Source: Victivallales bacterium
GTDB taxonomy: Bacteria > Verrucomicrobiota > Lentisphaeria > Oligosphaerales > Oligosphaeraceae
DNA length: 64,000 nt
Direction of reading: 5' to 3'
Assembly (NCBI GenBank): GCA_017548425.1
Contig: JAFZAB010000018.1
Span: forward strand, 1 to 64,000
A model generated the notes under the pieces. That model did no database searches. It saw only the letters and a list, made by a program, of their open reading frames with translations, and had not been told where the DNA came from. Of the stretch, positions 1-64,000 are shown one piece after another (position 1 is the first letter of the stretch; every line of letters starts with the position of its first letter). A program made the translations under genes and the position numbers.

Positions 1-2027
1 ACTTGCTCAGGCAAACCGTGAATCCAGTTCGATGTATCGACGGCACGGCTCCCAAACGGCCATCCGCACAATAGAAAACCACTGTCGCGACCACATGTGA
101 AACGGATTCCCGTCACGCTTCCATCTTCCACTCGCGCCGTCATTTGCAACGGAGACGAATCGAATACCATCAACACAGGGCAGTGCTCGCCTGAACGGTG
201 CAACAACACCCACGGGCGTTTCAAATCATTGTCACGATTGACGTCAAGTGTATAGAAATCAGACTTCTCCGCCAATTTTACTTGTTGTATTTCATCTCCA
301 GTCTGGAAAACGGCGTATTCCGCCACATTCTCCAACGTCAAATCCATCGTCTGCGGCATCATGTCATAACGTACAAATGGCGACAGCAACGATACTTCCT
401 GATAATACGAATAACCGTTGTTTGACACTTTCATCCGCTTGCCCGTCCAACTGATGCTCTCCATCTCCAATGTGGCGGGCCCCGCGTCTGCCTTCACCAT
501 CGGCAACGGCACATCGACACGAAAGGCCTGTGCGCCATTTTCTATTCCCAAATCCTTCCGTAGTGAACAACACAGCAATCCTTCTGAAACGCTATAACCA
601 AAACGCCCGAAGTTATTGTGGGACATGCCTATACGCCATTTCCCCGAAAGACTTTCCGGCGTTGCGAATTTCGTCTGCTCCACATATTTTTCAACCTGTA
701 GCCGCTCGTGTTCTTCCAATGCCGTCTTCGTCTCATCCAGCTGGGCAAAACTTTTTTCGCGCCCTGCCAGATACAGAATCGCTTTCAGCAGAAAGCGGTC
801 ATAGTAGAATGAATCTGGCAAAATCTGCGCACCAAGTCCCGTCGCGGCGTAGATGACGCCTTTTCGTTCCACGATGCAAGGCCGTCCGTCTTCAAAATCC
901 AGAACTCGTTTAGCCCCAGACTTTAATTTCATATCATAATAGACACCAAACGCCGCTTCATTGAGCTTTTCTTTTTCAAAAATCGGATGCTTTCTGGCAA
1001 GCTTCACATGTTTTCGAACTGCATAGTCATGAGTTTCTAGATAGGTCAGTTCGACAGGTAATGCGGCCTTCACGTCATCGTCCGCCACAGGCCCAAATAC
1101 AATCATCTTCTTACCGGGCAGAACATGTTTCACGTCATCGTCAGCCTTCGCACGAGAATAGACAATGACATCCGCATCATCCGCTTTTTCAACAAGTTCC
1201 ATCAAATGACTTTCGTTTGGCAATAGGACATCAAATCCCGCCGTGCCCTGTCCACGATAACGGTTGTCCGTTCCACGCAACAGCAACCCACGGAAGCCAT
1301 TGTCCATATTCGCCTCATGATAGACATCCTTCGTGTTTCTCGGTGGAATGAATGCCTCCATATCTTCATTGTCCAAATCAAAATAGACCGCAACAGGCCG
1401 TTCACGCAATTCCGTAGATGATGTATAAATAGGATGCTGCATCGCGATTTTCAGCCGCTGATTCATCTTGATGACATAGTCAACTCCTTCCGGTCCAAGC
1501 TCTTCCGCGCCGACGAAACGAATGTCCTTCACTTCAATTTCCGAATAGCCGTGTGGATTCTTGTCACCGTTCAGATGGAATTTCACCTGCACGACTTTCC
1601 ACATCGCATCCGCCAGATGAAAGTCGCTGTCCAGCCCCATTACAACCGTCCGCCAGTCTTGTGAATCGCCAGAAAATTCGTCTGCACGATGCGTTATCCA
1701 CTTGTTGCCAGCCCCCGGATCCGTCAGAATATGGACGCCAATTCGTGTGTTCCGATTGAGTTTTCCACCACGAATCTTAAACGCAAGTTTATATTGCGCA
1801 GGAACTTGGACATCTGGCGTGTTACCGATAGCAATCGTGTAATTTCGCGTTCCCGCTGTCTTTCTCATGGACAGTTTGAACCAGTTGCCATCCTGTTCGA
1901 TCTCGCCTTTCGGCAGTTCAGGCGATTGCCATACGATGAATTGATATCCTTGCGCCATATTCATCATCATCCAAAAACATGTCAGACAACAAGATGTCAA
2001 TATTTTCATTATACTTTTTTCTTTCAT
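1..2027 (-). CDS. Secreted hypothetical protein, 3' end outside the window
   Basis: An open minus-strand frame runs from about 2027 off the left edge with no stop, so about 670 N-terminal residues are present. Two in-frame ATGs are possible, at 2027 and 2009; both precede a hydrophobic signal-like segment (SCCLTCFWMMMNMAQG). After it comes a beta-rich region of about 150 residues resembling a galactose-binding-like domain, then a segment around residues 230-400 with an alternating alpha/beta pattern that ends in KGVIYAATGLGA and a YDRFLLKAILYLAG helix. That pattern is like the GATase-type or beta-galactosidase trimerisation-like domains found in secreted PVC glycosidases; this is inference from pattern, not a firm family match. 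The protein is probably periplasmic or exported. It lies downstream of the phosphoesterase gene on the same strand but is separated from it by a repeat-filled gap. Confidence 0.75.
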   Translation of the reverse strand, partial: MKEKSIMKILTSCCLTCFWMMMNMAQGYQFIVWQSPELPKGEIEQDGNWFKLSMRKTAGTRNYTIAIGNTPDVQVPAQYKLAFKIRGGKLNRNTRIGVHILTDPGAGNKWITHRADEFSGDSQDWRTVVMGLDSDFHLADAMWKVVQVKFHLNGDKNPHGYSEIEVKDIRFVGAEELGPEGVDYVIKMNQRLKIAMQHPIYTSSTELRERPVAVYFDLDNEDMEAFIPPRNTKDVYHEANMDNGFRGLLLRGTDNRYRGQGTAGFDVLLPNESHLMELVEKADDADVIVYSRAKADDDVKHVLPGKKMIVFGPVADDDVKAALPVELTYLETHDYAVRKHVKLARKHPIFEKEKLNEAAFGVYYDMKLKSGAKRVLDFEDGRPCIVERKGVIYAATGLGAQILPDSFYYDRFLLKAILYLAGREKSFAQLDETKTALEEHERLQVEKYVEQTKFATPESLSGKWRIGMSHNNFGRFGYSVSEGLLCCSLRKDLGIENGAQAFRVDVPLPMVKADAGPATLEMESISWTGKRMKVSNNGYSYYQEVSLLSPFVRYDMMPQTMDLTLENVAEYAVFQTGDEIQQVKLAEKSDFYTLDVNRDNDLKRPWVLLHRSGEHCPVLMVFDSSPLQMTARVEDGSVTGIRFTCGRDSGFLLCGWPFGSRAVDTSNWIHGLPEQ

Positions 2028-2145
2028 CTTCTTGTTTTTATGATGGTTTATTACCGCCATCTAAAACTGTGATTTTATGAACCAATGAATCGTCAAAGAC
2101 TGCTTTTTACCCATTGGCCGCGCAGGAACGCAGCCTTCCCGTTTA

Positions 2146-2218
2146 ACCATAAGCCATCGACCATAAGCCATAAGCGCCGCCGCAGGCGGCATATAACCAC
2201 TACCCACTACCCACTAAA
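2146..2218. repeat. Composite repeat: CCATAAG heptamers, GC hairpin, ACCCACT heptamers
   Basis: Heptamers of the CCATAAG type (2146-2175) are followed by a perfect GCCGCC/GGCGGC hairpin (2176-2190). A second heptamer run with the word ACCCACT then reaches the stop codon of the phosphoesterase (2219). Read on the minus strand, the order is stop, GTGGGTA heptamers, hairpin, CTTATGG heptamers. The CTTATGG part is nearly identical to the run at 30231-30257. Confidence 0.8.
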
Positions 2219-3097
2219 TCATGCCTTGCCAAATGGAATGACAACCTCGCGGCCGTTTTTCTGACTGATTCTCTCCAACCATTCCGGCTTCGGTGGTTCT
2301 TTCGGCATCGGATAATAGTAATCGACGATGGTCGATACCAATCTCGCACGCAAACTGTTCTGTGTCAACACAACATAACCGATGTCGCCCCATTGGCCCG
2401 AAGACGGCATGGATATATAGTTTAGGCCTTTTTCCGTCCGTTTTTCAATCCAACTGTGCAGATGACCATGGAAATAGCCCGAGACACATGGAGTCTTCTC
2501 CAGAAGTGTTTGTAAACGCGTGTCATATATCGAATGGTGGGCGCAGATGAATGTGCTTTTTTTGCGTCCCAGCAAAAATGATTTCAACCATGAACGCTGC
2601 TTTTCATCAAGCGTTCCGCTAATCTTGCCTTCTTTTAGCGAATCCAGCAGCACGAAATCCGAACGTGGCGTCTTGACAACTGTTACCAGCCGATCAGCCA
2701 CTAAGCCGCTTTTCCGTTCGGGAAACACAGAGAAAAATGCTTCACGGTCGTCATGGTTGCCCATCATCGGATACCATGGAATACCTGCTTTGTCCAATGG
2801 CTCCATCATCGCTTTAAATAGTTCATAATCCGCCACATCGCCATGCGAATACGCCAAGTCGCCCAAAATCAACACACAGCCCGGTAGCGGATCCATCAGC
2901 AATATCGTTGCAATTCGCGCCGCCAGGCCGTCCCGTTGCCATTGGCCGGAACTTATGCCGACATGCGCGTCTGACAAGATCACGACCTTATTGCGGTCCC
3001 GTTTTCGCCCTTCCTCGGCAGCTGCGTCCTGTGCGAACGACACCCACGGAAACAGCGAACTCCCCATCAATATTTTCAAAAAATCACGTCTTTCCAT
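2219..3097 (-). CDS. Tat-exported calcineurin-like metallophosphoesterase
   Basis: The 292-residue protein starts with a twin-arginine signal (MERRDFLKILMGSS), so it is probably folded in the cytoplasm and exported by Tat. All metal-binding motifs of the calcineurin-like phosphoesterase fold are present in order: SDAHVG near residue 42, GDLAYSHGD near 80, GNHDDR near 118, an AHHS segment near 190 and GHLHS near 212. Such enzymes hydrolyse phosphomonoesters or phosphodiesters with a di-metal centre; the layout resembles the CpdA/PhoD-like class, but the substrate cannot be told. The start at 3097 is supported because the Tat motif is at the very N terminus. It is divergent from the zinc-ribbon gene at 3199. 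Confidence 0.9.
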   Translation of the reverse strand: MERRDFLKILMGSSLFPWVSFAQDAAAEEGRKRDRNKVVILSDAHVGISSGQWQRDGLAARIATILLMDPLPGCVLILGDLAYSHGDVADYELFKAMMEPLDKAGIPWYPMMGNHDDREAFFSVFPERKSGLVADRLVTVVKTPRSDFVLLDSLKEGKISGTLDEKQRSWLKSFLLGRKKSTFICAHHSIYDTRLQTLLEKTPCVSGYFHGHLHSWIEKRTEKGLNYISMPSSGQWGDIGYVVLTQNSLRARLVSTIVDYYYPMPKEPPKPEWLERISQKNGREVVIPFGKA

Positions 3098-3117
3098 ATT
3101 TTATCTCTTCAGGCGAC

Positions 3118-3145
3118 TGGTCAAATGACATTCAACCAATATAAT
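3118..3145 (+). promoter_or_regulatory. Possible sigma-70-type promoter for the zinc-ribbon gene
   Basis: A perfect TATAAT at 3140-3145 is preceded at 16 bases by TGGTCA, a weak -35 match. It lies in the 101-base divergent gap and would give a leader of about 50 bases ahead of the gene at 3199. Confidence 0.3.
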
Positions 3146-3198
3146 TATTATTGGTCATGAAATCCAGTCCGAAACGACATTATCCATAGGAGTCTTCC

Positions 3199-3906
3199 AT
3201 GAAACAGGCAACATTGCTTTTCATCTGTCTCTTCGCCATATCCGCCGCCCTGCATGCCGTCACGTTTAAAGAGGACACGAAAATCTGCGGCGTCTGCGGG
3301 CAGCCTGTCCATGTCACCATCGCCCAAAACCTTCTGACAGGCGGCGGTAGTATGGATCTTGATCTGCGTCCAGCTCCCGAAAAACGCGACACGTTGAAAT
3401 ATCAAATCCAACTGTGCCGAAAATGCGGCTATTGCTGGCCGGACATCGCCAAAGAACGCAAACACGAAAAAATCGCCAAAGTCCTTAATGCCCCGCTTGC
3501 TTTCGACGATACCGCTGCCCTTTTTGCCCGCGCCGCCGAAATCGAAATCGCGGACAACGCCCCATCTTTCGCGTCGTACATGCTTTACATGAAAGCGGCA
3601 TGGGTCATGGATGATCTGAAAAACAAGAAAAAATCAGACGAATATCGAAAGCTCGCCATCAAGCAAATGGAGCTTTACATGGAACGCGACGCCATCGCGC
3701 GAACGACTGGCGACAACTATCTTGCGCTTATCGATGTCCTCCGCCGCATCGGCGACTTTGAAAAGGCCAAACGTATTCTCAGCATTGCCGAACTCTATGC
3801 GACGGAAAGCGTTCTGCCCCAAATTCTTGCCTTCCAGAAGAAACTCATTGAAAACAAAGATTCTGAGCGATACACGACAGCGGATGCCCTCAAATCCGCC
3901 AAATAA
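3199..3906 (+). CDS. Secreted DUF2225-like zinc-ribbon protein
   Basis: The 235-residue protein has a clear Sec signal peptide (MKQATLLFICLFAISAALHA). Near the N terminus it has two CxxC pairs: CGVCG at about residues 31-35 and CRKCGY at about 74-79. They are separated by a DLDLRP segment, as in DUF2225 proteins, whose two pairs probably bind one zinc. The remaining 150 residues are helical and resemble TPR-like repeats (for example around DVLRRIGDFEKAKRIL). An RBS (TAGGAG) lies 7 bases before the ATG. The function of the family is not established; an exported redox-sensing or scaffold role is speculation. It may be transcribed with the next large secreted protein, 88 bases downstream. Confidence 0.8.
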   Translation: MKQATLLFICLFAISAALHAVTFKEDTKICGVCGQPVHVTIAQNLLTGGGSMDLDLRPAPEKRDTLKYQIQLCRKCGYCWPDIAKERKHEKIAKVLNAPLAFDDTAALFARAAEIEIADNAPSFASYMLYMKAAWVMDDLKNKKKSDEYRKLAIKQMELYMERDAIARTTGDNYLALIDVLRRIGDFEKAKRILSIAELYATESVLPQILAFQKKLIENKDSERYTTADALKSAK

Positions 3907-3994
3907 CTCTCATATCGCAACCGCCTTTTCATTGCTTTGTAAGTTTTTGATTATTAAGCATGGAAGTATTTAAATGTGGGGCAAGGGAATAGAA

Positions 3995-6900
3995 ATGAAA
4001 CTGGTAGTTCCTATATTCTTAGTTGTTGTTTCTACGGTACTTGCGCAAGGGATTCTGGAGGAAGCCTGTGATTTTAGGAAGCTTGTGGATGTGCCGACGC
4101 CTGCGCATGAGGACAAAGGATATGGTATCTGGGAGGTGTCAGGCGGTAAGATGCCGTCTAAGTGGAGCTTGAATGTGTATCTTGTGGGCAGGTTGGAGAT
4201 GATGGAGGAGGATGGGATGCCGTATGTTCGCGTCACCGAAAACGGTGTCGGACAGGGAGAAGCGAGCCTGATGCTCGGCAATGCCATCATCCCTGGTCCA
4301 GGCGCTCGATATCGGATAAGCGGAAAAATACGCGGAAGTAGCGGATACATAGGTGCTTACATTTACCTGAAGACAGGCGGATATATTGTGAGGCGGTTGC
4401 TCAATGTAACCAGACAGTCGGAATGGATGACATTCAACACAATTCTTGATACCGATATCAAAAATGTATCCCACATAGTTTTATGCCTAGTTGCCGCTCG
4501 GCTATCAAAAATCGAGGTAGGAGACATGAAAATCGAAAAAGACAAATATCAGGAGCAGTTGGCAGAGTCCTACGTCATTGCAAATGAAAGCATGCGATTG
4601 GTTTTTCATGGTTCGGGAACGGCTACAGAACTCATAGATATCCGCAATGGCAACGATTTGCTTGGCGTGACGACCACTATGTTCAAGGTCGTCTCGAAGT
4701 CTATGGGGGATTTGCTGCCCGACTATGTCACCTTCGACGGCGAGTACATCCATGTTTCCTTCGATGAAGAGCGGCGGTTCATGGACCTATTTGTCAAGGT
4801 ATATCCCAAATACTTTACAATAAGCTTGATACGTGAGAATCTCGGCGATGTTTCAGAGGTGACTTTTTTCAATATTTGTTTAGATCTCACCGAACGTCAC
4901 GGCGGCCTCATGAACATTGCCCACAAGGGGGATTTCTGCGCGTTTCTGTTCTCTTGCAATGACGACACACATGCGACATCGGCGACGGGTAGCGGCATCG
5001 ATACCTATTTTCAGACCAAGAAAGAAAACGGTGGCGGTATGTTCTTCCAAGCCAGAGCCTATCGCGAGTTCAAACTGCTCGGTGCGAAGGTGGCTTTTGC
5101 CGCATTGCCGTCCGCCGAGGCGGAGGATTGCGCGGAGAACATCGAAATCGAGCAGGGGCTTCCGCATCTTACGAGAGATGGTATCTGGCTACGGAAACAT
5201 CCAGGCAGGACCGCCTCCTACATGATGGCTGGACGGGTGACCGAGGAGAACGTCGAAGAGGTCATTGATTTCGCAAAAGGCGGATTCGGATGCATCGAAA
5301 TGACCGACGGATGGTACGACAGTTCACCAACTTACGAGCCTCACAAGAACACATATCCAAACGGTATGAAGAGTCTCAAGGCCGTGGCGGACAAGATTCA
5401 TGCGGCAGGGCTCCTCTTCGGCCTGCATTCCATGCAGGGCATGATCGGATGGGGTGGACGACTCGGCATGCGTGACAAACATATCACGCCTGTTGCGGAC
5501 AGCCGTATTCTCCAGAAACAATTCGCAATCCTTACAAAGGATCTTGACGACCAAGCGACCACCATAGAGGTCGAAGGGCCGCTGAAAGATTGGCCAGAGA
5601 CGGATGGCGACCTTTATGTCAATGGCGAGATTATCCGCTACAAATCCCATACCGACAATGCTTTCCATGACTGTGAACGAGGCTTTAGAGGAACCAACCG
5701 CCAGACCTGCAAAGCGGGCCAGAAGATAGGCCTCATCGTGAACTGCTGGCCAATCTGGGGGGGCTGCATCTACGCTCCGGACATCGAAAGTACGCTTTTT
5801 GATGAAATAGTCGAGCGGCAGGCCTGTGTTCTCAACGAAACTTCCGCCGACATGGTCTATTTCGATGCGGGTGAGGAGTGGATTCCACAGCCGCCAAAAT
5901 GGCGTAATACGGGGCGCTTTGTCAATGCGTTGCAAGCTCGTCTCCACAAGCCTGTCTTCGCGGGCGGCAATAACTTATATACGCACAATTCATGGCATTC
6001 GATTGTGCGTGGCGCACCTGCGTTCGATCCAATGTACTATGGACGCGACATCTACACCATGCGTTTCAAAGGCTATATTCCCGTTCTGCATTCCTACAAC
6101 ATGTTCACGGGCGACGTTGGTTGGTATAGGGCGCATGTCTGGTCGCCGAGCACGAATGCGGCGACGCCTGACGAATTGGAACTCCTCTGCCTCAAGGCGG
6201 CGGCCACCAGCAGTCCGATTTCAGTGCAGGTGGATTACGGGCAGTACTACGCCAACAAACGCATGAACGAAATGCTTCGTTATATAAGACTCTGCGACAA
6301 AATCAAACAGGAACGTCTGCTACCGCAAAATGTCTGCGAAGAGCTCTACGACAGGAAGATGCGCCATGCGCTGCTGCCTGATGGCGATTTGTGGAAAATC
6401 GTGCGTCAGAGCTATTCCGGGCCGTTTGTGCTCCATGCGGATGGTACGTTTATTGCACCGCTTGGGCAAACGTTCGAAAATCCATACGAAGGACAGTCGC
6501 CGATTTTGCGCATTCGCGCGCTCCCGTCAGTTGCCAAGCATGCTGCTACCGAGAATCTTGTGATTGCCGATTGTACGGAAAGCATTCCCTTCAAGAAGCT
6601 TTCGACGGAAGGCGCGATTGCCGTTTCTTCTGAAGAGACGCCTGAAGGCGCTGCTGTAATGGATCTTTCGTTTGACAATAAATCCAATGCGCGCTCTCAA
6701 AGCTGCCGTTTCAGCTATGAGTTCGCCAAGCCGATCTCGCTATTGGATAAGCGGCCTCTTTGCGTGTGGGTGAAGGCAGACGGGCAGGGCGGTGTTCTCA
6801 ATGTGCAGCTCAACAGCACGACGGCTAGAGGCAGTGTTCGTGAAAACTACATCGTTCTAGATTTCACAAGCTGGAAATGCTTCATTCTCGACAGGCCGGA

Positions 6901-8407
6901 AGACGAACGTTATTTTGATTACAAATGGCCGTACCAGGCGCATGCTCCGCTCTATCGTCCATATCCTTATGGTGAGGTCACAGGAGTCAGCCTGTTGCTG
7001 AACGACATGCCGCCGAAGCGGGACAGTCATGTGCTCGTCGGTCCGATTGAGGCATTGAAAGAATATAATGTATTGTTGAAGAATCCTGTCATCAGCGTGA
7101 ACGGAGCGGAAACGACACTGCCTATCCTATTGGAGCCAAACGACTACGCTGAATGGCATGCGGACGGGACGATTAACGTCTTCGAACGCAATGGCGGCCT
7201 TATCATGAGTCGCAAGGGACCCGTTCCACCGCAATTCATGAAAGGCGCGAACCGCGTGGAGCTGAAAGCGGACGGCGGTAAAGGCGATGCGCGTTGCGAG
7301 TTGACATGTATCTTCAGAGGTGAAACAATCTTCACATTTAAATACAAAGAGCCCGCCGAACCGGAACCGACTGACTACAGGATGCTTCGCGGCGACAGAG
7401 GCGCACTCCGCACGATGATTGGCAATATGGAACTGATGCCTGTGTTGCCGCCATCGTTTGTTTCCGTCGGCGATGTTGCTTTTGAAAAGAACTTTGACTT
7501 TGCAAGATACGGCGCGGATGAATCCGCGCCTGCGGCAATCGTGCTGACGCATGTTGTCGGCGACACGCCTGTGATGATTGGAGAAGATGTCGGTGAATCC
7601 ATCATGGATTTCGCCGATCCCGCCGCTTTTGCGGAAGGCGCGGAAAATATATACAGTAAATTTGTCAGTGGAAGCGGGCTTGTTCGAGATGCATCAGGCA
7701 CTCACGCCAACGGTGCTCTCGCTTCCATCGAGGCGGCGCCCAAAGGACGCAGCATCAATGGAAAAGGCGTACTTTTCAAATCACTGAATTCTGCAGGCGG
7801 TGACTGGACATCAAAGGGAATCACATTCGCAAATTGTCTTGATCTCTCCTCCTATGACAAAATATTGCTAAGCTTGAATGGCGATGGCGGTGGCGAAAAG
7901 TTGCGGATTCAGTTCTGGGACGAAAACGGCAAATACATCGACTGGATTCAAACGATTGATTTTACAGGATGGCGGAAACTCTGCCTGCCGCTCTCCGATG
8001 CCAAGGCTGGTTTCGACTTCAAAAAAGTCAAATGCTTCATCGTTCTCTACAACGGACTGCCGATATACAATGAATGCTCTGTCGCGCTGGCGGACATGCG
8101 TGGGTTGCATAAAGGTGACACCATCCCGCAAATCGTTGGCGGAGAGAAACAAGACATTAAGCTCGAACGTGTGAAGGTTGAGTTCAACGGAAGCCTTATT
8201 GAACTTCCCGTCAGTCTTCGCGACAAGGAGCATGCGCTGATTAGCCCCGACGGCAAATGTTGCGTCTATGACGGTGCAGGGAAACAAGTTGCATCATTTG
8301 AAGTCAAGACAAAACTTCGCATCAAAGGCAAAGGGAATCACATAAAAGTCGAAGGCGTCGGTTCTGCGGCGAGCTCCATGCAAGTCAAAGTTTATTCCGG
8401 CAGATAA
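3995..8407 (+). CDS. Large secreted TIM-barrel glycosidase-like protein (alpha-galactosidase-like)
   Basis: With ATG 3995 (RBS AAGGGA) the product is 1470 residues with signal peptide MKLVVPIFLVVVSTVLAQG; an upstream ATG at 3974 lacks a good RBS. After a beta-sandwich N-terminal region, a TIM-barrel-like core starts near residue 425 with CIEMTDGWYDSS and a helix ending AAGLLFGLHS. This is the arrangement seen in GH36/GH27/GH31-like barrels, where this strand carries an aspartate. A second strand ends in MVYFDAGEEW (near 620), a candidate catalytic acid position. Inside the barrel, at about 511-580, sits a beta-rich insert with DLYVNGEIIRY and CERGFRGTNR. The C-terminal 600 residues look like repeated beta-sandwich or carbohydrate-binding-like modules. 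The exact GH family is not recognised. Confidence 0.75.
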   Translation: MKLVVPIFLVVVSTVLAQGILEEACDFRKLVDVPTPAHEDKGYGIWEVSGGKMPSKWSLNVYLVGRLEMMEEDGMPYVRVTENGVGQGEASLMLGNAIIPGPGARYRISGKIRGSSGYIGAYIYLKTGGYIVRRLLNVTRQSEWMTFNTILDTDIKNVSHIVLCLVAARLSKIEVGDMKIEKDKYQEQLAESYVIANESMRLVFHGSGTATELIDIRNGNDLLGVTTTMFKVVSKSMGDLLPDYVTFDGEYIHVSFDEERRFMDLFVKVYPKYFTISLIRENLGDVSEVTFFNICLDLTERHGGLMNIAHKGDFCAFLFSCNDDTHATSATGSGIDTYFQTKKENGGGMFFQARAYREFKLLGAKVAFAALPSAEAEDCAENIEIEQGLPHLTRDGIWLRKHPGRTASYMMAGRVTEENVEEVIDFAKGGFGCIEMTDGWYDSSPTYEPHKNTYPNGMKSLKAVADKIHAAGLLFGLHSMQGMIGWGGRLGMRDKHITPVADSRILQKQFAILTKDLDDQATTIEVEGPLKDWPETDGDLYVNGEIIRYKSHTDNAFHDCERGFRGTNRQTCKAGQKIGLIVNCWPIWGGCIYAPDIESTLFDEIVERQACVLNETSADMVYFDAGEEWIPQPPKWRNTGRFVNALQARLHKPVFAGGNNLYTHNSWHSIVRGAPAFDPMYYGRDIYTMRFKGYIPVLHSYNMFTGDVGWYRAHVWSPSTNAATPDELELLCLKAAATSSPISVQVDYGQYYANKRMNEMLRYIRLCDKIKQERLLPQNVCEELYDRKMRHALLPDGDLWKIVRQSYSGPFVLHADGTFIAPLGQTFENPYEGQSPILRIRALPSVAKHAATENLVIADCTESIPFKKLSTEGAIAVSSEETPEGAAVMDLSFDNKSNARSQSCRFSYEFAKPISLLDKRPLCVWVKADGQGGVLNVQLNSTTARGSVRENYIVLDFTSWKCFILDRPEDERYFDYKWPYQAHAPLYRPYPYGEVTGVSLLLNDMPPKRDSHVLVGPIEALKEYNVLLKNPVISVNGAETTLPILLEPNDYAEWHADGTINVFERNGGLIMSRKGPVPPQFMKGANRVELKADGGKGDARCELTCIFRGETIFTFKYKEPAEPEPTDYRMLRGDRGALRTMIGNMELMPVLPPSFVSVGDVAFEKNFDFARYGADESAPAAIVLTHVVGDTPVMIGEDVGESIMDFADPAAFAEGAENIYSKFVSGSGLVRDASGTHANGALASIEAAPKGRSINGKGVLFKSLNSAGGDWTSKGITFANCLDLSSYDKILLSLNGDGGGEKLRIQFWDENGKYIDWIQTIDFTGWRKLCLPLSDAKAGFDFKKVKCFIVLYNGLPIYNECSVALADMRGLHKGDTIPQIVGGEKQDIKLERVKVEFNGSLIELPVSLRDKEHALISPDGKCCVYDGAGKQVASFEVKTKLRIKGKGNHIKVEGVGSAASSMQVKVYSGR

Positions 8408-8535
8408 TGACAAATCATGCATAGTGGGGATACAAACAACGCACGAAAGCATTTATGCCCAATACGCTAACAACTTGGGCAGTAAATTCTTACAGATATT
8501 CAGAAGAAACGCTAGAAACCACTAGCATGGCAGAT

Positions 8536-9027
8536 TTACAACAGTCTGTCGTAGATGAGTTTGTCTTCTTCCAGGAAGCAGCAGACGATAGCCTTTTTCG
8601 GATAGTCGCCTTGATAGTTTCGTAGGACTTTCAGGCAGATTTCTGCTGCCGCCTCATGCGGATAACCATAAACTCCTGTGGAAATACAGGGGAACGCAAT
8701 GGAGACACATTGTTTTTCAGCGGCCCGTTTGAGACTGTTGACATAGCATGATTCCAACAGTTGCGGTTCGTTATGGTTGCCGCCATGCCAGACGGGGCCG
8801 GGCGTATGGATGACATATTTGCATGGAAGTCGCCCCGCGCCAGTTAGATACGCCTCGCCTGTCCTGCCGCCGCCGATTTTGATGCATTCGGCGAGCAAGG
8901 CAGGGCCGGCGGCGCGATGAATCGCGCCATCTACTCCACCGCCGCCGAGCAAAGTGCAGTTGGCGGCGTTGACGATTGCGTCCGTGTCGAGCTTGGTGAT
9001 GTCGCCGAGAATGATTTCGATTTCCAT
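8536..9027 (-). CDS. Macro-domain ADP-ribose-binding protein (YmdB/O-acetyl-ADP-ribose deacetylase type)
   Basis: The 163-residue protein is a complete single macro domain. It starts with IILGDITKLDTDAIVNAAN, has the glycine-rich loop GGGGVDGAIHRAAGP at about 28-42, and ends with the second loop CISTGVYGYP near 113. These are the adenine, phosphate and distal-ribose contacts of the MacroD/YmdB class, which hydrolyses O-acetyl-ADP-ribose and mono-ADP-ribosyl groups in the cytoplasm. The ATG at 9027 has an AGGGAG RBS. It lies 17 bases downstream of the FmdB gene and is probably cotranscribed with it. No ADP-ribosyltransferase partner is visible. Confidence 0.93.
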   Translation of the reverse strand: MEIEIILGDITKLDTDAIVNAANCTLLGGGGVDGAIHRAAGPALLAECIKIGGGRTGEAYLTGAGRLPCKYVIHTPGPVWHGGNHNEPQLLESCYVNSLKRAAEKQCVSIAFPCISTGVYGYPHEAAAEICLKVLRNYQGDYPKKAIVCCFLEEDKLIYDRLL

Positions 9028-9044
9028 GATGTCTCCCTATGGTT

Positions 9045-9284
9045 TCAGCCGTGATGATGACAGCAGCCCGGGCAGCAATGATGTCCTTCCTGAACGTGCG
9101 GGCAAGCATCCGCCGCCGCACATGACGATGAGGCGGAAGCCGTTGCGGCGCTGAAGGTTGAGAACAGCTTCTTCACGTTGGCGGAGCCGCATTTCGGACA
9201 GTTCGGCGCCGCTTCTCCAAGACGCTTGTGAAGATGGCTGAATTTATGGTCGCATTCTTTGCAGGAATATTCGTAGATTGGCAT
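9045..9284 (-). CDS. FmdB-family zinc-ribbon protein
   Basis: The 79-residue protein starts with MPIYEYSCKECDHKF and has a second pair CPKCGS at about 33-38, the hallmark of the FmdB/CxxC_CXXC_SSSS putative regulatory family, followed by the usual LFSTFS. The tail is unusually rich in Cys and His: CAAADACPHVQEGHHCC then CCHHH. This could bind an extra metal, as in FmdB relatives with His/Cys tails. Function is unproven in the family; it was first noted in a formamidase gene cluster. A period-9 tandem repeat begins 6 bases before its start codon. Confidence 0.88.
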   Translation of the reverse strand: MPIYEYSCKECDHKFSHLHKRLGEAAPNCPKCGSANVKKLFSTFSAATASASSSCAAADACPHVQEGHHCCPGCCHHHG

Positions 9285-9290
9285 ATTGTT

Positions 9291-9351
9291 CTTCTGGATA
9301 TTCTGGAAGTTCTGGAAGTTCTGGAAGTTCTGGAAGTTCTGGATATTCTAT
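9291..9351. repeat. Period-9 tandem repeat (TTCTGGAAG/TTCTGGATA)
   Basis: About seven consecutive 9-base units alternate between TTCTGGAAG and TTCTGGATA, lying directly upstream of fmdB. The same word family occurs at 13645, 32036, 33773 and 34956. Confidence 0.9.
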
Positions 9352-9379
9352 AAGTAAAAAATTACAATGATTTGAATTT

Positions 9380-9411
9380 GCTTTAGGCTTTAAGCTTTAA
9401 GCTTTAAGCTC
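9380..9411. repeat. Period-7 tandem repeat (GCTTTAA) overlapping the holB stop codon
   Basis: About four GCTTTAA-type heptamers. The holB TAA (9404-9406) lies inside the run. On the minus strand the run ends in AAAGCAAATTCA, close to the flank AAAGCAAATACAG found after the related runs at 11284 and 20231. Confidence 0.85.
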
Positions 9412-10450
9412 TGCCGAAGGCAGGTTTTGGCTTCTTCTCTGAAACTGTCAGGCAGAAGGCGTCCAACGCCAGCCGTTCATCGACGTTTGCCTTGATGCAG
9501 GATGTCAGTTCCTCCGCAAGACGGATGTCTTCCTCCGCTTCTTCTGGCTTAGGCGGAGCTTTGAAGATATCTTCTTCGGCCTCAAACATTTCCGTATGCG
9601 GCAAAAGCTCTTTTCTAACGCCTTGGCAGATAAGGAAACGTTGCAGAAACCACGCCGTCAGCGCACTGAGCATGGATTCGCGCAAGCGAACGTATTCCGC
9701 CTCGATTTTCGCGATATATTCTTCCTCCAATTGCTTCTTGATGTGCGCATCCTCCGTATCGTCCCAACGATGGTCTTTCGTTTCCTCCGCCAACGCTTCG
9801 GCATCCTTATGCAATTCCGTGAACATGGCCGTGATTCGCGCACTGGTCTTTAAACCAATTCCTGCTCCCGCGCCGCGTTTCAGTTTTGACAGAACGGTGA
9901 AAAGTCCTTTTTGAGCAGCCAATTCGTAATTTTGGCGGTTTCGCAATAGCGAAATTGTCTGGCAGCGCGAGCGGATGGTTGGTAGCAGTTTTCGTGAATT
10001 CACCGTCAAAAGCAACAGTAACGTATTCGGCGGCGGTTCCTCAAGTGTCTTCAGGAAAGCGTTTTGCGCTTCTTCGCCAAGACATTCCGCCTCCACGATG
10101 ATGCCGATTTTCAGCAGACCGGGCGTCGCCGCGAGATTGATATCGTATTCAAACTGCCGCATCGCCTCGACGGTGATCTGCCGCGATTTTGACTGCGGCC
10201 GCAAAAAGAGGCATTCCGGATAGCAGTTCCGCTGGAAAAGATCGCAGGGATGGCAATGGCCGCATGATTCGCCTGTTGGCGTATCTCCCGTGCACGCAGC
10301 CGTTTGCGCCCATGCCATGGCGAATTTTTCCAGAAACACGGCGTCGTCGCCAAGAAACAGATACGCCTGGCCTGTACGGCCATTTCGTTTCGCCTGTTCC
10401 AAGCGGCTGCACAGCAATGGAAAAGACTCTTTGAAATCAGACAATGGCAT
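9404..10450 (-). CDS. holB: DNA polymerase III delta' subunit
   Basis: The 348-residue product is a clamp-loader subunit. It has a GQAYLFLGDD segment where the P-loop would be (degenerate, as is usual for delta'), a four-cysteine zinc module CGHCHPCDLFQRNCYPEC at about 65-82, the conserved core EECLGEEAQNAFLKTLEEP-like helix near 135, and the sensor-type SRC motif (TIRSRCQ). The start at 10450 is chosen because it follows a GGGAGG RBS and overlaps the tmk stop by 14 bases, which implies translational coupling; a longer frame to 10507 would overlap tmk by 71 bases. The C-terminal 140 residues are lysine/glutamate-rich and less typical of the collar domain. Confidence 0.9.
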   Translation of the reverse strand: MPLSDFKESFPLLCSRLEQAKRNGRTGQAYLFLGDDAVFLEKFAMAWAQTAACTGDTPTGESCGHCHPCDLFQRNCYPECLFLRPQSKSRQITVEAMRQFEYDINLAATPGLLKIGIIVEAECLGEEAQNAFLKTLEEPPPNTLLLLLTVNSRKLLPTIRSRCQTISLLRNRQNYELAAQKGLFTVLSKLKRGAGAGIGLKTSARITAMFTELHKDAEALAEETKDHRWDDTEDAHIKKQLEEEYIAKIEAEYVRLRESMLSALTAWFLQRFLICQGVRKELLPHTEMFEAEEDIFKAPPKPEEAEEDIRLAEELTSCIKANVDERLALDAFCLTVSEKKPKPAFGRA

Positions 10451-11114
10451 GATAGACCTCCCACCAAAGGTCCGCCGCGATGATTTCCGGAAGTCGATTC
10501 GCGTCAATGACTTTTACGCGGCCCGGATTTTTCTTGGCGATATCCAGAAAGCCTTCTCGCACAGCGGTATGGAACGCACGGCTTTCCGCCTCGATGCGGT
10601 CGTTGACGGGTGCGGAATTCTGGTAGCGTTTGTTCATCCGTTGATAGCTTGTATCGACGTCGATGTCCAGAACAAACGTCAGATCCGGCCAGCGGCCGAG
10701 TAGTGAGAATGTATGTAGATTCTGGATGAAACCGAAGTCCAGTTTTCGCGCATAGCCTTGATAGGCCGTCGTCGAATCGACGAAACGATCGCATAGCACG
10801 ATGCCGCCGCGCTTCAGGCAGGGCAGGATTTTCCGACGCATGTGTTGTGCGCGGGCGGCGCCGAACAACAGCAGCTCCGCTTCATCGGCGATATCCTCTT
10901 CGTGAAACTCTATCAACAGTTTACGAATTTCTTCGCCGAGAATCGTGCCGCCGGGCTCGCGCGTTGTGACAACTTCGTATTCCTGTTCCGTCAGCCGTTC
11001 AGCCAGCATCTTGATCTGCGTCGTCTTTCCAGAGCCTTCCGGCCCTTCAAACGTCACGAACAGTCCATTCTCAATCGTCTTCTTCGCCATAGTCGTTTCT
11101 TCATGTGTTTTCAT
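10437..11114 (-). CDS. tmk: Thymidylate kinase
   Basis: This enzyme phosphorylates dTMP to dTDP. The P-loop GPEGSGKTT is at about residues 21-29, followed by the EPGGT motif, the DR motif CDRFVDSTTAYQGY near 118 and the LDIDVD segment, all in family order. The ATG at 11114 is chosen because a strong GGAAGGAG RBS lies about 10 bases upstream; the frame stays open to 11219, but that start has no RBS and would add a low-complexity Ser/Lys/Glu extension. The product is 225 residues, slightly longer than usual because of a 10-residue N-terminal tail. It overlaps holB, a pairing common in bacteria. Confidence 0.95.
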   Translation of the reverse strand: MKTHEETTMAKKTIENGLFVTFEGPEGSGKTTQIKMLAERLTEQEYEVVTTREPGGTILGEEIRKLLIEFHEEDIADEAELLLFGAARAQHMRRKILPCLKRGGIVLCDRFVDSTTAYQGYARKLDFGFIQNLHTFSLLGRWPDLTFVLDIDVDTSYQRMNKRYQNSAPVNDRIEAESRAFHTAVREGFLDIAKKNPGRVKVIDANRLPEIIAADLWWEVYHAIV

Positions 11115-11283
11115 AGTAATCGATTCTCCTTCCTCTAATATACTTGAGTTTTTCTTCAACTCAACGCCATCAGTACTACTATCGTTCAGTTTCTTGTTTT
11201 TTGACAAAGATTTTGCCATGCGCTTTCTGTCGTGCGAAGCGCTTTCACAACCGCCGCAGCCGCCGGAGCCAAACTGCTTTCGC

Positions 11284-11318
11284 AGAGCTAAAAGCTAAAA
11301 GCTGAAAGCTTAAAGCAA
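11284..11318. repeat. Period-7 tandem repeat (AGCTAAA family)
   Basis: Five AGCTAAA/AGCTGAA-type heptamers end in AAAGCAAATACAG, the same terminal flank as the copy at 20231-20262. Confidence 0.88.
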
Positions 11319-11385
11319 ATACAGATGCTTTGGCAGGCAGGGTGACGGCGGCGAGGCTTTCAGTGTATTCAGTGGACTACAAAAA

Positions 11386-11418
11386 AATTCGTGTGAATTC
11401 GTGTCCATTCGTGGTTGA
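11386..11418. repeat. Period-10 tandem repeat (ATTCGTGTGA/ATTCGTGTCC)
   Basis: Three degenerate decamers beginning ATTCGTG are followed by GTTGAAAATCAA. It is the only copy of this word family in the window. Confidence 0.75.
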
Positions 11419-11450
11419 AAATCAACGGTTTGGTTGCTGCTTGACCGCTC

Positions 11451-11519
11451 CAAGACAATTCCATGCCCTTTCCGCTCTTGAACTCATCTTTTCCTAATGT
11501 AAAGTATAGGATTGTCTTG
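11451..11519. promoter_or_regulatory. Widely spaced perfect 9-base dyad upstream of the MDR gene
   Basis: CAAGACAAT (11451-11459) is repeated in inverse as ATTGTCTTG (11511-11519), 60 bases apart. The second arm lies 40 bases before the start codon, so paired operator sites or a leader stem are possible. No factor is known. Confidence 0.35.
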
Positions 11520-11559
11520 ATTTGAAACCATAAAACCATCTCATTTATAAGGAACGAAC

Positions 11560-12621
11560 ATGTTGAATCAACGATTGGTCGGCGCGTTGGATGATACAGG
11601 GCACGGTTGTGTCATCTCCCAGCCCATGCCGGAATTGAAGAAAGGCTACGTTCTTGTCAAAGTCTATGCGTCGCTCATCAGCCCTGGAACGGAATTGAGC
11701 GGTGCGAAAAAAGTCCGTGGCAACAAAACGCTGAAGCCCACGAAAGTGATGCCGTTCGGCTACCAGAACGCGGGTGAAGTCATCGCAATCGGCGAAGGCG
11801 TCACGGATTTCAAAATTGGTGATCGCGTCTCCTGCATGGGCGCAGGTTTCGCGCAACACGCCAATTACGCCGTCGTCCCGCAGAAGCTCTGCTGCCTCAT
11901 GCCGGACAACGTGTCATGGGAGGAGGGCGCCTATGTCCATCTTGTTGTGACTTCGCTAAATGCGATTCGGCGGTTGCAACCGGAAATAGGCGAATATCTG
12001 CTCGTCGTCGGCATGGGAATTGTCGGCCAATTCGCTGCACGGATTGGGCAGTTGGCGGGCGCCTATGCCATGGGATGCGACGTCCATGATTTCCGTCTGG
12101 GCATAGCCACCAAGTGGGGCATCGACGGCACCATCTGCGCGAAGGACGCGGCGGGTTGCGAAAAAATATGCGCGGATTTCACGCGGGGGCGTGGCTTCGA
12201 TATGGCCGTCATGGCTTTCGGCGAGGAAGGCACGGAGGTAATCAAAAATGTCGCGAAACTCATGAAAGTCACGCCGGACACGCATCACATGGGACGGATT
12301 GGTCTCGTCGGAGGTCTTTCCGCCACAAGCACTTGGGGCGCAGGACTCGGTAATCTCGACCTCCGTAGCTGCGCACGGACAGGCCCGGGCTACCATGACG
12401 CCGCATGGGAAATCGGCGAATCATCCTATCCGGATGTTTTCGTCCGCTGGACAACGCGTTCCAACATGGAACTCGCCCTCCGCTTCATCTCCGAAGGAAA
12501 GATCGATGTCACGAAACTGACGACGCATCGCGTCCCGTTGCGCGACATTGATGACGTTGTCGCCGCCCATATCGACAATCCGAACGCGACGCTTGGTACC
12601 GTCCTCCTGATGGATCACTGA
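11560..12621 (+). CDS. Medium-chain dehydrogenase/reductase-family oxidoreductase
   Basis: The 353-residue protein shows the MDR fold. The N-terminal catalytic domain has YASLISPGTELSG where zinc enzymes have the first Cys ligand, then GYQNAGEVIAIGEGV and GDRVSCMG. The Rossmann domain has VVGMGIVGQFAARIGQLAGA near 150-170. The usual CGTD zinc ligand is replaced by SPGTE, so catalytic zinc is doubtful; this variant is typical of the BchC/threonine-dehydrogenase-like branch. Substrate is unknown, and sugar or polyol oxidation is plausible in a glycan degrader. RBS AAGGAA is 6 bases before ATG. It is followed at 33 bases by a dus gene. Confidence 0.85.
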   Translation: MLNQRLVGALDDTGHGCVISQPMPELKKGYVLVKVYASLISPGTELSGAKKVRGNKTLKPTKVMPFGYQNAGEVIAIGEGVTDFKIGDRVSCMGAGFAQHANYAVVPQKLCCLMPDNVSWEEGAYVHLVVTSLNAIRRLQPEIGEYLLVVGMGIVGQFAARIGQLAGAYAMGCDVHDFRLGIATKWGIDGTICAKDAAGCEKICADFTRGRGFDMAVMAFGEEGTEVIKNVAKLMKVTPDTHHMGRIGLVGGLSATSTWGAGLGNLDLRSCARTGPGYHDAAWEIGESSYPDVFVRWTTRSNMELALRFISEGKIDVTKLTTHRVPLRDIDDVVAAHIDNPNATLGTVLLMDH

Positions 12622-12654
12622 CGCGTTATAATGCTCTTTGCAATGATTTGCTAA

Positions 12655-13644
12655 ATGGCTTCTTCCGATCTATGCAAGCTATGGACGACACCGTTGCCGC
12701 TGCGTGGCGGCGGCTCGTTGCCGAGCCGTATCCTGCCCGGTCCCATGGACGGCGTGACGGAAGGTTCGTTTCTGTCGGCCATGACGAGCCGTGGATATGT
12801 TCGCTGCTGGCATGCGCCGTTCATCCGCATCTCCACAGGAGTGCCACGGCTCGCCCGCATCAGCGACCATCTGGAACCGTATCTGAATCAACGACTTCCC
12901 GTCATCGCCCAGATGATGGGGACGAACACGGATTTTCTTGCGGGAACGGCGAAACGCATGTTGGCGGCTGGCGCTGTCTGCGCGGATTTGAACTGTGCAT
13001 GTCCAAGCCCGACGGTTATCGGAAACCACAGCGGCGGCGCACGATTGCGCGATCCGGAATGGATTGCGCGGACGTTGGACGCCATCCGCAACGCTGTCGG
13101 TGAACGGCCATTCAGCGTGAAGCTACGGATTGGCTTCGACAGTTCAGATGAATTCCCGCAAATCGCCGCCGCTGTCCGTCCCGCCAAGCCGGATATCGTC
13201 TTCGTCCATTTCCGAACCGTCCGTGAAATGTACAACCCTGTGAAAGATGGTTGGAAACGCTTTCTCGTTGCGCGGGAATGTCTTCCAGATTCGATTCTTA
13301 TCGCCTGCGGCGACATTCAGTCACCGGAAGACGCCTTCAGGCTTGCGGAAATTTGTCCTGTTGACGGCATCGCCATCGCACGCGGGTTGCTCGCACAACC
13401 GTCGCTCCTACGCGACATCGAAGCCACCATTCTCGGACAGCCTCCCGTCCCCACGGAAGACAAACTGCGTTTCCTTTTGGACATCGCCACGCAGTCGGGC
13501 CGTCTCCCGAAGGCGAACAACGGCTTCATCCTGCGTCTCGCCCGCTCCATGTTCGGGGAGGAAAGCATTGTCTTCAAACAGCTTGCAGCATGTAAAAACA
13601 TAAAGACTTCCACCGAATGGCTACAGAAAGCTTGTTCTAGATAA
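12655..13644 (+). CDS. dus: tRNA-dihydrouridine synthase
   Basis: This FMN enzyme reduces uridine to dihydrouridine in tRNA. The 329 residues contain PGPMDGVTEGSF at the N terminus, the active-site motif LNCACPSPTV near residue 115 with the catalytic cysteine, the FMN/phosphate region CGDIQSPEDA near 222 and GIAIARGLL. The order and the C-terminal helical domain fit Dus proteins, nearest in feel to DusC, though DusA/B/C cannot be separated here. There is no clear RBS, but a TATAAT (12627-12632) lies just upstream, so a short-leader transcript is possible. Its end abuts the period-9 repeat at 13645. Confidence 0.9.
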   Translation: MASSDLCKLWTTPLPLRGGGSLPSRILPGPMDGVTEGSFLSAMTSRGYVRCWHAPFIRISTGVPRLARISDHLEPYLNQRLPVIAQMMGTNTDFLAGTAKRMLAAGAVCADLNCACPSPTVIGNHSGGARLRDPEWIARTLDAIRNAVGERPFSVKLRIGFDSSDEFPQIAAAVRPAKPDIVFVHFRTVREMYNPVKDGWKRFLVARECLPDSILIACGDIQSPEDAFRLAEICPVDGIAIARGLLAQPSLLRDIEATILGQPPVPTEDKLRFLLDIATQSGRLPKANNGFILRLARSMFGEESIVFKQLAACKNIKTSTEWLQKACSR

Positions 13645-13770
13645 ACTGGATGTTCTGGATTTACTGGATTATATATGGACTAATTGTTTTTCCAGAATAT
13701 CCAGAGCCTCCAGAATATCCAGAATAACCAAAATAACCAGAACTTCCAGAATATCCAGAATTTCCACTCT
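13645..13770. repeat. Inverted period-9 array (CTGGATTTA ... ATCCAGAAT)
   Basis: The left part (13645-13676) has units of the CTGGAT type. The right part (13691-13770) carries the reverse-complement words (TCCAGAATA). The whole can fold into a long imperfect hairpin between dus and the YbaK gene. The same two-armed design occurs at 34956-35080. Confidence 0.85.
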
Positions 13771-13788
13771 TATCACGGAGATATTACC

Positions 13789-14277
13789 ATGCTACTTACC
13801 AAAGTTCCTGTCACATGCGCGACGCGCATGCTCAAAGCGAATAAAGTCCCGTATGTCGAACACCTTTACGACTACGTCGATAAGGGCGGCACCTCCCATC
13901 TCGCAGAGGTCATGGGGATAGACGAACATCTTACGGTCAAGACACTTATATTTGAAACCGACGCCAAGAAGCCATTCGTCATTCTGATGCATGGCGACTG
14001 GAGCGTCTCCACGAAAAATCTCGCCCGCCATCTTGGCGTCAAATCAGTCGCGCCATGCGAACCCGCCCAGGCGGAACACAATTCCGGCTACCATTGCGGC
14101 GGCACATCGCCGTTCGGAACTCGCCGCCAGATGCCGATTTACGTTGAAAAAAGCATTTTGGAGCTGCCGAAAATCTACATCAACGGCGGTCATCGTGGGT
14201 TCTGCGTGGAAATGTCGCCAGCGGATTTAGTTCGTGTCCTCCATCCGGAGCCGGTGGAAGTCGGATTGAAGGATTAA
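13789..14277 (+). CDS. YbaK/EbsC-family aminoacyl-tRNA deacylase
   Basis: The 162-residue protein matches the YbaK fold: ARMLKANKVPYVEHLYDY at the start, then the lysine-containing strand TVKTLIFETD and the diagnostic loop CGGTSPFGTRR near 104, with a C-terminal SPADLVRVL. YbaK enzymes hydrolyse mischarged Cys-tRNA(Pro) and related species in the cytoplasm. The start at 13789 follows a CGGAG RBS. The frame is open upstream to 13684, but that part only translates the period-9 repeat into a Gln/Asn-rich string and is rejected. Confidence 0.9.
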   Translation: MLLTKVPVTCATRMLKANKVPYVEHLYDYVDKGGTSHLAEVMGIDEHLTVKTLIFETDAKKPFVILMHGDWSVSTKNLARHLGVKSVAPCEPAQAEHNSGYHCGGTSPFGTRRQMPIYVEKSILELPKIYINGGHRGFCVEMSPADLVRVLHPEPVEVGLKD

Positions 14278-14391
14278 TGGAGGTGCCATCGGCGTCCCAC
14301 CGTTGGCCACTTGATAAAAAAACTTTTGCGTAAACTTGAAAAATTCCAAAGGCGCTATACATTAATTAATGTTCTTTTTTGAGAACGATAC

Positions 14392-14466
14392 TCCGACATA
14401 GCTCAGTGGTAGAGCGGGTGGCTGTTAACCACTAGGTCGCAGGTTCAAGCCCTGCTGTCGGAGCCA
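14392..14466 (+). tRNA. tRNA-Asn (GTT), first copy
   Basis: This is a complete cloverleaf: acceptor TCCGACA/TGTCGGA, D-arm, anticodon stem GGTGG/CCACT with loop CTGTTAA (anticodon GTT at 14424-14426), T-loop TTCAAGC, discriminator G and encoded CCA (14464-14466). Confidence 0.96.
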
Positions 14467-14481
14467 ATTTAGATTTACCAT

Positions 14482-14556
14482 TCCGACATAGCTCAGTGGT
14501 AGAGCGGGTGGCTGTTAACCACTAGGTCGCAGGTTCAAGCCCTGCTGTCGGAGCCA
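14482..14556 (+). tRNA. tRNA-Asn (GTT), identical second copy
   Basis: This copy is identical to the first over its whole length, including the encoded CCA, and offset by exactly 90 bases. The anticodon GTT is at 14514-14516. It is probably cotranscribed with the first copy and followed by a terminator 6 bases downstream. Confidence 0.96.
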
Positions 14557-14562
14557 ATTTGA

Positions 14563-14598
14563 GCCCCGTCAAATGCAGAAGTTTGGCGGGGCTTTTTT
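14563..14598 (+). terminator. Rho-independent terminator of the tRNA-Asn pair
   Basis: The stem GCCCCGTCAAA / TTTGGCGGGGC (one G-T pair) with an 8-base loop is followed by six T. It separates the tRNA unit from proC. Confidence 0.9.
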
Positions 14599-14626
14599 CG
14601 TAAGCCCTTACAAACAGGCATTCAAC

Positions 14627-15427
14627 ATGAAAATCCTCTTCATCGGCGCAGGCAAAATGGCCACCGCTCTAGCGGCTGGTATCGTCAAACACAACATTCA
14701 TTCCGCTTCGGAGCTTCTGGCGGTCGATGTCTTCGCACCCGCCCGGGAGGCGTTTACGAAAATGACTGGGATTCAATGTGTTGAAAATGCGGCGGACTAT
14801 GTCCAAAAGGCTGAAACGATTCTGTTGGCCGTCAAGCCGCAGGTGGCTCCAGAAGCTGTCGCCGCCCTGCCGCCGTTGCGGGAAGGGACGCTTGTCATCT
14901 CCATTTGCGCGGGCATCCCGCTTGCCAAACTCTCTGGATGGTTCCATACGGAGAAAATCATCCGCGTCATGCCGAACACGCCGTTGATGGTCGGCAAGGG
15001 CGCCAGTTGCTTCGCCCTTGGGGCGCAGGCAGATGCGGCATGCGCGAAAATCGCCGAAACGATTCTCGGCTCGCTCGGCATTGCGCGGCAAGTGACGGAA
15101 GACCAATTGGACGCCGTCACGGCGCTCAGCGGTTCCGGACCCGCCTATTTCTTTGAAATGGTGAAGGCGTTGGCGGACGCGGGCGTCCATGCAGGACTGT
15201 CTCCCGAACTGTCGCTGGAACTTACCGTCCAGACACTTGCGGGTTCCGCTGAAATGCTTTGCCGCAAGCTCGGCACACCAGATGAACTGCGTGACGCCGT
15301 CACCTCCAAGAAAGGCACGACAGCCGCCGGATTGGATGTCATGGCCGCCGCCAATTTCCGCAAGCTCATGGACGATGTCGTCGATGCCGCGAGACGCCGC
15401 TCCATTGAACTCGGACAGGGGAAATAA
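14627..15427 (+). CDS. proC: Pyrroline-5-carboxylate reductase
   Basis: This enzyme catalyses the last step of proline synthesis, NAD(P)H-dependent reduction of 1-pyrroline-5-carboxylate. The 266 residues start with the Rossmann motif MKILFIGAGKMATALAAG, contain AVKPQ near 82, the MPNTPLMVGKG segment near 120 and the C-terminal signature ALSGSGPAYFFEMVKALADAG near 165. The ATG at 14627 is used because the upstream frame runs back through the terminator. It is followed 5 bases later by the U32 peptidase gene and probably forms an operon with it and mtaB. Confidence 0.95.
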   Translation: MKILFIGAGKMATALAAGIVKHNIHSASELLAVDVFAPAREAFTKMTGIQCVENAADYVQKAETILLAVKPQVAPEAVAALPPLREGTLVISICAGIPLAKLSGWFHTEKIIRVMPNTPLMVGKGASCFALGAQADAACAKIAETILGSLGIARQVTEDQLDAVTALSGSGPAYFFEMVKALADAGVHAGLSPELSLELTVQTLAGSAEMLCRKLGTPDELRDAVTSKKGTTAAGLDVMAAANFRKLMDDVVDAARRRSIELGQGK

Positions 15428-15432
15428 TTGTC

Positions 15433-17523
15433 ATGGCAATGGACGTGGGCAAAAAGCTTGAACTATTGGCTCCTGCGGGTGGTCCAGACGAACTCGCCGC
15501 CGCGCTCGAGGCGGGAGCGGATGCCGTCTATTTCGGTCTCAAGAAGTTGAATGCCCGGACGGGCGCGAAAAACTTCCCGCCGGAGGCGTTGCAGGATGTC
15601 GTGAAAACCATCCATGATGCTCATGCCAAGGCATATCTGACGTTGAACATCGATTTGTCCCAACGCGAACTCGGTCTCGCCGCACGGACGTTGGCATTGG
15701 CGGAACAGGCCCATGTCGATGCCGTTCTTGTGCGCGATCCGGCCATTTTGTCGTTCATTCCGTTGTTTCCGAAACTGGCCTTCCATTTCAGCACACAGGC
15801 GGCCGTCACGACATCCGCCGGCGTTGAAGCCGCCAAATCCTTCGGCATTACGCGAGTCGTCTTGGCGCGCGAACTGTCAGAGGAAGAAATGAAGGCGACG
15901 ATTGGACATGGTGTTGAAATCGAAGTATTTGTGCAAGGGGCGCTTTGCTTCAGCTGTTCAGGGCGTTGCCTTCTGTCCAGCTGGGTTGGCGGCCGTAGCG
16001 GCAATCGTGGCGCATGCGCGAGTCCATGCCGTGTCCGCTGGACCAATCAAAAAGGCATCACTTCTACACCGCTTTCCATGCATGACATGTGTCTCGCGGG
16101 CGATTTGGCTAGACTGGCCGAAATAGGCGTCGATTCATTGAAAATCGAAGGGCGGCTGAAGTCCGCCCCATGGGTTTCCAAGACGGTAAGTCTTTATCGG
16201 GAAGCGCTTAACGGAAGTCTTTCCCATGACGAACTGTCGCAATCGACCGCCAAGCTTGGCGCGTATGCAGGCCGCCAGATGTCCAATGCGTATTTTCATG
16301 GAATCCGCACGGATGTCACGGGAGAATCGGCCCGTCCTGCTGGTGAACGGACAGACGATTTTCGTTCCGACTGCCAGACGGATGCCGCTGCCGCTACAGG
16401 AAACAGTGTCCGCGTCTCTTGCGATGAAGCAAACGGAACCATTTGGAATATAAGGTATAACAATCATGAGACGACGCTTCGCACGCCGCCGCAGCGCGTC
16501 GCCAATCCAAAACGCGCCATTGATGTGGCGGAAGTCGCCATCGAGCTTGCCAAATTGCTCGAACAAGATGGACAATTGGCGGACATCGAATACAAACCGG
16601 AAAGCGTGCAAGACCGCTTGCTTCCGCGTAACGCGGGTAATCGCGTCGTGGAGGAAACGACCGCGTTCATCCGCCGCAGCCAAAAGGAAACAGACGGTGT
16701 CGTTCGCGACATCGAGTTGCCGAAGGCCGTTCGGGAAATTCTGGAAGCCCCTCATTCCAAATGTGTTGAGAATAAACTGAAGCTTGGCGACCGCGCGACG
16801 CTCCTGCGTGTCACACCGTCACAGGCGGAGGAATGTTTCGCCAATCGCAACTCCATGCTTGGCTCCTGCAAACTGATCGTCGATTCGCAAGTCTGCGCGG
16901 ATACGGATATCAAAGCCCTTGCCATTCAACTGATTGAGCATTATGAAGATATCTTCGCCATCGCGCTTCCCGCCGTCATCTACGAGGCGGACATACCGGC
17001 CATTCGCGACTTCCTGTCGCTAGTGGCTCCTGTCATGACCATTGAAGTCAATTCATGGGACACATGGCAGTTGGCCCGCGAAGCGCAAGCGAACATGATT
17101 GCAGGCGACGGCATGGCTGTGCTCAACGCATTGGCCGCCAAACAGTTGGCTAGTCTCGACTGCCAATCCGCAACCATCTCCTGCGAAATCGACTCCGAAC
17201 AGCTGGAAGCCCTCTGCGACCATGCGGAGACGCCGCTCATTCTGACGATTTTCAGCTATCCCGCGTTGATGCGCACACGCGCCGTCCTGCCGGACGGCTT
17301 TGGTTGTGGCAATACGTTGTCGGACGGCCGAAAAGTCACGTTGCGTCCTGTGAAAGAAGGCTCCGTTACGGCACTCCGCTCCACCATTCCTCTGGATTGG
17401 CGAAAGCTCCACAATCCGAAAGTCCATGTGTCCCAGTTGGTTATCGATCTCACAGGGGCTGAAAATCTACAGGACGCCCCTTCCGCCACCTCCCTTTTCA
17501 ATTACGACAGACGACTCCGCTAA
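15433..17523 (+). CDS. U32-family peptidase-like protein (RlhA/UbiU/collagenase-like)
   Basis: The 696-residue protein starts with the U32 N-terminal pattern LLAPAGGPDELAAALEAGAD and has the family signature EVFVQGALCFSCSGRCLLSS near residue 160 with its cysteine cluster, then GACASPCRVRW. In the better-studied members (RlhA, UbiU/V, TrhP) these cysteines bind an iron-sulfur cluster and the proteins hydroxylate 23S rRNA, tRNA or ubiquinone precursors. The long C-terminal half fits RlhA-type length rather than TrhP. A TrhP-like role in tRNA hydroxylation remains possible, since the neighbours mtaB and dus also modify tRNA. Confidence 0.88.
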   Translation: MAMDVGKKLELLAPAGGPDELAAALEAGADAVYFGLKKLNARTGAKNFPPEALQDVVKTIHDAHAKAYLTLNIDLSQRELGLAARTLALAEQAHVDAVLVRDPAILSFIPLFPKLAFHFSTQAAVTTSAGVEAAKSFGITRVVLARELSEEEMKATIGHGVEIEVFVQGALCFSCSGRCLLSSWVGGRSGNRGACASPCRVRWTNQKGITSTPLSMHDMCLAGDLARLAEIGVDSLKIEGRLKSAPWVSKTVSLYREALNGSLSHDELSQSTAKLGAYAGRQMSNAYFHGIRTDVTGESARPAGERTDDFRSDCQTDAAAATGNSVRVSCDEANGTIWNIRYNNHETTLRTPPQRVANPKRAIDVAEVAIELAKLLEQDGQLADIEYKPESVQDRLLPRNAGNRVVEETTAFIRRSQKETDGVVRDIELPKAVREILEAPHSKCVENKLKLGDRATLLRVTPSQAEECFANRNSMLGSCKLIVDSQVCADTDIKALAIQLIEHYEDIFAIALPAVIYEADIPAIRDFLSLVAPVMTIEVNSWDTWQLAREAQANMIAGDGMAVLNALAAKQLASLDCQSATISCEIDSEQLEALCDHAETPLILTIFSYPALMRTRAVLPDGFGCGNTLSDGRKVTLRPVKEGSVTALRSTIPLDWRKLHNPKVHVSQLVIDLTGAENLQDAPSATSLFNYDRRLR

Positions 17524-17536
17524 CGATTTCGCCGCC

Positions 17537-18814
17537 ATGCTAACATTCTCCATCCATACGTTGGGATGCCGTCTCAACCAAGCCGATTCGGCCACCGTCG
17601 CGGGCGATTTGACCGCCCACGGCTACCAGTCCGTGCCGTGGGGCGAGCCATCGGACATCGTCATCATCAACAGTTGCGCCGTCACGGGCATCGCTTCCCA
17701 GAAATCACGGCAGGCCGTCCGAGCCGCAAGAAAACGGTTGCCAAACGCATTTGTCGTGTTGATGGGCTGCGAAGCGACGGTCGCCGACGTCGAAAAGTAT
17801 CCGGAAGTCAATTTGATTGTGCCGAATCCAAAGCCTGCTCCGCTTAGCAAGTTGCTTGGCGACAAGATCATGCGTCAAAGCAAGCCGCTTTTTCCCGCAC
17901 CCGGTGACGCATGTGAAGACTTCTTCAGCCCGGGCGTTTCGCTCTACGATGAACGGACGCGTGCGAACCTTAAGATTCAGGAAGGTTGCGACTTTTTCTG
18001 CACGTATTGCATTGTTCCGCACACACGTGGTCCCGCCCGTTCCAGAAACTTGCAGGATCTTTTGCGCGAAGCCTCCGAACTCATTGATCGCGGCCATCGG
18101 GAAATCGTCCTTACAGGCGTCAATATCACGACTTATGATAACAGCGGTTGCAATCTTGCGGATGTCATCGAACGGATTCTTATGCTTGGCGACGGCTTCC
18201 GCATCCGCCTTGGCTCCGCCGAACCAGGGCCTGTCGTGAAGCAAGTCATCGATCTAATGGCACACGAACCGCAGCTCTGCCGTTTCCTTCATCTGCCTGT
18301 CCAATATGGAGAGGATTCCATTCTCAAGCAAATGGGACGGCACTACAACGCCGCTGAATTCGAACGCATCGCCATGCTTGCGGCAGAAAAGGTTCCTGGC
18401 GTTTGCCTAGGCACGGACGTCATTGTCGGTTTTCCAGGCGAAACAGTCGAAACGTTTGCGGCATGCAAATCTTTCCTTTCGCGACTGCCATTCGGTCTCA
18501 TGCATATCTTCACGTATTCGCCGCGGCCCGGAACGCCGGCTGCGACCATGTCTGGACGGCCGCCGAAACACGTCGCGGAAGAGCGTTCGGGCGAATTGCT
18601 GGAATTGGCTATTGAAAAGGCGGAAGCCTTTGCCAAATCGCAGGTTGGAAAAACGTTGGATGTTTTGGTTGAAGAGGAGAATCCACCTTCCGGCTGGTCG
18701 GACAACTACCTCCATGTGACGCTGGAATCACGTGAGCCTGTGGCGCATAATACGATTCAGACGGCGATCATTCAAGCGGCTACTGGCAAGCGGGAACTCA
18801 TCGGCCGCCTGTGA
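17537..18814 (+). CDS. mtaB: tRNA methylthiotransferase, MtaB type
   Basis: This is a radical-SAM enzyme that adds a methylthio group, in the MtaB branch to t6A37 of tRNA. The 425 residues have the UPF0004 domain (HTLGCRLNQADS, SCAVTGIA, GCEA with three cluster-binding Cys), the radical-SAM motif CDFFCTYCIVP near 150, the HLPVQYGEDSILKQMGR region, and a short TRAM-like tail. SCAVT and the CRLNQ motif point to MtaB rather than MiaB or RimO. The ATG at 17537 is right at the conserved N terminus; a longer frame to 17426 overlaps the upstream gene and is unlikely. Confidence 0.92.
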   Translation: MLTFSIHTLGCRLNQADSATVAGDLTAHGYQSVPWGEPSDIVIINSCAVTGIASQKSRQAVRAARKRLPNAFVVLMGCEATVADVEKYPEVNLIVPNPKPAPLSKLLGDKIMRQSKPLFPAPGDACEDFFSPGVSLYDERTRANLKIQEGCDFFCTYCIVPHTRGPARSRNLQDLLREASELIDRGHREIVLTGVNITTYDNSGCNLADVIERILMLGDGFRIRLGSAEPGPVVKQVIDLMAHEPQLCRFLHLPVQYGEDSILKQMGRHYNAAEFERIAMLAAEKVPGVCLGTDVIVGFPGETVETFAACKSFLSRLPFGLMHIFTYSPRPGTPAATMSGRPPKHVAEERSGELLELAIEKAEAFAKSQVGKTLDVLVEEENPPSGWSDNYLHVTLESREPVAHNTIQTAIIQAATGKRELIGRL

Positions 18815-18845
18815 TGCGCCGTGCCCATAGAGAGGATTCGGGAGA

Positions 18846-20219
18846 ATGCGATTCAAGGAATTATTTGGCCAGAGAGCGAAATACGGACGGCTGTTGAAGT
18901 TGTCCGCTCCGCTGGTGATGTCGTCGTCCGGATATGTTTTGATGCAGTTCACGGACGCGATGTTCCTGTCGTGGTATTCGCCTGTAGCGATTGCGGCGTC
19001 CGGAACGGCGGGCATGCTATCGTGGTTGACGACGAGTCTGATTATCGGAACAGTCAGTTATACAGGCACGATCACGGCGAATCAAGTTGGTGCGGGGCAG
19101 GATGATAAGATAGGTTCTGTCAACTGGCAGGGGCTGTATCTGGCGTTGTTCTGCGGTGTTATCACGGCGTTTCTTGGGCTTGGGACGGACTGGTTTTTCA
19201 AAATCGTCGGCCATGCGGAGGAACTGCGGATTCTGGAAGCCGAATATTTGAAAATCTTGCTGTTCGGCGGTGCGTTGAGTTTCATGCAATGCTCGCTGTC
19301 TGGATTCTTCAGCGGACGGGCCGATAATACACGGCTGATGATCGCGCAATTGACAGGTCAGATTGCGAACGTCATCATGGACTACGCGATGATTTTTGGC
19401 AAATGGGGCTGCCCGGAAATGGGTGTCGGTGGCGCGGCATGGGCGACCGTCCTGTCGAATCTGTTCCCGCTAGTGATGATGTTTTGGTGGTTTTTCGGCC
19501 GGCAAAACGCTGAACGCTATAAGAGCCGTAGTGACTGGCGGTTCCGTTGGTCTGTCGCGAAGCAATTGCTGCGGTTCGGACTGCCAAGCGGCTTCCAGAT
19601 GTGCATGGACGCGTTTTTGTGGACGCTGTTTTTGTTGGTCATCGGCCGCATGGGCACGGTCGAACTGGCGGCGACGACAATCGCGTTCCGTCTGAACCAG
19701 CTTGCGTTCGTACCGATTTTCGGCGTTGCCCGCTCCATCAGCACGTTGGCGGGACAGAGCCACGGCGAACGGAACCACAAGGATACATTGGCCTACATGG
19801 GCCATGGGCTCGTCCTCTGCCAGATTTGGATGACATTCATCGCGTTCACATTCGCCGTGTTTTCCAGACAGTATTTCATGCTGTTCCAAAGCGACAGCGA
19901 TCTGGGCGGCGTCCATTATTCGGAAGTGCTGGCGGTTGGCTCGAAGCTGATGAAACTGATGGCGACTTATACGATTGCGGATTCCATCAACATAGCGTTG
20001 ATGTCCGGCCTCAGTGCCGTCGGTGACACGAAGTGGGTGTTCAAAGTGATGTCGATCGCGACTGGCCTGACAGTCATCGCGATCATCTTGGTCGATGTGT
20101 TCCACTGGGGCCTGATGACGATTTGGACATTTGCGACAATCTTTATCGTCAGCCTGCCGCCATTGTGGTACCATCGTTTGCGCGGTGGACAATGGAAAAA
20201 AATCCGCGTAACGGCTTAG
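18846..20219 (+). CDS. MATE-family multidrug/cation antiporter
   Basis: The 457-residue membrane protein has about twelve hydrophobic segments in two related halves. It starts KLSAPLVMSSSGYVLMQFTDAMFLSWY and contains the GVGGAAWATVLSN and FGLPSGFQM regions typical of MATE (NorM/DinF-like) exporters, which use Na+ or H+ gradients to extrude organic cations. RBS GGGAG is 3 bases before the ATG. The gene is convergent with the transglutaminase-like gene. Its stop codon TAG sits in the loop of a perfect hairpin (20204-20230). The substrate is not predictable. Confidence 0.92.
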   Translation: MRFKELFGQRAKYGRLLKLSAPLVMSSSGYVLMQFTDAMFLSWYSPVAIAASGTAGMLSWLTTSLIIGTVSYTGTITANQVGAGQDDKIGSVNWQGLYLALFCGVITAFLGLGTDWFFKIVGHAEELRILEAEYLKILLFGGALSFMQCSLSGFFSGRADNTRLMIAQLTGQIANVIMDYAMIFGKWGCPEMGVGGAAWATVLSNLFPLVMMFWWFFGRQNAERYKSRSDWRFRWSVAKQLLRFGLPSGFQMCMDAFLWTLFLLVIGRMGTVELAATTIAFRLNQLAFVPIFGVARSISTLAGQSHGERNHKDTLAYMGHGLVLCQIWMTFIAFTFAVFSRQYFMLFQSDSDLGGVHYSEVLAVGSKLMKLMATYTIADSINIALMSGLSAVGDTKWVFKVMSIATGLTVIAIILVDVFHWGLMTIWTFATIFIVSLPPLWYHRLRGGQWKKIRVTA

Positions 20220-20230
20220 CCGTTACGCGG
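20204..20230. terminator. Perfect 11-bp hairpin with the MATE stop codon in its loop
   Basis: CCGCGTAACGG (20204-20214) and CCGTTACGCGG (20220-20230) enclose CTTAG, which contains the stop. There is no T-run; a heptamer repeat follows at once. It probably acts as a bidirectional 3'-end structure between convergent genes. Confidence 0.6.
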
Positions 20231-20262
20231 AGCTGAAAGCTAAAAGCTGAAAGCTAAAAGCA
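20231..20262. repeat. Period-7 repeat (AGCTGAA/AGCTAAA) after the MATE hairpin
   Basis: Four heptamers run into AAAAGCAAATACAG, matching the copy at 11284-11318 including its flank. Confidence 0.88.
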
Positions 20263-20269
20263 AATACAG

Positions 20270-23200
20270 TCACGCCGCCTTTTTCTCTGGAGCGGCTTCT
20301 TTCTTGGGCTGCTCAGGCTCCTTTTTGGGCATTTCAGCCTCTTTCTTGACGGGTTCGGCCTCCTTCTTGAGAAGAAGCGTCGTGAACGACGGATGGCGTA
20401 GCGTGCGGGCCATGTCCATCAGTTCCTGATAATAGACGGCTGGAATGATTTCGGGATCCATATCCGCCTTGTAGTGCATGTCATAGCCTTTCTTATCGAC
20501 TTTGACCGTCCGTGAAATCCAGCCGTGTTTCGTCGGTGTCTTCCACTGGAGGTTTTGCGGGATCATCATGACGTCGTGATACTTGGACGGGAGGTCGATG
20601 CGGATATGGTTGTCCAAAATACGATGCGAGCTCCAATAGATTGGCGAGATACGTGTGTCGGCGCGTGGATTGACATAGCTGGAGAGCGGATTACCACTCT
20701 TGATGTACATGTAATTTCCGGCCTTCGTGCTGTAGTATTGGACATGGACCGTGTAGCTCAGCTTGCCGGGATATGACGTGAAGTCCGTCACCAATTCGCC
20801 GACGGCGTTGGCCGACGTCGAGAAATTCGAGACGAGTTCCTGATGGTAGCGGCGTCTGGCTTCAGGCGTCTGCTCCGTGAAGAAACGCTTCTTGGAGGCG
20901 TTGTCCATACCATAATAATAATAGGTATCGGTGACGTCGGCGGAGCCGTCGTCGTTCAATGTGACATGGCCGTCAAACGTCGTGCGTGATTTGAATTCCT
21001 TCGGCACATTGATGGTTGAGAACTTGCCGTTTTCAAGCAGGATGGAGCAGTTGTCGTAACCCGTGCAGGGCAGTTCCGCGTATTCGCCAGCGTCGTTGAG
21101 CCAGTAGTCCTGCCCTTTGAGGCGGACATGGACGAGAACGCGGTTCCATGCGTTGTAGCGGAAGCTTTCGCGGTCGTAATCGACGGCTTTGTCGAAGGCG
21201 GTTGGATTTGCGAGCACGAATTCAGGCTTGAAGCCAAGATAGGAAAGGATGGCGAACATGAGAATGCCGCGATCCGCGGGATTGCCGTAGCCGTCGCGCA
21301 AGGTGGCTTCCGCATCGCTGATGTTAGCATAGGAGAGATAGTTGAAATACGGGCCCGCGATGCGAATGCTCTTCATCACTTTGTTGCGGACGGCGCGGAG
21401 AGTCGCGATATCGTCTTTTTCACGAAGATCTTCGGCGAGTTCGCGGATGCTTTCGCCCGGCAGCGTATGGCGTTTCAGTTGCGAGAACACTTCAGCGGCA
21501 TGCTGTTTCCAGTCGCCGAAACCGATGACGATGCTAGGCGTGAACATCGTGAACGACGGCAGGTCGTTTTCACGTGCAAGTGCCGGAATATCATTGGCTT
21601 CCCACGTCAACGTCTTGATGCCGTCCTTCGTTTCGGAAGTAGATTTGACAAGATTTTCAAAACCTTTCGTCTTCAACAGCCAGCCGCCGGAATGGTATTT
21701 CGCATAGAGCGGAAGGTTTTCCGGAACGTTCACGACAAGCTTGCGATGGGCGACATGCGCATAGTCCTGCAGGATATGCGAACTTTGGCATGGCCACGTG
21801 CCTGCGCAATCCATTTCGTATTCATATTCGATGATACTGCCGATTTCGACGCCGGGCAGACTGCAGACAAGAATCTTCGTGGGATCGTATTTGGGGGCGC
21901 CGCCGACCCATGAAGCGTCCATGATGTTCTTTTCTTGTTCGCTGATATTCTGGACTTTATCACCATTGATGACGCGTGCGTAGTTGAGCTTGACGGATTC
22001 GCGAACGGGTGCGTAGTTCAGCTTCAGTTCGGAGAAGTCCTTCTTTCCTTTATAAGTGAGGATCTTGCGGCGGACTGTCGTTTTGACATGCCAATGGCAC
22101 GGGTCGGTAAATGTATAGATGTCTTCTCTGTTAAGCAGTTCGAAATCCGATTCCGGTTGGTCGGAAGCTTTTTTCGTCGTGGGTTCCATTTTGATGATGG
22201 GCTTCTGCCGCGGGATGGAGCGGTCGAAGATCGGCATTTTGCCGATGCCGCCGAAACGACGGCGATTTTTCTTCAATTCCAGATACTGCTCCGGCGAGAA
22301 TTCGACGGTCTTGATGGCGTATGTGCTTTCCTGCGTGAGCGTGTCGTTTTTGAACGAGACTTTGCAGGTCTTCAGCATCGTGTCGCAATCGACTTTCGGA
22401 TAGGAGGGAAGATAGGCAAGGCCGCCCCAGACGGGATCGAACGTGGCGTTGATGACTTCATGAATACCGCAGGCGACTCTGACCATCATGGGGTACTTGC
22501 GCTTTTCCAAAGACGTGTTGCCGAGCATGTTGTTCGCCATACCGACAGACGAGAAGAAGCTTGGAATCTTGAGCATGGCGACTTTGCCGTTGTCGATCAT
22601 AATGGAATCGGCGGCGAAGGTGAGTCGGAGCGAGAGCGGGACGCTCGTGTCGCTAACGTTGGTGGGCTTGAGCTCCATGTCGATCAGTCTTGTACCTGGA
22701 GCGATGTTTTTGACGATGCTTTCAAAGAATTCACGCTGCTTCTCCGGCGTGCGGCGGGCCATGGTGGAGCGATAGCCGTTGTCGTTGTAGCCGTTGAACT
22801 TGAAGAAGCTTTCGCCTGTGAGGTCGCCTTTGTCGTCGATATACAGATTGGTGGTGATTTCCATCATGTTCTTTTCGGCGGGCGTGATGGGCGTTGTGCG
22901 GAGATCTTCGCCTTCAGGCGTGCCGATGATGATACTGCGGTGGTTGAGATACGCAGGGAAGAGCTCTTTCGTGGTTTCGTTGGTGGAATCCATGAAGATA
23001 TATTCGCCGCTCTTGCGTTTCACGGCGGTTACGGCGTGGTTGAAGTAGGGGATCGGGATTTCCGCGTCTTTCAATGGCCCGGTGTCGATGAGCACGGGAT
23101 ATGCATCAACGTCGGCCATACGGAGCATGGCGACGAGCAGGCCGGCCTTGTCGCGGCAGACGCCGTGGCGGTTGTTGAACGTGAGCGTGATATCATGCGG

Positions 23201-24172
23201 TTCATAACCGGGGGCGTCCTTTTCAAGCGTGATGCCCATGTAGCGGATTTCCTGTGAGACGAATTTGAAGATGGCTTGGATTTTCTGGTCTTCGTTCTTC
23301 GCGTCTTTGCAGAGCTCTTTGACTTTTTCAATGATTTCGGGAGCGTCGATGAAATGCTGAGCGTTGATTTTCCAGAACCACTGCGAGACTTCCTTCCAGC
23401 TGGCGGCGGTACTGACGCCAAGGCGCTGCACGACGCGTGAGAGCGACGGCATGTTCGGTTCGGAGAACATGCGCGGAACATCCTTCACCGTCCACTTGTA
23501 GAGGATGCGGCCATTTTCTTCTTTCTTTTCATGCGTGACCGTTCCGGGAATTTCGGCCTTGAGGGCGATGCTGCGCAATGGATGATCCGCCGGCCCGTCG
23601 ATTTTGACGGTGTAGTTCATCATGGGGCTGGTGTATTCGAACAGTTCCGTATGGCAGAAGAGGCCGGGCATGCGGGAGTTATAGACTCTCGTGTGTTTGA
23701 TGTAATGAAGGATGTCGCCGACTTCGAGACCGGGCACGCCGACGCGGAGCGACTTGCTGTTTGGATTATAGATGTTGGAATCCATCTGGCCGGAGCTGAC
23801 CTGTTCCTTGGCGTTCTTTTCAATGTCGATGGGAATGATCCGTCCGTCCGGCTTGATGATTTCAATGGTCGTGAATTCCGTCTTGGCGTAGCTGATGTTA
23901 TAGCCTGCGCCAAGGGTTCTGTTGTCGCGTACGCCCTTGTCCGTGAGGATTTTAACGCATGTGTCATCCCACGTTTCTGACGTGCCGTCCTTCTGGTAGG
24001 TGATGGAGATGATGTCGTCGATCATGACGTCTTCGGCGTCAGGGAATTTTTCGCGCGTCGCGCCTTTTGCGATTTCCTGGACTTTGTTCAGATCAAGCAT
24101 GGCATGTTCGTCCGCCGCAAGGCAGGCGAAGGAGAAGATGAGAATCAGAAGGGTGGCTAGACGTCGTTTCAT
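20270..24172 (-). CDS. Exported double DUF3857/transglutaminase-like protein
   Basis: The ATG at 24172 (RBS AAAGGA) gives 1300 residues with signal peptide MKRRLATLLILIFSFACLA. The protein is a duplication. Repeat 1 has a DUF3857-like beta domain (about 50-210) and a transglutaminase core with Cys in GVCRDKAGLL (about 337), His in FNHAV (about 378) and Asp in FMDST (about 393). Repeat 2 starts near 715 with a second DUF3857-like domain (KLNYAPVRESVKLNYARV) and a core in which GNPADRGILM replaces the Cys motif near 964, while HV and WLNDAG keep the His and Asp positions. The C terminus is a Lys/Glu/Pro tail of repeated KKEAE-type units. Role unknown; the periplasm or cell surface is likely. 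Confidence 0.85.
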   Translation of the reverse strand: MKRRLATLLILIFSFACLAADEHAMLDLNKVQEIAKGATREKFPDAEDVMIDDIISITYQKDGTSETWDDTCVKILTDKGVRDNRTLGAGYNISYAKTEFTTIEIIKPDGRIIPIDIEKNAKEQVSSGQMDSNIYNPNSKSLRVGVPGLEVGDILHYIKHTRVYNSRMPGLFCHTELFEYTSPMMNYTVKIDGPADHPLRSIALKAEIPGTVTHEKKEENGRILYKWTVKDVPRMFSEPNMPSLSRVVQRLGVSTAASWKEVSQWFWKINAQHFIDAPEIIEKVKELCKDAKNEDQKIQAIFKFVSQEIRYMGITLEKDAPGYEPHDITLTFNNRHGVCRDKAGLLVAMLRMADVDAYPVLIDTGPLKDAEIPIPYFNHAVTAVKRKSGEYIFMDSTNETTKELFPAYLNHRSIIIGTPEGEDLRTTPITPAEKNMMEITTNLYIDDKGDLTGESFFKFNGYNDNGYRSTMARRTPEKQREFFESIVKNIAPGTRLIDMELKPTNVSDTSVPLSLRLTFAADSIMIDNGKVAMLKIPSFFSSVGMANNMLGNTSLEKRKYPMMVRVACGIHEVINATFDPVWGGLAYLPSYPKVDCDTMLKTCKVSFKNDTLTQESTYAIKTVEFSPEQYLELKKNRRRFGGIGKMPIFDRSIPRQKPIIKMEPTTKKASDQPESDFELLNREDIYTFTDPCHWHVKTTVRRKILTYKGKKDFSELKLNYAPVRESVKLNYARVINGDKVQNISEQEKNIMDASWVGGAPKYDPTKILVCSLPGVEIGSIIEYEYEMDCAGTWPCQSSHILQDYAHVAHRKLVVNVPENLPLYAKYHSGGWLLKTKGFENLVKSTSETKDGIKTLTWEANDIPALARENDLPSFTMFTPSIVIGFGDWKQHAAEVFSQLKRHTLPGESIRELAEDLREKDDIATLRAVRNKVMKSIRIAGPYFNYLSYANISDAEATLRDGYGNPADRGILMFAILSYLGFKPEFVLANPTAFDKAVDYDRESFRYNAWNRVLVHVRLKGQDYWLNDAGEYAELPCTGYDNCSILLENGKFSTINVPKEFKSRTTFDGHVTLNDDGSADVTDTYYYYGMDNASKKRFFTEQTPEARRRYHQELVSNFSTSANAVGELVTDFTSYPGKLSYTVHVQYYSTKAGNYMYIKSGNPLSSYVNPRADTRISPIYWSSHRILDNHIRIDLPSKYHDVMMIPQNLQWKTPTKHGWISRTVKVDKKGYDMHYKADMDPEIIPAVYYQELMDMARTLRHPSFTTLLLKKEAEPVKKEAEMPKKEPEQPKKEAAPEKKAA

Positions 24173-24250
24173 GGTGTTGGATGGTCCTTTATTTATTATT
24201 GTTAGAATGATTGACGTTTTTATAATATAGAGCGGAAGTCGCAAAAGTCA

Positions 24251-25156
24251 TCATGTCTTTTGTGATTTTAACGCCGCAGCCGACAGCCCCGCCAGAACAA
24301 TGGCGATGCCGACGAGATTCCATGTCGTAAGCGGTTCATGCAAAATGAAATAGGAACCGATGAGCGTGAAGACGGGCGTGAGGTTCTGGGTGAGATTCAA
24401 TTTCCACAAGGGTAGGAGCGCCATGGCCTCCCCCCATGCCACGAAGGCGATGGAGGTCGGGAAGATGGCCATGGACAGGATGGCGGCCCATGCGGCGGGC
24501 GTGGACGGGAAAATGATCTGATGGCGCATGAGGAGCACCACGGGAATGTCGAAAATGGCGCAGAACAGGATGGACCATGCGGTTCCGATGATGCGGTCTC
24601 CTTCCCGCATGAGATCCTTGCCGCAATAGCCGCCGATGACCCAGCTGACGGCGGAGAGGAAGACGAACAGGATGCCTAATGGATTGCCGGAGAGATGGAT
24701 CCCGTTTGGGGATATGATGTTAAGAACAAGCATGCTGCCAAGGAGGCCGAGCGCGCAGGCGGCGCATTCCACTTTCGTCGTCTTCTGCCGAGAGATGATT
24801 TTCCATGCGATGAGAATGATGGCGGGTCCTGATTCGACGAAAAGAGAGGCGGTCATGGCTGTGACAGTTCGCTGCCCGATGAAGGAGAGCAATGCCATGA
24901 GCCAGTACAGGAAGAAACCCGTCTTCATCATGTCGATGAGCTGTCGCCGTGATTTTGGCTTGAGCGGGAGGCGTTTGTATTTGGCGTATGCGAACAAGAT
25001 GGCCGCCGAAAGCAAAAAGCGCAGGAAGACCAGAAGATAGGGGTCGATTTTGGCAGGTGTTCGAAGAAGATAGCGCGCGAAAATGAATAAACTGCCCCAC
25101 AGGAGGCACGACAGGATGGCAAGAAAAATTCCTTTTGTGGTGGATGATTCAGACAT
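24251..25156 (-). CDS. EamA/DMT-family transporter
   Basis: The 301-residue protein has ten hydrophobic segments forming two EamA repeats: GIFLAILSCLLWGSLFIFAR at the start, and a second copy from about GILFVFLSAVSWVIGGYCG. The final repeat has NLTQNLTPVFTLIGSYFILHE, where proline-rich helix 9 of DMT carriers normally lies. It is probably a metabolite or drug exporter in the inner membrane. The start at 25156 is chosen because the family starts close to the first helix; an upstream frame to 25240 adds 28 residues without an RBS. No good RBS is visible for either start. Confidence 0.88.
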   Translation of the reverse strand: MSESSTTKGIFLAILSCLLWGSLFIFARYLLRTPAKIDPYLLVFLRFLLSAAILFAYAKYKRLPLKPKSRRQLIDMMKTGFFLYWLMALLSFIGQRTVTAMTASLFVESGPAIILIAWKIISRQKTTKVECAACALGLLGSMLVLNIISPNGIHLSGNPLGILFVFLSAVSWVIGGYCGKDLMREGDRIIGTAWSILFCAIFDIPVVLLMRHQIIFPSTPAAWAAILSMAIFPTSIAFVAWGEAMALLPLWKLNLTQNLTPVFTLIGSYFILHEPLTTWNLVGIAIVLAGLSAAALKSQKT

Positions 25157-25345
25157 GAGAAGACGACAGGGATGGATAGAAATTGCCGCAGATGGCAACA
25201 GTGACATGACATAATATAATAAGCCATAGCGAATATCCATAAGAGGCTAAGTCACTTGACAGAAGATTTTTGCCATTTTTGAGCGAAAATTTTCCGTGGG
25301 CTTGGGCAGAAGCTCTCCAATTCACGCAAATCCATTCTACTAGGG

Positions 25346-25374
25346 TTGGACATTTATGTCTCTTGCACTATAAT
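25346..25374 (+). promoter_or_regulatory. Strong sigma-70-type promoter of the DUF234 ATPase gene
   Basis: TTGGAC (25346-25351) and a perfect TATAAT (25369-25374) are separated by 17 bases. Transcription would start near 25381, about 45 bases before the ATG at 25427. Confidence 0.75.
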
Positions 25375-25426
25375 ATAAGAAACACACAGTTCGGAAACGG
25401 CGGTTGCAAAACATGGAGTCGTGCTG

Positions 25427-26746
25427 ATGAGATTTTTTGACAGGGACAACGAAATAGCGTATTTAAGGCGTGAAAGAAGCCTTGCCTCGAAGGCGGCGCG
25501 ATTGACTGTCGTGACAGGTCGGCGACGTGTTGGGAAGACGCAACTTATCCAAAAAGCCTTGACAGATGAACCATGCATCTATCTGCTTGTGACTCGTCGG
25601 TCGGAGACGGATCAATGTGTTGATTTTCTGGAGAAAATCAAAGCCGTCCTGCCGCTTTCCGTTTATGGGAAAGGGATGCGTTTTGGAATGCTTTTCAAAG
25701 CACTGATGGAAGAATCCTGTAAACGCCCGTTTACGCTTGTCATCGACGAATTGCAGGAGTTTTGGAAAATTGACGAAGGCATTTTTGGAGAAATTCAGGA
25801 ACATTGGGACAGATTTCACAAGGAATCCCAAATCAATTTTGTGACCTGCGGCAGTGTGAATACTCTGATGAACAAGATTTTCTTCAATGAGGGGCAGCCG
25901 CTTTACGGCCGAGCTACGTCAAGGATGACAATTGAGCCGTTCAAAGTGTCTGTATTAAAGGAAATTCTGTCTTCGTACAATCCAAAATTCAAGCCAGATG
26001 ACCTATTGGCTCTTTGGACATTCACGGGCGGCGTAGCACGATATGTCGAAGAGCTGATGGATCGTGGTTTCGTGACGAAGGAAACCATGATTGATGGCAT
26101 TCTGGACGAACACTCTTTCTTCTTTGATGAAGGCAAATCCGTTCTGGTTCAGGAGTTTGGGAAAGAATATGGAACCTATTTCTCCATTCTCTCCGCCATT
26201 GCACGTGGAATAACAACCAGAAATGAAATTGAACAGCTTGTCGGAACTTCCATTGGTGGTTATTTAATTCGCTTGGAAAACGATTATGGACTCATAGCCC
26301 GCATCCAGCCAATCTTTGAGAAAACCGCCAATAAATCCAGCCGTTATCGTATAACCGACAATTTCTTCACGTTCTGGTTCCGATTTATTTTCAGAAATGC
26401 CGATCTCATTGAACTGAAACGATTTGATGTGCTGAAAGCAATTCTGCAACGTGACTACGATGTTTTTTCCGGCTTTGCACTGGAAAGTTTTTTTAAGCAA
26501 AAATTCATTGAAGAGCGACGATATACGCGTATTGGCAACTGGTGGGACAGGCGAGGCGAAAACGAAATCGATCTTATCTGTGAAGACGCTTTTGGGGGCT
26601 CGCTGGATTTCTTTGAGATCAAACGAGACAAGACGCGAATTAGCATGAATGCCCTCATGGACAAGGCGACTGCTTTTTTTGCCAAGAATCCACAGTTGAA
26701 ATCGCATAAAATATCGTTTAAAGGCTTGTCTTTGGATGATATGTGA
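25427..26746 (+). CDS. AAA-type ATPase with DUF234 C-terminal domain
   Basis: The protein of about 440 residues starts MRFFDRDNEIAYLRRE and has the P-loop VVTGRRRVGKTQLIQKAL near 32, a Walker B-like FTLVIDELQEF near 107 and the winged-helix/sensor region TGGVARYVEELM. The C terminus has WWDRRGENEIDLI and FFEIKRDK, which match the PD-(D/E)xK-like core of DUF234. This family is widespread in archaea and gut anaerobes and its function is unknown; a mobile or defence-linked role is often suspected but not shown here. The start may also be GTG 25421, two codons upstream. A near-consensus promoter precedes it, and the gene appears monocistronic. Confidence 0.88.
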   Translation: MRFFDRDNEIAYLRRERSLASKAARLTVVTGRRRVGKTQLIQKALTDEPCIYLLVTRRSETDQCVDFLEKIKAVLPLSVYGKGMRFGMLFKALMEESCKRPFTLVIDELQEFWKIDEGIFGEIQEHWDRFHKESQINFVTCGSVNTLMNKIFFNEGQPLYGRATSRMTIEPFKVSVLKEILSSYNPKFKPDDLLALWTFTGGVARYVEELMDRGFVTKETMIDGILDEHSFFFDEGKSVLVQEFGKEYGTYFSILSAIARGITTRNEIEQLVGTSIGGYLIRLENDYGLIARIQPIFEKTANKSSRYRITDNFFTFWFRFIFRNADLIELKRFDVLKAILQRDYDVFSGFALESFFKQKFIEERRYTRIGNWWDRRGENEIDLICEDAFGGSLDFFEIKRDKTRISMNALMDKATAFFAKNPQLKSHKISFKGLSLDDM

Positions 26747-26791
26747 TCTATTGTTATGGACAGTGTTGAGCCCCAAAAGAAAGGATGATTT

Positions 26792-29700
26792 ATGATAAGA
26801 CTGCCGTTGTTGCTGTGTTTTCTTTATGCTTGTACATGGGCTTTGGAGTCCGATCCGGCCATTGTGTCGTTGCCGGACAAGAAGACTGAGATTTGGAAAG
26901 TCTATGGTGTCCGTCGGGCGGAGGCGTTGGATTCGAAGCGCATCCGACTGACGATTGGCCATGCTTCGAATCAGGGCGTTCTGGAGGGAAAGTCATCGTA
27001 TCGCATTGTTAGTGAAGATGATCCATATTATGCATACAAGAATTTTGTGATGCCGCTTAAGGCCGTGCAGCTGAACAAGAAAAAGGAAAAGGAACTGTCT
27101 GTTCCAGAAAATGTGAAAGGCGGCATACGGGTCTTCAATCGCTATCTAGTTGAACTTCAACTACCAAAGAAAATGGAAGAGGGGAAGACCTATTCGGTCG
27201 TTTGCATTGGCGGTAAAGAGCTGATGGTGTCATCGGCCTGCACGGCGGCGACGTTGACATACCATGAGGGCGAATTCGTCAAGCCGCTGGATGTGAAGAC
27301 GGATCTTAAGGCGTTGACGGTGATGGGGTTGCGCGGTGCGAGCCATGTCGGTAACGGCATCATCTGTCTTGAGTTCGGAGGAACCTATGCTGTTGATGAA
27401 GGGAATTATCTGAAAAATTACGAAATAACATTGAATGGCGAGCCTGTGAAGATCTTGAACATGGGGCGACGAAGCAAAATTGATGCCTATCTTCCCACAG
27501 GATGGCCATTTCCGGCGATTCTCATGCATGATGTTTTCCTTCAACTGGAACGACCGGTGAAGGAAGGCGAGAAAGTGGGAATCCGTGTGTCGCCAAAAGT
27601 TTGCTCAGGCGCCAATGAAACGGCTTTCACATTTAGTTCGTATCGTTCCTATACCGATTCCATCAAGGTGAATCAAGTCGGTTATCTGGCGGATGTTCCG
27701 TTGAAACGCGCCTATCTCGGCCGCTGGCTTGGTTCATTTCCAGACAAAAACGCCTCAGGCGATAATAAGAAAGAAAACAAAGGCGTTGATACGACTGCGG
27801 AGGATTTCTTCAATGCGGCGATGGGCAAACGTGTTGCGGACAATGAGAATTTGCTATCAAAATCATCGTTGGCGCCTTATGCACTATCGTTTGGCACGCC
27901 GCCGTCATTTAGTCTGATTGATGTGAAAACGGGCAAGGCGGTTTATCGCGGCCAAGCGGTTTTGGGTCATAATGGTCTGGAGTCGGACGGAAGGGTAAAC
28001 CATTCCGCGGAGAATGTTTATTATCTGGATTTCAATGACTTCAACAAACCAGGCCGATACTATATATCGGTCAATGAAGTGGGAAGAAGTCTTGAATTCA
28101 ATATCGATGATGATGTTTACCAGTCGGCGTTCCAAATGGCGTCGTATGGTGTCTTCCTGCAGCGTTGCGGAATTGAATTGGGGCCTCCCTATACGCCGTG
28201 GCGACGTATAGCCTGCCATTCCAAAGGCGTTATTGAAACGACGCAGGATCGGATCAATTCCGGTGAATTCATCGATTCCAAAAATCAAGTGATGATCAAG
28301 AATCCGAAAGAGCCTGATCCGAATCGCGCTAAGATGTTGCAGGATCCTTCTTTATTGGTTTATTGCCCATTTGAGGGAAATTGTGTCAATGCCATTAATG
28401 GCGGCATGGAGTTGAAGGCGTTGGGCGATGCAAAATATGCTGTTGATGGTGATGTGACGGGCAATGAAACGGACAAAGTCTATATGACGTCGAATAACGA
28501 GAACGGTTTTACAGGACGTCTTTTCTATAAGGAAGATAATGGACTGACGTTCAGTTTCTGGTATAAGAAGGACGACAGTGCAACTGGAAACAAAATTTAC
28601 GGGACAATACTGTCGCTTCTCACGCAAAACAAAAAAGGACTTGAACTGAAATGCATTTGGGGAATTCCATATTTGTTCATGAACAACAATAGAATTGTCT
28701 ATGAACGGATAGGGGATAAAATTTGGCGGCATTGGGGAATCGTTGTGAAGCCGATGGGGCCGAAGGATGAACATGGCTTACGTGATTGGGAGATATCGTT
28801 GTACATCAATGGAGAATTGTTGGAAACCACAAAAGACAAGTGGGTTCTGGGAAATGAATTTCTGTTTGCGGCATTGGAGGACGAAGGTGCCCCCAACGGC
28901 TTTTTCGATGAACTTCGCATCTACAACCGTGCGATGGGCAAGAAAGATATGGCGCTTTTGGCGGGGCGTCATCAGGCGCGTATTCCGAAACGCATCATGG
29001 CGTCCGGTGGTCACCACGATGCTGGCGATTACAATCCGCGTTCGCATATTGATGTCGCGCAGAATCTTATGGATGCTTACGAAATTGCTCCGAAGAAATT
29101 TTGGGACGGGCAATTGAACATTCCGGAAAAGGGAAACGGCATTCCCGACATCGTGGACGAAGCCCTGTGGGCGCTCAAATTATGGATTGGCTTGCAGGAT
29201 AAGGATGGTGGTGTGTTCAATGGAACGGAATCGGATGGCGACCCGAATTTTGTTCAGACCGTCGAACTGGATCCGAAGGGCGATTTTGCATGGGCGAAAG
29301 ATTGCAAAGGATCGTTCCTCTTCGCAGGAGCGATGGCGCAGGCGTCCCGCATTTTAAGCAGTCTTGGCCATGATGAGATGGCGAAAGACTATCTTGCACG
29401 GGCGGAACGAGCCTATGAATGGGGGAAGCAGCACAAACCAACCACGAAGAATATGAACGCTTTCGGTGAATACACCATTTCGCTTCGTGCATATGCGGCG
29501 GCGCAGCTGTACCATACGACATACAACAACGATTATCATGAAGATTTTATCGAGTTCACGCCTTGGGCAAAAGAACCGAAGGCAAAAATGATCACGGATA
29601 ATCACAGCTATGATTTGTCGCTGGCGGCATATGCCTATGCGATGATTCCAGATAAGAAGGCGATTTTCAAATTGAAAGAATCCGTCATCCGTGCCATTGA

Positions 29701-30205
29701 AGAAGAAGCGAATATGTACATAAACGGTTCAGCTAGCATGGCCTATAAGTTTGTTCGACATCCCTTTGCCCCGATTACATGGGGCACGGGGGCATATGAG
29801 CATTTTCTGGTTCCTGTCTGGCATGCATGGGCAGTGACATGGAATCTGAGGAAGCGAGAGGAGTATTTTGAATGGATGGTTCGGACGGCCGACAACACGC
29901 TTGGGGCGAATCCGATGAACATCAGCTGGATTGTCGGACTTGGGGAACGGACGGTTCGTGCACCGCTTCATAACAGCCGTTATAATCCCAGTGGAATGTG
30001 CACATCTGGGCAGCAAGTCCAAGGCCCAAGCAGCAGAGGACAGGGCTATAATTATACTTCAAGCGTCTATCCGCCCCATGATGAGGGCTTTGCCGTGATG
30101 CATGCGTTTGTGGACTGCCATTGGGCGATCGCCATGGATGAAGGTACGGTAAGCGCGCAGGCCGAGACGATGGCCGCCTTCGGTCTGTTGCTAAAAGACC
30201 GATGA
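26792..30205 (+). CDS. Secreted GH9-family glycosidase with internal LamG-like domain
   Basis: The 1137-residue protein has signal peptide MIRLPLLLCFLYACTWALES and an RBS (AAAGGA). After about 280 residues of beta-rich sequence comes a CelD_N-type Ig domain (VNQVGYLADVP near 292), then the first part of the GH9 barrel with RCGIE and ACHSKG (about 457-478). A LamG-like jelly roll of about 200 residues (518-724; LTFSFWYKKDD, GFFDELRIYNRAM) then interrupts the catalytic domain, which resumes with GGHHDAGDYNP (738), carrying the catalytic-base aspartates. The C terminus has MDEGTVSAQAE, the expected place of the acid glutamate. GH9 enzymes cleave beta-glucans such as cellulose or glucomannan; exo-glucosaminidases also exist. 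It is probably periplasmic or extracellular. Confidence 0.88.
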   Translation: MIRLPLLLCFLYACTWALESDPAIVSLPDKKTEIWKVYGVRRAEALDSKRIRLTIGHASNQGVLEGKSSYRIVSEDDPYYAYKNFVMPLKAVQLNKKKEKELSVPENVKGGIRVFNRYLVELQLPKKMEEGKTYSVVCIGGKELMVSSACTAATLTYHEGEFVKPLDVKTDLKALTVMGLRGASHVGNGIICLEFGGTYAVDEGNYLKNYEITLNGEPVKILNMGRRSKIDAYLPTGWPFPAILMHDVFLQLERPVKEGEKVGIRVSPKVCSGANETAFTFSSYRSYTDSIKVNQVGYLADVPLKRAYLGRWLGSFPDKNASGDNKKENKGVDTTAEDFFNAAMGKRVADNENLLSKSSLAPYALSFGTPPSFSLIDVKTGKAVYRGQAVLGHNGLESDGRVNHSAENVYYLDFNDFNKPGRYYISVNEVGRSLEFNIDDDVYQSAFQMASYGVFLQRCGIELGPPYTPWRRIACHSKGVIETTQDRINSGEFIDSKNQVMIKNPKEPDPNRAKMLQDPSLLVYCPFEGNCVNAINGGMELKALGDAKYAVDGDVTGNETDKVYMTSNNENGFTGRLFYKEDNGLTFSFWYKKDDSATGNKIYGTILSLLTQNKKGLELKCIWGIPYLFMNNNRIVYERIGDKIWRHWGIVVKPMGPKDEHGLRDWEISLYINGELLETTKDKWVLGNEFLFAALEDEGAPNGFFDELRIYNRAMGKKDMALLAGRHQARIPKRIMASGGHHDAGDYNPRSHIDVAQNLMDAYEIAPKKFWDGQLNIPEKGNGIPDIVDEALWALKLWIGLQDKDGGVFNGTESDGDPNFVQTVELDPKGDFAWAKDCKGSFLFAGAMAQASRILSSLGHDEMAKDYLARAERAYEWGKQHKPTTKNMNAFGEYTISLRAYAAAQLYHTTYNNDYHEDFIEFTPWAKEPKAKMITDNHSYDLSLAAYAYAMIPDKKAIFKLKESVIRAIEEEANMYINGSASMAYKFVRHPFAPITWGTGAYEHFLVPVWHAWAVTWNLRKREEYFEWMVRTADNTLGANPMNISWIVGLGERTVRAPLHNSRYNPSGMCTSGQQVQGPSSRGQGYNYTSSVYPPHDEGFAVMHAFVDCHWAIAMDEGTVSAQAETMAAFGLLLKDR

Positions 30206-30230
30206 CTCGCTTCGGCATTGCCGAAGCGAG
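30206..30230. terminator. Perfect 12-bp hairpin immediately after the GH9 stop codon
   Basis: CTCGCTTCGGCA and its exact complement are separated by a single T. It begins at the base after the TGA and is followed by CTTATGG heptamers rather than a T-run. Confidence 0.6.
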
Positions 30231-30290
30231 GCTTATGGCTTATGGCCGATGGCTTATGGATGAATGCATAATGCTTAATGCTTAATTAAG
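30231..30290. repeat. Period-7 repeats: CTTATGG run passing into CTTAATG run
   Basis: About four CTTATGG-type heptamers (30231-30257) change into ATAATGC/CTTAATG heptamers (30258-30290). The first part matches the reverse complement of 2146-2175 almost base for base. Confidence 0.88.
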
Positions 30291-30314
30291 TTCGGAAACA
30301 CAGATTAGTACAAT

Positions 30315-30360
30315 AAACCGCCGATGTTTGGTGCGAAAATGCCATTCATCGGCGGTTTTG
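30315..30360. terminator. Bidirectional terminator-like hairpin
   Basis: AAACCGCCGATG (30315-30326) and CATCGGCGGTTT (30347-30358) form a perfect 12-bp stem with a 20-base loop. T-rich sequence follows on both strands, fitting the convergent genes. Confidence 0.6.
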
Positions 30361-30670
30361 ATTTAGGCATGCATTTCATGATAAAAACAATGAATATCAT
30401 GATTATATAGATGATTATCATGATTCTTTTGTTGTATTTTGTCTTTAAGGCAGAAGGTAGTGGCGCGCTCCGCGCGCTATGTGAGAGAGACATCCCCCCG
30501 CAGGCTGCGCGCCGCTTCGGGCGCTGGCCAGCGGTTACGATTGTTTCGCACTCCGTGCAATGTCGCTCCGCGACGTTGGGGTGAAAACGTCATTCATCGG
30601 CGGTTTTGTTTTTATACATATATTCATGAATAAAAACTATGAATATCATGTTTTAACAATGATAATCATG
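30331..30670. repeat. Pair of imperfect 90-base direct repeats
   Basis: The copies at 30331-30423 and 30581-30670 share CATTCATCGGCGGTTTTG, then AT-rich sequence with ATAAAAAC and TATGAATATCATG-type words ending in ATnATCATG. They flank 157 bases of GC-rich hairpin sequence. Confidence 0.7.
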
Positions 30671-30697
30671 TAATTTTTGCTATAAATTTTGTATAAG

Positions 30698-30722
30698 TAT
30701 TAATGATTAATCATTAATCATT
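30698..30722. repeat. ATTAATG-type heptamers carrying a glycosyltransferase stop codon
   Basis: Three heptamers of the TTAATGA/TTAATCA type. The TAA of the minus-strand glycosyltransferase (30707-30709) lies in the run, so its last residues (MIND) are encoded by repeat words. Confidence 0.8.
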
Positions 30723-32023
30723 GAATAGTACCATTCAATGAATGCGTCGGCTTGGCGGGTAAGGCTGAAGAGAGAGCCTCGCGTGGCGGCGGCGGACTTC
30801 ATGGCGGAATAGGCTTCTGACGGAAGTTTCAATATCTTAAGAGCCGATTGCGCAAGGGCTTCTGAATCGCCCGACGGGAAAAGAAAACCTGTTTGGCCGT
30901 CGATGATTTGCTCGACGAGACCGCCTGTCGCGGAGGCGACGACAGGCGTCCCGCAGGCCATGGCTTCCGTGACGGTTTTGCCGAAGGCTTCCGCTTTCGC
31001 CATGTGCAGGAAAACATTCGCACTGCGGTACAGTTGCGCCATTTTCCGTGCATCGCTGACGTAGGGGATGCCCATGGCGCGGATGCCGTCCGTTTCGGAG
31101 GTCAATTCCATGCCGACGCAGAGGAAGAAGAGATTCGGATCGAGCGCGGCGAGTCGTTTCACGCCTGCCCAAAGCGTGTCTGGATCTTTGAAATAGCTTG
31201 ATTTGGCGGCGGCGGCGAACATGACGATTTTGGCATCCAACGGCAAGCCGAGATCCTGTCGTGCAGCGGCGGAATCGCCTGGCGTGAAGACGGTTGTGTC
31301 GATGCCGTTTGGAATGAGCTTGTATTCGACGGCGTCCAGCATGGATTCTTTTGCGCGGTCGAGCAGCCATTGGGACGGAGCTGTGACATGTAGTTTCGAC
31401 GCCTTGAAGATTTTGGCTTTCTGTTGCCAGTTCCAATTTGTATTATCCTTTCTGACAGCTGGATAGACGTTTAGACGCGGGCAGTTCCCGCAACCGTTTT
31501 TCCAATGGTCGCAGTCGATGAAATACGCGCAATGGCCCGTGAGGGCCCATGTGTCGCGGAGATTAAGGACGATTGGCGCGATTTTGGCAAGTTCAGGCAG
31601 AATGCGCAGATCAAAATACCATCCATGGAGATTGTGACAATGGATGATATCCGTCTTGGGGGCAATGAGTTGTGGAAGTTGTGCGCAACCGGGGAATGTC
31701 CATTCGTCGCGACCGTTCCACCAGTCGATGAGGCGTGATGGATTGGCGAGGCGGTCGAAGCATCTGGCGAGTTTTCGCATGCCGGGCAGGGAGCCTTCAT
31801 GGGAGCGTGCGCCATCCGCAAACCATTGCCATGGAAGGCCTGTCCAATGCGCTTTGCGTGGAATTTCCACGACATCCGCATCTTTGGAATACTTGCGGCC
31901 GACGATGAGCTTGGAATCGTGTCCAAGACTGCGGAATCGGCTGAAGAGATTCCAGGCGGAGCCTTCGGCGCCGCCGCCGCGGTCTGCGGTGTTGATTTGA
32001 AGTATTTTTAGTTTATCATGCAT
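30707..32023 (-). CDS. Family 4-type glycosyltransferase
   Basis: The 438-residue protein has the GT-B layout. The N-terminal domain starts KILQINTADRGGGAEGSAWNL; the C-terminal domain has KLIPNGIDTTVFTPGD (about 233), a nucleotide-sugar strand AKIVMFAAAAKSS and the donor-binding EAFGKTVTEAMACGTPVVAS (about 340), as in GT4 enzymes that retain anomeric configuration. It probably adds a sugar to the LPS core or another surface glycan at the cytoplasmic face of the inner membrane. It is the last gene of the minus-strand cluster with GT9, gmhB and another GT4. Both its start and its stop codon fall in heptamer repeats, and no RBS is recognisable before the ATG at 32023. Confidence 0.9.
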   Translation of the reverse strand: MHDKLKILQINTADRGGGAEGSAWNLFSRFRSLGHDSKLIVGRKYSKDADVVEIPRKAHWTGLPWQWFADGARSHEGSLPGMRKLARCFDRLANPSRLIDWWNGRDEWTFPGCAQLPQLIAPKTDIIHCHNLHGWYFDLRILPELAKIAPIVLNLRDTWALTGHCAYFIDCDHWKNGCGNCPRLNVYPAVRKDNTNWNWQQKAKIFKASKLHVTAPSQWLLDRAKESMLDAVEYKLIPNGIDTTVFTPGDSAAARQDLGLPLDAKIVMFAAAAKSSYFKDPDTLWAGVKRLAALDPNLFFLCVGMELTSETDGIRAMGIPYVSDARKMAQLYRSANVFLHMAKAEAFGKTVTEAMACGTPVVASATGGLVEQIIDGQTGFLFPSGDSEALAQSALKILKLPSEAYSAMKSAAATRGSLFSLTRQADAFIEWYYSMIND

Positions 32024-32080
32024 AATGCATAATTTACTGGATTTTCTGGACTTACTGGATTTTCTGGATAAATGAAACCA
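32005..32080. repeat. Heptamer (ATAATGC) then period-9 (ACTGGATTT) repeats at a gene start
   Basis: ATAATGC-type heptamers cover the start codon at 32021-32023. Four CTGGAT-type 9-base units (32036-32073) follow. They lie between the two glycosyltransferase genes. Confidence 0.82.
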
Positions 32081-32115
32081 TAAATGTTACATTGCGGGGC
32101 TTATGGCCCATGGTA

Positions 32116-33189
32116 TTATCTGGTAGATTGGATAAGAGATTTAAGGGCGGAGAATACATCGTCTGGTGATTGTTTCATGCAGGGGTGGTTGGGTTTGGGG
32201 CAGATGACGGCGCCACAGTTGGCGCATGGCAAATCGTTGATGCGCAGAATCGTATGGCCTTTGCCATATGGATCCCACATGCCAGCGGGATCACGGGAAG
32301 AGAACAGCGCGACGCATGGTTTGCCAAGCGATGCCGCCAGATGCATGACGCCTGTGTCGTGGCCGAAATAACCGTCGCATCGCGCCATGACGGCGGCGGC
32401 GACGGAAAGTGGTCGGCCAGTGACAAGTGTGCCGCAAATGCCGTCGGCCATGAGACTTGTCGCGATTTTTTCATCGGATGCTCCTCCGAAGAAAAACGGC
32501 CAGATGTTTGTCTCCGCACAGAGATGTTTGAGAACGGCGGTGAATTGTTCTGGCGGCCATTGCTTGGCGGGCATGTTTGTACCAAGGGCGACGGCAAGAC
32601 GGAACACACCTTCGGGAGCGGATGACATGATGGCGTCCGCTTCTTTTTGCGCATTTTCGTCGTTTTGACGTGGCGGCAATGTGTATGGCGCATGATTGGG
32701 AGGCGGTAATGGAAGATTCAGGGGGGCAAGGACTTGCAATGTCGCATCCACGACATTAAGTCGCTTTTGGCTGAAATTGAAAATTTCATCTGGAGCGATG
32801 ATTCTCTTGACGCCGAAAAGCTTCAAATATAGTTTGAAGCGATTGACAAGCGCCATGGTCAACGGCGGATAGGGCGGCATGAGGACAATGCCGAGATCGA
32901 AATGGCGTTTGCGGAGTCTGAAGATGAGTCGCAGACGTGAAAATAATCGCGACAGTTTGCCACCCGTCATCGGAATTGCTTCAAATTCATCGACAAGGCC
33001 ACGGCCGCCGAGAATTTGGTCGGCGGAAACGGCACCGTGGGCGTCCCTTTCACTAAGCAGGCAGATGGAGGCTTGCGGAAAGGAAGCCTTCAGCAACTGC
33101 AAAGCAGGCATCATGACGAGACTGTCGCCGAAGCGGCAGTTTGAGATGATGAGAATTTTTTTTAGCTCTTTTAGGAGAAAAAGGGACAT
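32116..33189 (-). CDS. Family 9 glycosyltransferase (ADP-heptose:LPS heptosyltransferase-like)
   Basis: The 357-residue protein matches GT9. It has KKILIISNCRFGDSLVMMPAL at the N terminus, the RIIAPDE segment, then LAVALGTNMPAKQWPPEQF (about 195-213), VTGRPLSVAAAVMARCDGYFG, and the family motif GHDTGVMHLAASLGKPCVALF (about 273-293). The CANCGAVICPKPNHPCM cysteines near the end may bind a metal. GT9 enzymes transfer heptose to the LPS inner core at the inner membrane. The only usable start (33189) lies inside a period-9 repeat shared with the stop codon of gmhB, so its first residues (MSLFLL) are repeat-encoded. Confidence 0.9.
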   Translation of the reverse strand: MSLFLLKELKKILIISNCRFGDSLVMMPALQLLKASFPQASICLLSERDAHGAVSADQILGGRGLVDEFEAIPMTGGKLSRLFSRLRLIFRLRKRHFDLGIVLMPPYPPLTMALVNRFKLYLKLFGVKRIIAPDEIFNFSQKRLNVVDATLQVLAPLNLPLPPPNHAPYTLPPRQNDENAQKEADAIMSSAPEGVFRLAVALGTNMPAKQWPPEQFTAVLKHLCAETNIWPFFFGGASDEKIATSLMADGICGTLVTGRPLSVAAAVMARCDGYFGHDTGVMHLAASLGKPCVALFSSRDPAGMWDPYGKGHTILRINDLPCANCGAVICPKPNHPCMKQSPDDVFSALKSLIQSTR

Positions 33190-33222
33190 AAGGGACGAAA
33201 GGGACTAAAGGGACGAGGGGTG
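33178..33222. repeat. Period-9 repeat (AAAGGGACN) holding one stop and one start codon
   Basis: Five units of about 9 bases (AAGGGACAT, AAGGGACGA, AAGGGACTA and variants). The gmhB stop (33205-33207) and the GT9 start (33187-33189) both lie within the tract. Confidence 0.9.
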
Positions 33223-33756
33223 ATGGTGCTGTTTCAGAAACCATGTTGCGGCTTCGTCGAGCGTTTCGGCGACGAAATCCGCGTCAGGCAGCGGTGCTTT
33301 TTTACCGCTGGTGACTTGGATGGCGGTGATGCCGAAGTTTTTGGCGAGTTGGACATCAACTTTGCTGTCGCCGAACATGGCGGTGGTTTTCAAATCAATG
33401 TCGAAATCTTTGCAGGCGGCTTCGAGCATGCCTGTTTTCGGTTTGCGGCAGTTGCAGTTGGCGTCGGGGGCGTGGGGGCAGTAGTAAATAGCAGCTAGGC
33501 TAAGGCCTTCGGCAGCAAGGAGTTCCTTGAGGCGATCATGGACGGCGGCAAGATCATCTTCCGTGAAATAGCCGCGGCCGATACCGGACTGGTTCGTGAT
33601 GAGAATGATGCCATAGCCTGCGTCGCGAAGGCGTTTCAAGCCTGCGATGGCGCCTTTGGGAAATTCGACTCCGGCGGGATCGGAGAGGTATTCCTTATCG
33701 ACGATGAGGGTATCATCGCGATCAATGAAGATGTAATTTTTCAATTCACAATTCAT
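33205..33756 (-). CDS. gmhB: D-glycero-D-manno-heptose-1,7-bisphosphate 7-phosphatase
   Basis: This HAD-superfamily enzyme removes the 7-phosphate during ADP-heptose synthesis for LPS. The 183 residues have the nucleophile motif FIDRDDTLI near 11-19, LITNQSGIGRGYF near 52, the zinc loop CPHAPDANCNCRKPKTGML near 92-110 and MFGDSKVD near 128. The zinc loop separates GmhB/HisB-type phosphatases from other HADs. Cytoplasmic. It sits between two glycosyltransferases, which supports the heptose role. The ATG at 33756 lies in AATTATG-type heptamers with no visible RBS. Other heptose genes (gmhA, hldE, gmhD) are not in the window. Confidence 0.93.
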   Translation of the reverse strand: MNCELKNYIFIDRDDTLIVDKEYLSDPAGVEFPKGAIAGLKRLRDAGYGIILITNQSGIGRGYFTEDDLAAVHDRLKELLAAEGLSLAAIYYCPHAPDANCNCRKPKTGMLEAACKDFDIDLKTTAMFGDSKVDVQLAKNFGITAIQVTSGKKAPLPDADFVAETLDEAATWFLKQHHHPSSL

Positions 33757-33812
33757 AATTTATAATGCATAATTTACTGGACTGTCTGGATTTACTGGAT
33801 TCACTGGATTAT
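33748..33812. repeat. ATAATTT-type heptamers and period-9 ACTGGATTT repeats
   Basis: Heptamers (AATTGTG, AATTATG, CATAATG) span the gmhB start codon. Four period-9 CTGGAT units (33776-33808) follow up to the stop of the next gene. Same arrangement as at 32005-32080. Confidence 0.85.
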
Positions 33813-34954
33813 TTAGTTTGCAAAATGCTATTGTAAAGGGCGATGTGTTGTTCAAGATTGGCGGAGACGGGAAAACGCTTTTCGGGGATGATTTGGAAAT
33901 CGTCCTGCAAGGCGCGTTCCATGGCGTATGCCAAGGCATCGACATGGTTGGGCGGCACGGTAAGAACCTTTCCGGAAACAACTTCCGGAAGCGATGCGTT
34001 GTCGGTGACGATCACAGGGCGGCGCATGGCGCAGGCTTCGGCGGCGGCGAAGCCGAAGCCTTCGGACAACGATGGGACGACAACCGTGTCCGCGCAGTAA
34101 ACATAATCTGGAAGTTCTTCTGGGGGAACGGGTTCATGTAGAATGACGGCATCTTGCAGATGCAATGTTTCAACCAGTTTCTCTACTTCCTGAAATCCTT
34201 TGCGGACGGCTTTTGCACGACTGACGAGAGCCAGCAGGCGGACATTTGGATGCGTCTTGTGGATTTCCGCAAACGCCCGCAACAGCACGGGAAGGCCTTT
34301 CGAGCAGCCAGGCCGTCCAGAGAAGAAAAATGTGAAATGGTCTTGCAAGCTGAGGCTTGCGCGGCGCGCATTGCGGTCGTGGCCTTTTGGCGACCAGAAA
34401 TCGTAGTCGAGTCCATTGTAGATGACATGGACTTTGGATTGGGGGATGCCGAGCTTTAATAACGCACGGGCCGTGGAGTTTGAGACGGCGATATAGTTCT
34501 GGTAATCAAGCCAATAGACAAATCGTTCGATTTTGTCGTTGATGAAATTTGAGAGACTTCCTGCGTCGGAAACCTGCTTCCATAGGCCGACCCATACTTC
34601 GTGGACGGTCAGGACAAGCGGTATTTTTGTGATCTTGGCGACAAACCACGCGGGAAGCGTGGAGGCGAATGTCGTGGCGTGGATGATGTCCGCTGATTCC
34701 GCCAGCCGCAGGAGTTTTGAAATGGCGCGAAGGGAGAAGATGTAACGGCTTCCAAAAGAGGAAATTCGGTTGATTTCCACGCCGTTGCGAACTTCATATT
34801 CAAGCGTGCCGGGGACTTTCTGTGTGAGGATTCGCACATGGAAGCCTGCACGGACGAGGCCTTCGGCCAAGGCCGTGAAGAGGACTTCCGCCCCGCCGAG
34901 ATGGGGGTAGTAGTAGTCCAGACAGAAAAGGATGTTTTTCGTATCACTATTCAT
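33809..34954 (-). CDS. Family 4-type glycosyltransferase
   Basis: The 381-residue protein is a second GT-B enzyme: NILFCLDYYYPHLGGAEVLF at the start, VIYNGLDYDFW near 180, FFSGRPGCSKGLPVLLRAFA near 208 and the donor motif PSLSEGFGFAAAEACAMRRP near 300. It is probably the first gene of the surface-glycan operon GT4-gmhB-GT9-GT4. The ATG at 34954 is chosen because it fits the GT4 N terminus; the frame continues upstream to 35104 only by translating the period-9 repeat into a DYPDRPDY-type string, which is unlikely to be real. Confidence 0.9.
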   Translation of the reverse strand: MNSDTKNILFCLDYYYPHLGGAEVLFTALAEGLVRAGFHVRILTQKVPGTLEYEVRNGVEINRISSFGSRYIFSLRAISKLLRLAESADIIHATTFASTLPAWFVAKITKIPLVLTVHEVWVGLWKQVSDAGSLSNFINDKIERFVYWLDYQNYIAVSNSTARALLKLGIPQSKVHVIYNGLDYDFWSPKGHDRNARRASLSLQDHFTFFFSGRPGCSKGLPVLLRAFAEIHKTHPNVRLLALVSRAKAVRKGFQEVEKLVETLHLQDAVILHEPVPPEELPDYVYCADTVVVPSLSEGFGFAAAEACAMRRPVIVTDNASLPEVVSGKVLTVPPNHVDALAYAMERALQDDFQIIPEKRFPVSANLEQHIALYNSILQTK

Positions 34955-34955
34955 T

Positions 34956-35080
34956 TTCTGGATGACTGGATAATCTGGACGGTCTGGATAATCTGAACGG
35001 TCTGGATAATCTAGATAGTCTGGTATCCTAGGTGATTGTGTGAATCCAGAATATCCAGTAAATCCAGAACATCCAGAATA
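34956..35080. repeat. Inverted period-9 array (CTGGATAAT ... AATCCAGAA)
   Basis: About eight CTGGAT/CTGGAC units in one direction (34956-35028) are followed by four TCCAGAA units in the opposite direction (35043-35078). The array could form a long hairpin between pilT and the glycosyltransferase cluster. Same two-armed plan as 13645-13770. Confidence 0.85.
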
Positions 35081-35102
35081 AAAAGACGTTAGGCCATAAG
35101 CC

Positions 35103-35128
35103 ATGATAGCCGCTTGCGGCTATCATGA
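35103..35128. terminator. Perfect hairpin over the pilT stop codon
   Basis: ATGATAGCCGC and GCGGCTATCAT pair perfectly around a TT loop. The pilT stop (35123-35125) is within the stem. On the minus strand CTTATGG heptamers follow, so this is another hairpin-plus-heptamer site. Confidence 0.6.
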
Positions 35129-36208
35129 ACGAATGGCTTGCATATCCTCCTTTGTGAGGAATGGTTCGAAATCCTGCTTGTTCGTGGCTTTCATGAAGGC
35201 TTCGGAGGCCGTGATGATGCCATCTTTGTAGAGGCGCATCAGGTCGGAGTCCATCGTCTTCATGCCGCGGCCAACCGACTGCTCGATGATAGAACGGATG
35301 TTGGCGATGGTGCCTTCGCGGATGGTGGCGGGAAGTGCTTCGTGCTTCAAGAGGATTTCGTGCGCGGCGACGCGGCCTTTGCCGTCCTTTGTGCGGCAGA
35401 GCAGTTGAGAGATAACGGCCGTGAGGGATTGCGCGAGCATGGCGCGAATCTGCGGCTGCTGTTCGGCGGGGAAAGTGTCGATGATACGGTCCACGGTTTT
35501 CGGAGCGTTGTTTGTATGGAGCGTCGCGAAGACGAGCATACCCATGGTGGCGCAGGTCAAGGCGAGATTCATCGTTTCCAGATCGCGCATTTCGCCGACG
35601 AGAATGATATCAGGATCCGCGCGGATGGCGCCGCGCAGGGCGATGCCGAAGGCCTCCGTATCGGCTCCGACTTCGCGTTGGACGATGACGGATTTCTTAT
35701 TCGGATGGACGAATTCGATAGGGTCTTCGATCGTGATGATATGCTTGCTCTGCGTATCGTTGATATAGTCCATCATGGCGGCGAGCGTGGTGGATTTACC
35801 GGATCCGGTCGGGCCTGTGACGAGCACGAGGCCGGCGGGATAGTCGCAAACTTCACGAAGGATTCCGGGCAGCTTCATTTCGTCGATGGTCATGATACGC
35901 GTCGGAATGACACGGAGGACGGCACCCGGACCGAAATGGTTGTACATGTAGTTGACACGGAAACGCGCAAGTCCTTCGATTTCATAGGCGAAGTCTTGGT
36001 CTTTGTTTTTGACGAACCAGTCCCATTTTTTCACGGGAGCCGCGATTTCATAGAGGATATCCTTCATTTCGGCGGGGGAGATTTCTGGAACGTCCAGCGG
36101 TTGCAACTGGCCGTGGACACGGATCTTGGGCTTCATGCAGGAGCAGAGGTGCAAGTCCGAGCCGCCCTTTTCAATCATGGTTCTGAGGAATGCGTCAATT
36201 TTTGGCAT
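35123..36208 (-). CDS. pilT: PilT/PilU-type twitching motility retraction ATPase
   Basis: The 361-residue protein is a typical PilT. It has the N-terminal PAS-like region (MIEKGGSDLHLCSCMKPKIR), Walker A GPTGSGKSTT near 130, the Asp box IITIEDPIEF near 157, Walker B-like LVGEMRDLETMNLAL near 200 and the His box FATLHTNNAPKTVDRIID near 222. PilT hexamers depolymerise type IV pili at the inner membrane. It lies 39 bases after a longer PilT-like gene, so the pair is probably one operon. No pilin, PilB or PilC is in the window. Confidence 0.93.
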   Translation of the reverse strand: MPKIDAFLRTMIEKGGSDLHLCSCMKPKIRVHGQLQPLDVPEISPAEMKDILYEIAAPVKKWDWFVKNKDQDFAYEIEGLARFRVNYMYNHFGPGAVLRVIPTRIMTIDEMKLPGILREVCDYPAGLVLVTGPTGSGKSTTLAAMMDYINDTQSKHIITIEDPIEFVHPNKKSVIVQREVGADTEAFGIALRGAIRADPDIILVGEMRDLETMNLALTCATMGMLVFATLHTNNAPKTVDRIIDTFPAEQQPQIRAMLAQSLTAVISQLLCRTKDGKGRVAAHEILLKHEALPATIREGTIANIRSIIEQSVGRGMKTMDSDLMRLYKDGIITASEAFMKATNKQDFEPFLTKEDMQAIRS

Positions 36209-36247
36209 ATTGGTAAATCCTTTGTTATGAGGCGGTAGGCTTGATGA

Positions 36248-37915
36248 TTAGAACCAGTTGCGTTTTTTGGCTTGATCCTGTTGCGGCGGTTGCGGCGACG
36301 GTGCGGCGCCCTGAGGCGGCATGGGCATGCCGCCGTTGAGCTTCTGGGCTTCGCGCATTTGCATCTGTCGTTTCAGATCTGGCGTGTGGATGAACGGAAG
36401 CGTCTGGTCGTAAGAGCGGAAACCGTCCATGTAGAGGTCGAAATGGCTTTGTTCCATGGTGACCATGCCGATGTTCTTGCTGGTCTGGATGGTGGATTCA
36501 ATCTGGAAGGTCTTGCCTTCGCGGATGAGATTGGAGACGGCGAGCGTACCAAGCATGATTTCATAGGCGAGCACGACGCCATCGCCGTTTTTGTTCGGAA
36601 GGAGCTGCTGGCAGATGACGCCTTTGAGAGATTCGGCGACCATGGCGCGGATCTGGGCTTGCTGGCCGTGGGGAAAGACGTCAAGCAGGCGGTTCATCGT
36701 TTCGGCGGCGGAGGATGTGTGGAGGGTGCCGATGACGAGATGGCCTGTTTCGGAGGAGTGAATGGCCATTTCAATCGTCTCCAAGTCACGCATTTCACCG
36801 ATGATAATGACGTCCGGGTCTTCACGCAGGGCGGCGCGCAGGGCGTTCTGGAAGGAACGCGTGTGGTTGTTCAGTTCACGTTGCGTGATATTGCAGCCTT
36901 TGGGCTGATAAACGACTTCGATCGGGTCTTCGACGGTGATGATATGGTCGTGACGATGTTCGTTGATGAATTCTGCCAAAGCGGACATCGTTGTGGACTT
37001 ACCAGAGCCAGCAGGGCCTGTGACGAGAATCAAGCCTTGACCGTAAGTGGTCAGTTTTTCAATGACTTCCGGCTGTTTGAATCCAAGCTGGTTAATCGGC
37101 GTGATCGTGTTTTTGATGATACGGTAGGAAGCTTCCATACCGAGTCGGTGGAGGAGGAGGTTCGTACGGTAGCGGTCGTCTTCTTTGATGTTGTAACTAT
37201 AGTCGAGATCGTGATGTTCATCGAATAACGCGCGTTGTTCATCCGTGAGCGGGGCGTAATTGAGATTTTCAGCGGCTTTTTTGGAGAGAACTTCCTGATC
37301 GGGCACGAGATAGATCTCTTTGTAGCGACGGACGAACGGATAGGCGCCAGCGGAGATATGCACGTCACTGCATTTGTTTTCGCGGGCCTTGTGGAGGAAG
37401 TCGTCCAACAATTTTCTAGCGGAATCACAATCCATATCCGCGGCTTTATTGAGGACAGGCCATCCTTTCAGCCAAGCGATTTTCTGCTCTGGCGTTTGTT
37501 TGATTTCAGGCTGTCTGGCAGGTTGAGCCGACGGAGCGGCGGCAGCGGCGGCCGCCATGGAAATTGCCGCGGCGGCCGTGGCCGTGCGCGGCTTCAACGG
37601 CGCGACATCCGCGGGAGCAGGCGATGGCGGCGTAGCAGGCTGGGCCATGGGGGGATTCGGATTCAGTACGCTATGTGGCGGCCGGCCGTTGGCGGCTTCC
37701 GCCGTGGACATGGAACTGAGTACATCCAGCTTGGCGGCGTCTTGGCAGAGCTTGTTCTGCAGGATAACCAATTTCAGCAGTCTGAGCGAAACGGCCTGCT
37801 TCGACTTCTCGATGGCTTCGATGGCCGTGATGCACTGCTCTTTTGTAAGCAGCTTCTCGGTCGCCAGATGATAGCAGAACCAATCGACGTCTTTGGGTAT
37901 GGCTTGGTAATTCAT
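36248..37915 (-). CDS. PilT-like type IV pilus/type II secretion ATPase with N-terminal extension
   Basis: The start at 37915 gives 555 residues. Residues 1-70 are a helical domain (ATEKLLTKEQCITAIEAI), about 75-155 are a Pro/Ala-rich linker, and the rest is a PilT-like ATPase with the SDVHISAG segment, Walker A GPAGSGKSTT, Asp box IITVEDPIEVVY, Walker B-like IIGEMRDLETIEMAIHSSETG and His box IGTLHTSSAAETMNRLLD. The conserved motifs are closer to PilT than to PilB, and the tetracysteine of PilB/GspE is absent. It may be a regulatory or retraction paralog. A frame to 37999 has no RBS. Confidence 0.9.
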   Translation of the reverse strand: MNYQAIPKDVDWFCYHLATEKLLTKEQCITAIEAIEKSKQAVSLRLLKLVILQNKLCQDAAKLDVLSSMSTAEAANGRPPHSVLNPNPPMAQPATPPSPAPADVAPLKPRTATAAAAISMAAAAAAAPSAQPARQPEIKQTPEQKIAWLKGWPVLNKAADMDCDSARKLLDDFLHKARENKCSDVHISAGAYPFVRRYKEIYLVPDQEVLSKKAAENLNYAPLTDEQRALFDEHHDLDYSYNIKEDDRYRTNLLLHRLGMEASYRIIKNTITPINQLGFKQPEVIEKLTTYGQGLILVTGPAGSGKSTTMSALAEFINEHRHDHIITVEDPIEVVYQPKGCNITQRELNNHTRSFQNALRAALREDPDVIIIGEMRDLETIEMAIHSSETGHLVIGTLHTSSAAETMNRLLDVFPHGQQAQIRAMVAESLKGVICQQLLPNKNGDGVVLAYEIMLGTLAVSNLIREGKTFQIESTIQTSKNIGMVTMEQSHFDLYMDGFRSYDQTLPFIHTPDLKRQMQMREAQKLNGGMPMPPQGAAPSPQPPQQDQAKKRNWF

Positions 37916-37984
37916 GGCGTGAAAATGATGAAAAAGATTGGGAAGGAAAACTGATGGATGATATATTAACAAATCATTCGCAGA

Positions 37985-38045
37985 TTGGAGCGACTCCAAC
38001 TTGCAAATATGAAATGCTTAGGCGAATTGGAACAATTCGCCTTTT
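37985..38045. promoter_or_regulatory. Two strong hairpins in a divergent intergenic region
   Basis: TTGGAG-CGA-CTCCAA (about 37985-37999) and AGGCGAATTG-GAA-CAATTCGCCT (38020-38042) are both perfect. The second is followed by TTTT on the plus strand. They would lie in the leader of the PilT-like mRNA, or insulate the two divergent units. Confidence 0.5.
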
Positions 38046-38177
38046 GTAGAGTCATAAAATTTAGCGTAAAGAGTCCAAAACGGCAAATATGGAAGGCTGA
38101 TTTTCGAGACAGTCGTGGATCAGTTATCAAAAAACAGAGCCGTCGTGGCGGAAAACATGATATCGGACTAGACAAAC

Positions 38178-38873
38178 ATGCCATCGTACAATGAATTATG
38201 GTATGCGGCGCGGACGACGAAAATCGTCTATATGCCGCGAAAACTGCTGGAGACGTTCGGCGAGACGCGCGTCACCTACAACGTCGTGTCGAGCATGGAG
38301 GACGACGACAGCCATGTACGGTTGCGCACAGGGCTTGTGAAGTCCGCGCGTCCGCTGGTGCTGACGCCGCATTATTTCCGCCAGCAGATGTTGGAGAATT
38401 TCGGCGACGCGGCGCAGGAGTTTCTGGACTTTGTGATGAGCCGTCAGGACAGCATGCGCATCATCCAGTATGGACTTTGCTTCATGAAGCAGGAGTACAG
38501 CGAAGAGGTGGTCGGAGGATCCGTGGCGGATGTCGCTGATCAATTAGCCCGTGCGGCGCAAGACGATATGAACGATGTGCGCGGTGTGCTGATCGGGCCG
38601 GACCGCTATTGGGAAGTGTCGTTGATGACGTTCATCAACGCGCTCGTCAAGCAGTCGGCTCCCGGCAACGCGCGGGACATGGCCCGTGACGGAATGTTCG
38701 GGCTGGACCGCGGCGTGCCTGCAGGCGTCCGCATGGAGATCGATATTGATTTTGATCGATGCGACACGCTGTCGAAGGCGGATGATTTGGGACGTAAGTT
38801 GCGTGACTACGGTCTTTTCGAACAGTATGAAGACCGTTTCTACGCGCTTTACACACAATTAAGAAAAAGCTAA
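38178..38873 (+). CDS. Conserved hypothetical protein
   Basis: The 231-residue cytoplasmic protein has no signal peptide or membrane segment and no motif I can name. It is compact, starts MPSYNELWYAARTTKIVYMP, has a beta-rich first third (TRVTYNVVSSMEDDDSHVRLRTG) and a mixed alpha/beta remainder, with a conserved-looking RIIQYGLCFM and GVLIGPDRYWEVSLMTFI. I have a general impression of relatives in PVC bacteria but cannot name a family. It lies 106 bases before the ClpX-like gene in the same orientation, so a link (adaptor or substrate) can be considered; that is inference. Its stop codon is in a heptamer repeat. Confidence 0.7.
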   Translation: MPSYNELWYAARTTKIVYMPRKLLETFGETRVTYNVVSSMEDDDSHVRLRTGLVKSARPLVLTPHYFRQQMLENFGDAAQEFLDFVMSRQDSMRIIQYGLCFMKQEYSEEVVGGSVADVADQLARAAQDDMNDVRGVLIGPDRYWEVSLMTFINALVKQSAPGNARDMARDGMFGLDRGVPAGVRMEIDIDFDRCDTLSKADDLGRKLRDYGLFEQYEDRFYALYTQLRKS

Positions 38874-38902
38874 AAGCGTAAAGCTCAAAGCCTAAAGCAA
38901 AA
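38866..38902. repeat. Period-7 repeat (GCTAAAA/CCTAAAG) over a stop codon
   Basis: Four heptamers of the AAAGCTA family. The TAA of the preceding gene (38871-38873) lies inside. It ends AAAGCAAAAGAC, a variant of the AAAGCAAATACAG flank. Confidence 0.85.
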
Positions 38903-38979
38903 GACGGAAGGCTATGCGCTTCACGTTTTTTAGCAAGAACATAAACGAAAGGAAAATGATTAAAAGTGGAGATTGGGTA

Positions 38980-40629
38980 ATGACAGAAGACAAGGGAAGA
39001 ACTGAATCAGACGAATCGAAAGAAGAGAAAGAGACGAAAGAGCAACAATCTGGTGGCGGTAATCCATTGGGCGCTAATTTCTTAAGCCAATTGGAGGATG
39101 CCATCAAAGGGCTCGGCGGGCAGTTCGTGAGAATGGATGTACCGCGTGGGAACATGGGGGCGCAGGCGGACGGCAAAAAGCAGCCGCCGAAGAAGGATAC
39201 GCATGAGGAGACGTTGAAGAAAATCCGTGATTTCTCCTTCAAACCAAAGGAGATAAAGGATTATCTGGATCGTTTCGTCATCAGTCAGGATGAAGCGAAA
39301 AAAGTGCTTTCCGTGGCGATTTGCGACCATTACAACCATGTCCGCCGCTGTTTGGAGAAGCCTGAATTGGCGGAGCATGATTTTGCGAAACATAACATTA
39401 TGATGCTTGGGCCGACTGGCGTCGGCAAGACGTATTTGATGCGCTGCATTGCCAAATTAATCGGTGTTCCGTTTGTAAAGGCCGATGCGACAAAGTTTTC
39501 CGAAACAGGCTATGTCGGTTACGACGTGGAGGATATTGTGCGCGATTTGGTGAAAGTCGCCGACGGCAACACGGAGTTGGCCGAATACGGTATCGTCTAT
39601 ATTGATGAAATCGACAAGATTGCGGGGAAGGGCGACAGCACGATGCAGCGCGATGTGTCCGGCCGCGGCGTGCAGGTCAATCTGCTGAAACTGATGGAAG
39701 ACACTGAAGTTAAGACAGTCGGACAGAACGACATGCTGGGGCAGATGCAGGCAATGATGTCGTTGCAGAGCAGTGGCTCCGTACCGAAAATGTCCGTTCG
39801 GACGAAACATATTTTGTTTATCGTTAGCGGCGCGTTCGCGAAACTGCCCGAACAAATCGGCCGTCGTTTGGGCAGTGCGCAGATTGGTTTTGGACATGGT
39901 GGCGACCGTCCGGACATGCTGAAACCGACGGAACTGTTGGCGCAAGTGACGACGAAGGATTTGGTCGATTTCGGCTTCGAACCGGAGTTTGTGGGGCGTC
40001 TTCCCGTGCGTGTCACGCTAGATGATTTGAGCGTGGCGGATTTGGAGCAGATTCTGACGCGAGCCGAAAACGGCGTTTTGACGCAATATCACGAAGATTT
40101 TGCGGGTTACGGCATTAATCTGGACGTCGATATGTCCGGCCTGCATGAAATTGCCGCGAAGGCGTATGAAGAGAAGACGGGAGCGCGTGGTCTGATGACG
40201 GTGCTGGAGCGTCTTTTCCGTGAATTCAAATACGAACTGCCGTCGATGGGCGTGACAGAACTTTCTGTGGATGAATCATTTGTGAATGATCCGCAGGCCG
40301 CGTTGGCGAAACTCATGAAAGACAGCCGCCATCTGGCGTTGAAGCAGCATTTGACGGAGGTTTCCGAATTCGCGGAGCGTTTCCAGAAGATGTACGGAAT
40401 GTCCATTCGTTTTACGGATGAAGCAAGTGAGCGGATATGCGAACTGAGCGACGCGGCGGGAAAGACTGTCCGCAGTTTTTGTGAAGAACGCTTTAAAGAT
40501 TTACAGTTTGCGTTGATGCCGATCAGCCAGAAGACTGGGCAGACCGAATTTGTCTTGGACATTGATGCCGTGGATGATACGCAAGCTGTTTTGACGAAGA
40601 TGATTACAGAAAGCCTTAATAATGCTTAA
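38980..40629 (+). CDS. ClpX-like AAA+ unfoldase without zinc-binding domain
   Basis: The start at 38980 (GGAG 8 bases upstream) gives 549 residues. The N-terminal 90 residues are charged and replace the ClpX C4 zinc domain. The AAA core has [20 protein letters not shown], Walker [10 protein letters not shown], pore loop [12 protein letters not shown], Walker [16 protein letters not shown] and the sensor-2 region [16 protein letters not shown] matches the IGF loop that docks ClpX onto ClpP, so ClpP partnership is plausible. The C terminus has an extra region of about 130 residues (after [10 protein letters not shown]) with a helical block and a beta strand. It is a ClpX paralog or a lineage-specific form; clpP is not in the window. 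Confidence 0.88.
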
Positions 40630-40654
40630 TGCTTAATGATTAATGATTAATGAT
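40616..40654. repeat. Period-7 repeat (GCTTAAT/GATTAAT) over the ClpX-like stop codon
   Basis: Five heptamers change from GCTTAAT to GATTAAT. The stop (40627-40629) lies inside, so the last residues (NNA) are repeat-encoded. Confidence 0.88.
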
Positions 40655-40716
40655 ACGGATGAGACATCTGTGATGAATAGAACAAAAGAAAGTTAGTGGA
40701 ACAGGAGAATGTGGAG

Positions 40717-42726
40717 ATGAAAAAGTACAAGGATTGTTATGCATCGTGGACAGAAAATTCGATCGTGATTGGTAACCAGTTCATTGAACGGCGTTTCCAA
40801 TGGTGTGCCCAAGGGCTGGTCTGCACGGCGACAGTCGATAAGGCTTCTGCAAAGGAATGGCGTAGCGAAGCATCGGTGGCAGTCACGCCGGATGTGACGT
40901 TTGATTGTGTTGTTTCGGACAACGACGGCCTTTCCGCGAAACATCTGTTGCTGACGGCGACGGAACGGCAGGGCGGTGGCGTCATCGAGACGAAGCTTGG
41001 CGTGTATCCTGAACTGCCGTTTGTGGTGCTTGAACGTCGTTGCAAAGGTCTGCATCCATCTTCGTCGCAACGAGTTGCGGAAAAAGGTGGCACGGGTAAT
41101 GAAAACGCTGTGGCGAAAGATGTCGTCGAAGTCGCCACATTGGATCGTATCGACAATGTCCCGCTGAATGTGCGCCATTTGAAATTAAAAGCTATTAAGC
41201 TCTTCGACCGCACGGATTTGAATGATTGCCTGGCTACGGAAGAGAATATCCACCTGTATCCAGGAGCCAGTTTTTCGTTGCGTGGCAACATCTTTATTTT
41301 CAATGATTATATGAACGACAAAGGTCTGCTGGTCGTGAAGGATTCGCCGACACATCTGTATCAGCTTGTTCAAGATGATGACAGTTTGCGCATCAAGGGG
41401 ACGCGCAATGCGGATATTGTCGGAGCGGGGCTTCACGGCGACATTGACGCGGACGAATGGTGTCAGCTCTACGGCACGACGGTTGGCGTTGGAGGAAATA
41501 CTGAAAATCTGCTGGCGGAATATCGAAAACTCTATGCCGCCCAATATCTTGCGCCTGAATTTAAAGAGCCGTTCATCATGTCCAACACATGGGGCGACCG
41601 CAGTCAGGATTCGCGCGTCTGCGAAGCGTTCATGCTGAAGGAAATCGAAGCGGGAGCCAAGCTGGGCGTCGATATCATCCAGATTGATGATGGCTGGCAG
41701 AAAGGCGTGACCATCAATTCCAAAGTCCGCAAAAGTGACATTTGGGAGGGCTATTATGCGGCGGATCCGAACTTCTGGACGGTCCATCCGGAGCGTTTTC
41801 CGCATGGATTGAAGCCGCTTGTCAAAAAGGCCGCCGCGCATGGCATCCGTTTCGGATTGTGGTTCGCTCCAGATTCCTCCCATGAGTTTGCGAATTGGCG
41901 GCGCGATGTCGATACCGTTTTGAATCTGCATCGCACGTATGGCATTTCCAGCTTTAAATTGGACAGCGTCAATCTGTTAAGCAAAAAAGCGGAGACAAAT
42001 TATCTGAATTTCCTAATCGCGGTTGAACGCGAATCCCATAACCGCATTGCGTTGAATCTCGACTGCACGGCGCAGAATCGCCAAGGCTATGTGATGTGGA
42101 AGCAATTCGGTACGCTCTTCGTGGAAAACCGCTATACAGATTGGTGCAACTACTTCCCGCACAACACGTTGAAGAACCTCTGGACGCTCAGCCAGTTCAT
42201 CCCGCCGCGCAAATTTCAGTTCGAATTGCTGAACAACAGCCGCAACGACGATAAATACGGCGATGATCCACTACGGCCCGCCGCATACGACATCACCTAT
42301 GAATTCGCCTCCGTCATGATCGCCAATCCATTGGTGTGGATGGAGATGTCCAATCTGACGGATAAGCAAATTACGTCATTGCAGAAACTTATATCGGTCT
42401 ATCGTAGCATTCGGAAAGATTTCTTCAATGCGGAGATTTATCCGATTGGTGAGCAGCCGGACGGTTGTTCCTACACGGGATTCCAAATTGTCACGGGCGA
42501 TAAGAGTGGTTATCTGCTTCTTTTCAAGGAAAAGGATGCCATCGGGCAATTTGTTTACAGACTCCATGCTCCGTTGTCGAAAAAGACCAAAATCACGCTG
42601 TTAGCCACGAATGCGCCTGCAAAGTCCGCTCCTAAACTTTCACTTGTAGATGATGTTATGGTGGGGCTGGCATTGTGGGAATGCAAGCGTGATCGCACGT
42701 TTGCGCTCTATCATTATGAAGGATGA
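40717..42726 (+). CDS. Cytoplasmic alpha-galactosidase-like enzyme (GH36 type)
   Basis: The 669-residue protein has no signal peptide. After an N-terminal beta-supersandwich of about 290 residues, the TIM barrel shows NTWGDRSQDSRVCEAF, VDIIQIDDGWQKG (about 320), GIRFGLWFAPDSS and ISSFKLDSVNLLS (about 413), where GH36 enzymes have the nucleophile aspartate. ENRYTDWCNYFPH follows, a motif seen in GH36-like proteins of gut anaerobes. The likely role is hydrolysis of imported alpha-galactosides, but specificity is open. The ATG at 40717 is preferred; a GTG at 40696 would add seven residues. It is 33 bases upstream of the next gene and probably cotranscribed with it. Confidence 0.85.
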   Translation: MKKYKDCYASWTENSIVIGNQFIERRFQWCAQGLVCTATVDKASAKEWRSEASVAVTPDVTFDCVVSDNDGLSAKHLLLTATERQGGGVIETKLGVYPELPFVVLERRCKGLHPSSSQRVAEKGGTGNENAVAKDVVEVATLDRIDNVPLNVRHLKLKAIKLFDRTDLNDCLATEENIHLYPGASFSLRGNIFIFNDYMNDKGLLVVKDSPTHLYQLVQDDDSLRIKGTRNADIVGAGLHGDIDADEWCQLYGTTVGVGGNTENLLAEYRKLYAAQYLAPEFKEPFIMSNTWGDRSQDSRVCEAFMLKEIEAGAKLGVDIIQIDDGWQKGVTINSKVRKSDIWEGYYAADPNFWTVHPERFPHGLKPLVKKAAAHGIRFGLWFAPDSSHEFANWRRDVDTVLNLHRTYGISSFKLDSVNLLSKKAETNYLNFLIAVERESHNRIALNLDCTAQNRQGYVMWKQFGTLFVENRYTDWCNYFPHNTLKNLWTLSQFIPPRKFQFELLNNSRNDDKYGDDPLRPAAYDITYEFASVMIANPLVWMEMSNLTDKQITSLQKLISVYRSIRKDFFNAEIYPIGEQPDGCSYTGFQIVTGDKSGYLLLFKEKDAIGQFVYRLHAPLSKKTKITLLATNAPAKSAPKLSLVDDVMVGLALWECKRDRTFALYHYEG

Positions 42727-42759
42727 GTCGGTTGCGATAGGAACATAGGAGAAAACGGC

Positions 42760-43563
42760 ATGGCGACAGTACGGGACGCTTTTTGGATTTGGGGGCATGA
42801 CGCAGGTTGCCATCACAATCCAAGATTCCATTGGAACATCCCAGGCGAGAACAAGTTAGGGCCATGGGAAGGCGCGTGCGCCTTGGGCAATATTCCGAAC
42901 TGTTGTCGTGTCGTTTTCGCTGGGAAGCCTGAACCGCCATTTGACGAAGAGACTGAGAAACTGAAAGGCTTCTCGCAAGTCGTTTGGTCGATTGTCGGCG
43001 ATTCCGCTTCGACACGCAACAATGATGGCGGCGACGATTTGGCTGAAGTCCTGCGCATCGCCGCCAAATATCCAAATGTGACAGGCGGCATCGTCGATGA
43101 TTTTTTCCGTCCGAATACGCGGGATGCCCGCATGTCGCCTGACGATTTTCGTCAAGCTGCAGAACGGTTGCATCATGCTCCGCGTCCGCTGAAGTTATGG
43201 TTGGTTTATTATGCGGCGTTGTTCGATATTAATTATTCCGCTTGGTTGGACAGCGCGGATGTCGTTACATTTTGGAATTGGAACAGCCGCGAACTGGCTC
43301 ATGCGGAGGAAAATCTTGAGCGTGTCATCGCGTTGACGCCTGGAAAAGAACATCTTGCAGGATGCTATCTGTACAACTACGGTGACAGCCGCCCGTTGAC
43401 GCGTGCTGAGATGGAATTCCAATTGGAAATCTATTATCGCTTCTTGAAGGAAGGCCGCATACAAGGTGTCATCGCCTGCGCGAACACGGTCGCGGATGTT
43501 GATTTAGAGGCGGTTGACTACTTCAAAAATTGGTTGCGGCAGCATGGCGATGAGCCGCTGTGA
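42760..43563 (+). CDS. Putative TIM-barrel protein paired with the GH36-like enzyme
   Basis: The 267-residue cytoplasmic protein has a good RBS (AGGAG) before ATG 42760. It shows alternating strands and helices with strand ends VTGGIVDDFF, LWLVYYAALFD, VVTFWNWNSRE and LAGCYLYNYGD, a pattern typical of (beta/alpha)8 glycosidase-like proteins. Acidic residues at strand ends (DD near 110, Asp near 150) could be catalytic. I cannot name the family. It follows the GH36-like gene by 33 bases, so it probably acts on the same imported saccharide or its product. Confidence 0.75.
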   Translation: MATVRDAFWIWGHDAGCHHNPRFHWNIPGENKLGPWEGACALGNIPNCCRVVFAGKPEPPFDEETEKLKGFSQVVWSIVGDSASTRNNDGGDDLAEVLRIAAKYPNVTGGIVDDFFRPNTRDARMSPDDFRQAAERLHHAPRPLKLWLVYYAALFDINYSAWLDSADVVTFWNWNSRELAHAEENLERVIALTPGKEHLAGCYLYNYGDSRPLTRAEMEFQLEIYYRFLKEGRIQGVIACANTVADVDLEAVDYFKNWLRQHGDEPL

Positions 43564-43883
43564 GTTAGACGGTTTAACGTAACTGATAGATTTCCACACA
43601 AAGATGCAAAGGCCGAGAGGTGTGAAGATTTTTTGTAGAGAAAAGTTCCGCTCTATGCAATAGAAACATGATAATCATAATAGAAATAATATGATTATAT
43701 TAAAGTGGTTGATCTCGAGAAATAGCAGTTTCCTTATTCATCATCTTGATTTTGCGCAGTTTATACATGGATATTCCAATTAAGGAACAAACATATTCAT
43801 CCTTGATATTATTCTTCTTCATATTGATATATATTTGAAGAATAGTTTCGTCTCGGCCTGACAAAAACAGTTTCATCAATACC
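43564..43883. other. AT-rich intergenic region
   Basis: These 320 bases are clearly more AT-rich than the flanks. They hold a possible small minus-strand gene (43700-43885) and ATnATCATG-like words (43668-43692) similar to those near 30400. No structured RNA is recognised. Confidence 0.6.
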
Positions 43884-43885
43884 AT
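43700..43885 (-). CDS. Possible small HTH-like protein
   Basis: A frame of about 60 residues reads SGRDETILQIYINMKKN then VCSLIGISMYKLRKIK, a helix-turn-helix-like pattern resembling sigma region 4 or small phage-type regulators. Three ATGs are possible (43909, 43885, 43876), and the 43885 start overlaps the divergent start at 43884. No RBS and no family match; it could be a remnant. Confidence 0.3.
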   Translation of the reverse strand: MVLMKLFLSGRDETILQIYINMKKNNIKDEYVCSLIGISMYKLRKIKMMNKETAISRDQPL

Positions 43886-44240
43886 GACATATCGGGAAAA
43901 CATCAACATTCTTATTAAACGGTTGCGACGAATCCAATTGGTTTCGTTATTGCTGATGTTTATAGGTGTTGTTCTTACGGTTATGGTATGGAATGTTTAT
44001 GAAAGTGACCAATGGTATAGTAAAGTAATCATACTCATAGGTATCATAGGTGAATTCTATTGTTGGGCGAAGGTCAGGCAGATCAAATGTCCCCAATGCG
44101 GAAAAAACCTTGGATATTTGCTTCTTGATCCATCGTATTCAAAGACAAATGGTGCGATTCTTCTGCCAAAGGAACTTCCACCCGACAGGCATTGCTGCGC
44201 CTATTGCAAGACAAGTTTCGATGTTGAAACGGATGCTTAA
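43884..44240 (+). CDS. Small membrane protein with zinc-ribbon-like cysteines
   Basis: The 118-residue protein has two predicted membrane helices (about 18-36, LVSLLLMFIGVVLTVMVW, and 48-62, VIILIGIIGEFYCW), then a soluble part with CPQCGKNLGY and HCCAYCKTSF, two CxxC pairs that probably bind zinc. This resembles stand-alone zinc-ribbon membrane proteins of unknown role. The DNA is AT-rich against its neighbours, which suggests recent acquisition. No clear RBS is seen. Confidence 0.6.
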   Translation: MTYRENINILIKRLRRIQLVSLLLMFIGVVLTVMVWNVYESDQWYSKVIILIGIIGEFYCWAKVRQIKCPQCGKNLGYLLLDPSYSKTNGAILLPKELPPDRHCCAYCKTSFDVETDA

Positions 44241-44324
44241 GCTTCTGTTGTTGATGAATGGCCTTGAAAGGAAGCCTCAAAATAACTCATTATATAAAAT
44301 TTTGTTTATGTAGATGATGAACTT

Positions 44325-44364
44325 GGGCGCACTCTGCAGGATTTGGGACTGAGAGTGCGCGCCC
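44325..44364. terminator. Hairpin between convergent genes
   Basis: GCGCACTCT (44327-44335) and AGAGTGCGC (44352-44360) pair perfectly, with outer GGGC/GCCC pairing after a bulge and a 16-base loop. No T-run follows. Confidence 0.4.
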
Positions 44365-44407
44365 GAGCTTCCAAACGAAAAAGCATATAAAGGTTGCGAA
44401 TACGCCG

Positions 44408-46780
44408 TTATTTCTGCGTGATCTTGTTCGCAACTCGGCGGCGCATCTCACGCAGTTGGAGAGGATTGTGAGAAAAATCCGTCAGACTCTTAATCAACTG
44501 GCCGCATTCGTCGCGGGACGATGTGCCGCATAACGTCAGATAGTCGTAGTCTTCACTGCCATCGCGGATATTCGCAAGACGGATGGACGGAAGTGGTTCT
44601 TTCGCACCAGGATAGAGAAGCTGTCCGTCGCCTGGCATTGATTTGACACTCGCGACGGTAAAATCCGGCTGATAGCAGGTTGATTCGTCGAAACGTCTGG
44701 CGTTCTGCCACCAGTTCACATGCCAGTAGAGGAAGCCGTCGGCCCTGTAGAGATAGCCCATCCACGCCAGCAGGCGGCCTTCGATGAAGGGGAATTCCGT
44801 CGTTGCGATGTTCGCGAACGGTTGCTTCGGACTGCAACAGGTGTACCACCAGACTTGATGGCCTTTTTCACGTAGCTTGTCGGAAAGCTCCAAATCGTAT
44901 GCCCTTGTCTGCGGGCAGTACCAGTCGTTGGCGTAGCAATCCGTCCGTTTTGGATTGTGTTTCAAGGAGTTGTACATCTGGGATGTCGTGAAGAACGCGA
45001 CATCGGGATAACGCTCTTTGAACATCTTGTGGATGCGCGCCATGATGGGATAGTAGTCGCTTCCGCGTTCGTCGAAGCCATAGCAGTAGGCGTATTTCGT
45101 CAGGCCATGCTTGCGCAGTTCCGCGACATACGGATCCAGACGACGCTGGAACTCTTCGTACAGTTTGTCCGTGTAATCGTTTTTCGAAGCAAAGCAGACC
45201 CATAACCGTTTGGGATCAGAGGGTTGCGGCACGAGATTGATGATGTTGAAACGGTTCATGCCGCGTTTCTGCGCATACAGGAGATCTTCGATGCGAGGCG
45301 GTGTCGTGCGGGAGATATCGTCTGGATTCAAGCGATGGTCCAGCATGATGTCCCATGCTTTGCGGCGTGTTTCGTTGTGGTCGCCGTCGCCGTATGTCCG
45401 GAAGAGATATCCGTCCATTAAACTGAAGGCCGTCGGATAACTGAACGTCTGTGGTAGAGCGAAATCGAAAATCGTTACGCGGATGGGAACGATGACCTTC
45501 TCTGTTCCAATCACGATGGTTGCGTCGCCAGAATAATCACCCGCCGCCGCTTCACGATCCGCATGGACGGTCAACCAGACGCCTTGTGTTCCGTTTGCAG
45601 GAACCATGAATTCCCGTGCGGGCAGGAGCGGATCCGGAATCCAGTATTCAGTATTGCCATAACCGGTTGACGGGCTGAATTCATGTGGCTTGATGCGTGG
45701 AATATAGCCGACGCGCTCCCACTTCAATTTGCCTTTTAACGGTTCGCCCGCCGCGTTCTTCAGTATGGGCAATTCCACGTTGACGGACGGAAGCACCTGC
45801 GCTCCAGCCGTTACCAGAATCTGCGCGCTTTCGCGTTCTGCCTTTGCGAGTTCCAGTGAAACGGCTTTTGGCGAATCCGCCGCTGGATATGTCAACGCCG
45901 AAATGTTCGTCATGGAATCCGCCGTCCAGACGCGATAACCGTCCTTCACGGGATTCTGCGGTAACTCTCTCTGCCAGAAGTCCTTGAGGTCTCTTTCAAT
46001 CGTGCCGCGGACAATCTTGCCTTCGTCATCTGTGCGGCTGGCATCGATGATGAGTTTCGCGGCGTTTTTGGGCATATCAACCATCCAATCGAATCGTGGC
46101 CCCTTGCCATTTGTTTCCTTTAGCATCTTGCCGTCCGCGTCAACAAGCCGCGCCGTGTAGGCGACTCGCGAATGGAAGAAACTGGATTGGATTTTCACGA
46201 TATCGGAACGGATTGGCGCAAGTGACTGCAGCTCAATGGCGCGCATGCGGACGCCTGGATCGTCCCGCGACAGTTCGAGATTGTCAAACCACACCTTGCT
46301 GTCCGTCGTATTGCGCATGAGGACGAAATAACGGATTTCCTTGATGTTTTTCTTCGGCCAGTAGCAGTTGACAGTGTATTCCCAGTCATGGGTGCCCGTC
46401 GTCCACCAAGCGCTTACGCCCCAAGCACTTGTGCCGTCTTCGAAATAAATGTCCAGATAGACGCAGTAGTCATGGGACGACATGACGTTTTCGCATTTGC
46501 TCCAACCGCCGTAGATGACGGGATCCATGCTCGGTTTGTCGTATTTGAAGACCTGCCGGATGCCGAAGGAGCGTTTTCCGCCTGTATTTTCACCATAAAC
46601 GGCGGTTTTTCCTTCTTGCACAACATCTTGCACGATTCTCAGGGGATTGTCCGTATTGAACGACTCCCAGCCTGGAAGCTTTCCATCCGCATCCATCTCC
46701 AGGCCTGGATTGATCAATGCATTACCGCAAAACGCGATGTGCGCCAACGCCAAAATGGCCAGCATGATTCGATATGACAT
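44408..46780 (-). CDS. Secreted GH123/DUF4091-type glycosidase
   Basis: The 790-residue protein has signal peptide MSYRIMLAILALAHIAFCGN and an RBS (AAAGGA). A carbohydrate-binding-like N-terminal beta domain (LINPGLEMDADGKLPGW) and a second beta region precede the barrel, which carries YAYCYGFDERGSDY near 560; the adjacent Asp-Glu matches the catalytic pair of GH123. The C terminus has NIRDGSEDYDYLTL, the DUF4091 hallmark. GH123 enzymes are beta-N-acetylgalactosaminidases using substrate-assisted catalysis; PVC relatives may have other specificities. It lies 43 bases downstream of the sulfatase-maturase gene, fitting a sulfated-glycan pathway. Confidence 0.88.
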   Translation of the reverse strand: MSYRIMLAILALAHIAFCGNALINPGLEMDADGKLPGWESFNTDNPLRIVQDVVQEGKTAVYGENTGGKRSFGIRQVFKYDKPSMDPVIYGGWSKCENVMSSHDYCVYLDIYFEDGTSAWGVSAWWTTGTHDWEYTVNCYWPKKNIKEIRYFVLMRNTTDSKVWFDNLELSRDDPGVRMRAIELQSLAPIRSDIVKIQSSFFHSRVAYTARLVDADGKMLKETNGKGPRFDWMVDMPKNAAKLIIDASRTDDEGKIVRGTIERDLKDFWQRELPQNPVKDGYRVWTADSMTNISALTYPAADSPKAVSLELAKAERESAQILVTAGAQVLPSVNVELPILKNAAGEPLKGKLKWERVGYIPRIKPHEFSPSTGYGNTEYWIPDPLLPAREFMVPANGTQGVWLTVHADREAAAGDYSGDATIVIGTEKVIVPIRVTIFDFALPQTFSYPTAFSLMDGYLFRTYGDGDHNETRRKAWDIMLDHRLNPDDISRTTPPRIEDLLYAQKRGMNRFNIINLVPQPSDPKRLWVCFASKNDYTDKLYEEFQRRLDPYVAELRKHGLTKYAYCYGFDERGSDYYPIMARIHKMFKERYPDVAFFTTSQMYNSLKHNPKRTDCYANDWYCPQTRAYDLELSDKLREKGHQVWWYTCCSPKQPFANIATTEFPFIEGRLLAWMGYLYRADGFLYWHVNWWQNARRFDESTCYQPDFTVASVKSMPGDGQLLYPGAKEPLPSIRLANIRDGSEDYDYLTLCGTSSRDECGQLIKSLTDFSHNPLQLREMRRRVANKITQK

Positions 46781-46823
46781 GGTGTTCCTTTGGTTTGATT
46801 CTGATATGGTTACTTTTTTTAGT

Positions 46824-47936
46824 TTACATTCGGTTTTTAACCCATGCGGCGAGTTGTTCGAAGCGGTCGATGGTGTGGTCGTAGAAAGATATCCAGTCTT
46901 GGCAGAGTGCGCTTTTGTGGTCGGTGGCGAAGCGGCGGTGTTTGGGGCAGTCCGCCATGCAGAGGTTCAAGTAACGGCAGGTGAGGCAGTTCGGATTGTC
47001 TGGGCGTTTCTTCTGGCCAAAGGAGAGGAATTTTGGCGACGCAAAAAGGTCGGGGAGATTGTCCTGTGAAACATTGCCGAGTTTCCATTCGGGCAGGACG
47101 TGAAAATCGCATGGATAGACGTCGCCATTGTGTTCGATGACCAGATAGTTGCAGCAGTTGCCGCCCATCGGGCAGACGGTGGGGCGGCCTGTCACAAGAC
47201 GCGAGACGATGGAATCGAAAAGACGGATGGAAACCGTCGTGACATCGTTTGGATACCATGTATCGAACAATTGGCAGAGGAAGTCGCCCCACTGGCCAGG
47301 CTTTAGGGAAAAGGGTAGAGGGTAATTGTCATCGTCGCATTCGACGCATTCGATATATTGATGGTATTTAAAGCCTAAATCCTTGATATAACGATAGATT
47401 TGGGCGGCGTTTCGGTAATTTGCTTCGGAGACAAGCGTCAGAATATTCGTTTCCACATGGTGTTTTTTCAGTCGTTTCAGAGCGTTCACGACATCTGCTT
47501 GACTGCCGCGTCCATCGACGGTTCGGCGATAACGGTCATGGAGGGCGGCTGGGCCGTCCAGACTGACGCCAACAAGAAAATGGTTATCATGCAGGAACTT
47601 GGCCCATTCATCCGTCAGCAGGACGCCATTCGTCTGAAGGACGTTGCTGACGACGGACGACAGCGGCTTCAGTTCGTTTTGGATTTGAACGGCCGTCTTG
47701 TAGAAATCAAGCCCCATCAACGTCGGTTCACCACCCTGCCAGGCGAACGTGTATGACGTTTGCGGATGGCTGAAATAACTTGCAACCATCTGGCGGAGAG
47801 TCGTCTCCGTCATGCGGCGGTGTCCGTCCGGATAGAGGAGGCATTTGCAGGCGTAGAAACAATACTCGCAATGGAGGTTGCAGTCTCCGCTTGCGGGTTT
47901 GACGAGCAATGTGAAGTCTGGAAGGTTTTCGGGCAT
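46824..47936 (-). CDS. Anaerobic sulfatase-maturating enzyme (radical SAM/SPASM)
   Basis: This enzyme converts an active-site Cys or Ser of sulfatases to formylglycine without oxygen. The 370 residues have the radical-SAM motif CNLHCEYCFY near 19-28, AWQGGEPTLMGLDFY near 65, SLDGPAALHDRYR near 124, and SPASM cysteines in CPMGGNCCNY, YPCDFH and CLTCRYLNLCMADCPKHR. The order and spacing match anSME. No sulfatase is in the window, so its clients are elsewhere. Its ATG overlaps the stop of the fumarase subunit gene (TGATG), so it is translationally coupled to it. Confidence 0.93.
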   Translation of the reverse strand: MPENLPDFTLLVKPASGDCNLHCEYCFYACKCLLYPDGHRRMTETTLRQMVASYFSHPQTSYTFAWQGGEPTLMGLDFYKTAVQIQNELKPLSSVVSNVLQTNGVLLTDEWAKFLHDNHFLVGVSLDGPAALHDRYRRTVDGRGSQADVVNALKRLKKHHVETNILTLVSEANYRNAAQIYRYIKDLGFKYHQYIECVECDDDNYPLPFSLKPGQWGDFLCQLFDTWYPNDVTTVSIRLFDSIVSRLVTGRPTVCPMGGNCCNYLVIEHNGDVYPCDFHVLPEWKLGNVSQDNLPDLFASPKFLSFGQKKRPDNPNCLTCRYLNLCMADCPKHRRFATDHKSALCQDWISFYDHTIDRFEQLAAWVKNRM

Positions 47937-48514
47937 CAGTTGAAAAGCGTTTCCAGAACGCTCTGTGAATGCTGTTTGACGTCTGCGTGGCGACTGTTGC
48001 CGTTGGCGTCCATCGTGACGACGGCCGGGAAGTCCTTCACTTCGAACTGCCAGATGGCTTCGGGGGCGCCGAATTGGTCATAATAATAGACGTTTGGAAT
48101 ATTGACGACGGTGGCGGCAAGAATCTGTGCGGCACCGCCGACGGCATGCAGATAGACACAACCGAATTTTTTGCAGGCTTCGGCGGTTTTCGGACCCATG
48201 CCGCCTTTGCCGATGATGGCCTTCAAGCCAAAACGTTCGATGAGCGTGGCTTCGTAAGGCTCTTCACGCGAGGAGGTTGTGGGGCCAGCCGCCGTCACGC
48301 GCCATTTGCCGTCGCTATTGCGAACGATGACAGGGCCGCAATGATAGATGACGGCGTTCGTCAAATCGGGGGAGGGCTGTTCGGGCACGGGATGAGAGAC
48401 AAGATACTGGTGGGCGGCGTCGCGTGCGGTAAAAATCGTGCCGGTGATTTCGACGGCGTCGCCAAGCTTCAGTGAACGGACATCCTCTTCTGTAAATGGC
48501 AGGGTGAATTTCAT
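47936..48514 (-). CDS. Class I fumarate hydratase, beta subunit/C-terminal domain
   Basis: The 192-residue protein matches the stand-alone beta subunit of iron-sulfur fumarases and L-tartrate dehydratases: GDAVEITGTIFTARDAAHQ, VIYHCGPVIVR, AAGPTTSSREEPY near 90 and IIGKGGMG near 112, then YLHAVGGAAQ. It completes the active site of the alpha subunit, which carries the [4Fe-4S] cluster and is not in this window. It interconverts fumarate and malate (or is a tartrate dehydratase). It lies 3 bases after yicC and is coupled to anSME, an unusual arrangement. Confidence 0.92.
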   Translation of the reverse strand: MKFTLPFTEEDVRSLKLGDAVEITGTIFTARDAAHQYLVSHPVPEQPSPDLTNAVIYHCGPVIVRNSDGKWRVTAAGPTTSSREEPYEATLIERFGLKAIIGKGGMGPKTAEACKKFGCVYLHAVGGAAQILAATVVNIPNVYYYDQFGAPEAIWQFEVKDFPAVVTMDANGNSRHADVKQHSQSVLETLFN

Positions 48515-48517
48515 GGG

Positions 48518-49393
48518 TTATTCAATATTCATGATTTGTTCGCGGATGCGGTTCAGTTCGGTCTTGAGGCTGAGGGCATAGCCTGCGATATCCATGTCCG
48601 CCGTCTTGGCGGAAAGGGTGTTGGCTTCGCGATTCATCTCTTGCCCGAGGAAATCCAGATTACGGCCCGGATCATCGTCGCTGTCCAGAAGTTGCGCATA
48701 TTGAACGAGATGTGACTGAAGACGGACGGTTTCCTCCGTGATATCCGCCTTTTCGACATAGAAGGCGAGCTCTTTGGCGAGACGTTCATCGTCGGTATGC
48801 AGTTCGATGCCGAGCGTGGCAATCCGCTCCTGCAGTTTCTTTTTCTGGAGGATGACGGCGTCATCCGCGCGGGCGGCGATTTTATCGACAAGATCTTTCA
48901 GATTTTGGCCGCGTTGGAGGAGATCCGCCTTGAGGCGCTGTCCTTCGGCGACGCGTGTGCGGTCCAAATCATCGAGAGCATCCTCCAACGCCTTGGCGGC
49001 GAGCTTCTTAAGATTTTCATATGAATCAGAGGATGAATCGACGATGACGCCGGGCACAAGCATGATTTCGCGAATGGTCGGCGGTTCGATGCAGTTTTCA
49101 TTGGCGAGCGCGGACAATTCCGTGAAGACGGCGGCGAACTTTTCGTGGTCGATGGACTGCGCGGCGGCTTTCGCTTCTGGATCAAGTTTATAGGAGACAA
49201 CGACTTGCAACGTGCCTCGGGAGAGTTTCTCCAGAATGATTTTACGGAGAGACGGCTCGATCATGCCGAGTTCGCGTGGAATCGTGAAACGCATATCCAC
49301 TTGCTTACGCGAATTGACGGCGGAGACTTCAACGGTGACGTGGTTGCCGCCTTCATCGGCGGTGGCGCGTCCATAACCAGTCATGCTTTTCAT
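48518..49393 (-). CDS. yicC: YicC-family endoribonuclease
   Basis: The 291-residue protein starts MKSMTGYGRATADEGG and has SVEVSAVNSR-type sequence (VEVSAVNSRKQVDMRF) and the C-terminal DFLGQEMNREANTLSAK of the YicC/DUF1732 family; EKADITEETVRLQSHL near 230 is also diagnostic. YicC proteins are metal-dependent endoribonucleases that affect small-RNA and mRNA stability. The gene follows ruvB after an octamer repeat and has no visible RBS. It is part of the lexA-ruvAB minus-strand block. Confidence 0.93.
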   Translation of the reverse strand: MKSMTGYGRATADEGGNHVTVEVSAVNSRKQVDMRFTIPRELGMIEPSLRKIILEKLSRGTLQVVVSYKLDPEAKAAAQSIDHEKFAAVFTELSALANENCIEPPTIREIMLVPGVIVDSSSDSYENLKKLAAKALEDALDDLDRTRVAEGQRLKADLLQRGQNLKDLVDKIAARADDAVILQKKKLQERIATLGIELHTDDERLAKELAFYVEKADITEETVRLQSHLVQYAQLLDSDDDPGRNLDFLGQEMNREANTLSAKTADMDIAGYALSLKTELNRIREQIMNIE

Positions 49394-49401
49394 AGTATTT
49401 T

Positions 49402-49436
49402 CTAGGAGGCTAGGAGGCTAGAATTCTAGTAGGTTA
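49402..49436. repeat. Period-8 repeat (CTAGGAGG) over the ruvB stop codon
   Basis: CTAGGAGG and degenerate copies (CTAGAATT, CTAGTAGG) fill the gap between yicC and ruvB. The ruvB TAA (49434-49436) is inside the tract. Confidence 0.78.
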
Positions 49437-50489
49437 GAACAATTCCGGCTGGAAGGGCTGGCCTTCCGCGGGATGATTGGGGCGATGGCGTTCCGTGGGG
49501 GTGATTCCGAAGCGTTTGTGCGCCTTGTCCGTGGCAAGACGGCCGTTCGGTGTGCGGATGAGATAACCTTCTTGTATAAGGTATGGCTCATAGACGTCTT
49601 CAATCGTGCTTTCCTCTTCGCCGACGGCGACGGCGAGATTCTTCAAACCGACGGGATGGCCTTTGAAACGGACGATGATCGCTTCAAGGATGCGATTGTC
49701 CATTTCATCCAAGCCGTCCGGATCGATGTCGAGCATCGTAAGTGCTTGATCCGCAATGTCCGCTGAAATAACGGACTGTTTTTTGACCTGTGCGAAATCG
49801 CGGACCCATTTGATGAGATTGTTGGCGATACGCGGTGTGCCACGGGAGCGTTTTGCAATGACCTCCAAGCCGCCTGGTTCTGCTTCAAAACCAAGCACTT
49901 GCGCAGTCCGTTTCAAGATTCGCGACAATTCCTCCGCGTTGTAGTAGTCGAGGCGGCAGGTCATCGTGAAACGCGAACGGAGCGGGGCGGAGAGTTTGCC
50001 CTGCCGTGTCGTGGCGCCGATGAGCGTGAATTTCGGCAGGTTGAGGCGGACGGAGCGCGCTCCGACGCCTTGCTCCAGCATGATGTCGATGACAAAATCC
50101 TCCATGGCGGAGTAGAGGTACTCTTCGATCTGCATGGGCAGACGGTGGATTTCGTCAATGAAAAGGACATCGCCTTCTTTTAGGCCTGTGAGAAGACCAG
50201 CAAGGTCGCCGGGCTTTTCGATGACAGGGCCGGAAGTCGCTTTAATATCGGCACCTACGTTATTCGCGATAATATTCGCGAGCGTCGTTTTACCAAGTCC
50301 GGGCGGGCCGCAGAGGAGAATGTGGGCCAATGGTTCGTTGCGGGATTTGGCGGCCTCCGTCATGATCTGGAGGCGTTCCTTGACGCGATCCTGCCCGGGG
50401 AAGTCTTCAAAGCGTTGCGGCCGCAACGGTGTCTCGAAAGACTCTTCGCGGGCGTTCAGTTCGGATGTGATGAAGCGTTCGGATGGCAT
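49434..50489 (-). CDS. ruvB: Holliday junction branch-migration ATPase RuvB
   Basis: The 351-residue protein is a complete Ruv[20 protein letters not shown] at the N terminus, Walker [17 protein letters not shown] near 60, Walker [10 protein letters not shown] near 110, YLYSAMEDF, the beta-hairpin/sensor region [12 protein letters not shown] near 160 and the C-terminal winged-helix [10 protein letters not shown] near 310. RuvB hexamers with RuvA drive branch migration in recombination and repair. It is 9 bases after ruvA. No ruvC is nearby. An unusual Pro-rich tail ([11 protein letters not shown]) ends the protein. Confidence 0.97.
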
Positions 50490-50498
50490 GTGTGGTGA

Positions 50499-51113
50499 TT
50501 AGGAGTTGAGGGCGGAGAGCGCCTTTCTGATGAGAGATTCCGCGGATGGGACGTTCGGCGCGGCCTCTTCGACGAGTTTGAGAACGACTTTGGAAGCCGC
50601 ATCTTTCTTGAAACCAAGGGTTTCGAGAGCGGAAATGGCGTCCTGCGCCTCCTGCGGAACGTCTTTGGAAGCCATTGGCGTGACGGCGGACGCGCTGACA
50701 GCGGTGATATGCGTCACCTTGTCCTTCAGTTCGACGACCATTCGTTCTGCCGTGCGTTTTCCGACGCCGGAGATTTTCGAAAGGAGTTTGATGTCCGCCG
50801 ATACGATGGCGGATGCGAAGTCCGAGACAGGCATGGAGCTCAACACGCTGAGGGCGACTTTCGGGCCGACACCGCTGACTTCCGCCGTCAACATCTTGAA
50901 AAGCGCTTTCTCCGCATCTGTATAGAACGCAAATAGTTGGATATCATCCTGACGGACGGCCATGACGGTCTTCAACGTGACTTTCTGGCCTTGCGGCGGA
51001 AGTTTGTCAAACGTGGAGAGCGGAATCGAGAGGTCGTATCCGACGCCATTGACGTCCAGAATGACACTGGTGAAATTCGCTTCGACGACGATGCCTGTGA
51101 GTTGCGCTATCAT
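50499..51113 (-). CDS. ruvA: Holliday junction-binding protein RuvA
   Basis: The 204-residue protein has the N-terminal OB-fold (MIAQLTGIVVEANFTSVILDVNGVGY-type start), the double helix-hairpin-helix region with LTAEVSGVGPKVALSVLSSM near 74 and ISGVGKRTAERMVVELKDK near 110, and a C-terminal domain (DAISALETLGF) that contacts RuvB. The acidic pin region is present. The start codon at 51113 touches the large CTTATGG heptamer array, which separates it from lexA. SOS control is plausible because lexA lies just upstream. Confidence 0.96.
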   Translation of the reverse strand: MIAQLTGIVVEANFTSVILDVNGVGYDLSIPLSTFDKLPPQGQKVTLKTVMAVRQDDIQLFAFYTDAEKALFKMLTAEVSGVGPKVALSVLSSMPVSDFASAIVSADIKLLSKISGVGKRTAERMVVELKDKVTHITAVSASAVTPMASKDVPQEAQDAISALETLGFKKDAASKVVLKLVEEAAPNVPSAESLIRKALSALNS

Positions 51114-51254
51114 AACGGCTTATGGCTTATGGCCTATGGCTTGTGGCTAACGGCTTAAGGCTTATGGCCTATGGCCTATGGCTTGTGGTTAATGGCCTAT
51201 GGCTTATGGCTTATGGCCTATAGCTTATGGCTTATGGCCTATAGCTTATGGATG
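51110..51254. repeat. Largest heptamer array: about 20 CTTATGG-type units
   Basis: Over 145 bases there is continuous period-7 sequence with CTTATGG, CCTATGG, CTTGTGG, CTAACGG, CTTAAGG and TTAATGG units. It fills almost the whole gap between lexA and ruvA and ends at the ruvA start codon (51111-51113). Confidence 0.93.
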
Positions 51255-51329
51255 ATTGGTTGGATTGATGGACAATGCTAAAAAATAGCACGTCTTTGCA
51301 TCAAACCAAATAACGCGATTGAAAATCCC

Positions 51330-51953
51330 TTAATATGTTCTCTGGAGGGCGACGACGACGCCTTGGATGGAGAGCTTGTCCAGCGGATAGAAACGGGACT
51401 TGAAGTCTTTGTTGGCGGGGCGGAGCTCCCACTGTCCGTCTGTGATATAGAGGGATTTGACGGTTGTTTCGCCGCCATCGACGAGCGCGATGACGATGTC
51501 TCCGATGGAGGCTTCATTGGTTTGTTTGGCGATGACGATGTCACCATCCAGAATGCCAAGATCCCGCATGGATTCACCATGAACCATGAGTCCGAAGAGT
51601 TTATGACCGCCGACGCCTTTCGGAAGACTGGTTGGATCCATCGTGACTTTGCGTTCGATGTTCTCCTCCGCAAGAAGCGGGACTCCGGCGGAGATACGGC
51701 CAAGAATCGGAATGCTGAGCGAGAGGGAAAGATGCTTGGGGCGTTCCGTGTTGAGAAGCGTGAGGCTGCGGGCTTTGGAGGAGCGGTTGACGTAGCCTTT
51801 CCGCTGCAGGGAACGGACATGCGCGAAGGCGGTCGCGGATTTGATGTCAAAATGCGAACTGATTTCGTAGATGGTGGGCGCCATGCCTTCCTGCCGTGTG
51901 AAATCAGAGATGAAATCAAGGATTTCCTGCTGTTTGTCTGTCAGTCCTTTCAT
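51330..51953 (-). CDS. lexA: LexA repressor
   Basis: The start at 51953 (RBS AGGAG, 7 bases upstream) gives 207 residues. The N-terminal winged helix-turn-helix has TDKQQEILDFISDF and PTIYEISSHFDIKSATAFAH. The autolysis site is Ala-Gly in GRISAGVPLLAEE near 93, with the catalytic serine in VHGESMRD near 128 and lysine in GETTVKSLYI near 166. This combination defines a self-cleaving SOS repressor. It probably controls its own gene and the downstream ruvAB. The operator word is not known for this lineage. Confidence 0.96.
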   Translation of the reverse strand: MKGLTDKQQEILDFISDFTRQEGMAPTIYEISSHFDIKSATAFAHVRSLQRKGYVNRSSKARSLTLLNTERPKHLSLSLSIPILGRISAGVPLLAEENIERKVTMDPTSLPKGVGGHKLFGLMVHGESMRDLGILDGDIVIAKQTNEASIGDIVIALVDGGETTVKSLYITDGQWELRPANKDFKSRFYPLDKLSIQGVVVALQRTY

Positions 51954-52011
51954 GTTTTTTCTCCTGTCTGAGAAGAGTTTATGTGTTATGGAATCGTGAA
52001 ATAGACAATCA

Positions 52012-52048
52012 ATCATCATTATGATAGCCTAATTTTCAAGGATTGCAA
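52012..52048 (-). promoter_or_regulatory. Putative lexA promoter with overlapping small palindrome
   Basis: On the minus strand TTGCAA (52048-52043) and TATCAT (52026-52021) are separated by 16 bases. The inverted repeat ATCAT-CATT-ATGAT (52012-52025) overlaps the -10 and could be a LexA operator. The operator role is speculative. Confidence 0.4.
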
Positions 52049-52209
52049 ATTTATTCTTAAAAAAATTAGTGATAATTTTGCAGTGTTTTTTGATGAAAAG
52101 TGCCCTTTGTCCATGAAAAAGAAGAATTTTGCCAAATACCATATATATTTATATTGATTTAATGTTGGTTTATGAAATGACGCCTCTTCGAGGCCGATTA
52201 TGGTGTTTT

Positions 52210-53184
52210 ATGAAGTGTTTTTTGTCCATTTTATGTCTGTTTGCGCTGATTGGCGCGTCCATGGCGGATGAAAAGACGCCGTTGGGCGACGAAATCCGCA
52301 TCGGACAGCTGGTGAATGGCGGCGGTTTGTTCCGCAGCTACTATCCGAATGCGTTGCCGTCGTTGTTGCGCCATATCCGCAAGACGACGACGGCGAATGT
52401 GTCGGACGATGTCGTGATGCTGACGAGTTTTGCAGACGAGCGGCTGTTTTCGTTGCCGTTCGTCTATGTGAATTTCGCAGATCGTGAAGATTGGACATTC
52501 ACACCGGAGGAGACGGAAAATCTGCGCGGCTATCTGGAGCGCGGCGGCTTTTTGTATGTCGATGCAGGCATTACGGCGGCGTTTCTGCGCGAACGGCCTG
52601 AGCTTGGGCAGCACCACAGCTATGCGGAATGGGAAGCCACGCCAGAGTTGAAGGATGCGTTCAAGCCTGTATTTCCAAACTCTGAATTCCAGACGCTAAG
52701 ACGTTCGGATCCACTGTATAGGGTGTTCTACGCGGGGCTGCCGGACACGTCGTTGCTGCCCGATACCGTAAAATCCTACACGGAAAAAGAAAAATGGCCG
52801 GATGGGACATATGCGGCGGCGGTGCTTCGTGTGAAAGGGCGCGTGGCGGTTTTGGCGACGCCGATTGTGTCGATGGGCTGGGGGAAAAACAGCCTGGACC
52901 AATGGGATTCGACGATTCGCTTTCGCGTTTTGGAAGATACAAAAGGGCTGTCGTCATATCTGGAGAATGCGTCGTACGGCGGAGAGCGATTCGAAGTGGC
53001 GCGGGAAGATGGCGGAAAGGACATCATCTACTGCCAGGAGCAGGCGTTGCCGGCATGGGCGAACGAGCCTGGCGGTAAATGGCGCGTCTTCCGTTATTAT
53101 GGCAGCCGTGAAATAAGTGACTTCGCCCATACGTTTTATACACAACTCGGGACGAATATCATCGTCTATGCGCTGACGCATTGA
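52210..53184 (+). CDS. Exported DUF4159-domain protein
   Basis: From ATG 52210 the product is 324 residues with signal peptide MKCFLSILCLFALIGASMA. It then matches DUF4159: IRIGQLVNGGGLFRSYYPNA, FVYVNFADREDWTFTPEETENLRGYLERGGFLYVDAG, and a DPLYRVFYAGLP segment near 180, ending TQLGTNIIVYALTH. The fold is thought to be GATase-like; in Planctomycetes and relatives it occurs in membrane or periplasmic systems near MoxR-type operons. Function unknown. An in-frame ATG at 52177 is also possible; no clear RBS decides. It is divergent from lexA. Confidence 0.85.
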   Translation: MKCFLSILCLFALIGASMADEKTPLGDEIRIGQLVNGGGLFRSYYPNALPSLLRHIRKTTTANVSDDVVMLTSFADERLFSLPFVYVNFADREDWTFTPEETENLRGYLERGGFLYVDAGITAAFLRERPELGQHHSYAEWEATPELKDAFKPVFPNSEFQTLRRSDPLYRVFYAGLPDTSLLPDTVKSYTEKEKWPDGTYAAAVLRVKGRVAVLATPIVSMGWGKNSLDQWDSTIRFRVLEDTKGLSSYLENASYGGERFEVAREDGGKDIIYCQEQALPAWANEPGGKWRVFRYYGSREISDFAHTFYTQLGTNIIVYALTH

Positions 53185-53224
53185 TGGCGAGAATCGTCCG
53201 AAGTTGTTGATAACAAGGAAGAAA

Positions 53225-54343
53225 ATGAAAATCATCTTGGCACCGGATTCATTTAAGGACAGCTTGAGCAGCATCGACGTATGTTCGATTCTGTCGGAAG
53301 CCGCGCGCCGCGAATTGGGCGATGTCGAAATCCAAAGTTTCCCGATGGGCGACGGTGGCGAAGGTACGCTGGATGCGGTACTTGCGGCGACCAATGGTCG
53401 CCGTGAGACGCTGTTGGTCCGCGATCCGCTGGGCCGTCCTGTTGAGGCGGCCTATGCGTTGCTGCCCAACGGCGAGGCGTTTGTGGAAATGGCGCAGGCC
53501 AGCGGCTTGGAGCGGTTGTCACGAGATGAACGAAATCCTTTGCTGACATCGACTTATGGCACAGGCCAGTTGATTTTGGCGGCGTTGGATGCAGGTTGTC
53601 GAAAGATTACGGTCGGCATCGGCGGCAGTGCGACGACGGACGGCGGCGCGGGCATGGCCGTCGCGTTGGGGGCGCGTCTTGTGACGGCGGATGGCCGTGA
53701 ACTGGACGGTCGCGGCGGTGATTTGCGGAAAATCGTTCGCGTGGAATTGGATGGGCTGGATAAACGTTTGAAAGACTGTGTCTTCTGTGTCGCAAGTGAC
53801 GTAACCAACCCGCTTTGCGGCGAACGCGGGGCGGCGGCGGTCTTCGGCCCGCAGAAGGGCGCGACGCCAAAAATGGTGGCGGAATTGGACGCAGGGCTGT
53901 CGCATTGGGCGGAACTATTGGCCGGCGGCGAAGCGAACGCCCGCGAAAGAGGCGACGGCGCGGCTGGTGGCCTCGGTTTCGGATTGCGCATGCTGTGCGG
54001 CGCGACGATGCTGTCAGGCGCGGCACTGATTGCAGAGCTGACAGGGCTTCCCGCCGCCATGGACGGCGCGGATGTTGTCGTGACAGGCGAAGGGCGGACG
54101 GATGAGCAGACGCTTTGCGGCAAACTGCCCGCCGTCGTGGCGTCATATGCTCATGCGCATGGCGTTCGTTGCGTGTTGATATCAGGGGCTTTAGAGGGGG
54201 ATGTGAAGACGTTGCGCAGCGTGTTTGATGGTTGCTTTGGCTGCGTGTCCAAAGTCTGTTCGCTGGAAGAGGCGTTGAAGAACGCACGGCAGTCGCTGTC
54301 ATCCGTCGCAGGATCTGTATTTTCTTTATTGAGAAAGGGTTGA
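53225..54343 (+). CDS. Glycerate 2-kinase (GlxK/GarK family)
   Basis: The 372-residue protein matches the glycerate kinase type 1 family: MKIILAPDSFKDSLSS at the start, FPMGDGGEGTLDAV near 45, GIGGSATTDGGAGMAVALGA near 128-147, ASDVTNPLCGERGAA near 192 and DVVVTGEGRTDEQT near 285. These enzymes phosphorylate D-glycerate to 2-phosphoglycerate. An RBS (AAGGAAG) precedes the ATG at 53225. It is followed by a TetR gene with a 3-base gap, then ribD. Confidence 0.95.
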   Translation: MKIILAPDSFKDSLSSIDVCSILSEAARRELGDVEIQSFPMGDGGEGTLDAVLAATNGRRETLLVRDPLGRPVEAAYALLPNGEAFVEMAQASGLERLSRDERNPLLTSTYGTGQLILAALDAGCRKITVGIGGSATTDGGAGMAVALGARLVTADGRELDGRGGDLRKIVRVELDGLDKRLKDCVFCVASDVTNPLCGERGAAAVFGPQKGATPKMVAELDAGLSHWAELLAGGEANARERGDGAAGGLGFGLRMLCGATMLSGAALIAELTGLPAAMDGADVVVTGEGRTDEQTLCGKLPAVVASYAHAHGVRCVLISGALEGDVKTLRSVFDGCFGCVSKVCSLEEALKNARQSLSSVAGSVFSLLRKG

Positions 54344-54346
54344 ATC

Positions 54347-54964
54347 GTGAGAGCGTCTATCAATCATACAAAACGCAGCAAGGAAATATTGCAAAAGTCG
54401 CTGAAGCTTATCGCCGAACGCGGCTATGGCGATGTGACCTATCAACAGATTGCGGACGCGACGGGTCTGGGCAGGACGACACTGTATAAATATTTCAAAA
54501 ACAAGCGGGAGATTTTCGACAAAGCGTTGAAAATGCTTGTGGAGGAGCTCGGCGTTGATTTCGAAGAAGGTGTGAAGCAGCATCCGGATTTGAACACGGT
54601 GGAGAAAATCCGTTTGATCATGATGCGGCTGATCGACATGATGTTCACGTCGCCAAAACTCTTGCAGACGGTAGTCGAATATCTGATTGGGCTGCGGCGG
54701 AGCGACGAACCGACGAGCAAGCGTGTCCGTCTGCATACGATTGGTTTCTATCGCGTTTTGGTACGTCTTGTGCGCGAAGGAATCAACAACGGCGAACTGC
54801 GGCAGATGGACTGCCTGATGGCGACGGAGGAATTGTATGCGCTTTTGGAGACGGCGACGTTGCGGATTACGCTGATGGAAAGCGTTGAACGCCAGCAACT
54901 CATCGATATGTGTGATTTCGCGTTGGACGGTATGAAGGCCGTGCCGCAAGAGGGGCGTGGATGA
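54347..54964 (+). CDS. TetR-family transcriptional regulator
   Basis: The 205-residue protein has an N-terminal TetR helix-turn-helix: ILQKSLKLIAERGYGDVTYQ then QIADATGLGRTTLYKYFKNK (about residues 14-55). A helical ligand-binding domain follows, with no recognisable ligand signature. GTG is the start, with AAAGGG upstream. It overlaps ribD by 4 bases (ATGA), so it is translationally coupled. A role in regulating this operon or another system cannot be decided. Confidence 0.93.
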   Translation: MRASINHTKRSKEILQKSLKLIAERGYGDVTYQQIADATGLGRTTLYKYFKNKREIFDKALKMLVEELGVDFEEGVKQHPDLNTVEKIRLIMMRLIDMMFTSPKLLQTVVEYLIGLRRSDEPTSKRVRLHTIGFYRVLVRLVREGINNGELRQMDCLMATEELYALLETATLRITLMESVERQQLIDMCDFALDGMKAVPQEGRG

Positions 54965-55995
54965 CGAACGATGAATCCTACATGAAAGGGGCGCTGAAGG
55001 AGGCGCGGAAGGGATGGGGGCTGACGAACCCGAATCCGATGGTCGGCGCCGTCGTCGTGCGCGACGGCGCCATCGTGGGGCGTGGCTACCACCATGGCGC
55101 GGGGCTGCCGCACGCCGAACCGAACGCGTTGGCGGATGCAGGTGAAAAATCCGCCGGCGCAACACTTTATGTGACGTTGGAGCCGTGCTGCACGTTCGGA
55201 CGGACGCCGCCTTGCACGGAGGCGATTAAACGCGCGAAAATACGACGCGTTGTCGTCGGTTGCACGGACTGCAATCCGAAGCATGCCGGGCGTGGCCTCG
55301 CCATCTTGCGCGAAGCCGGAATCGACGTTGTTTCAGGCATTTGTGAAAAGGAATGTCTGGAATTGAACGCAGCGTTCTTCTGGTGGATTTCGACGGGACG
55401 GCCGTATGTCCGCCTGAAAATGGCCATGACGCTGGACGGGAAGATCGCGACGGCGGGCGGTGATTCAAAATGGATAACCGGCACGTCCGCAAGGCGATAC
55501 GTCCAGAAGTTGCGGCGCGGCAGCGACGCGATCATGGTCGGTGGCGAGACGGTTCGGAAAGACGATCCGGAGCTAATCGTACGCGAGCCAAAAGGCTGGA
55601 AGCGGCAGCCCGCGCGGATTGTATGGACGTCGAAACCATCGTTGCCGGATGGTTGTAAGTTGCTGAACGGCAACGGCGGACCAGTGGAATTGGCGAAGCC
55701 GATGGCACGTCATGAATGGCTGTCGTTTTTAAAAAAACTTGGCGGCCGCGGAATGATGTCGCTGTTGATGGAAGGTGGTGGCGAATTGGCGGGATGCGCG
55801 CTGAAGGCGGGAATCGTCAATGAAATCGATTTTTTCATCGCGCCGAAGATTCTGGGAGGCCGCGGGAGCCGTCCTGTCGTGGGATGGGAGAATCCGTCGT
55901 CGTTGGCGGAAAGCCTTGCGGTGGTGGATTTGCGAACACGGAAGTTCGGTGACGATTTGCTCGTCATGGGGCGGTTGGATTGTTCTGAAAATTAA
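54961..55995 (+). CDS. ribD: Bifunctional riboflavin-specific deaminase/reductase
   Basis: The 344-residue protein has both domains. The deaminase has TNPNPMVGAVVVRDG, the zinc site HAEPNAL near 50 and PCCTFGRTPPC near 80. The reductase has RPYVRLKMAMTLDGKIAT near 142, ITGTSARRYVQKLR and LLMEGGGELAG near 265. It carries out deamination and side-chain reduction of the pyrimidine intermediate in riboflavin synthesis. It is coupled to the upstream TetR gene, with ribE 20 bases downstream. ribBA and ribH are not in the window. Confidence 0.96.
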   Translation: MTNDESYMKGALKEARKGWGLTNPNPMVGAVVVRDGAIVGRGYHHGAGLPHAEPNALADAGEKSAGATLYVTLEPCCTFGRTPPCTEAIKRAKIRRVVVGCTDCNPKHAGRGLAILREAGIDVVSGICEKECLELNAAFFWWISTGRPYVRLKMAMTLDGKIATAGGDSKWITGTSARRYVQKLRRGSDAIMVGGETVRKDDPELIVREPKGWKRQPARIVWTSKPSLPDGCKLLNGNGGPVELAKPMARHEWLSFLKKLGGRGMMSLLMEGGGELAGCALKAGIVNEIDFFIAPKILGGRGSRPVVGWENPSSLAESLAVVDLRTRKFGDDLLVMGRLDCSEN

Positions 55996-56015
55996 TGTAA
56001 CAAAGGTATTCATAG

Positions 56016-56657
56016 ATGTTTACGGGATTGGTTGAAACAACGGGAACGTTGGCGAGCATGACGCGGACAGGCAAGTCCGCCGAACTGCTTGTGCGTTGCG
56101 GTCTGCCCGTGGCGGAGTTGGAGCGCGGAGAAAGCATCGCGGTGAACGGCGTCTGTTTGACGCTGACAGACTGCACGAAGGGAGGGCTGTCGTTCCATGC
56201 CTTGAGCGAGACGCTGAACAAAAGCAATCTGGGGGCGAGCGTCGGTCGTAAAGTCAACTTGGAGAGGGCGTTGCGGCTTGGAGACCGTTTGGGCGGCCAT
56301 CTTGTGAGTGGCCATATTGATTGTCGGGCGGAAGTACTTGATATCGGGCGAGTTGAAGATGATTATGAACTGCGTGTGGCGTTGCCGGCTGACGTGGCGG
56401 GACAAGTCGTCATGAAAGGAAGCGTCGCGGTGAACGGCGTGTCGCTGACGGTTGCGTCGCTATCGCGGTCGGATTTCACGGTGCGGATCATCCCACATAC
56501 GTGGGCGGAGACGAATCTGTCCGATCTTCAACCGGGCGATGTGGTGAATTTGGAAACGGACATGCTGGGCAAGTTCGTGCTGCGTCAGTTGGAGCTGAAA
56601 GGCGATGGCGGCGGTGGCGGCGTGACGATGGAGACGCTTTTCAAGGCGGGATTCTAG
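56016..56657 (+). CDS. ribE: Riboflavin synthase (alpha chain)
   Basis: The 213-residue protein shows the internal duplication of riboflavin synthase: MFTGLVETTGTLASM and GESIAVNGVCLTL in the first half, HLVSGHIDC near 92, and KGSVAVNGVSLTVASL near 134 in the second. It dismutates two 6,7-dimethyl-8-ribityllumazines to riboflavin. The trimerising C-terminal helix is short and followed by a Gly-rich GDGGGGG stretch. It is in line with ribD; nadK follows after 104 bases. Confidence 0.96.
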   Translation: MFTGLVETTGTLASMTRTGKSAELLVRCGLPVAELERGESIAVNGVCLTLTDCTKGGLSFHALSETLNKSNLGASVGRKVNLERALRLGDRLGGHLVSGHIDCRAEVLDIGRVEDDYELRVALPADVAGQVVMKGSVAVNGVSLTVASLSRSDFTVRIIPHTWAETNLSDLQPGDVVNLETDMLGKFVLRQLELKGDGGGGGVTMETLFKAGF

Positions 56658-56761
56658 TCGTGCAAGCCGTGGAAAATTGCTTTTAAGCAGTCTTGGATTA
56701 TGTTTTAAAATGACGGATTATTGGACGGGAGAGGACGGGACGGACAAGGAGCGTCAACCAG

Positions 56762-57520
56762 ATGGCAGGTTTGAAATTCAATAAAAAACAATTTAAAGTC
56801 AAAATCGTCGGACGGAATCTGGACGATCTGCGGCCGCTTCTGCGGATGTTTCCGGTGGAACTCGTTGAAAGCGAGCCAGATCTGGTAATTTCGTATGGCG
56901 GCGACGGTTCCCTTCTGGGTGCCGAACGCGATTATCCGGGCGTGCCGAAATGCCCGATCCGCGACATGCGGCAGAATCCGAAATGCCCGCGCCATTCGGA
57001 CATGACGACGCTAGAAAAGCTGTTCGCCGGCGAACTGTCGGAAACGCAGTTGGTGAAAATGGTCGCGACGACGAACGACGGAAACACACTGAAGGGAATC
57101 AACGACATCGTCCTTTCCAGAAAACTGATCGCGAGCGCGATACGGTATCGGATTTGGGCGAATGGCGAACTCCTTCGTAGCCAAGTGGTTGCGGATAGTC
57201 TCGTCGTTTCGACGCCGTTCGGTAGCACAGGCTATTTCCAAAGCATCACGCATGGCAATTTTCAAGTCGGTTTAGGCGTGGCGTTCAACAACGCGATGGA
57301 CTTGTACAGCCATGTGATTATTCCGGACAATTCGCAATTGACGGTGGAGCTGTTGCGCGGCCCCGCCGTGCTGGTTGCGGACAACGATCCGCAATCCTTC
57401 GAATTGGGCACGGGAAGCCGCCTGAAGATAGGCATCAGCGACGAGCGGACATCTGTCTATGGCCTGGATGTGTTCCGTTGCATGGACTGCTATGATTTGA
57501 GGAAGAAAGGCATCAACTGA
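56762..57520 (+). CDS. nadK: NAD kinase
   Basis: The 252-residue protein has the NAD-kinase motifs GGDGSLLGA (about 46-54), the NDIVLSR motif near 118 that replaces the usual NE, and STPFGSTGYFQSI near 152. The loop after GGDG normally reads like GVNLGRLGFL, but here it reads PKCPIRDMRQNPKCP, with two cysteines, so the NAD-binding site is altered. This is a divergent NadK, perhaps of a lineage-specific type; its cofactor (ATP or polyphosphate) is unknown. RBS AAGGAG. It is probably the NADP-forming enzyme of the cell unless another copy exists. Confidence 0.85.
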   Translation: MAGLKFNKKQFKVKIVGRNLDDLRPLLRMFPVELVESEPDLVISYGGDGSLLGAERDYPGVPKCPIRDMRQNPKCPRHSDMTTLEKLFAGELSETQLVKMVATTNDGNTLKGINDIVLSRKLIASAIRYRIWANGELLRSQVVADSLVVSTPFGSTGYFQSITHGNFQVGLGVAFNNAMDLYSHVIIPDNSQLTVELLRGPAVLVADNDPQSFELGTGSRLKIGISDERTSVYGLDVFRCMDCYDLRKKGIN

Positions 57521-57525
57521 CCACC

Positions 57526-57560
57526 GCCGACGGCGTTTCTTCCAAAGAAACGTTTTCGGC
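57526..57560 (+). terminator. Stem-loop between nadK and plsY
   Basis: CGTTTCTT-CCA-AAGAAACG (57534-57552) is a perfect 8-bp hairpin, extended by outer GCCGA/TCGGC pairs. There is no long T-run, so it may be a weak terminator or an RNA-processing site. Confidence 0.45.
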
Positions 57561-57586
57561 GATCGTTGCATAACAGAGGGAACAAG

Positions 57587-58234
57587 ATGGAAACAATCAT
57601 CAGCGGACTGAGCGTCCTCTTCTGGTCGTATCTCATCGGAAGCATACCGAACGGGTATATGATCGGAAAATTCAACGGGTTGGACATCCGCCGCCACGGC
57701 AGCAAGAACATCGGGGCGACGAATGTCCGCCGCATATTGGGCCGTCCGTGGGGCATTGCCTGCTTCATATTGGATTTTCTGAAAGGGCTGGTTCCCGTGA
57801 TGTTCATCGGCCATGTGATTGGCGGCGGCTGGGCCATCGGCGCGGGATACGGTGGTTTGATCGCGGCTATCGGCGCCGTGCTCGGCCATGTGTTTCCGAT
57901 ATGGCTGATGTTCCGCGGCGGCAAAGGCGTGGCGACGAGCCTCGGCGTCGTATGCGGCTTGGCGCCGCTGTCGTTTGTCGTCGGCATATTGTTCTGGTTG
58001 TTAAGCTATTACGTCATCTATCGCGGTGTCGTGTCGTTTGCGAGCATGGTGGCTGTTTTGATGATGGCGGTTTCCGCGATGGTGTTCAAGCTGACGGTTT
58101 TCGACGATATTTCATGGGTGACGATTTTCCTGCTGTTCTTCCTGGCGATTATCGTGATCATCCGCCATCGTGAAAATATCAAGCGAATTCTGGAAGGAAC
58201 GGAAAATTCGTTTGTGAAAATCAATAAAAAATAG
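57587..58234 (+). CDS. plsY: Acyl-phosphate:glycerol-3-phosphate acyltransferase
   Basis: The 215-residue membrane protein has five to six hydrophobic segments and the three PlsY motifs: SYLIGSIPNGYMIGK at the start, RRHGSKNIGATNVRRILG near 37 and FRGGKGVATSLGV near 108. It makes lysophosphatidate from acyl-phosphate and glycerol-3-phosphate, the first step of phospholipid synthesis in many bacteria. RBS GAGGGA is before ATG 57587. No plsX is nearby. Confidence 0.95.
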   Translation: METIISGLSVLFWSYLIGSIPNGYMIGKFNGLDIRRHGSKNIGATNVRRILGRPWGIACFILDFLKGLVPVMFIGHVIGGGWAIGAGYGGLIAAIGAVLGHVFPIWLMFRGGKGVATSLGVVCGLAPLSFVVGILFWLLSYYVIYRGVVSFASMVAVLMMAVSAMVFKLTVFDDISWVTIFLLFFLAIIVIIRHRENIKRILEGTENSFVKINKK

Positions 58235-58250
58235 TGGTCGGGAGGGAGCG

Positions 58251-58925
58251 ATGGTGAAGACGGTTCGGCTTGCATGGCTTGTATTTGGCTTTTGCGTCAT
58301 GTGTCTTGCGCAACCGTCGGGAAAGCTTCCCGCAGGTGTGAAGCGGCTTGACGACGGCAATTTGCAGGTCGGAGACATCATCGTCCGCGTGGCGAAAGGC
58401 GAACTGGCGTTTCCCGCACGTTTCGAATTGCAGGAAGGCGCGCTGGAGGTTATCATCGCGAAACCGAACGGACGCCTGCACGAGACGCTTCTCGTGACAC
58501 CGTGCAGCGCGCTGCAGATCCAGACGCTCCTGTATCTGCTGCATGCGGACAACGGCGCGCGGCAACCCGCCAAATTCGGACGGCGTGGCGACATCGTTGA
58601 TATCGACATCGAATGGACGAACGACGACGGAAAGAAGCTCCGCGAGCCAATCGAATCATGGATTATCGACAACCGGACGAAGAAGCCGATGGAGCGGATT
58701 GGCTGGGTGTTCGTCGGCTCGGACGTCCGCAACGGCGTTTTTCAGGCGGATTCGGAGGGCAATGTCGTCGTCAACTGGTCCTGCGGAGCGACGGTTCTGG
58801 ACAGCGCGGATTCGGATAGTGAAAACGACATGTTGCATTCCATCAATACGCAAAAGCCTCAGCCCAAGAAACATCCGACGGTGACGGTGGTCTTCAGGCC
58901 GCGGAGCAAATTTGCTGCAAAATGA
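58251..58925 (+). CDS. Exported YdjY-like protein
   Basis: The 224-residue protein has signal peptide MVKTVRLAWLVFGFCVMCLAQ and an RBS (GGAGGGA). It then shows FPARFELQEGALEVIIAKPN, GRLHETLLVTPCSALQIQ and EPIESWIIDNRTKKPM, which resemble the YdjY domain found in secreted or lipid-anchored PVC proteins and in ferredoxin-like YdjY. The function is not established. It follows plsY by 16 bases and is the last gene of this plus-strand block. Confidence 0.78.
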   Translation: MVKTVRLAWLVFGFCVMCLAQPSGKLPAGVKRLDDGNLQVGDIIVRVAKGELAFPARFELQEGALEVIIAKPNGRLHETLLVTPCSALQIQTLLYLLHADNGARQPAKFGRRGDIVDIDIEWTNDDGKKLREPIESWIIDNRTKKPMERIGWVFVGSDVRNGVFQADSEGNVVVNWSCGATVLDSADSDSENDMLHSINTQKPQPKKHPTVTVVFRPRSKFAAK

Positions 58926-58929
58926 TTTT

Positions 58930-58951
58930 GGTTTTTAGAAATTCCAAAACC
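58930..58951. terminator. Weak AT-rich hairpin between convergent genes
   Basis: GGTTTT (58930-58935) and AAAACC (58946-58951) can pair around a 10-base loop, downstream of the YdjY-like gene and facing the DUF1016 gene. Confidence 0.3.
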
Positions 58952-59020
58952 ACATATCGTTTTTTGTAAAGGCATTCCGTGCGCCTCGATTGTCCATGAA
59001 ACGGCTCCGCTCTAAAGGCG

Positions 59021-60151
59021 TCACGGCGCGTCGTGCGTTGTTTTTTTTCCATTTGTCAAGAGCACCTTCTTCTCGAAGGCGAGACGTTGCTGGCGGATGA
59101 TTTGTTTGAATGAATCTGCTGATGGTAGCACAGTCTTGTATTGCCTTGCGAATATTCGGTTGTGTTCACACTCCGGGAGCGTCATCTTGACGGTCGCGTC
59201 GTTGACTTCCTCGCTGCTGAGCAGAATGCCGATGGTAGGGTTTTCGTCGGGGAGCTTCACCACTCTGTCGTAGTAATGGACATACATCTGCATCTGCCCG
59301 AGGTCCTGATGCGTGATTTTGGCGAGCTTCAGGTCGAAGACGAAGAAAGAGCGGGTCAGGCGGTTGTAGAAAACCAGATCCACCTTGTAGTGTTCTTCCT
59401 CGAATGTGAAGCGAACCTGCCGTCCGACAAAGGTGAATCCCTTGCCAAGCTCGAGCATGAACTCGGCGAGGTGGTCGATGATGGCCTGCTCCAGTTGCGT
59501 TTCCGAGTAGTCAGTCCTTTCCGGCAGTCCAAGGAACTCCAGCGTGTACGGATCCTTCAGAGGCTCCTCGGCCACTTCCGGTCTTGGGGCCTTTCTCATC
59601 AGCTCCGTCACACCGACCTCGCCCTTGTGTTTCAGCGAACGCTCATAGAGCTGCGATCCGATTTGCCGGGACATTTGCCGAAGCGACCATTGTCCCTCTG
59701 CGGCCTCTTTTTCGTAGAAGCCACGCGCCGCAGGGTCGGATATCCGCATCAGCACAAGGTAATGCGACCAGGAGAGGGTGAAATCGCCCACGGTGTGGAT
59801 GGTTTCATTCGCAGGAAGCGGAGTGGCTTGTCCGTTGGGTGTCCCAATTGGATAAACAGTGTTTAGCGAATTCGAATACGTAATGAAAAACTGTCGCATC
59901 AGCTTCAAATTCGCTATGCTCCAACCTTTGCCAAACTTAGCAGTCAGCTTTTCTGAGAGTTCGGCAAGCGTCTTGTCACCATAGGCGGCTCTTTCCTTGC
60001 CGCCTTGCTCGTCCTCGACAATCATCCTGCCGATTTCGTAGTAGGTATAGACCTAGGCGACCTTGGCGACCGAAGCGACCTTGCGCCGAGCTTCCTCAAT
60101 CAGCGCAATGACACGTTCGGGCAATGATTGTGAATTTTTCGACGGCTTCAC
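59021..60151 (-). pseudogene. DUF1016 (YhcG-like) PDDEXK nuclease, interrupted by an amber codon
   Basis: From a GTG at 60151 (RBS GGAGG, 7 bases upstream) the frame reads a DUF1016 N-terminal helix (ALIEEARRKVASVAKVA), meets TAG at 60053-60055, then continues in frame with VYTYYEIGRMIVEDEQGG to the stop at 59021. DUF1016_N is followed by the PDDEXK-type nuclease domain with DLVFYNRLTRSFFVFDLKLA near the C terminus. YhcG-family nucleases occur with restriction systems and mobile DNA; no partner is seen. Translation could restart at ATG 60025 to give 334 residues lacking about 40 N-terminal ones. The TAG lies in a three-unit 9-base repeat. Confidence 0.8.
60050..60080. repeat. Period-9 tract inside the DUF1016 reading frame
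   Basis: On the minus strand the units are GTCGCTTCG, GTCGCCAAG and GTCGCCTAG, translating as VAS, VAK, VA-stop. Only in this tract does a repeat interrupt a recognisable protein family. Confidence 0.75.
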
Positions 60152-60426
60152 TTGAGTTCCTCCAAAGAATCGTTTGTGGTTCATCGTTTGTCCTTCAAAC
60201 TAATATAGCACAAATGGAGGTTTTTTTATGGCGATATGCTGAAATAGACAGATTTTGGCAATGTAATAATATCGTATCCGAGCAAATCAAGGCGTTTGCA
60301 AATGTGAAAACACAACATATTATATTTCTATTGTATTTTGTGGTGGATTTCAAAAATGATCATACATGAGCAGGGTGGGGCCCAAGGATGAAACCAATGG
60401 TTCTCGAACAAGACAATACTCAAAAT

Positions 60427-63400
60427 ATGAAAACCCATCCGACACGAAATTGTTATTCATGGACAGGCAAGATATTGCGAGCAATGCCTGCCATCCTCTT
60501 CTACCTGTGCACATCGTTGTTTTCGGCATCTGTGCCAACCGTGAAGATTCCGCAGATCACACCAAAGAAGGCGGAGGCCTTGGCGACAGCGAAGAGTTTC
60601 GACGTTGAAGCGTGGAAGGGGGCTGCGGTGATTCGTGCTTTCCAGAATCCCTCGTCGGCATTGGGGCAGATACCGGAAGACACGGCCTTCTATCTCTTTC
60701 ATGATGGCGTGCAGCTTCTTGCGGCGGCACATTGTAAAGAGAAGGATTTTGCGAATGCTCGCGCTTTTCCGCGTGGTGTCGATAGCAATTTGACGTTGGA
60801 TGAATCCGTCCAGATTGTTCTGGGGCTGGAAGGGAAGGTCAGCGGCACAGTGGCAGTCGGCGGCTATGAAGGCGCCTACCATGAGCAGGGCAGATGCGAC
60901 CACATCTATGAAATGACCACCAGTCTGGCGGGAGTCTCCAACCGCTGTTATGACGAGACCGTCCTGCCCTATGCCCGCTTCACCAGCGTGGTAGTCCGTT
61001 CAGATGACAGTTGGACGGTATTTTTCCGCATTCCGTTTGCCAGCGTGGGGTATGATTGGAAAAGGCCCTCTACCCTCTATTTCAATGCCTTCCGTTTCTA
61101 CCGCAGCGAACGCTACGGCTGGCATCTGCCCGCCTTTGGCGGTTATCACCAACTTCCCATGGGCAAGGCGCAACTTCTGGCGCAAGGGCATGAAAACGAA
61201 GCGACGGTGGAAGCGGTTCCTCCTCCCAAGGCTGATTCCAAGAAAGAGCAGTCTGTTGTTCTCGGTCGTCTGGATTTGGAGTATTATGCGGCGGCCGGCG
61301 AAGTCGGGGCGGAAATCCCTTCCGGTCGCGAAGGTGCCTTGATTACCTTGACGGTTGATGGCGAAAGTGTTTCTGGCATTGGCTCCCGCCATTGGCCGAC
61401 CCGCCTGAATCTCCCGGTGAACGCAAAGGGCGGAGCAACGATTACGGCCGTTCTTTCCTGCAATGACCAAGTGTTACAGAAGAAGGAGTTCACGGTGAGT
61501 GAGCGCCCAAAGTGGCGCACGGGCGTCGCAAAGGAGTATCTGGATGAGCGTGTGGTCTATCCATGGAGTTCGCCGACGTTCATGGATGGTGTGATGACTC
61601 TGACACATGGCAGCATGAAATTCGATGACGGCATGCTACCTGTATCCATCATGAGTTGCCGAGGCAAGGAAATTCTGGATGGTCCCATCACACTGGAAGC
61701 CGAGGCTAACGGCAAACAACTGCTCGTCAACCGCAGGAAGAGTTTCTGCCAGACCGTCACCGCTGTGGAGATGGTCTCCACGACCCATTCAGGGCTGGAG
61801 CTCAAGACTCGTACGGAATACGATGGTTTCATGACCGTCCGCGCACGCCTCACGGGAATGGACACGACTATTCCGGACACGCTGCGTCTTCGCATTCCTC
61901 TTGCCAAAGGCTTGGCGCAATACATGATCAAGGGAAACTCTCAGGCGATGGTGAAGCTTGGTGGCTATGGCTATCATGGCAACATGGGGGACAGCCTGTG
62001 GGTGGGTGACCGTGATGGCGGCATCATCTTCACGTTCGGACATTATCTCTTCTTCTCGAACACGGATGGACGGCAGATAGAGTTGAACGGCGACGAGCTC
62101 GTCATCACCATGGTCTCCCAAGATGGCCTGAAGCCGCCAAAGGACAATGTCTTCGAGTTCCATCTGCAGTTTACGCCCTTTCGCAACGATTCCATCAAGC
62201 CTCTGAATGCCGATTTGTGGTTCGAAGTGTGGTCCCGCTATCAATCCTATCCGGATCTCACCAAGATTCCGGAGATGACACAGCGTGCGCTTCAGGCACA
62301 GAAACAGGGCAAGGACCTCTATGTTTATTTTGGACAAGTCATGGCAGAGAACGCTCCGGAGTTCGCTGCCTATCCGAAGGACTTTACCGCTTATCCGCGT
62401 CGTCCGTGGTATCAGCGTGCCTATGAGCCCGGCAAGGGTGTTCCTTGCTCCGTCGTCTGCTTCCGCAGGGAGGCTGGCGAATTCATGCTTGACAAAATCG
62501 ACACATTGGTTGCACAGACGGGCCTGCGCGGCGTCTATCTGGATGGTCCGACCGTCCCCTTCTGGTGCCTCAATCTCAACCATCCTTGTTCGCCGTTCTT
62601 GCCAGCGGAATGGGACGGTAGTTGGCATGAAGGCTGCATCGCGGGGCAGCGCTCCTACATCAAGCGTCTGCGTGGTATCTTTGAATCTCGTGGTATTCAG
62701 AACCCTATCTGGCATCACACTGGCGGTGGATTTAATCTGGCGACCTTTTCACATTGCGACTACTACTCCGACGGCGAACACTTGAGCCGTTACCGCCGAG
62801 GCTATCTCGTGCCGCCAGACCTTTTCTCCGTCATTTACTCAGGCTATCCTTTTGGTTATCAGGGCATCCTCTGGCCATCCTTCTTCATGGACGCAGTCAT
62901 GACTCATCCCTTCCGACATGCCCACGCGTGGTGCGCCCCGCATGGCATTGTAGCCGCCTTCAATACCACTTCATATGTCGAGGAGTTCATGAAAATCACC
63001 AAGCGGGCTCCGGAGACGATCTTCTATTCTTATACAGGGAAACAGCCACACATCCATTACCTCAATGACAATACGCTCTGTACTTCCTATTATCTGGCGG
63101 CGGCAGAGGCTGTCTTGATCTCCAGCAATCTCGTCTATCATGGCACGCAGAAAAACATTGTGGATGTCTCCGGAATGTTTCCTAGAAAAGCGTTGCAGGT
63201 GCATTGCCTGAATCGCGAGGAGACACCGCAATTTGCCGATGGAAAATTGCAATTCAGTGTGGCGGAGGGAGACATGCGAGTTTATCACATCTGTCCTGCC
63301 TCCATTGACATCAAAGAGTTCGACTTGCCGAATCCGAAGCGGAAGCTGGCGGAGGTGCCTCCTGCCATGCCACTGCACGAGCAGAAAGGCTTCCAGGCTG

Positions 63401-63942
63401 AAAAATGGCAGATTGAATCCGGCATCTTCGCGCCCATTGCCGAAAGCGGTCTGCCCTATGGCCTCAAAGCCGATGAGCAACGGGCGGTGCTACGCTACAA
63501 AGAGAGTCTGCCGGACAATGTGAACTTGAAGCTGAAATTTCGCCATTCTCAAAAGTTCAAGTTCTCCATTGATGGCGTGGATATCTCCTTTGATTACACC
63601 CATACGACAGGTGGTATCTACCATGCAGGCGGATGGGTCATCGAAAACGTGGATCGATATGACTATCTGGATCGTTGTGATGTCTCAACCAAAAATGGCG
63701 GACGATGCTATGCCATTTTCGATCGCCCCGTGGATGTGGACATCTACATCATTGACAACCGTGTCTCTTTCTTCTATGACGGCGTACGTGTCCTCCAATA
63801 TGGACTTCCGGCTGTGAACCACGAGGCGGGTCATACCATCTCCGTCGAGACCAAGGACAAGAGTTGGCTCGCTTTCGATCTCCTCTACCTCGGCCCGGCC
63901 ACTGAAAAGGAGATGCCGAGCTGGCCGCATCCAGTGCGTTAG
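60427..63942 (+). CDS. Large secreted glycosidase-like protein with CBM9-like domain
   Basis: From ATG 60427 the product is 1171 residues; starts at 60388 and 60484 are also possible, and no RBS decides. A signal segment (MPAILFYLCTSLFSASV) lies near residues 20-36. A CBM9-like domain follows: FDVEAWKGAAVIRAFQ, FYLFHDGVQLLAAAHCKE, and STLYFNAFRFYRSE. The core resembles DUF6067-type secreted proteins of Lentisphaerota/Planctomycetota: a barrel with LRGVYLDGPTVPFWCLNLNH near 715 and YYSDGEHLSRY near 790, which may bear catalytic acids. The C-terminal 170 residues are a beta-sandwich. Substrate unknown; probably extracellular polysaccharide degradation. Confidence 0.75.
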   Translation: MKTHPTRNCYSWTGKILRAMPAILFYLCTSLFSASVPTVKIPQITPKKAEALATAKSFDVEAWKGAAVIRAFQNPSSALGQIPEDTAFYLFHDGVQLLAAAHCKEKDFANARAFPRGVDSNLTLDESVQIVLGLEGKVSGTVAVGGYEGAYHEQGRCDHIYEMTTSLAGVSNRCYDETVLPYARFTSVVVRSDDSWTVFFRIPFASVGYDWKRPSTLYFNAFRFYRSERYGWHLPAFGGYHQLPMGKAQLLAQGHENEATVEAVPPPKADSKKEQSVVLGRLDLEYYAAAGEVGAEIPSGREGALITLTVDGESVSGIGSRHWPTRLNLPVNAKGGATITAVLSCNDQVLQKKEFTVSERPKWRTGVAKEYLDERVVYPWSSPTFMDGVMTLTHGSMKFDDGMLPVSIMSCRGKEILDGPITLEAEANGKQLLVNRRKSFCQTVTAVEMVSTTHSGLELKTRTEYDGFMTVRARLTGMDTTIPDTLRLRIPLAKGLAQYMIKGNSQAMVKLGGYGYHGNMGDSLWVGDRDGGIIFTFGHYLFFSNTDGRQIELNGDELVITMVSQDGLKPPKDNVFEFHLQFTPFRNDSIKPLNADLWFEVWSRYQSYPDLTKIPEMTQRALQAQKQGKDLYVYFGQVMAENAPEFAAYPKDFTAYPRRPWYQRAYEPGKGVPCSVVCFRREAGEFMLDKIDTLVAQTGLRGVYLDGPTVPFWCLNLNHPCSPFLPAEWDGSWHEGCIAGQRSYIKRLRGIFESRGIQNPIWHHTGGGFNLATFSHCDYYSDGEHLSRYRRGYLVPPDLFSVIYSGYPFGYQGILWPSFFMDAVMTHPFRHAHAWCAPHGIVAAFNTTSYVEEFMKITKRAPETIFYSYTGKQPHIHYLNDNTLCTSYYLAAAEAVLISSNLVYHGTQKNIVDVSGMFPRKALQVHCLNREETPQFADGKLQFSVAEGDMRVYHICPASIDIKEFDLPNPKRKLAEVPPAMPLHEQKGFQAEKWQIESGIFAPIAESGLPYGLKADEQRAVLRYKESLPDNVNLKLKFRHSQKFKFSIDGVDISFDYTHTTGGIYHAGGWVIENVDRYDYLDRCDVSTKNGGRCYAIFDRPVDVDIYIIDNRVSFFYDGVRVLQYGLPAVNHEAGHTISVETKDKSWLAFDLLYLGPATEKEMPSWPHPVR

Positions 63943-64000
63943 ACTGGAATATCCGCGATGGATAGGTTGCCTGTTTAGCGAACGCCACACCCGTCCGGCG

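Follow-up and report, generated by a model that had tools for sequence, protein, structure and literature searches.

The window, a 64,000-nucleotide stretch of contig JAFZAB010000018.1, comes from a rumen bacterium of the order Victivallales (G000; 4.9 Mb in 248 contigs) and includes an operon with the gene order pilT2-pilT1-GT4b-gmhB-GT9-GT4a. This order is kept in 2 close relatives, G004 (JAFZIJ, a Victivallales MAG from water-buffalo reticulum) and G002 (RUG12186, also CACYQT), with protein identities of 80–99%. The gaps around gmhB and GT9 are only 15–92 bp long and are nearly filled by short repeated elements. An Rfam search of the window returned two tRNAs only; two tRNA-Asn (gtt) genes (14392–14466 and 14482–14556) lie in a 90-bp tandem duplication whose repeat matches 100%. 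Arrays were detected by TRF and a period-specific scan, and the features of the operon are as follows:

30699–30722, unstranded: ATTAATG/ATTAATC heptamer array containing the final codons (MIND) and TAA of GT4a (sequence, TRF, period scan)
30707–32023, minus strand: GT4a, a GT4 glycosyltransferase of 438 aa (Pfam PF00534/PF13692; the G004 and G002 orthologues align from residue 1 with 91% identity)
32018–32033, unstranded: duplicated ATGCATA (ATGCATAATGCATAAT), 2.3 copies, containing the GT4a ATG (period scan; also in G004, single copy in G002)
32037–32068, minus strand: nonamer half-element upstream of GT4a with exactly four TCCAG cores at a 9-nt pitch (sequence; the family peaks at 4 cores)
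32116–33189, minus strand: GT9, a heptosyltransferase-like protein of 357 aa (PF01075 above cut-off; TIGR02195 below cut-off)
33183–33214, minus strand: four GTCCC cores (GGGAC on the other strand) at a 9-nt pitch at the GT9/gmhB junction (sequence, relatives)
33205–33756, minus strand: gmhB-like HAD phosphatase of 183 aa (TIGR01662 above cut-off; NF006506 161 vs cut-off 178; TIGR00213 129.5 vs 149.6)
33742–33773, unstranded: AATTATG-type heptamer array containing the gmhB ATG and about 3 extra codons (period scan, relatives)
33777–33808, minus strand: four TCCAG cores at a 9-nt pitch, adjoining the GT4b stop (sequence)
33809–34954, minus strand: GT4b glycosyltransferase, start set at ATG 34952–34954 (in orthologues, the alignment begins near residue 6 of the frame)
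34966–35080, unstranded: inverted nonamer-array pair (CTGGA cores, spacer, TCCAG cores) in the pilT1/GT4b gap (TRF, pair scan)

The longest GT4b ORF (33809–35104) begins about 50 residues early and translates an in-frame 9-nt array, giving a spurious N-terminal extension; the conserved protein starts near 34954.

Units of 7 and 9 nt overlap three starts (GT4a, GT9, and gmhB) and two stops (GT4a and gmhB), as the initial annotation had proposed. When the four terminus stretches were dinucleotide-shuffled and searched for any 7–10-mer array with a score of at least 9, an array appeared in just 0.4%, 0.6%, 0.7%, and 1.0% of the shuffles. The GT4a stop does lie in ATTAATG heptamers and the gmhB start in AATTATG heptamers. 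The array at the GT4a start contains the ATG as claimed, but with 16 bp and 2.3 copies this is the weakest case. The GT9 start and the gmhB stop share one tract (AAGGGACNN, 33181–33214, with the GT9 ATG at 33187–33189 and the gmhB TAG at 33205–33207); its unit, however, is not the AAAGGGAC originally named but a 9-nt AAAGGGACN. Within this GTCCC array, a TTTA spacer and the next G yield the gmhB TAG, and a TTAT spacer and the next G yield the GT9 ATG. An array can supply a start or a stop because its units contain TAA, TAG, or ATG.

Comparison with the relatives revealed that protein ends do differ at array-overlapped termini, although by few residues only, and gave no support to the idea that the repeats are needed as gene termini: (i) relative to G004, gmhB has about 3 extra N-terminal residues (MNCELKNY vs MNKNY) and 3 extra C-terminal residues (HPSSL vs HP); (ii) the GT4a tail reads MIND in the window and ILAR in G002, and the G004 tail differs as well; (iii) the GT4a start is identical in G002, where a lone, unrepeated ATTATGCATGA is found; and (iv) the gmhB start is identical in both relatives, there beside a different array family (GTCCC). 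The same terminus without a repeat thus exists for GT4a in G002, but not for GT9 in these species. GT9 alone among the compared starts is in-array in all three: its sole usable ATG lies inside a GTCCC array, in a context (CCCTTATGTCC) that is the same in G004 and G002. In G001 and G003, the GT9 homologues have no array and begin about 6 residues ahead of the conserved core. We count the conservation of the in-array GT9 start in three species against the explanation favored below.

The gmhB stop and the GT9 start are separated by 15, 24, and 36 nt in the three species, and since a 9-nt unit equals three codons, the 2 genes share one frame in each. This common frame, together with two TAG units in the array frame of G004, would suit a phase-variable junction, in which unit changes could fuse or separate gmhB and GT9 and a variable base decides between TAG and TCG or TTG. 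We regard such a switch as highly improbable, since the stop is kept in all three species (one genome each) and the G002 gmhB stop falls outside the array.

To place these overlaps in context, genes were predicted with a home-made dicodon model (660 genes in the own genome). All statistics come from samples of three genomes, one per species: 0.90 Mb for the own genome, 1.06 Mb for G002, and 0.21 Mb for G004. The samples span roughly one-fifth of two of these genomes and a smaller share of the remaining one. Starts wholly inside an array occur in 4 of the 660 genes, three of the four in this operon; stops wholly inside an array are commoner (24/660). Start overlaps in own-genome co-directional gaps numbered 3 vs 16.2 under random placement, a depletion, and stop overlaps were at chance level (16 vs 16.3). 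The idea that the repeats are arranged for translation initiation is therefore unsupported. The starts do lack a recognisable ribosome-binding site, yet this is ordinary here: a 4-nt Shine-Dalgarno match precedes 42% of the predicted own-genome genes, and a 5-nt match precedes 19%.

Arrays near starts might nevertheless replace the Shine-Dalgarno sequence and tune initiation, for example with the pyrimidine-rich GTCCCTTTN as an S1-type leader. The GTCCCTTTN family may have such a leader role because its arrays show a strong sense bias (23:2) and lie near starts, at a median of 16 nt; in addition, Shine-Dalgarno 4-mers are less frequent at own-genome starts near arrays (26% vs 42%), and the TAACTGA heptamers of Beggiatoaceae offer a precedent. 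However, only 2 of 33 GTCCCTTTN arrays lie in divergent gaps, where leaders abound, several families are nearer the upstream stop than the start, and own-genome starts are depleted of arrays, which makes translation control quite unlikely as the general explanation.

Across 1,164 gaps of the three genomes, 181 heptamer and 133 nonamer arrays were found vs about 3 and about 2 in shuffles. Gap arrays of periods 7, 9, 10, and 8 were far above shuffles and nearly absent from coding DNA; periods 4–6 and 11–13 exhibited no such excess. The arrays thus agree with the intergenic heptamer and long simple sequence repeats (STRR, LSSR), whose tandem 5–11-nt units are over-represented in gaps, most often as heptamers; periods 7 and 9 dominate here. 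Convergent, co-directional, and divergent gaps carried arrays in 48%, 24%, and 15% of cases in the own genome and in 39%, 24%, and 9% in G002. The own-genome arrays lay at a median of 36 nt from the upstream stop and 65.5 nt from the downstream start, and the AGCTNAA family was sense-oriented (30:8) at a median of 10 nt from the upstream stop. Stop-codon supply as a purpose was rejected, as heptamer arrays close equal numbers of frames on both strands (2.23 sense vs 2.29 antisense).

The arrays are dispersed core–spacer elements, not plain microsatellites. In scans for specific cores (CTGGA, GTCCC, and others) that were designed post hoc, after inspection of the data, 29 of the 40 CTGGA-N4 arrays comprised exactly 4 cores, and the number was constant at 3 for TTCGTG (15/15) and CACAG. 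Inverted pairs within a gap had a constant order, CTGGA then TCCAG (13:0) and GGGAC then GTCCC (6:0), with spacers of about 10–70 bp; CTAG cores (octamers and TCTAGA nonamers) are self-reverse-complementary, which makes pair order meaningless, and were ignored. Cores are near invariant, and spacers vary between neighbouring units (AAGC-yn-A, mismatch 0–3% vs 28–53%). Hairpins lie 5′ of 19 of 25 GGCTTAT arrays (1.5 in shuffles) and 18 of 55 AGCTNAA arrays (3.5 in shuffles). These fixed core numbers, the constant inverted order, the invariant cores with variable spacers, and the hairpins beside two families argue against plain slippage, that is, neutral tandem duplications tolerated between genes and overlapping termini by chance. 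Slippage is consistent with the growth in place, between continuous flanks, of arrays at some orthologous gaps, with the exclusion from coding sequence, where heptamers shift the frame, and with the long GGTTAGT and GGCTTAT arrays (GGTTAGT arrays have 3–22 units, and the long ones resemble ordinary slippage), but as an account of the arrays as a whole we consider it unlikely.

Several individual arrays were recorded besides. A 135-bp GGCTTAT array of 19 units lies between two minus-strand genes of the window (51117–51251) and corresponds to 43 bp in G004 and to no array in G002. Conversely, the orthologue of window gene 40696–42726 is followed in G002 by a CCGCTAA/GGTTAGC array of 22 units (L028:13706–13861, contig C23), which measures 51 bp in G004 and is absent from the window. 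Arrays of CGTGT-type 10-mers and of CACAGA-type 9-mers were found at L050, L053, L037, and L064 (G000) and at L038 and L098 (G002); all of them have 3 cores and lie far from genes, often beside a GC block that resembles GCCTCGCCGCCG and contains GGCCGAC.

At orthologous gaps, arrays tend to be retained while their family may change. Among 85 orthologous gaps of G000 and G002, both species had arrays at 19 vs 9.8 expected from strata of gap type and length (p=5e-5), with the same family at 9 of the 19 and a different family at 10; co-occurrence between G004 and G002 was not significant (5 vs 4.7 expected). In the operon, the GT4b-gmhB gap of the window has TCCAG and AATTATG, that of G004 and of G002 has GTCCC, and the gmhB-GT9 gap has GTCCC in all three species. 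The GT9-GT4a gap has TCCAG in the window and in G004, which additionally has CTGGA cores; in G002, a degenerate GGGAC/GTCCC arrangement is visible by eye and was unscored by the scan. Gap alignments revealed in-place growth or unalignable DNA and no clear empty insertion site. The exact GTCCCTTTN, AGCTDAA, and GGTTAGT patterns were missing from nearly all of 145 scanned genomes of the phylum; the exact family patterns thus hardly occur outside this genus or family, and a wide distribution in the phylum was rejected.

REP/BIME elements are transcribed intergenic repeats that avoid promoter gaps and occur as inverted pairs of a single imperfect palindrome. The arrays share the avoidance and the pairing but differ in their core–spacer build. 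No link to REP-type transposases was established: the own genome has four Y1_Tnp matches, none of them beside these array families; an 84-bp array of a 10-nt ATCATAAAGA (L162:2391–2474) adjoins a Y1_Tnp match. No report of such arrays for Lentisphaerota was found in a literature search.

The arrays share most features with their closest precedents, which are the multi-core paired sites and H4 elements of Geobacter metallireducens and the heptamer arrays of Beggiatoaceae and Xanthomonas. G. metallireducens has paired “global regulator” sites (classes 1–3, class 1 with insertion sequences nearby) and H4 heptamer elements, for which binding by a regulator or an IHF/HU-type protein is a proposal only (PMC2700814). 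As here, 3–5 tandem units of 7–8 nt form opposite-strand pairs at variable distance, and the proBA gap of a sister species holds a different repeated sequence (PMC2700814). The pairing is matched by our inverted pairs, but CTGGA and GTCCC differ from the published units GTTGCTYN, TCTCCGTS, and MTYCTGA (PMC2700814), and 9- and 10-nt pitches and many families per genus occur here. The arrays may thus work like the Geobacter family but are not classed in it because the unit consensus differs. The TAACTGA arrays of marine Beggiatoaceae are likewise intergenic heptamers near starts, with rare Shine-Dalgarno sequences beside them and stop codons in the units; they are, however, a single family mainly upstream of starts (PMC4679880), whereas here many families lie mostly nearer stops, starts are rarely overlapped, and only GTCCCTTTN comes close to a position few nt upstream of starts. 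The GGGAATC arrays of Xanthomonas, with relatives in Nostoc, resemble ours in being intergenic, nearer the upstream gene end, and more frequent in convergent than in divergent gaps, with possible stop-codon overlap and conserved positions of varying sequence; they differ as a single G-quadruplex-forming family (PMC4692102) from the AT-rich or mixed units and the family exchange described here.

The explanation that we favor, and consider reasonably probable, is that the repeats of the operon are local copies of several dispersed intergenic core–spacer families of this Victivallales genus that overlap termini in tight gaps and are probable binding sites. Each element consists of short cores, usually 3–5, that recur every 7, 9, or 10 nt and are separated by spacer bases that vary. 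The elements occupy gaps whose flanking genes converge or run in the same direction, and they avoid divergent (promoter) gaps. In this compact operon, whose gaps they almost fill, the outer units run into the gene termini; the overlap would mostly be a side effect of packing, adding or changing few terminal residues and leaving the folded core untouched. Given the gap lengths and what is generally known of initiation (review PMC12548453), translation here probably starts independently of a Shine-Dalgarno sequence or is coupled to that of the upstream gene, as the short gmhB-GT9 distances would allow. From core conservation and geometry, we infer that DNA- or RNA-binding proteins most likely contact the elements at several points, and that the elements would work like BIMEs or the Geobacter paired sites. 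A bolder and less probable extension is that these are genus-wide binding arrays with interchangeable cores (CTGGA, GTCCC, AAGC, and others), read by a putative protein family with one core per 7–10 nt; orthologous gaps keep the array and swap the core, as if site and protein specificity turned over together.

Gene ends in such genomes can consist of repeat units, including one spurious N-terminal ORF extension. The same operon in three species provides a clean comparative case, in which arrays stay in place and change family. With a fixed core number and a constant inverted order, the proposal of a binding site can be tested directly.
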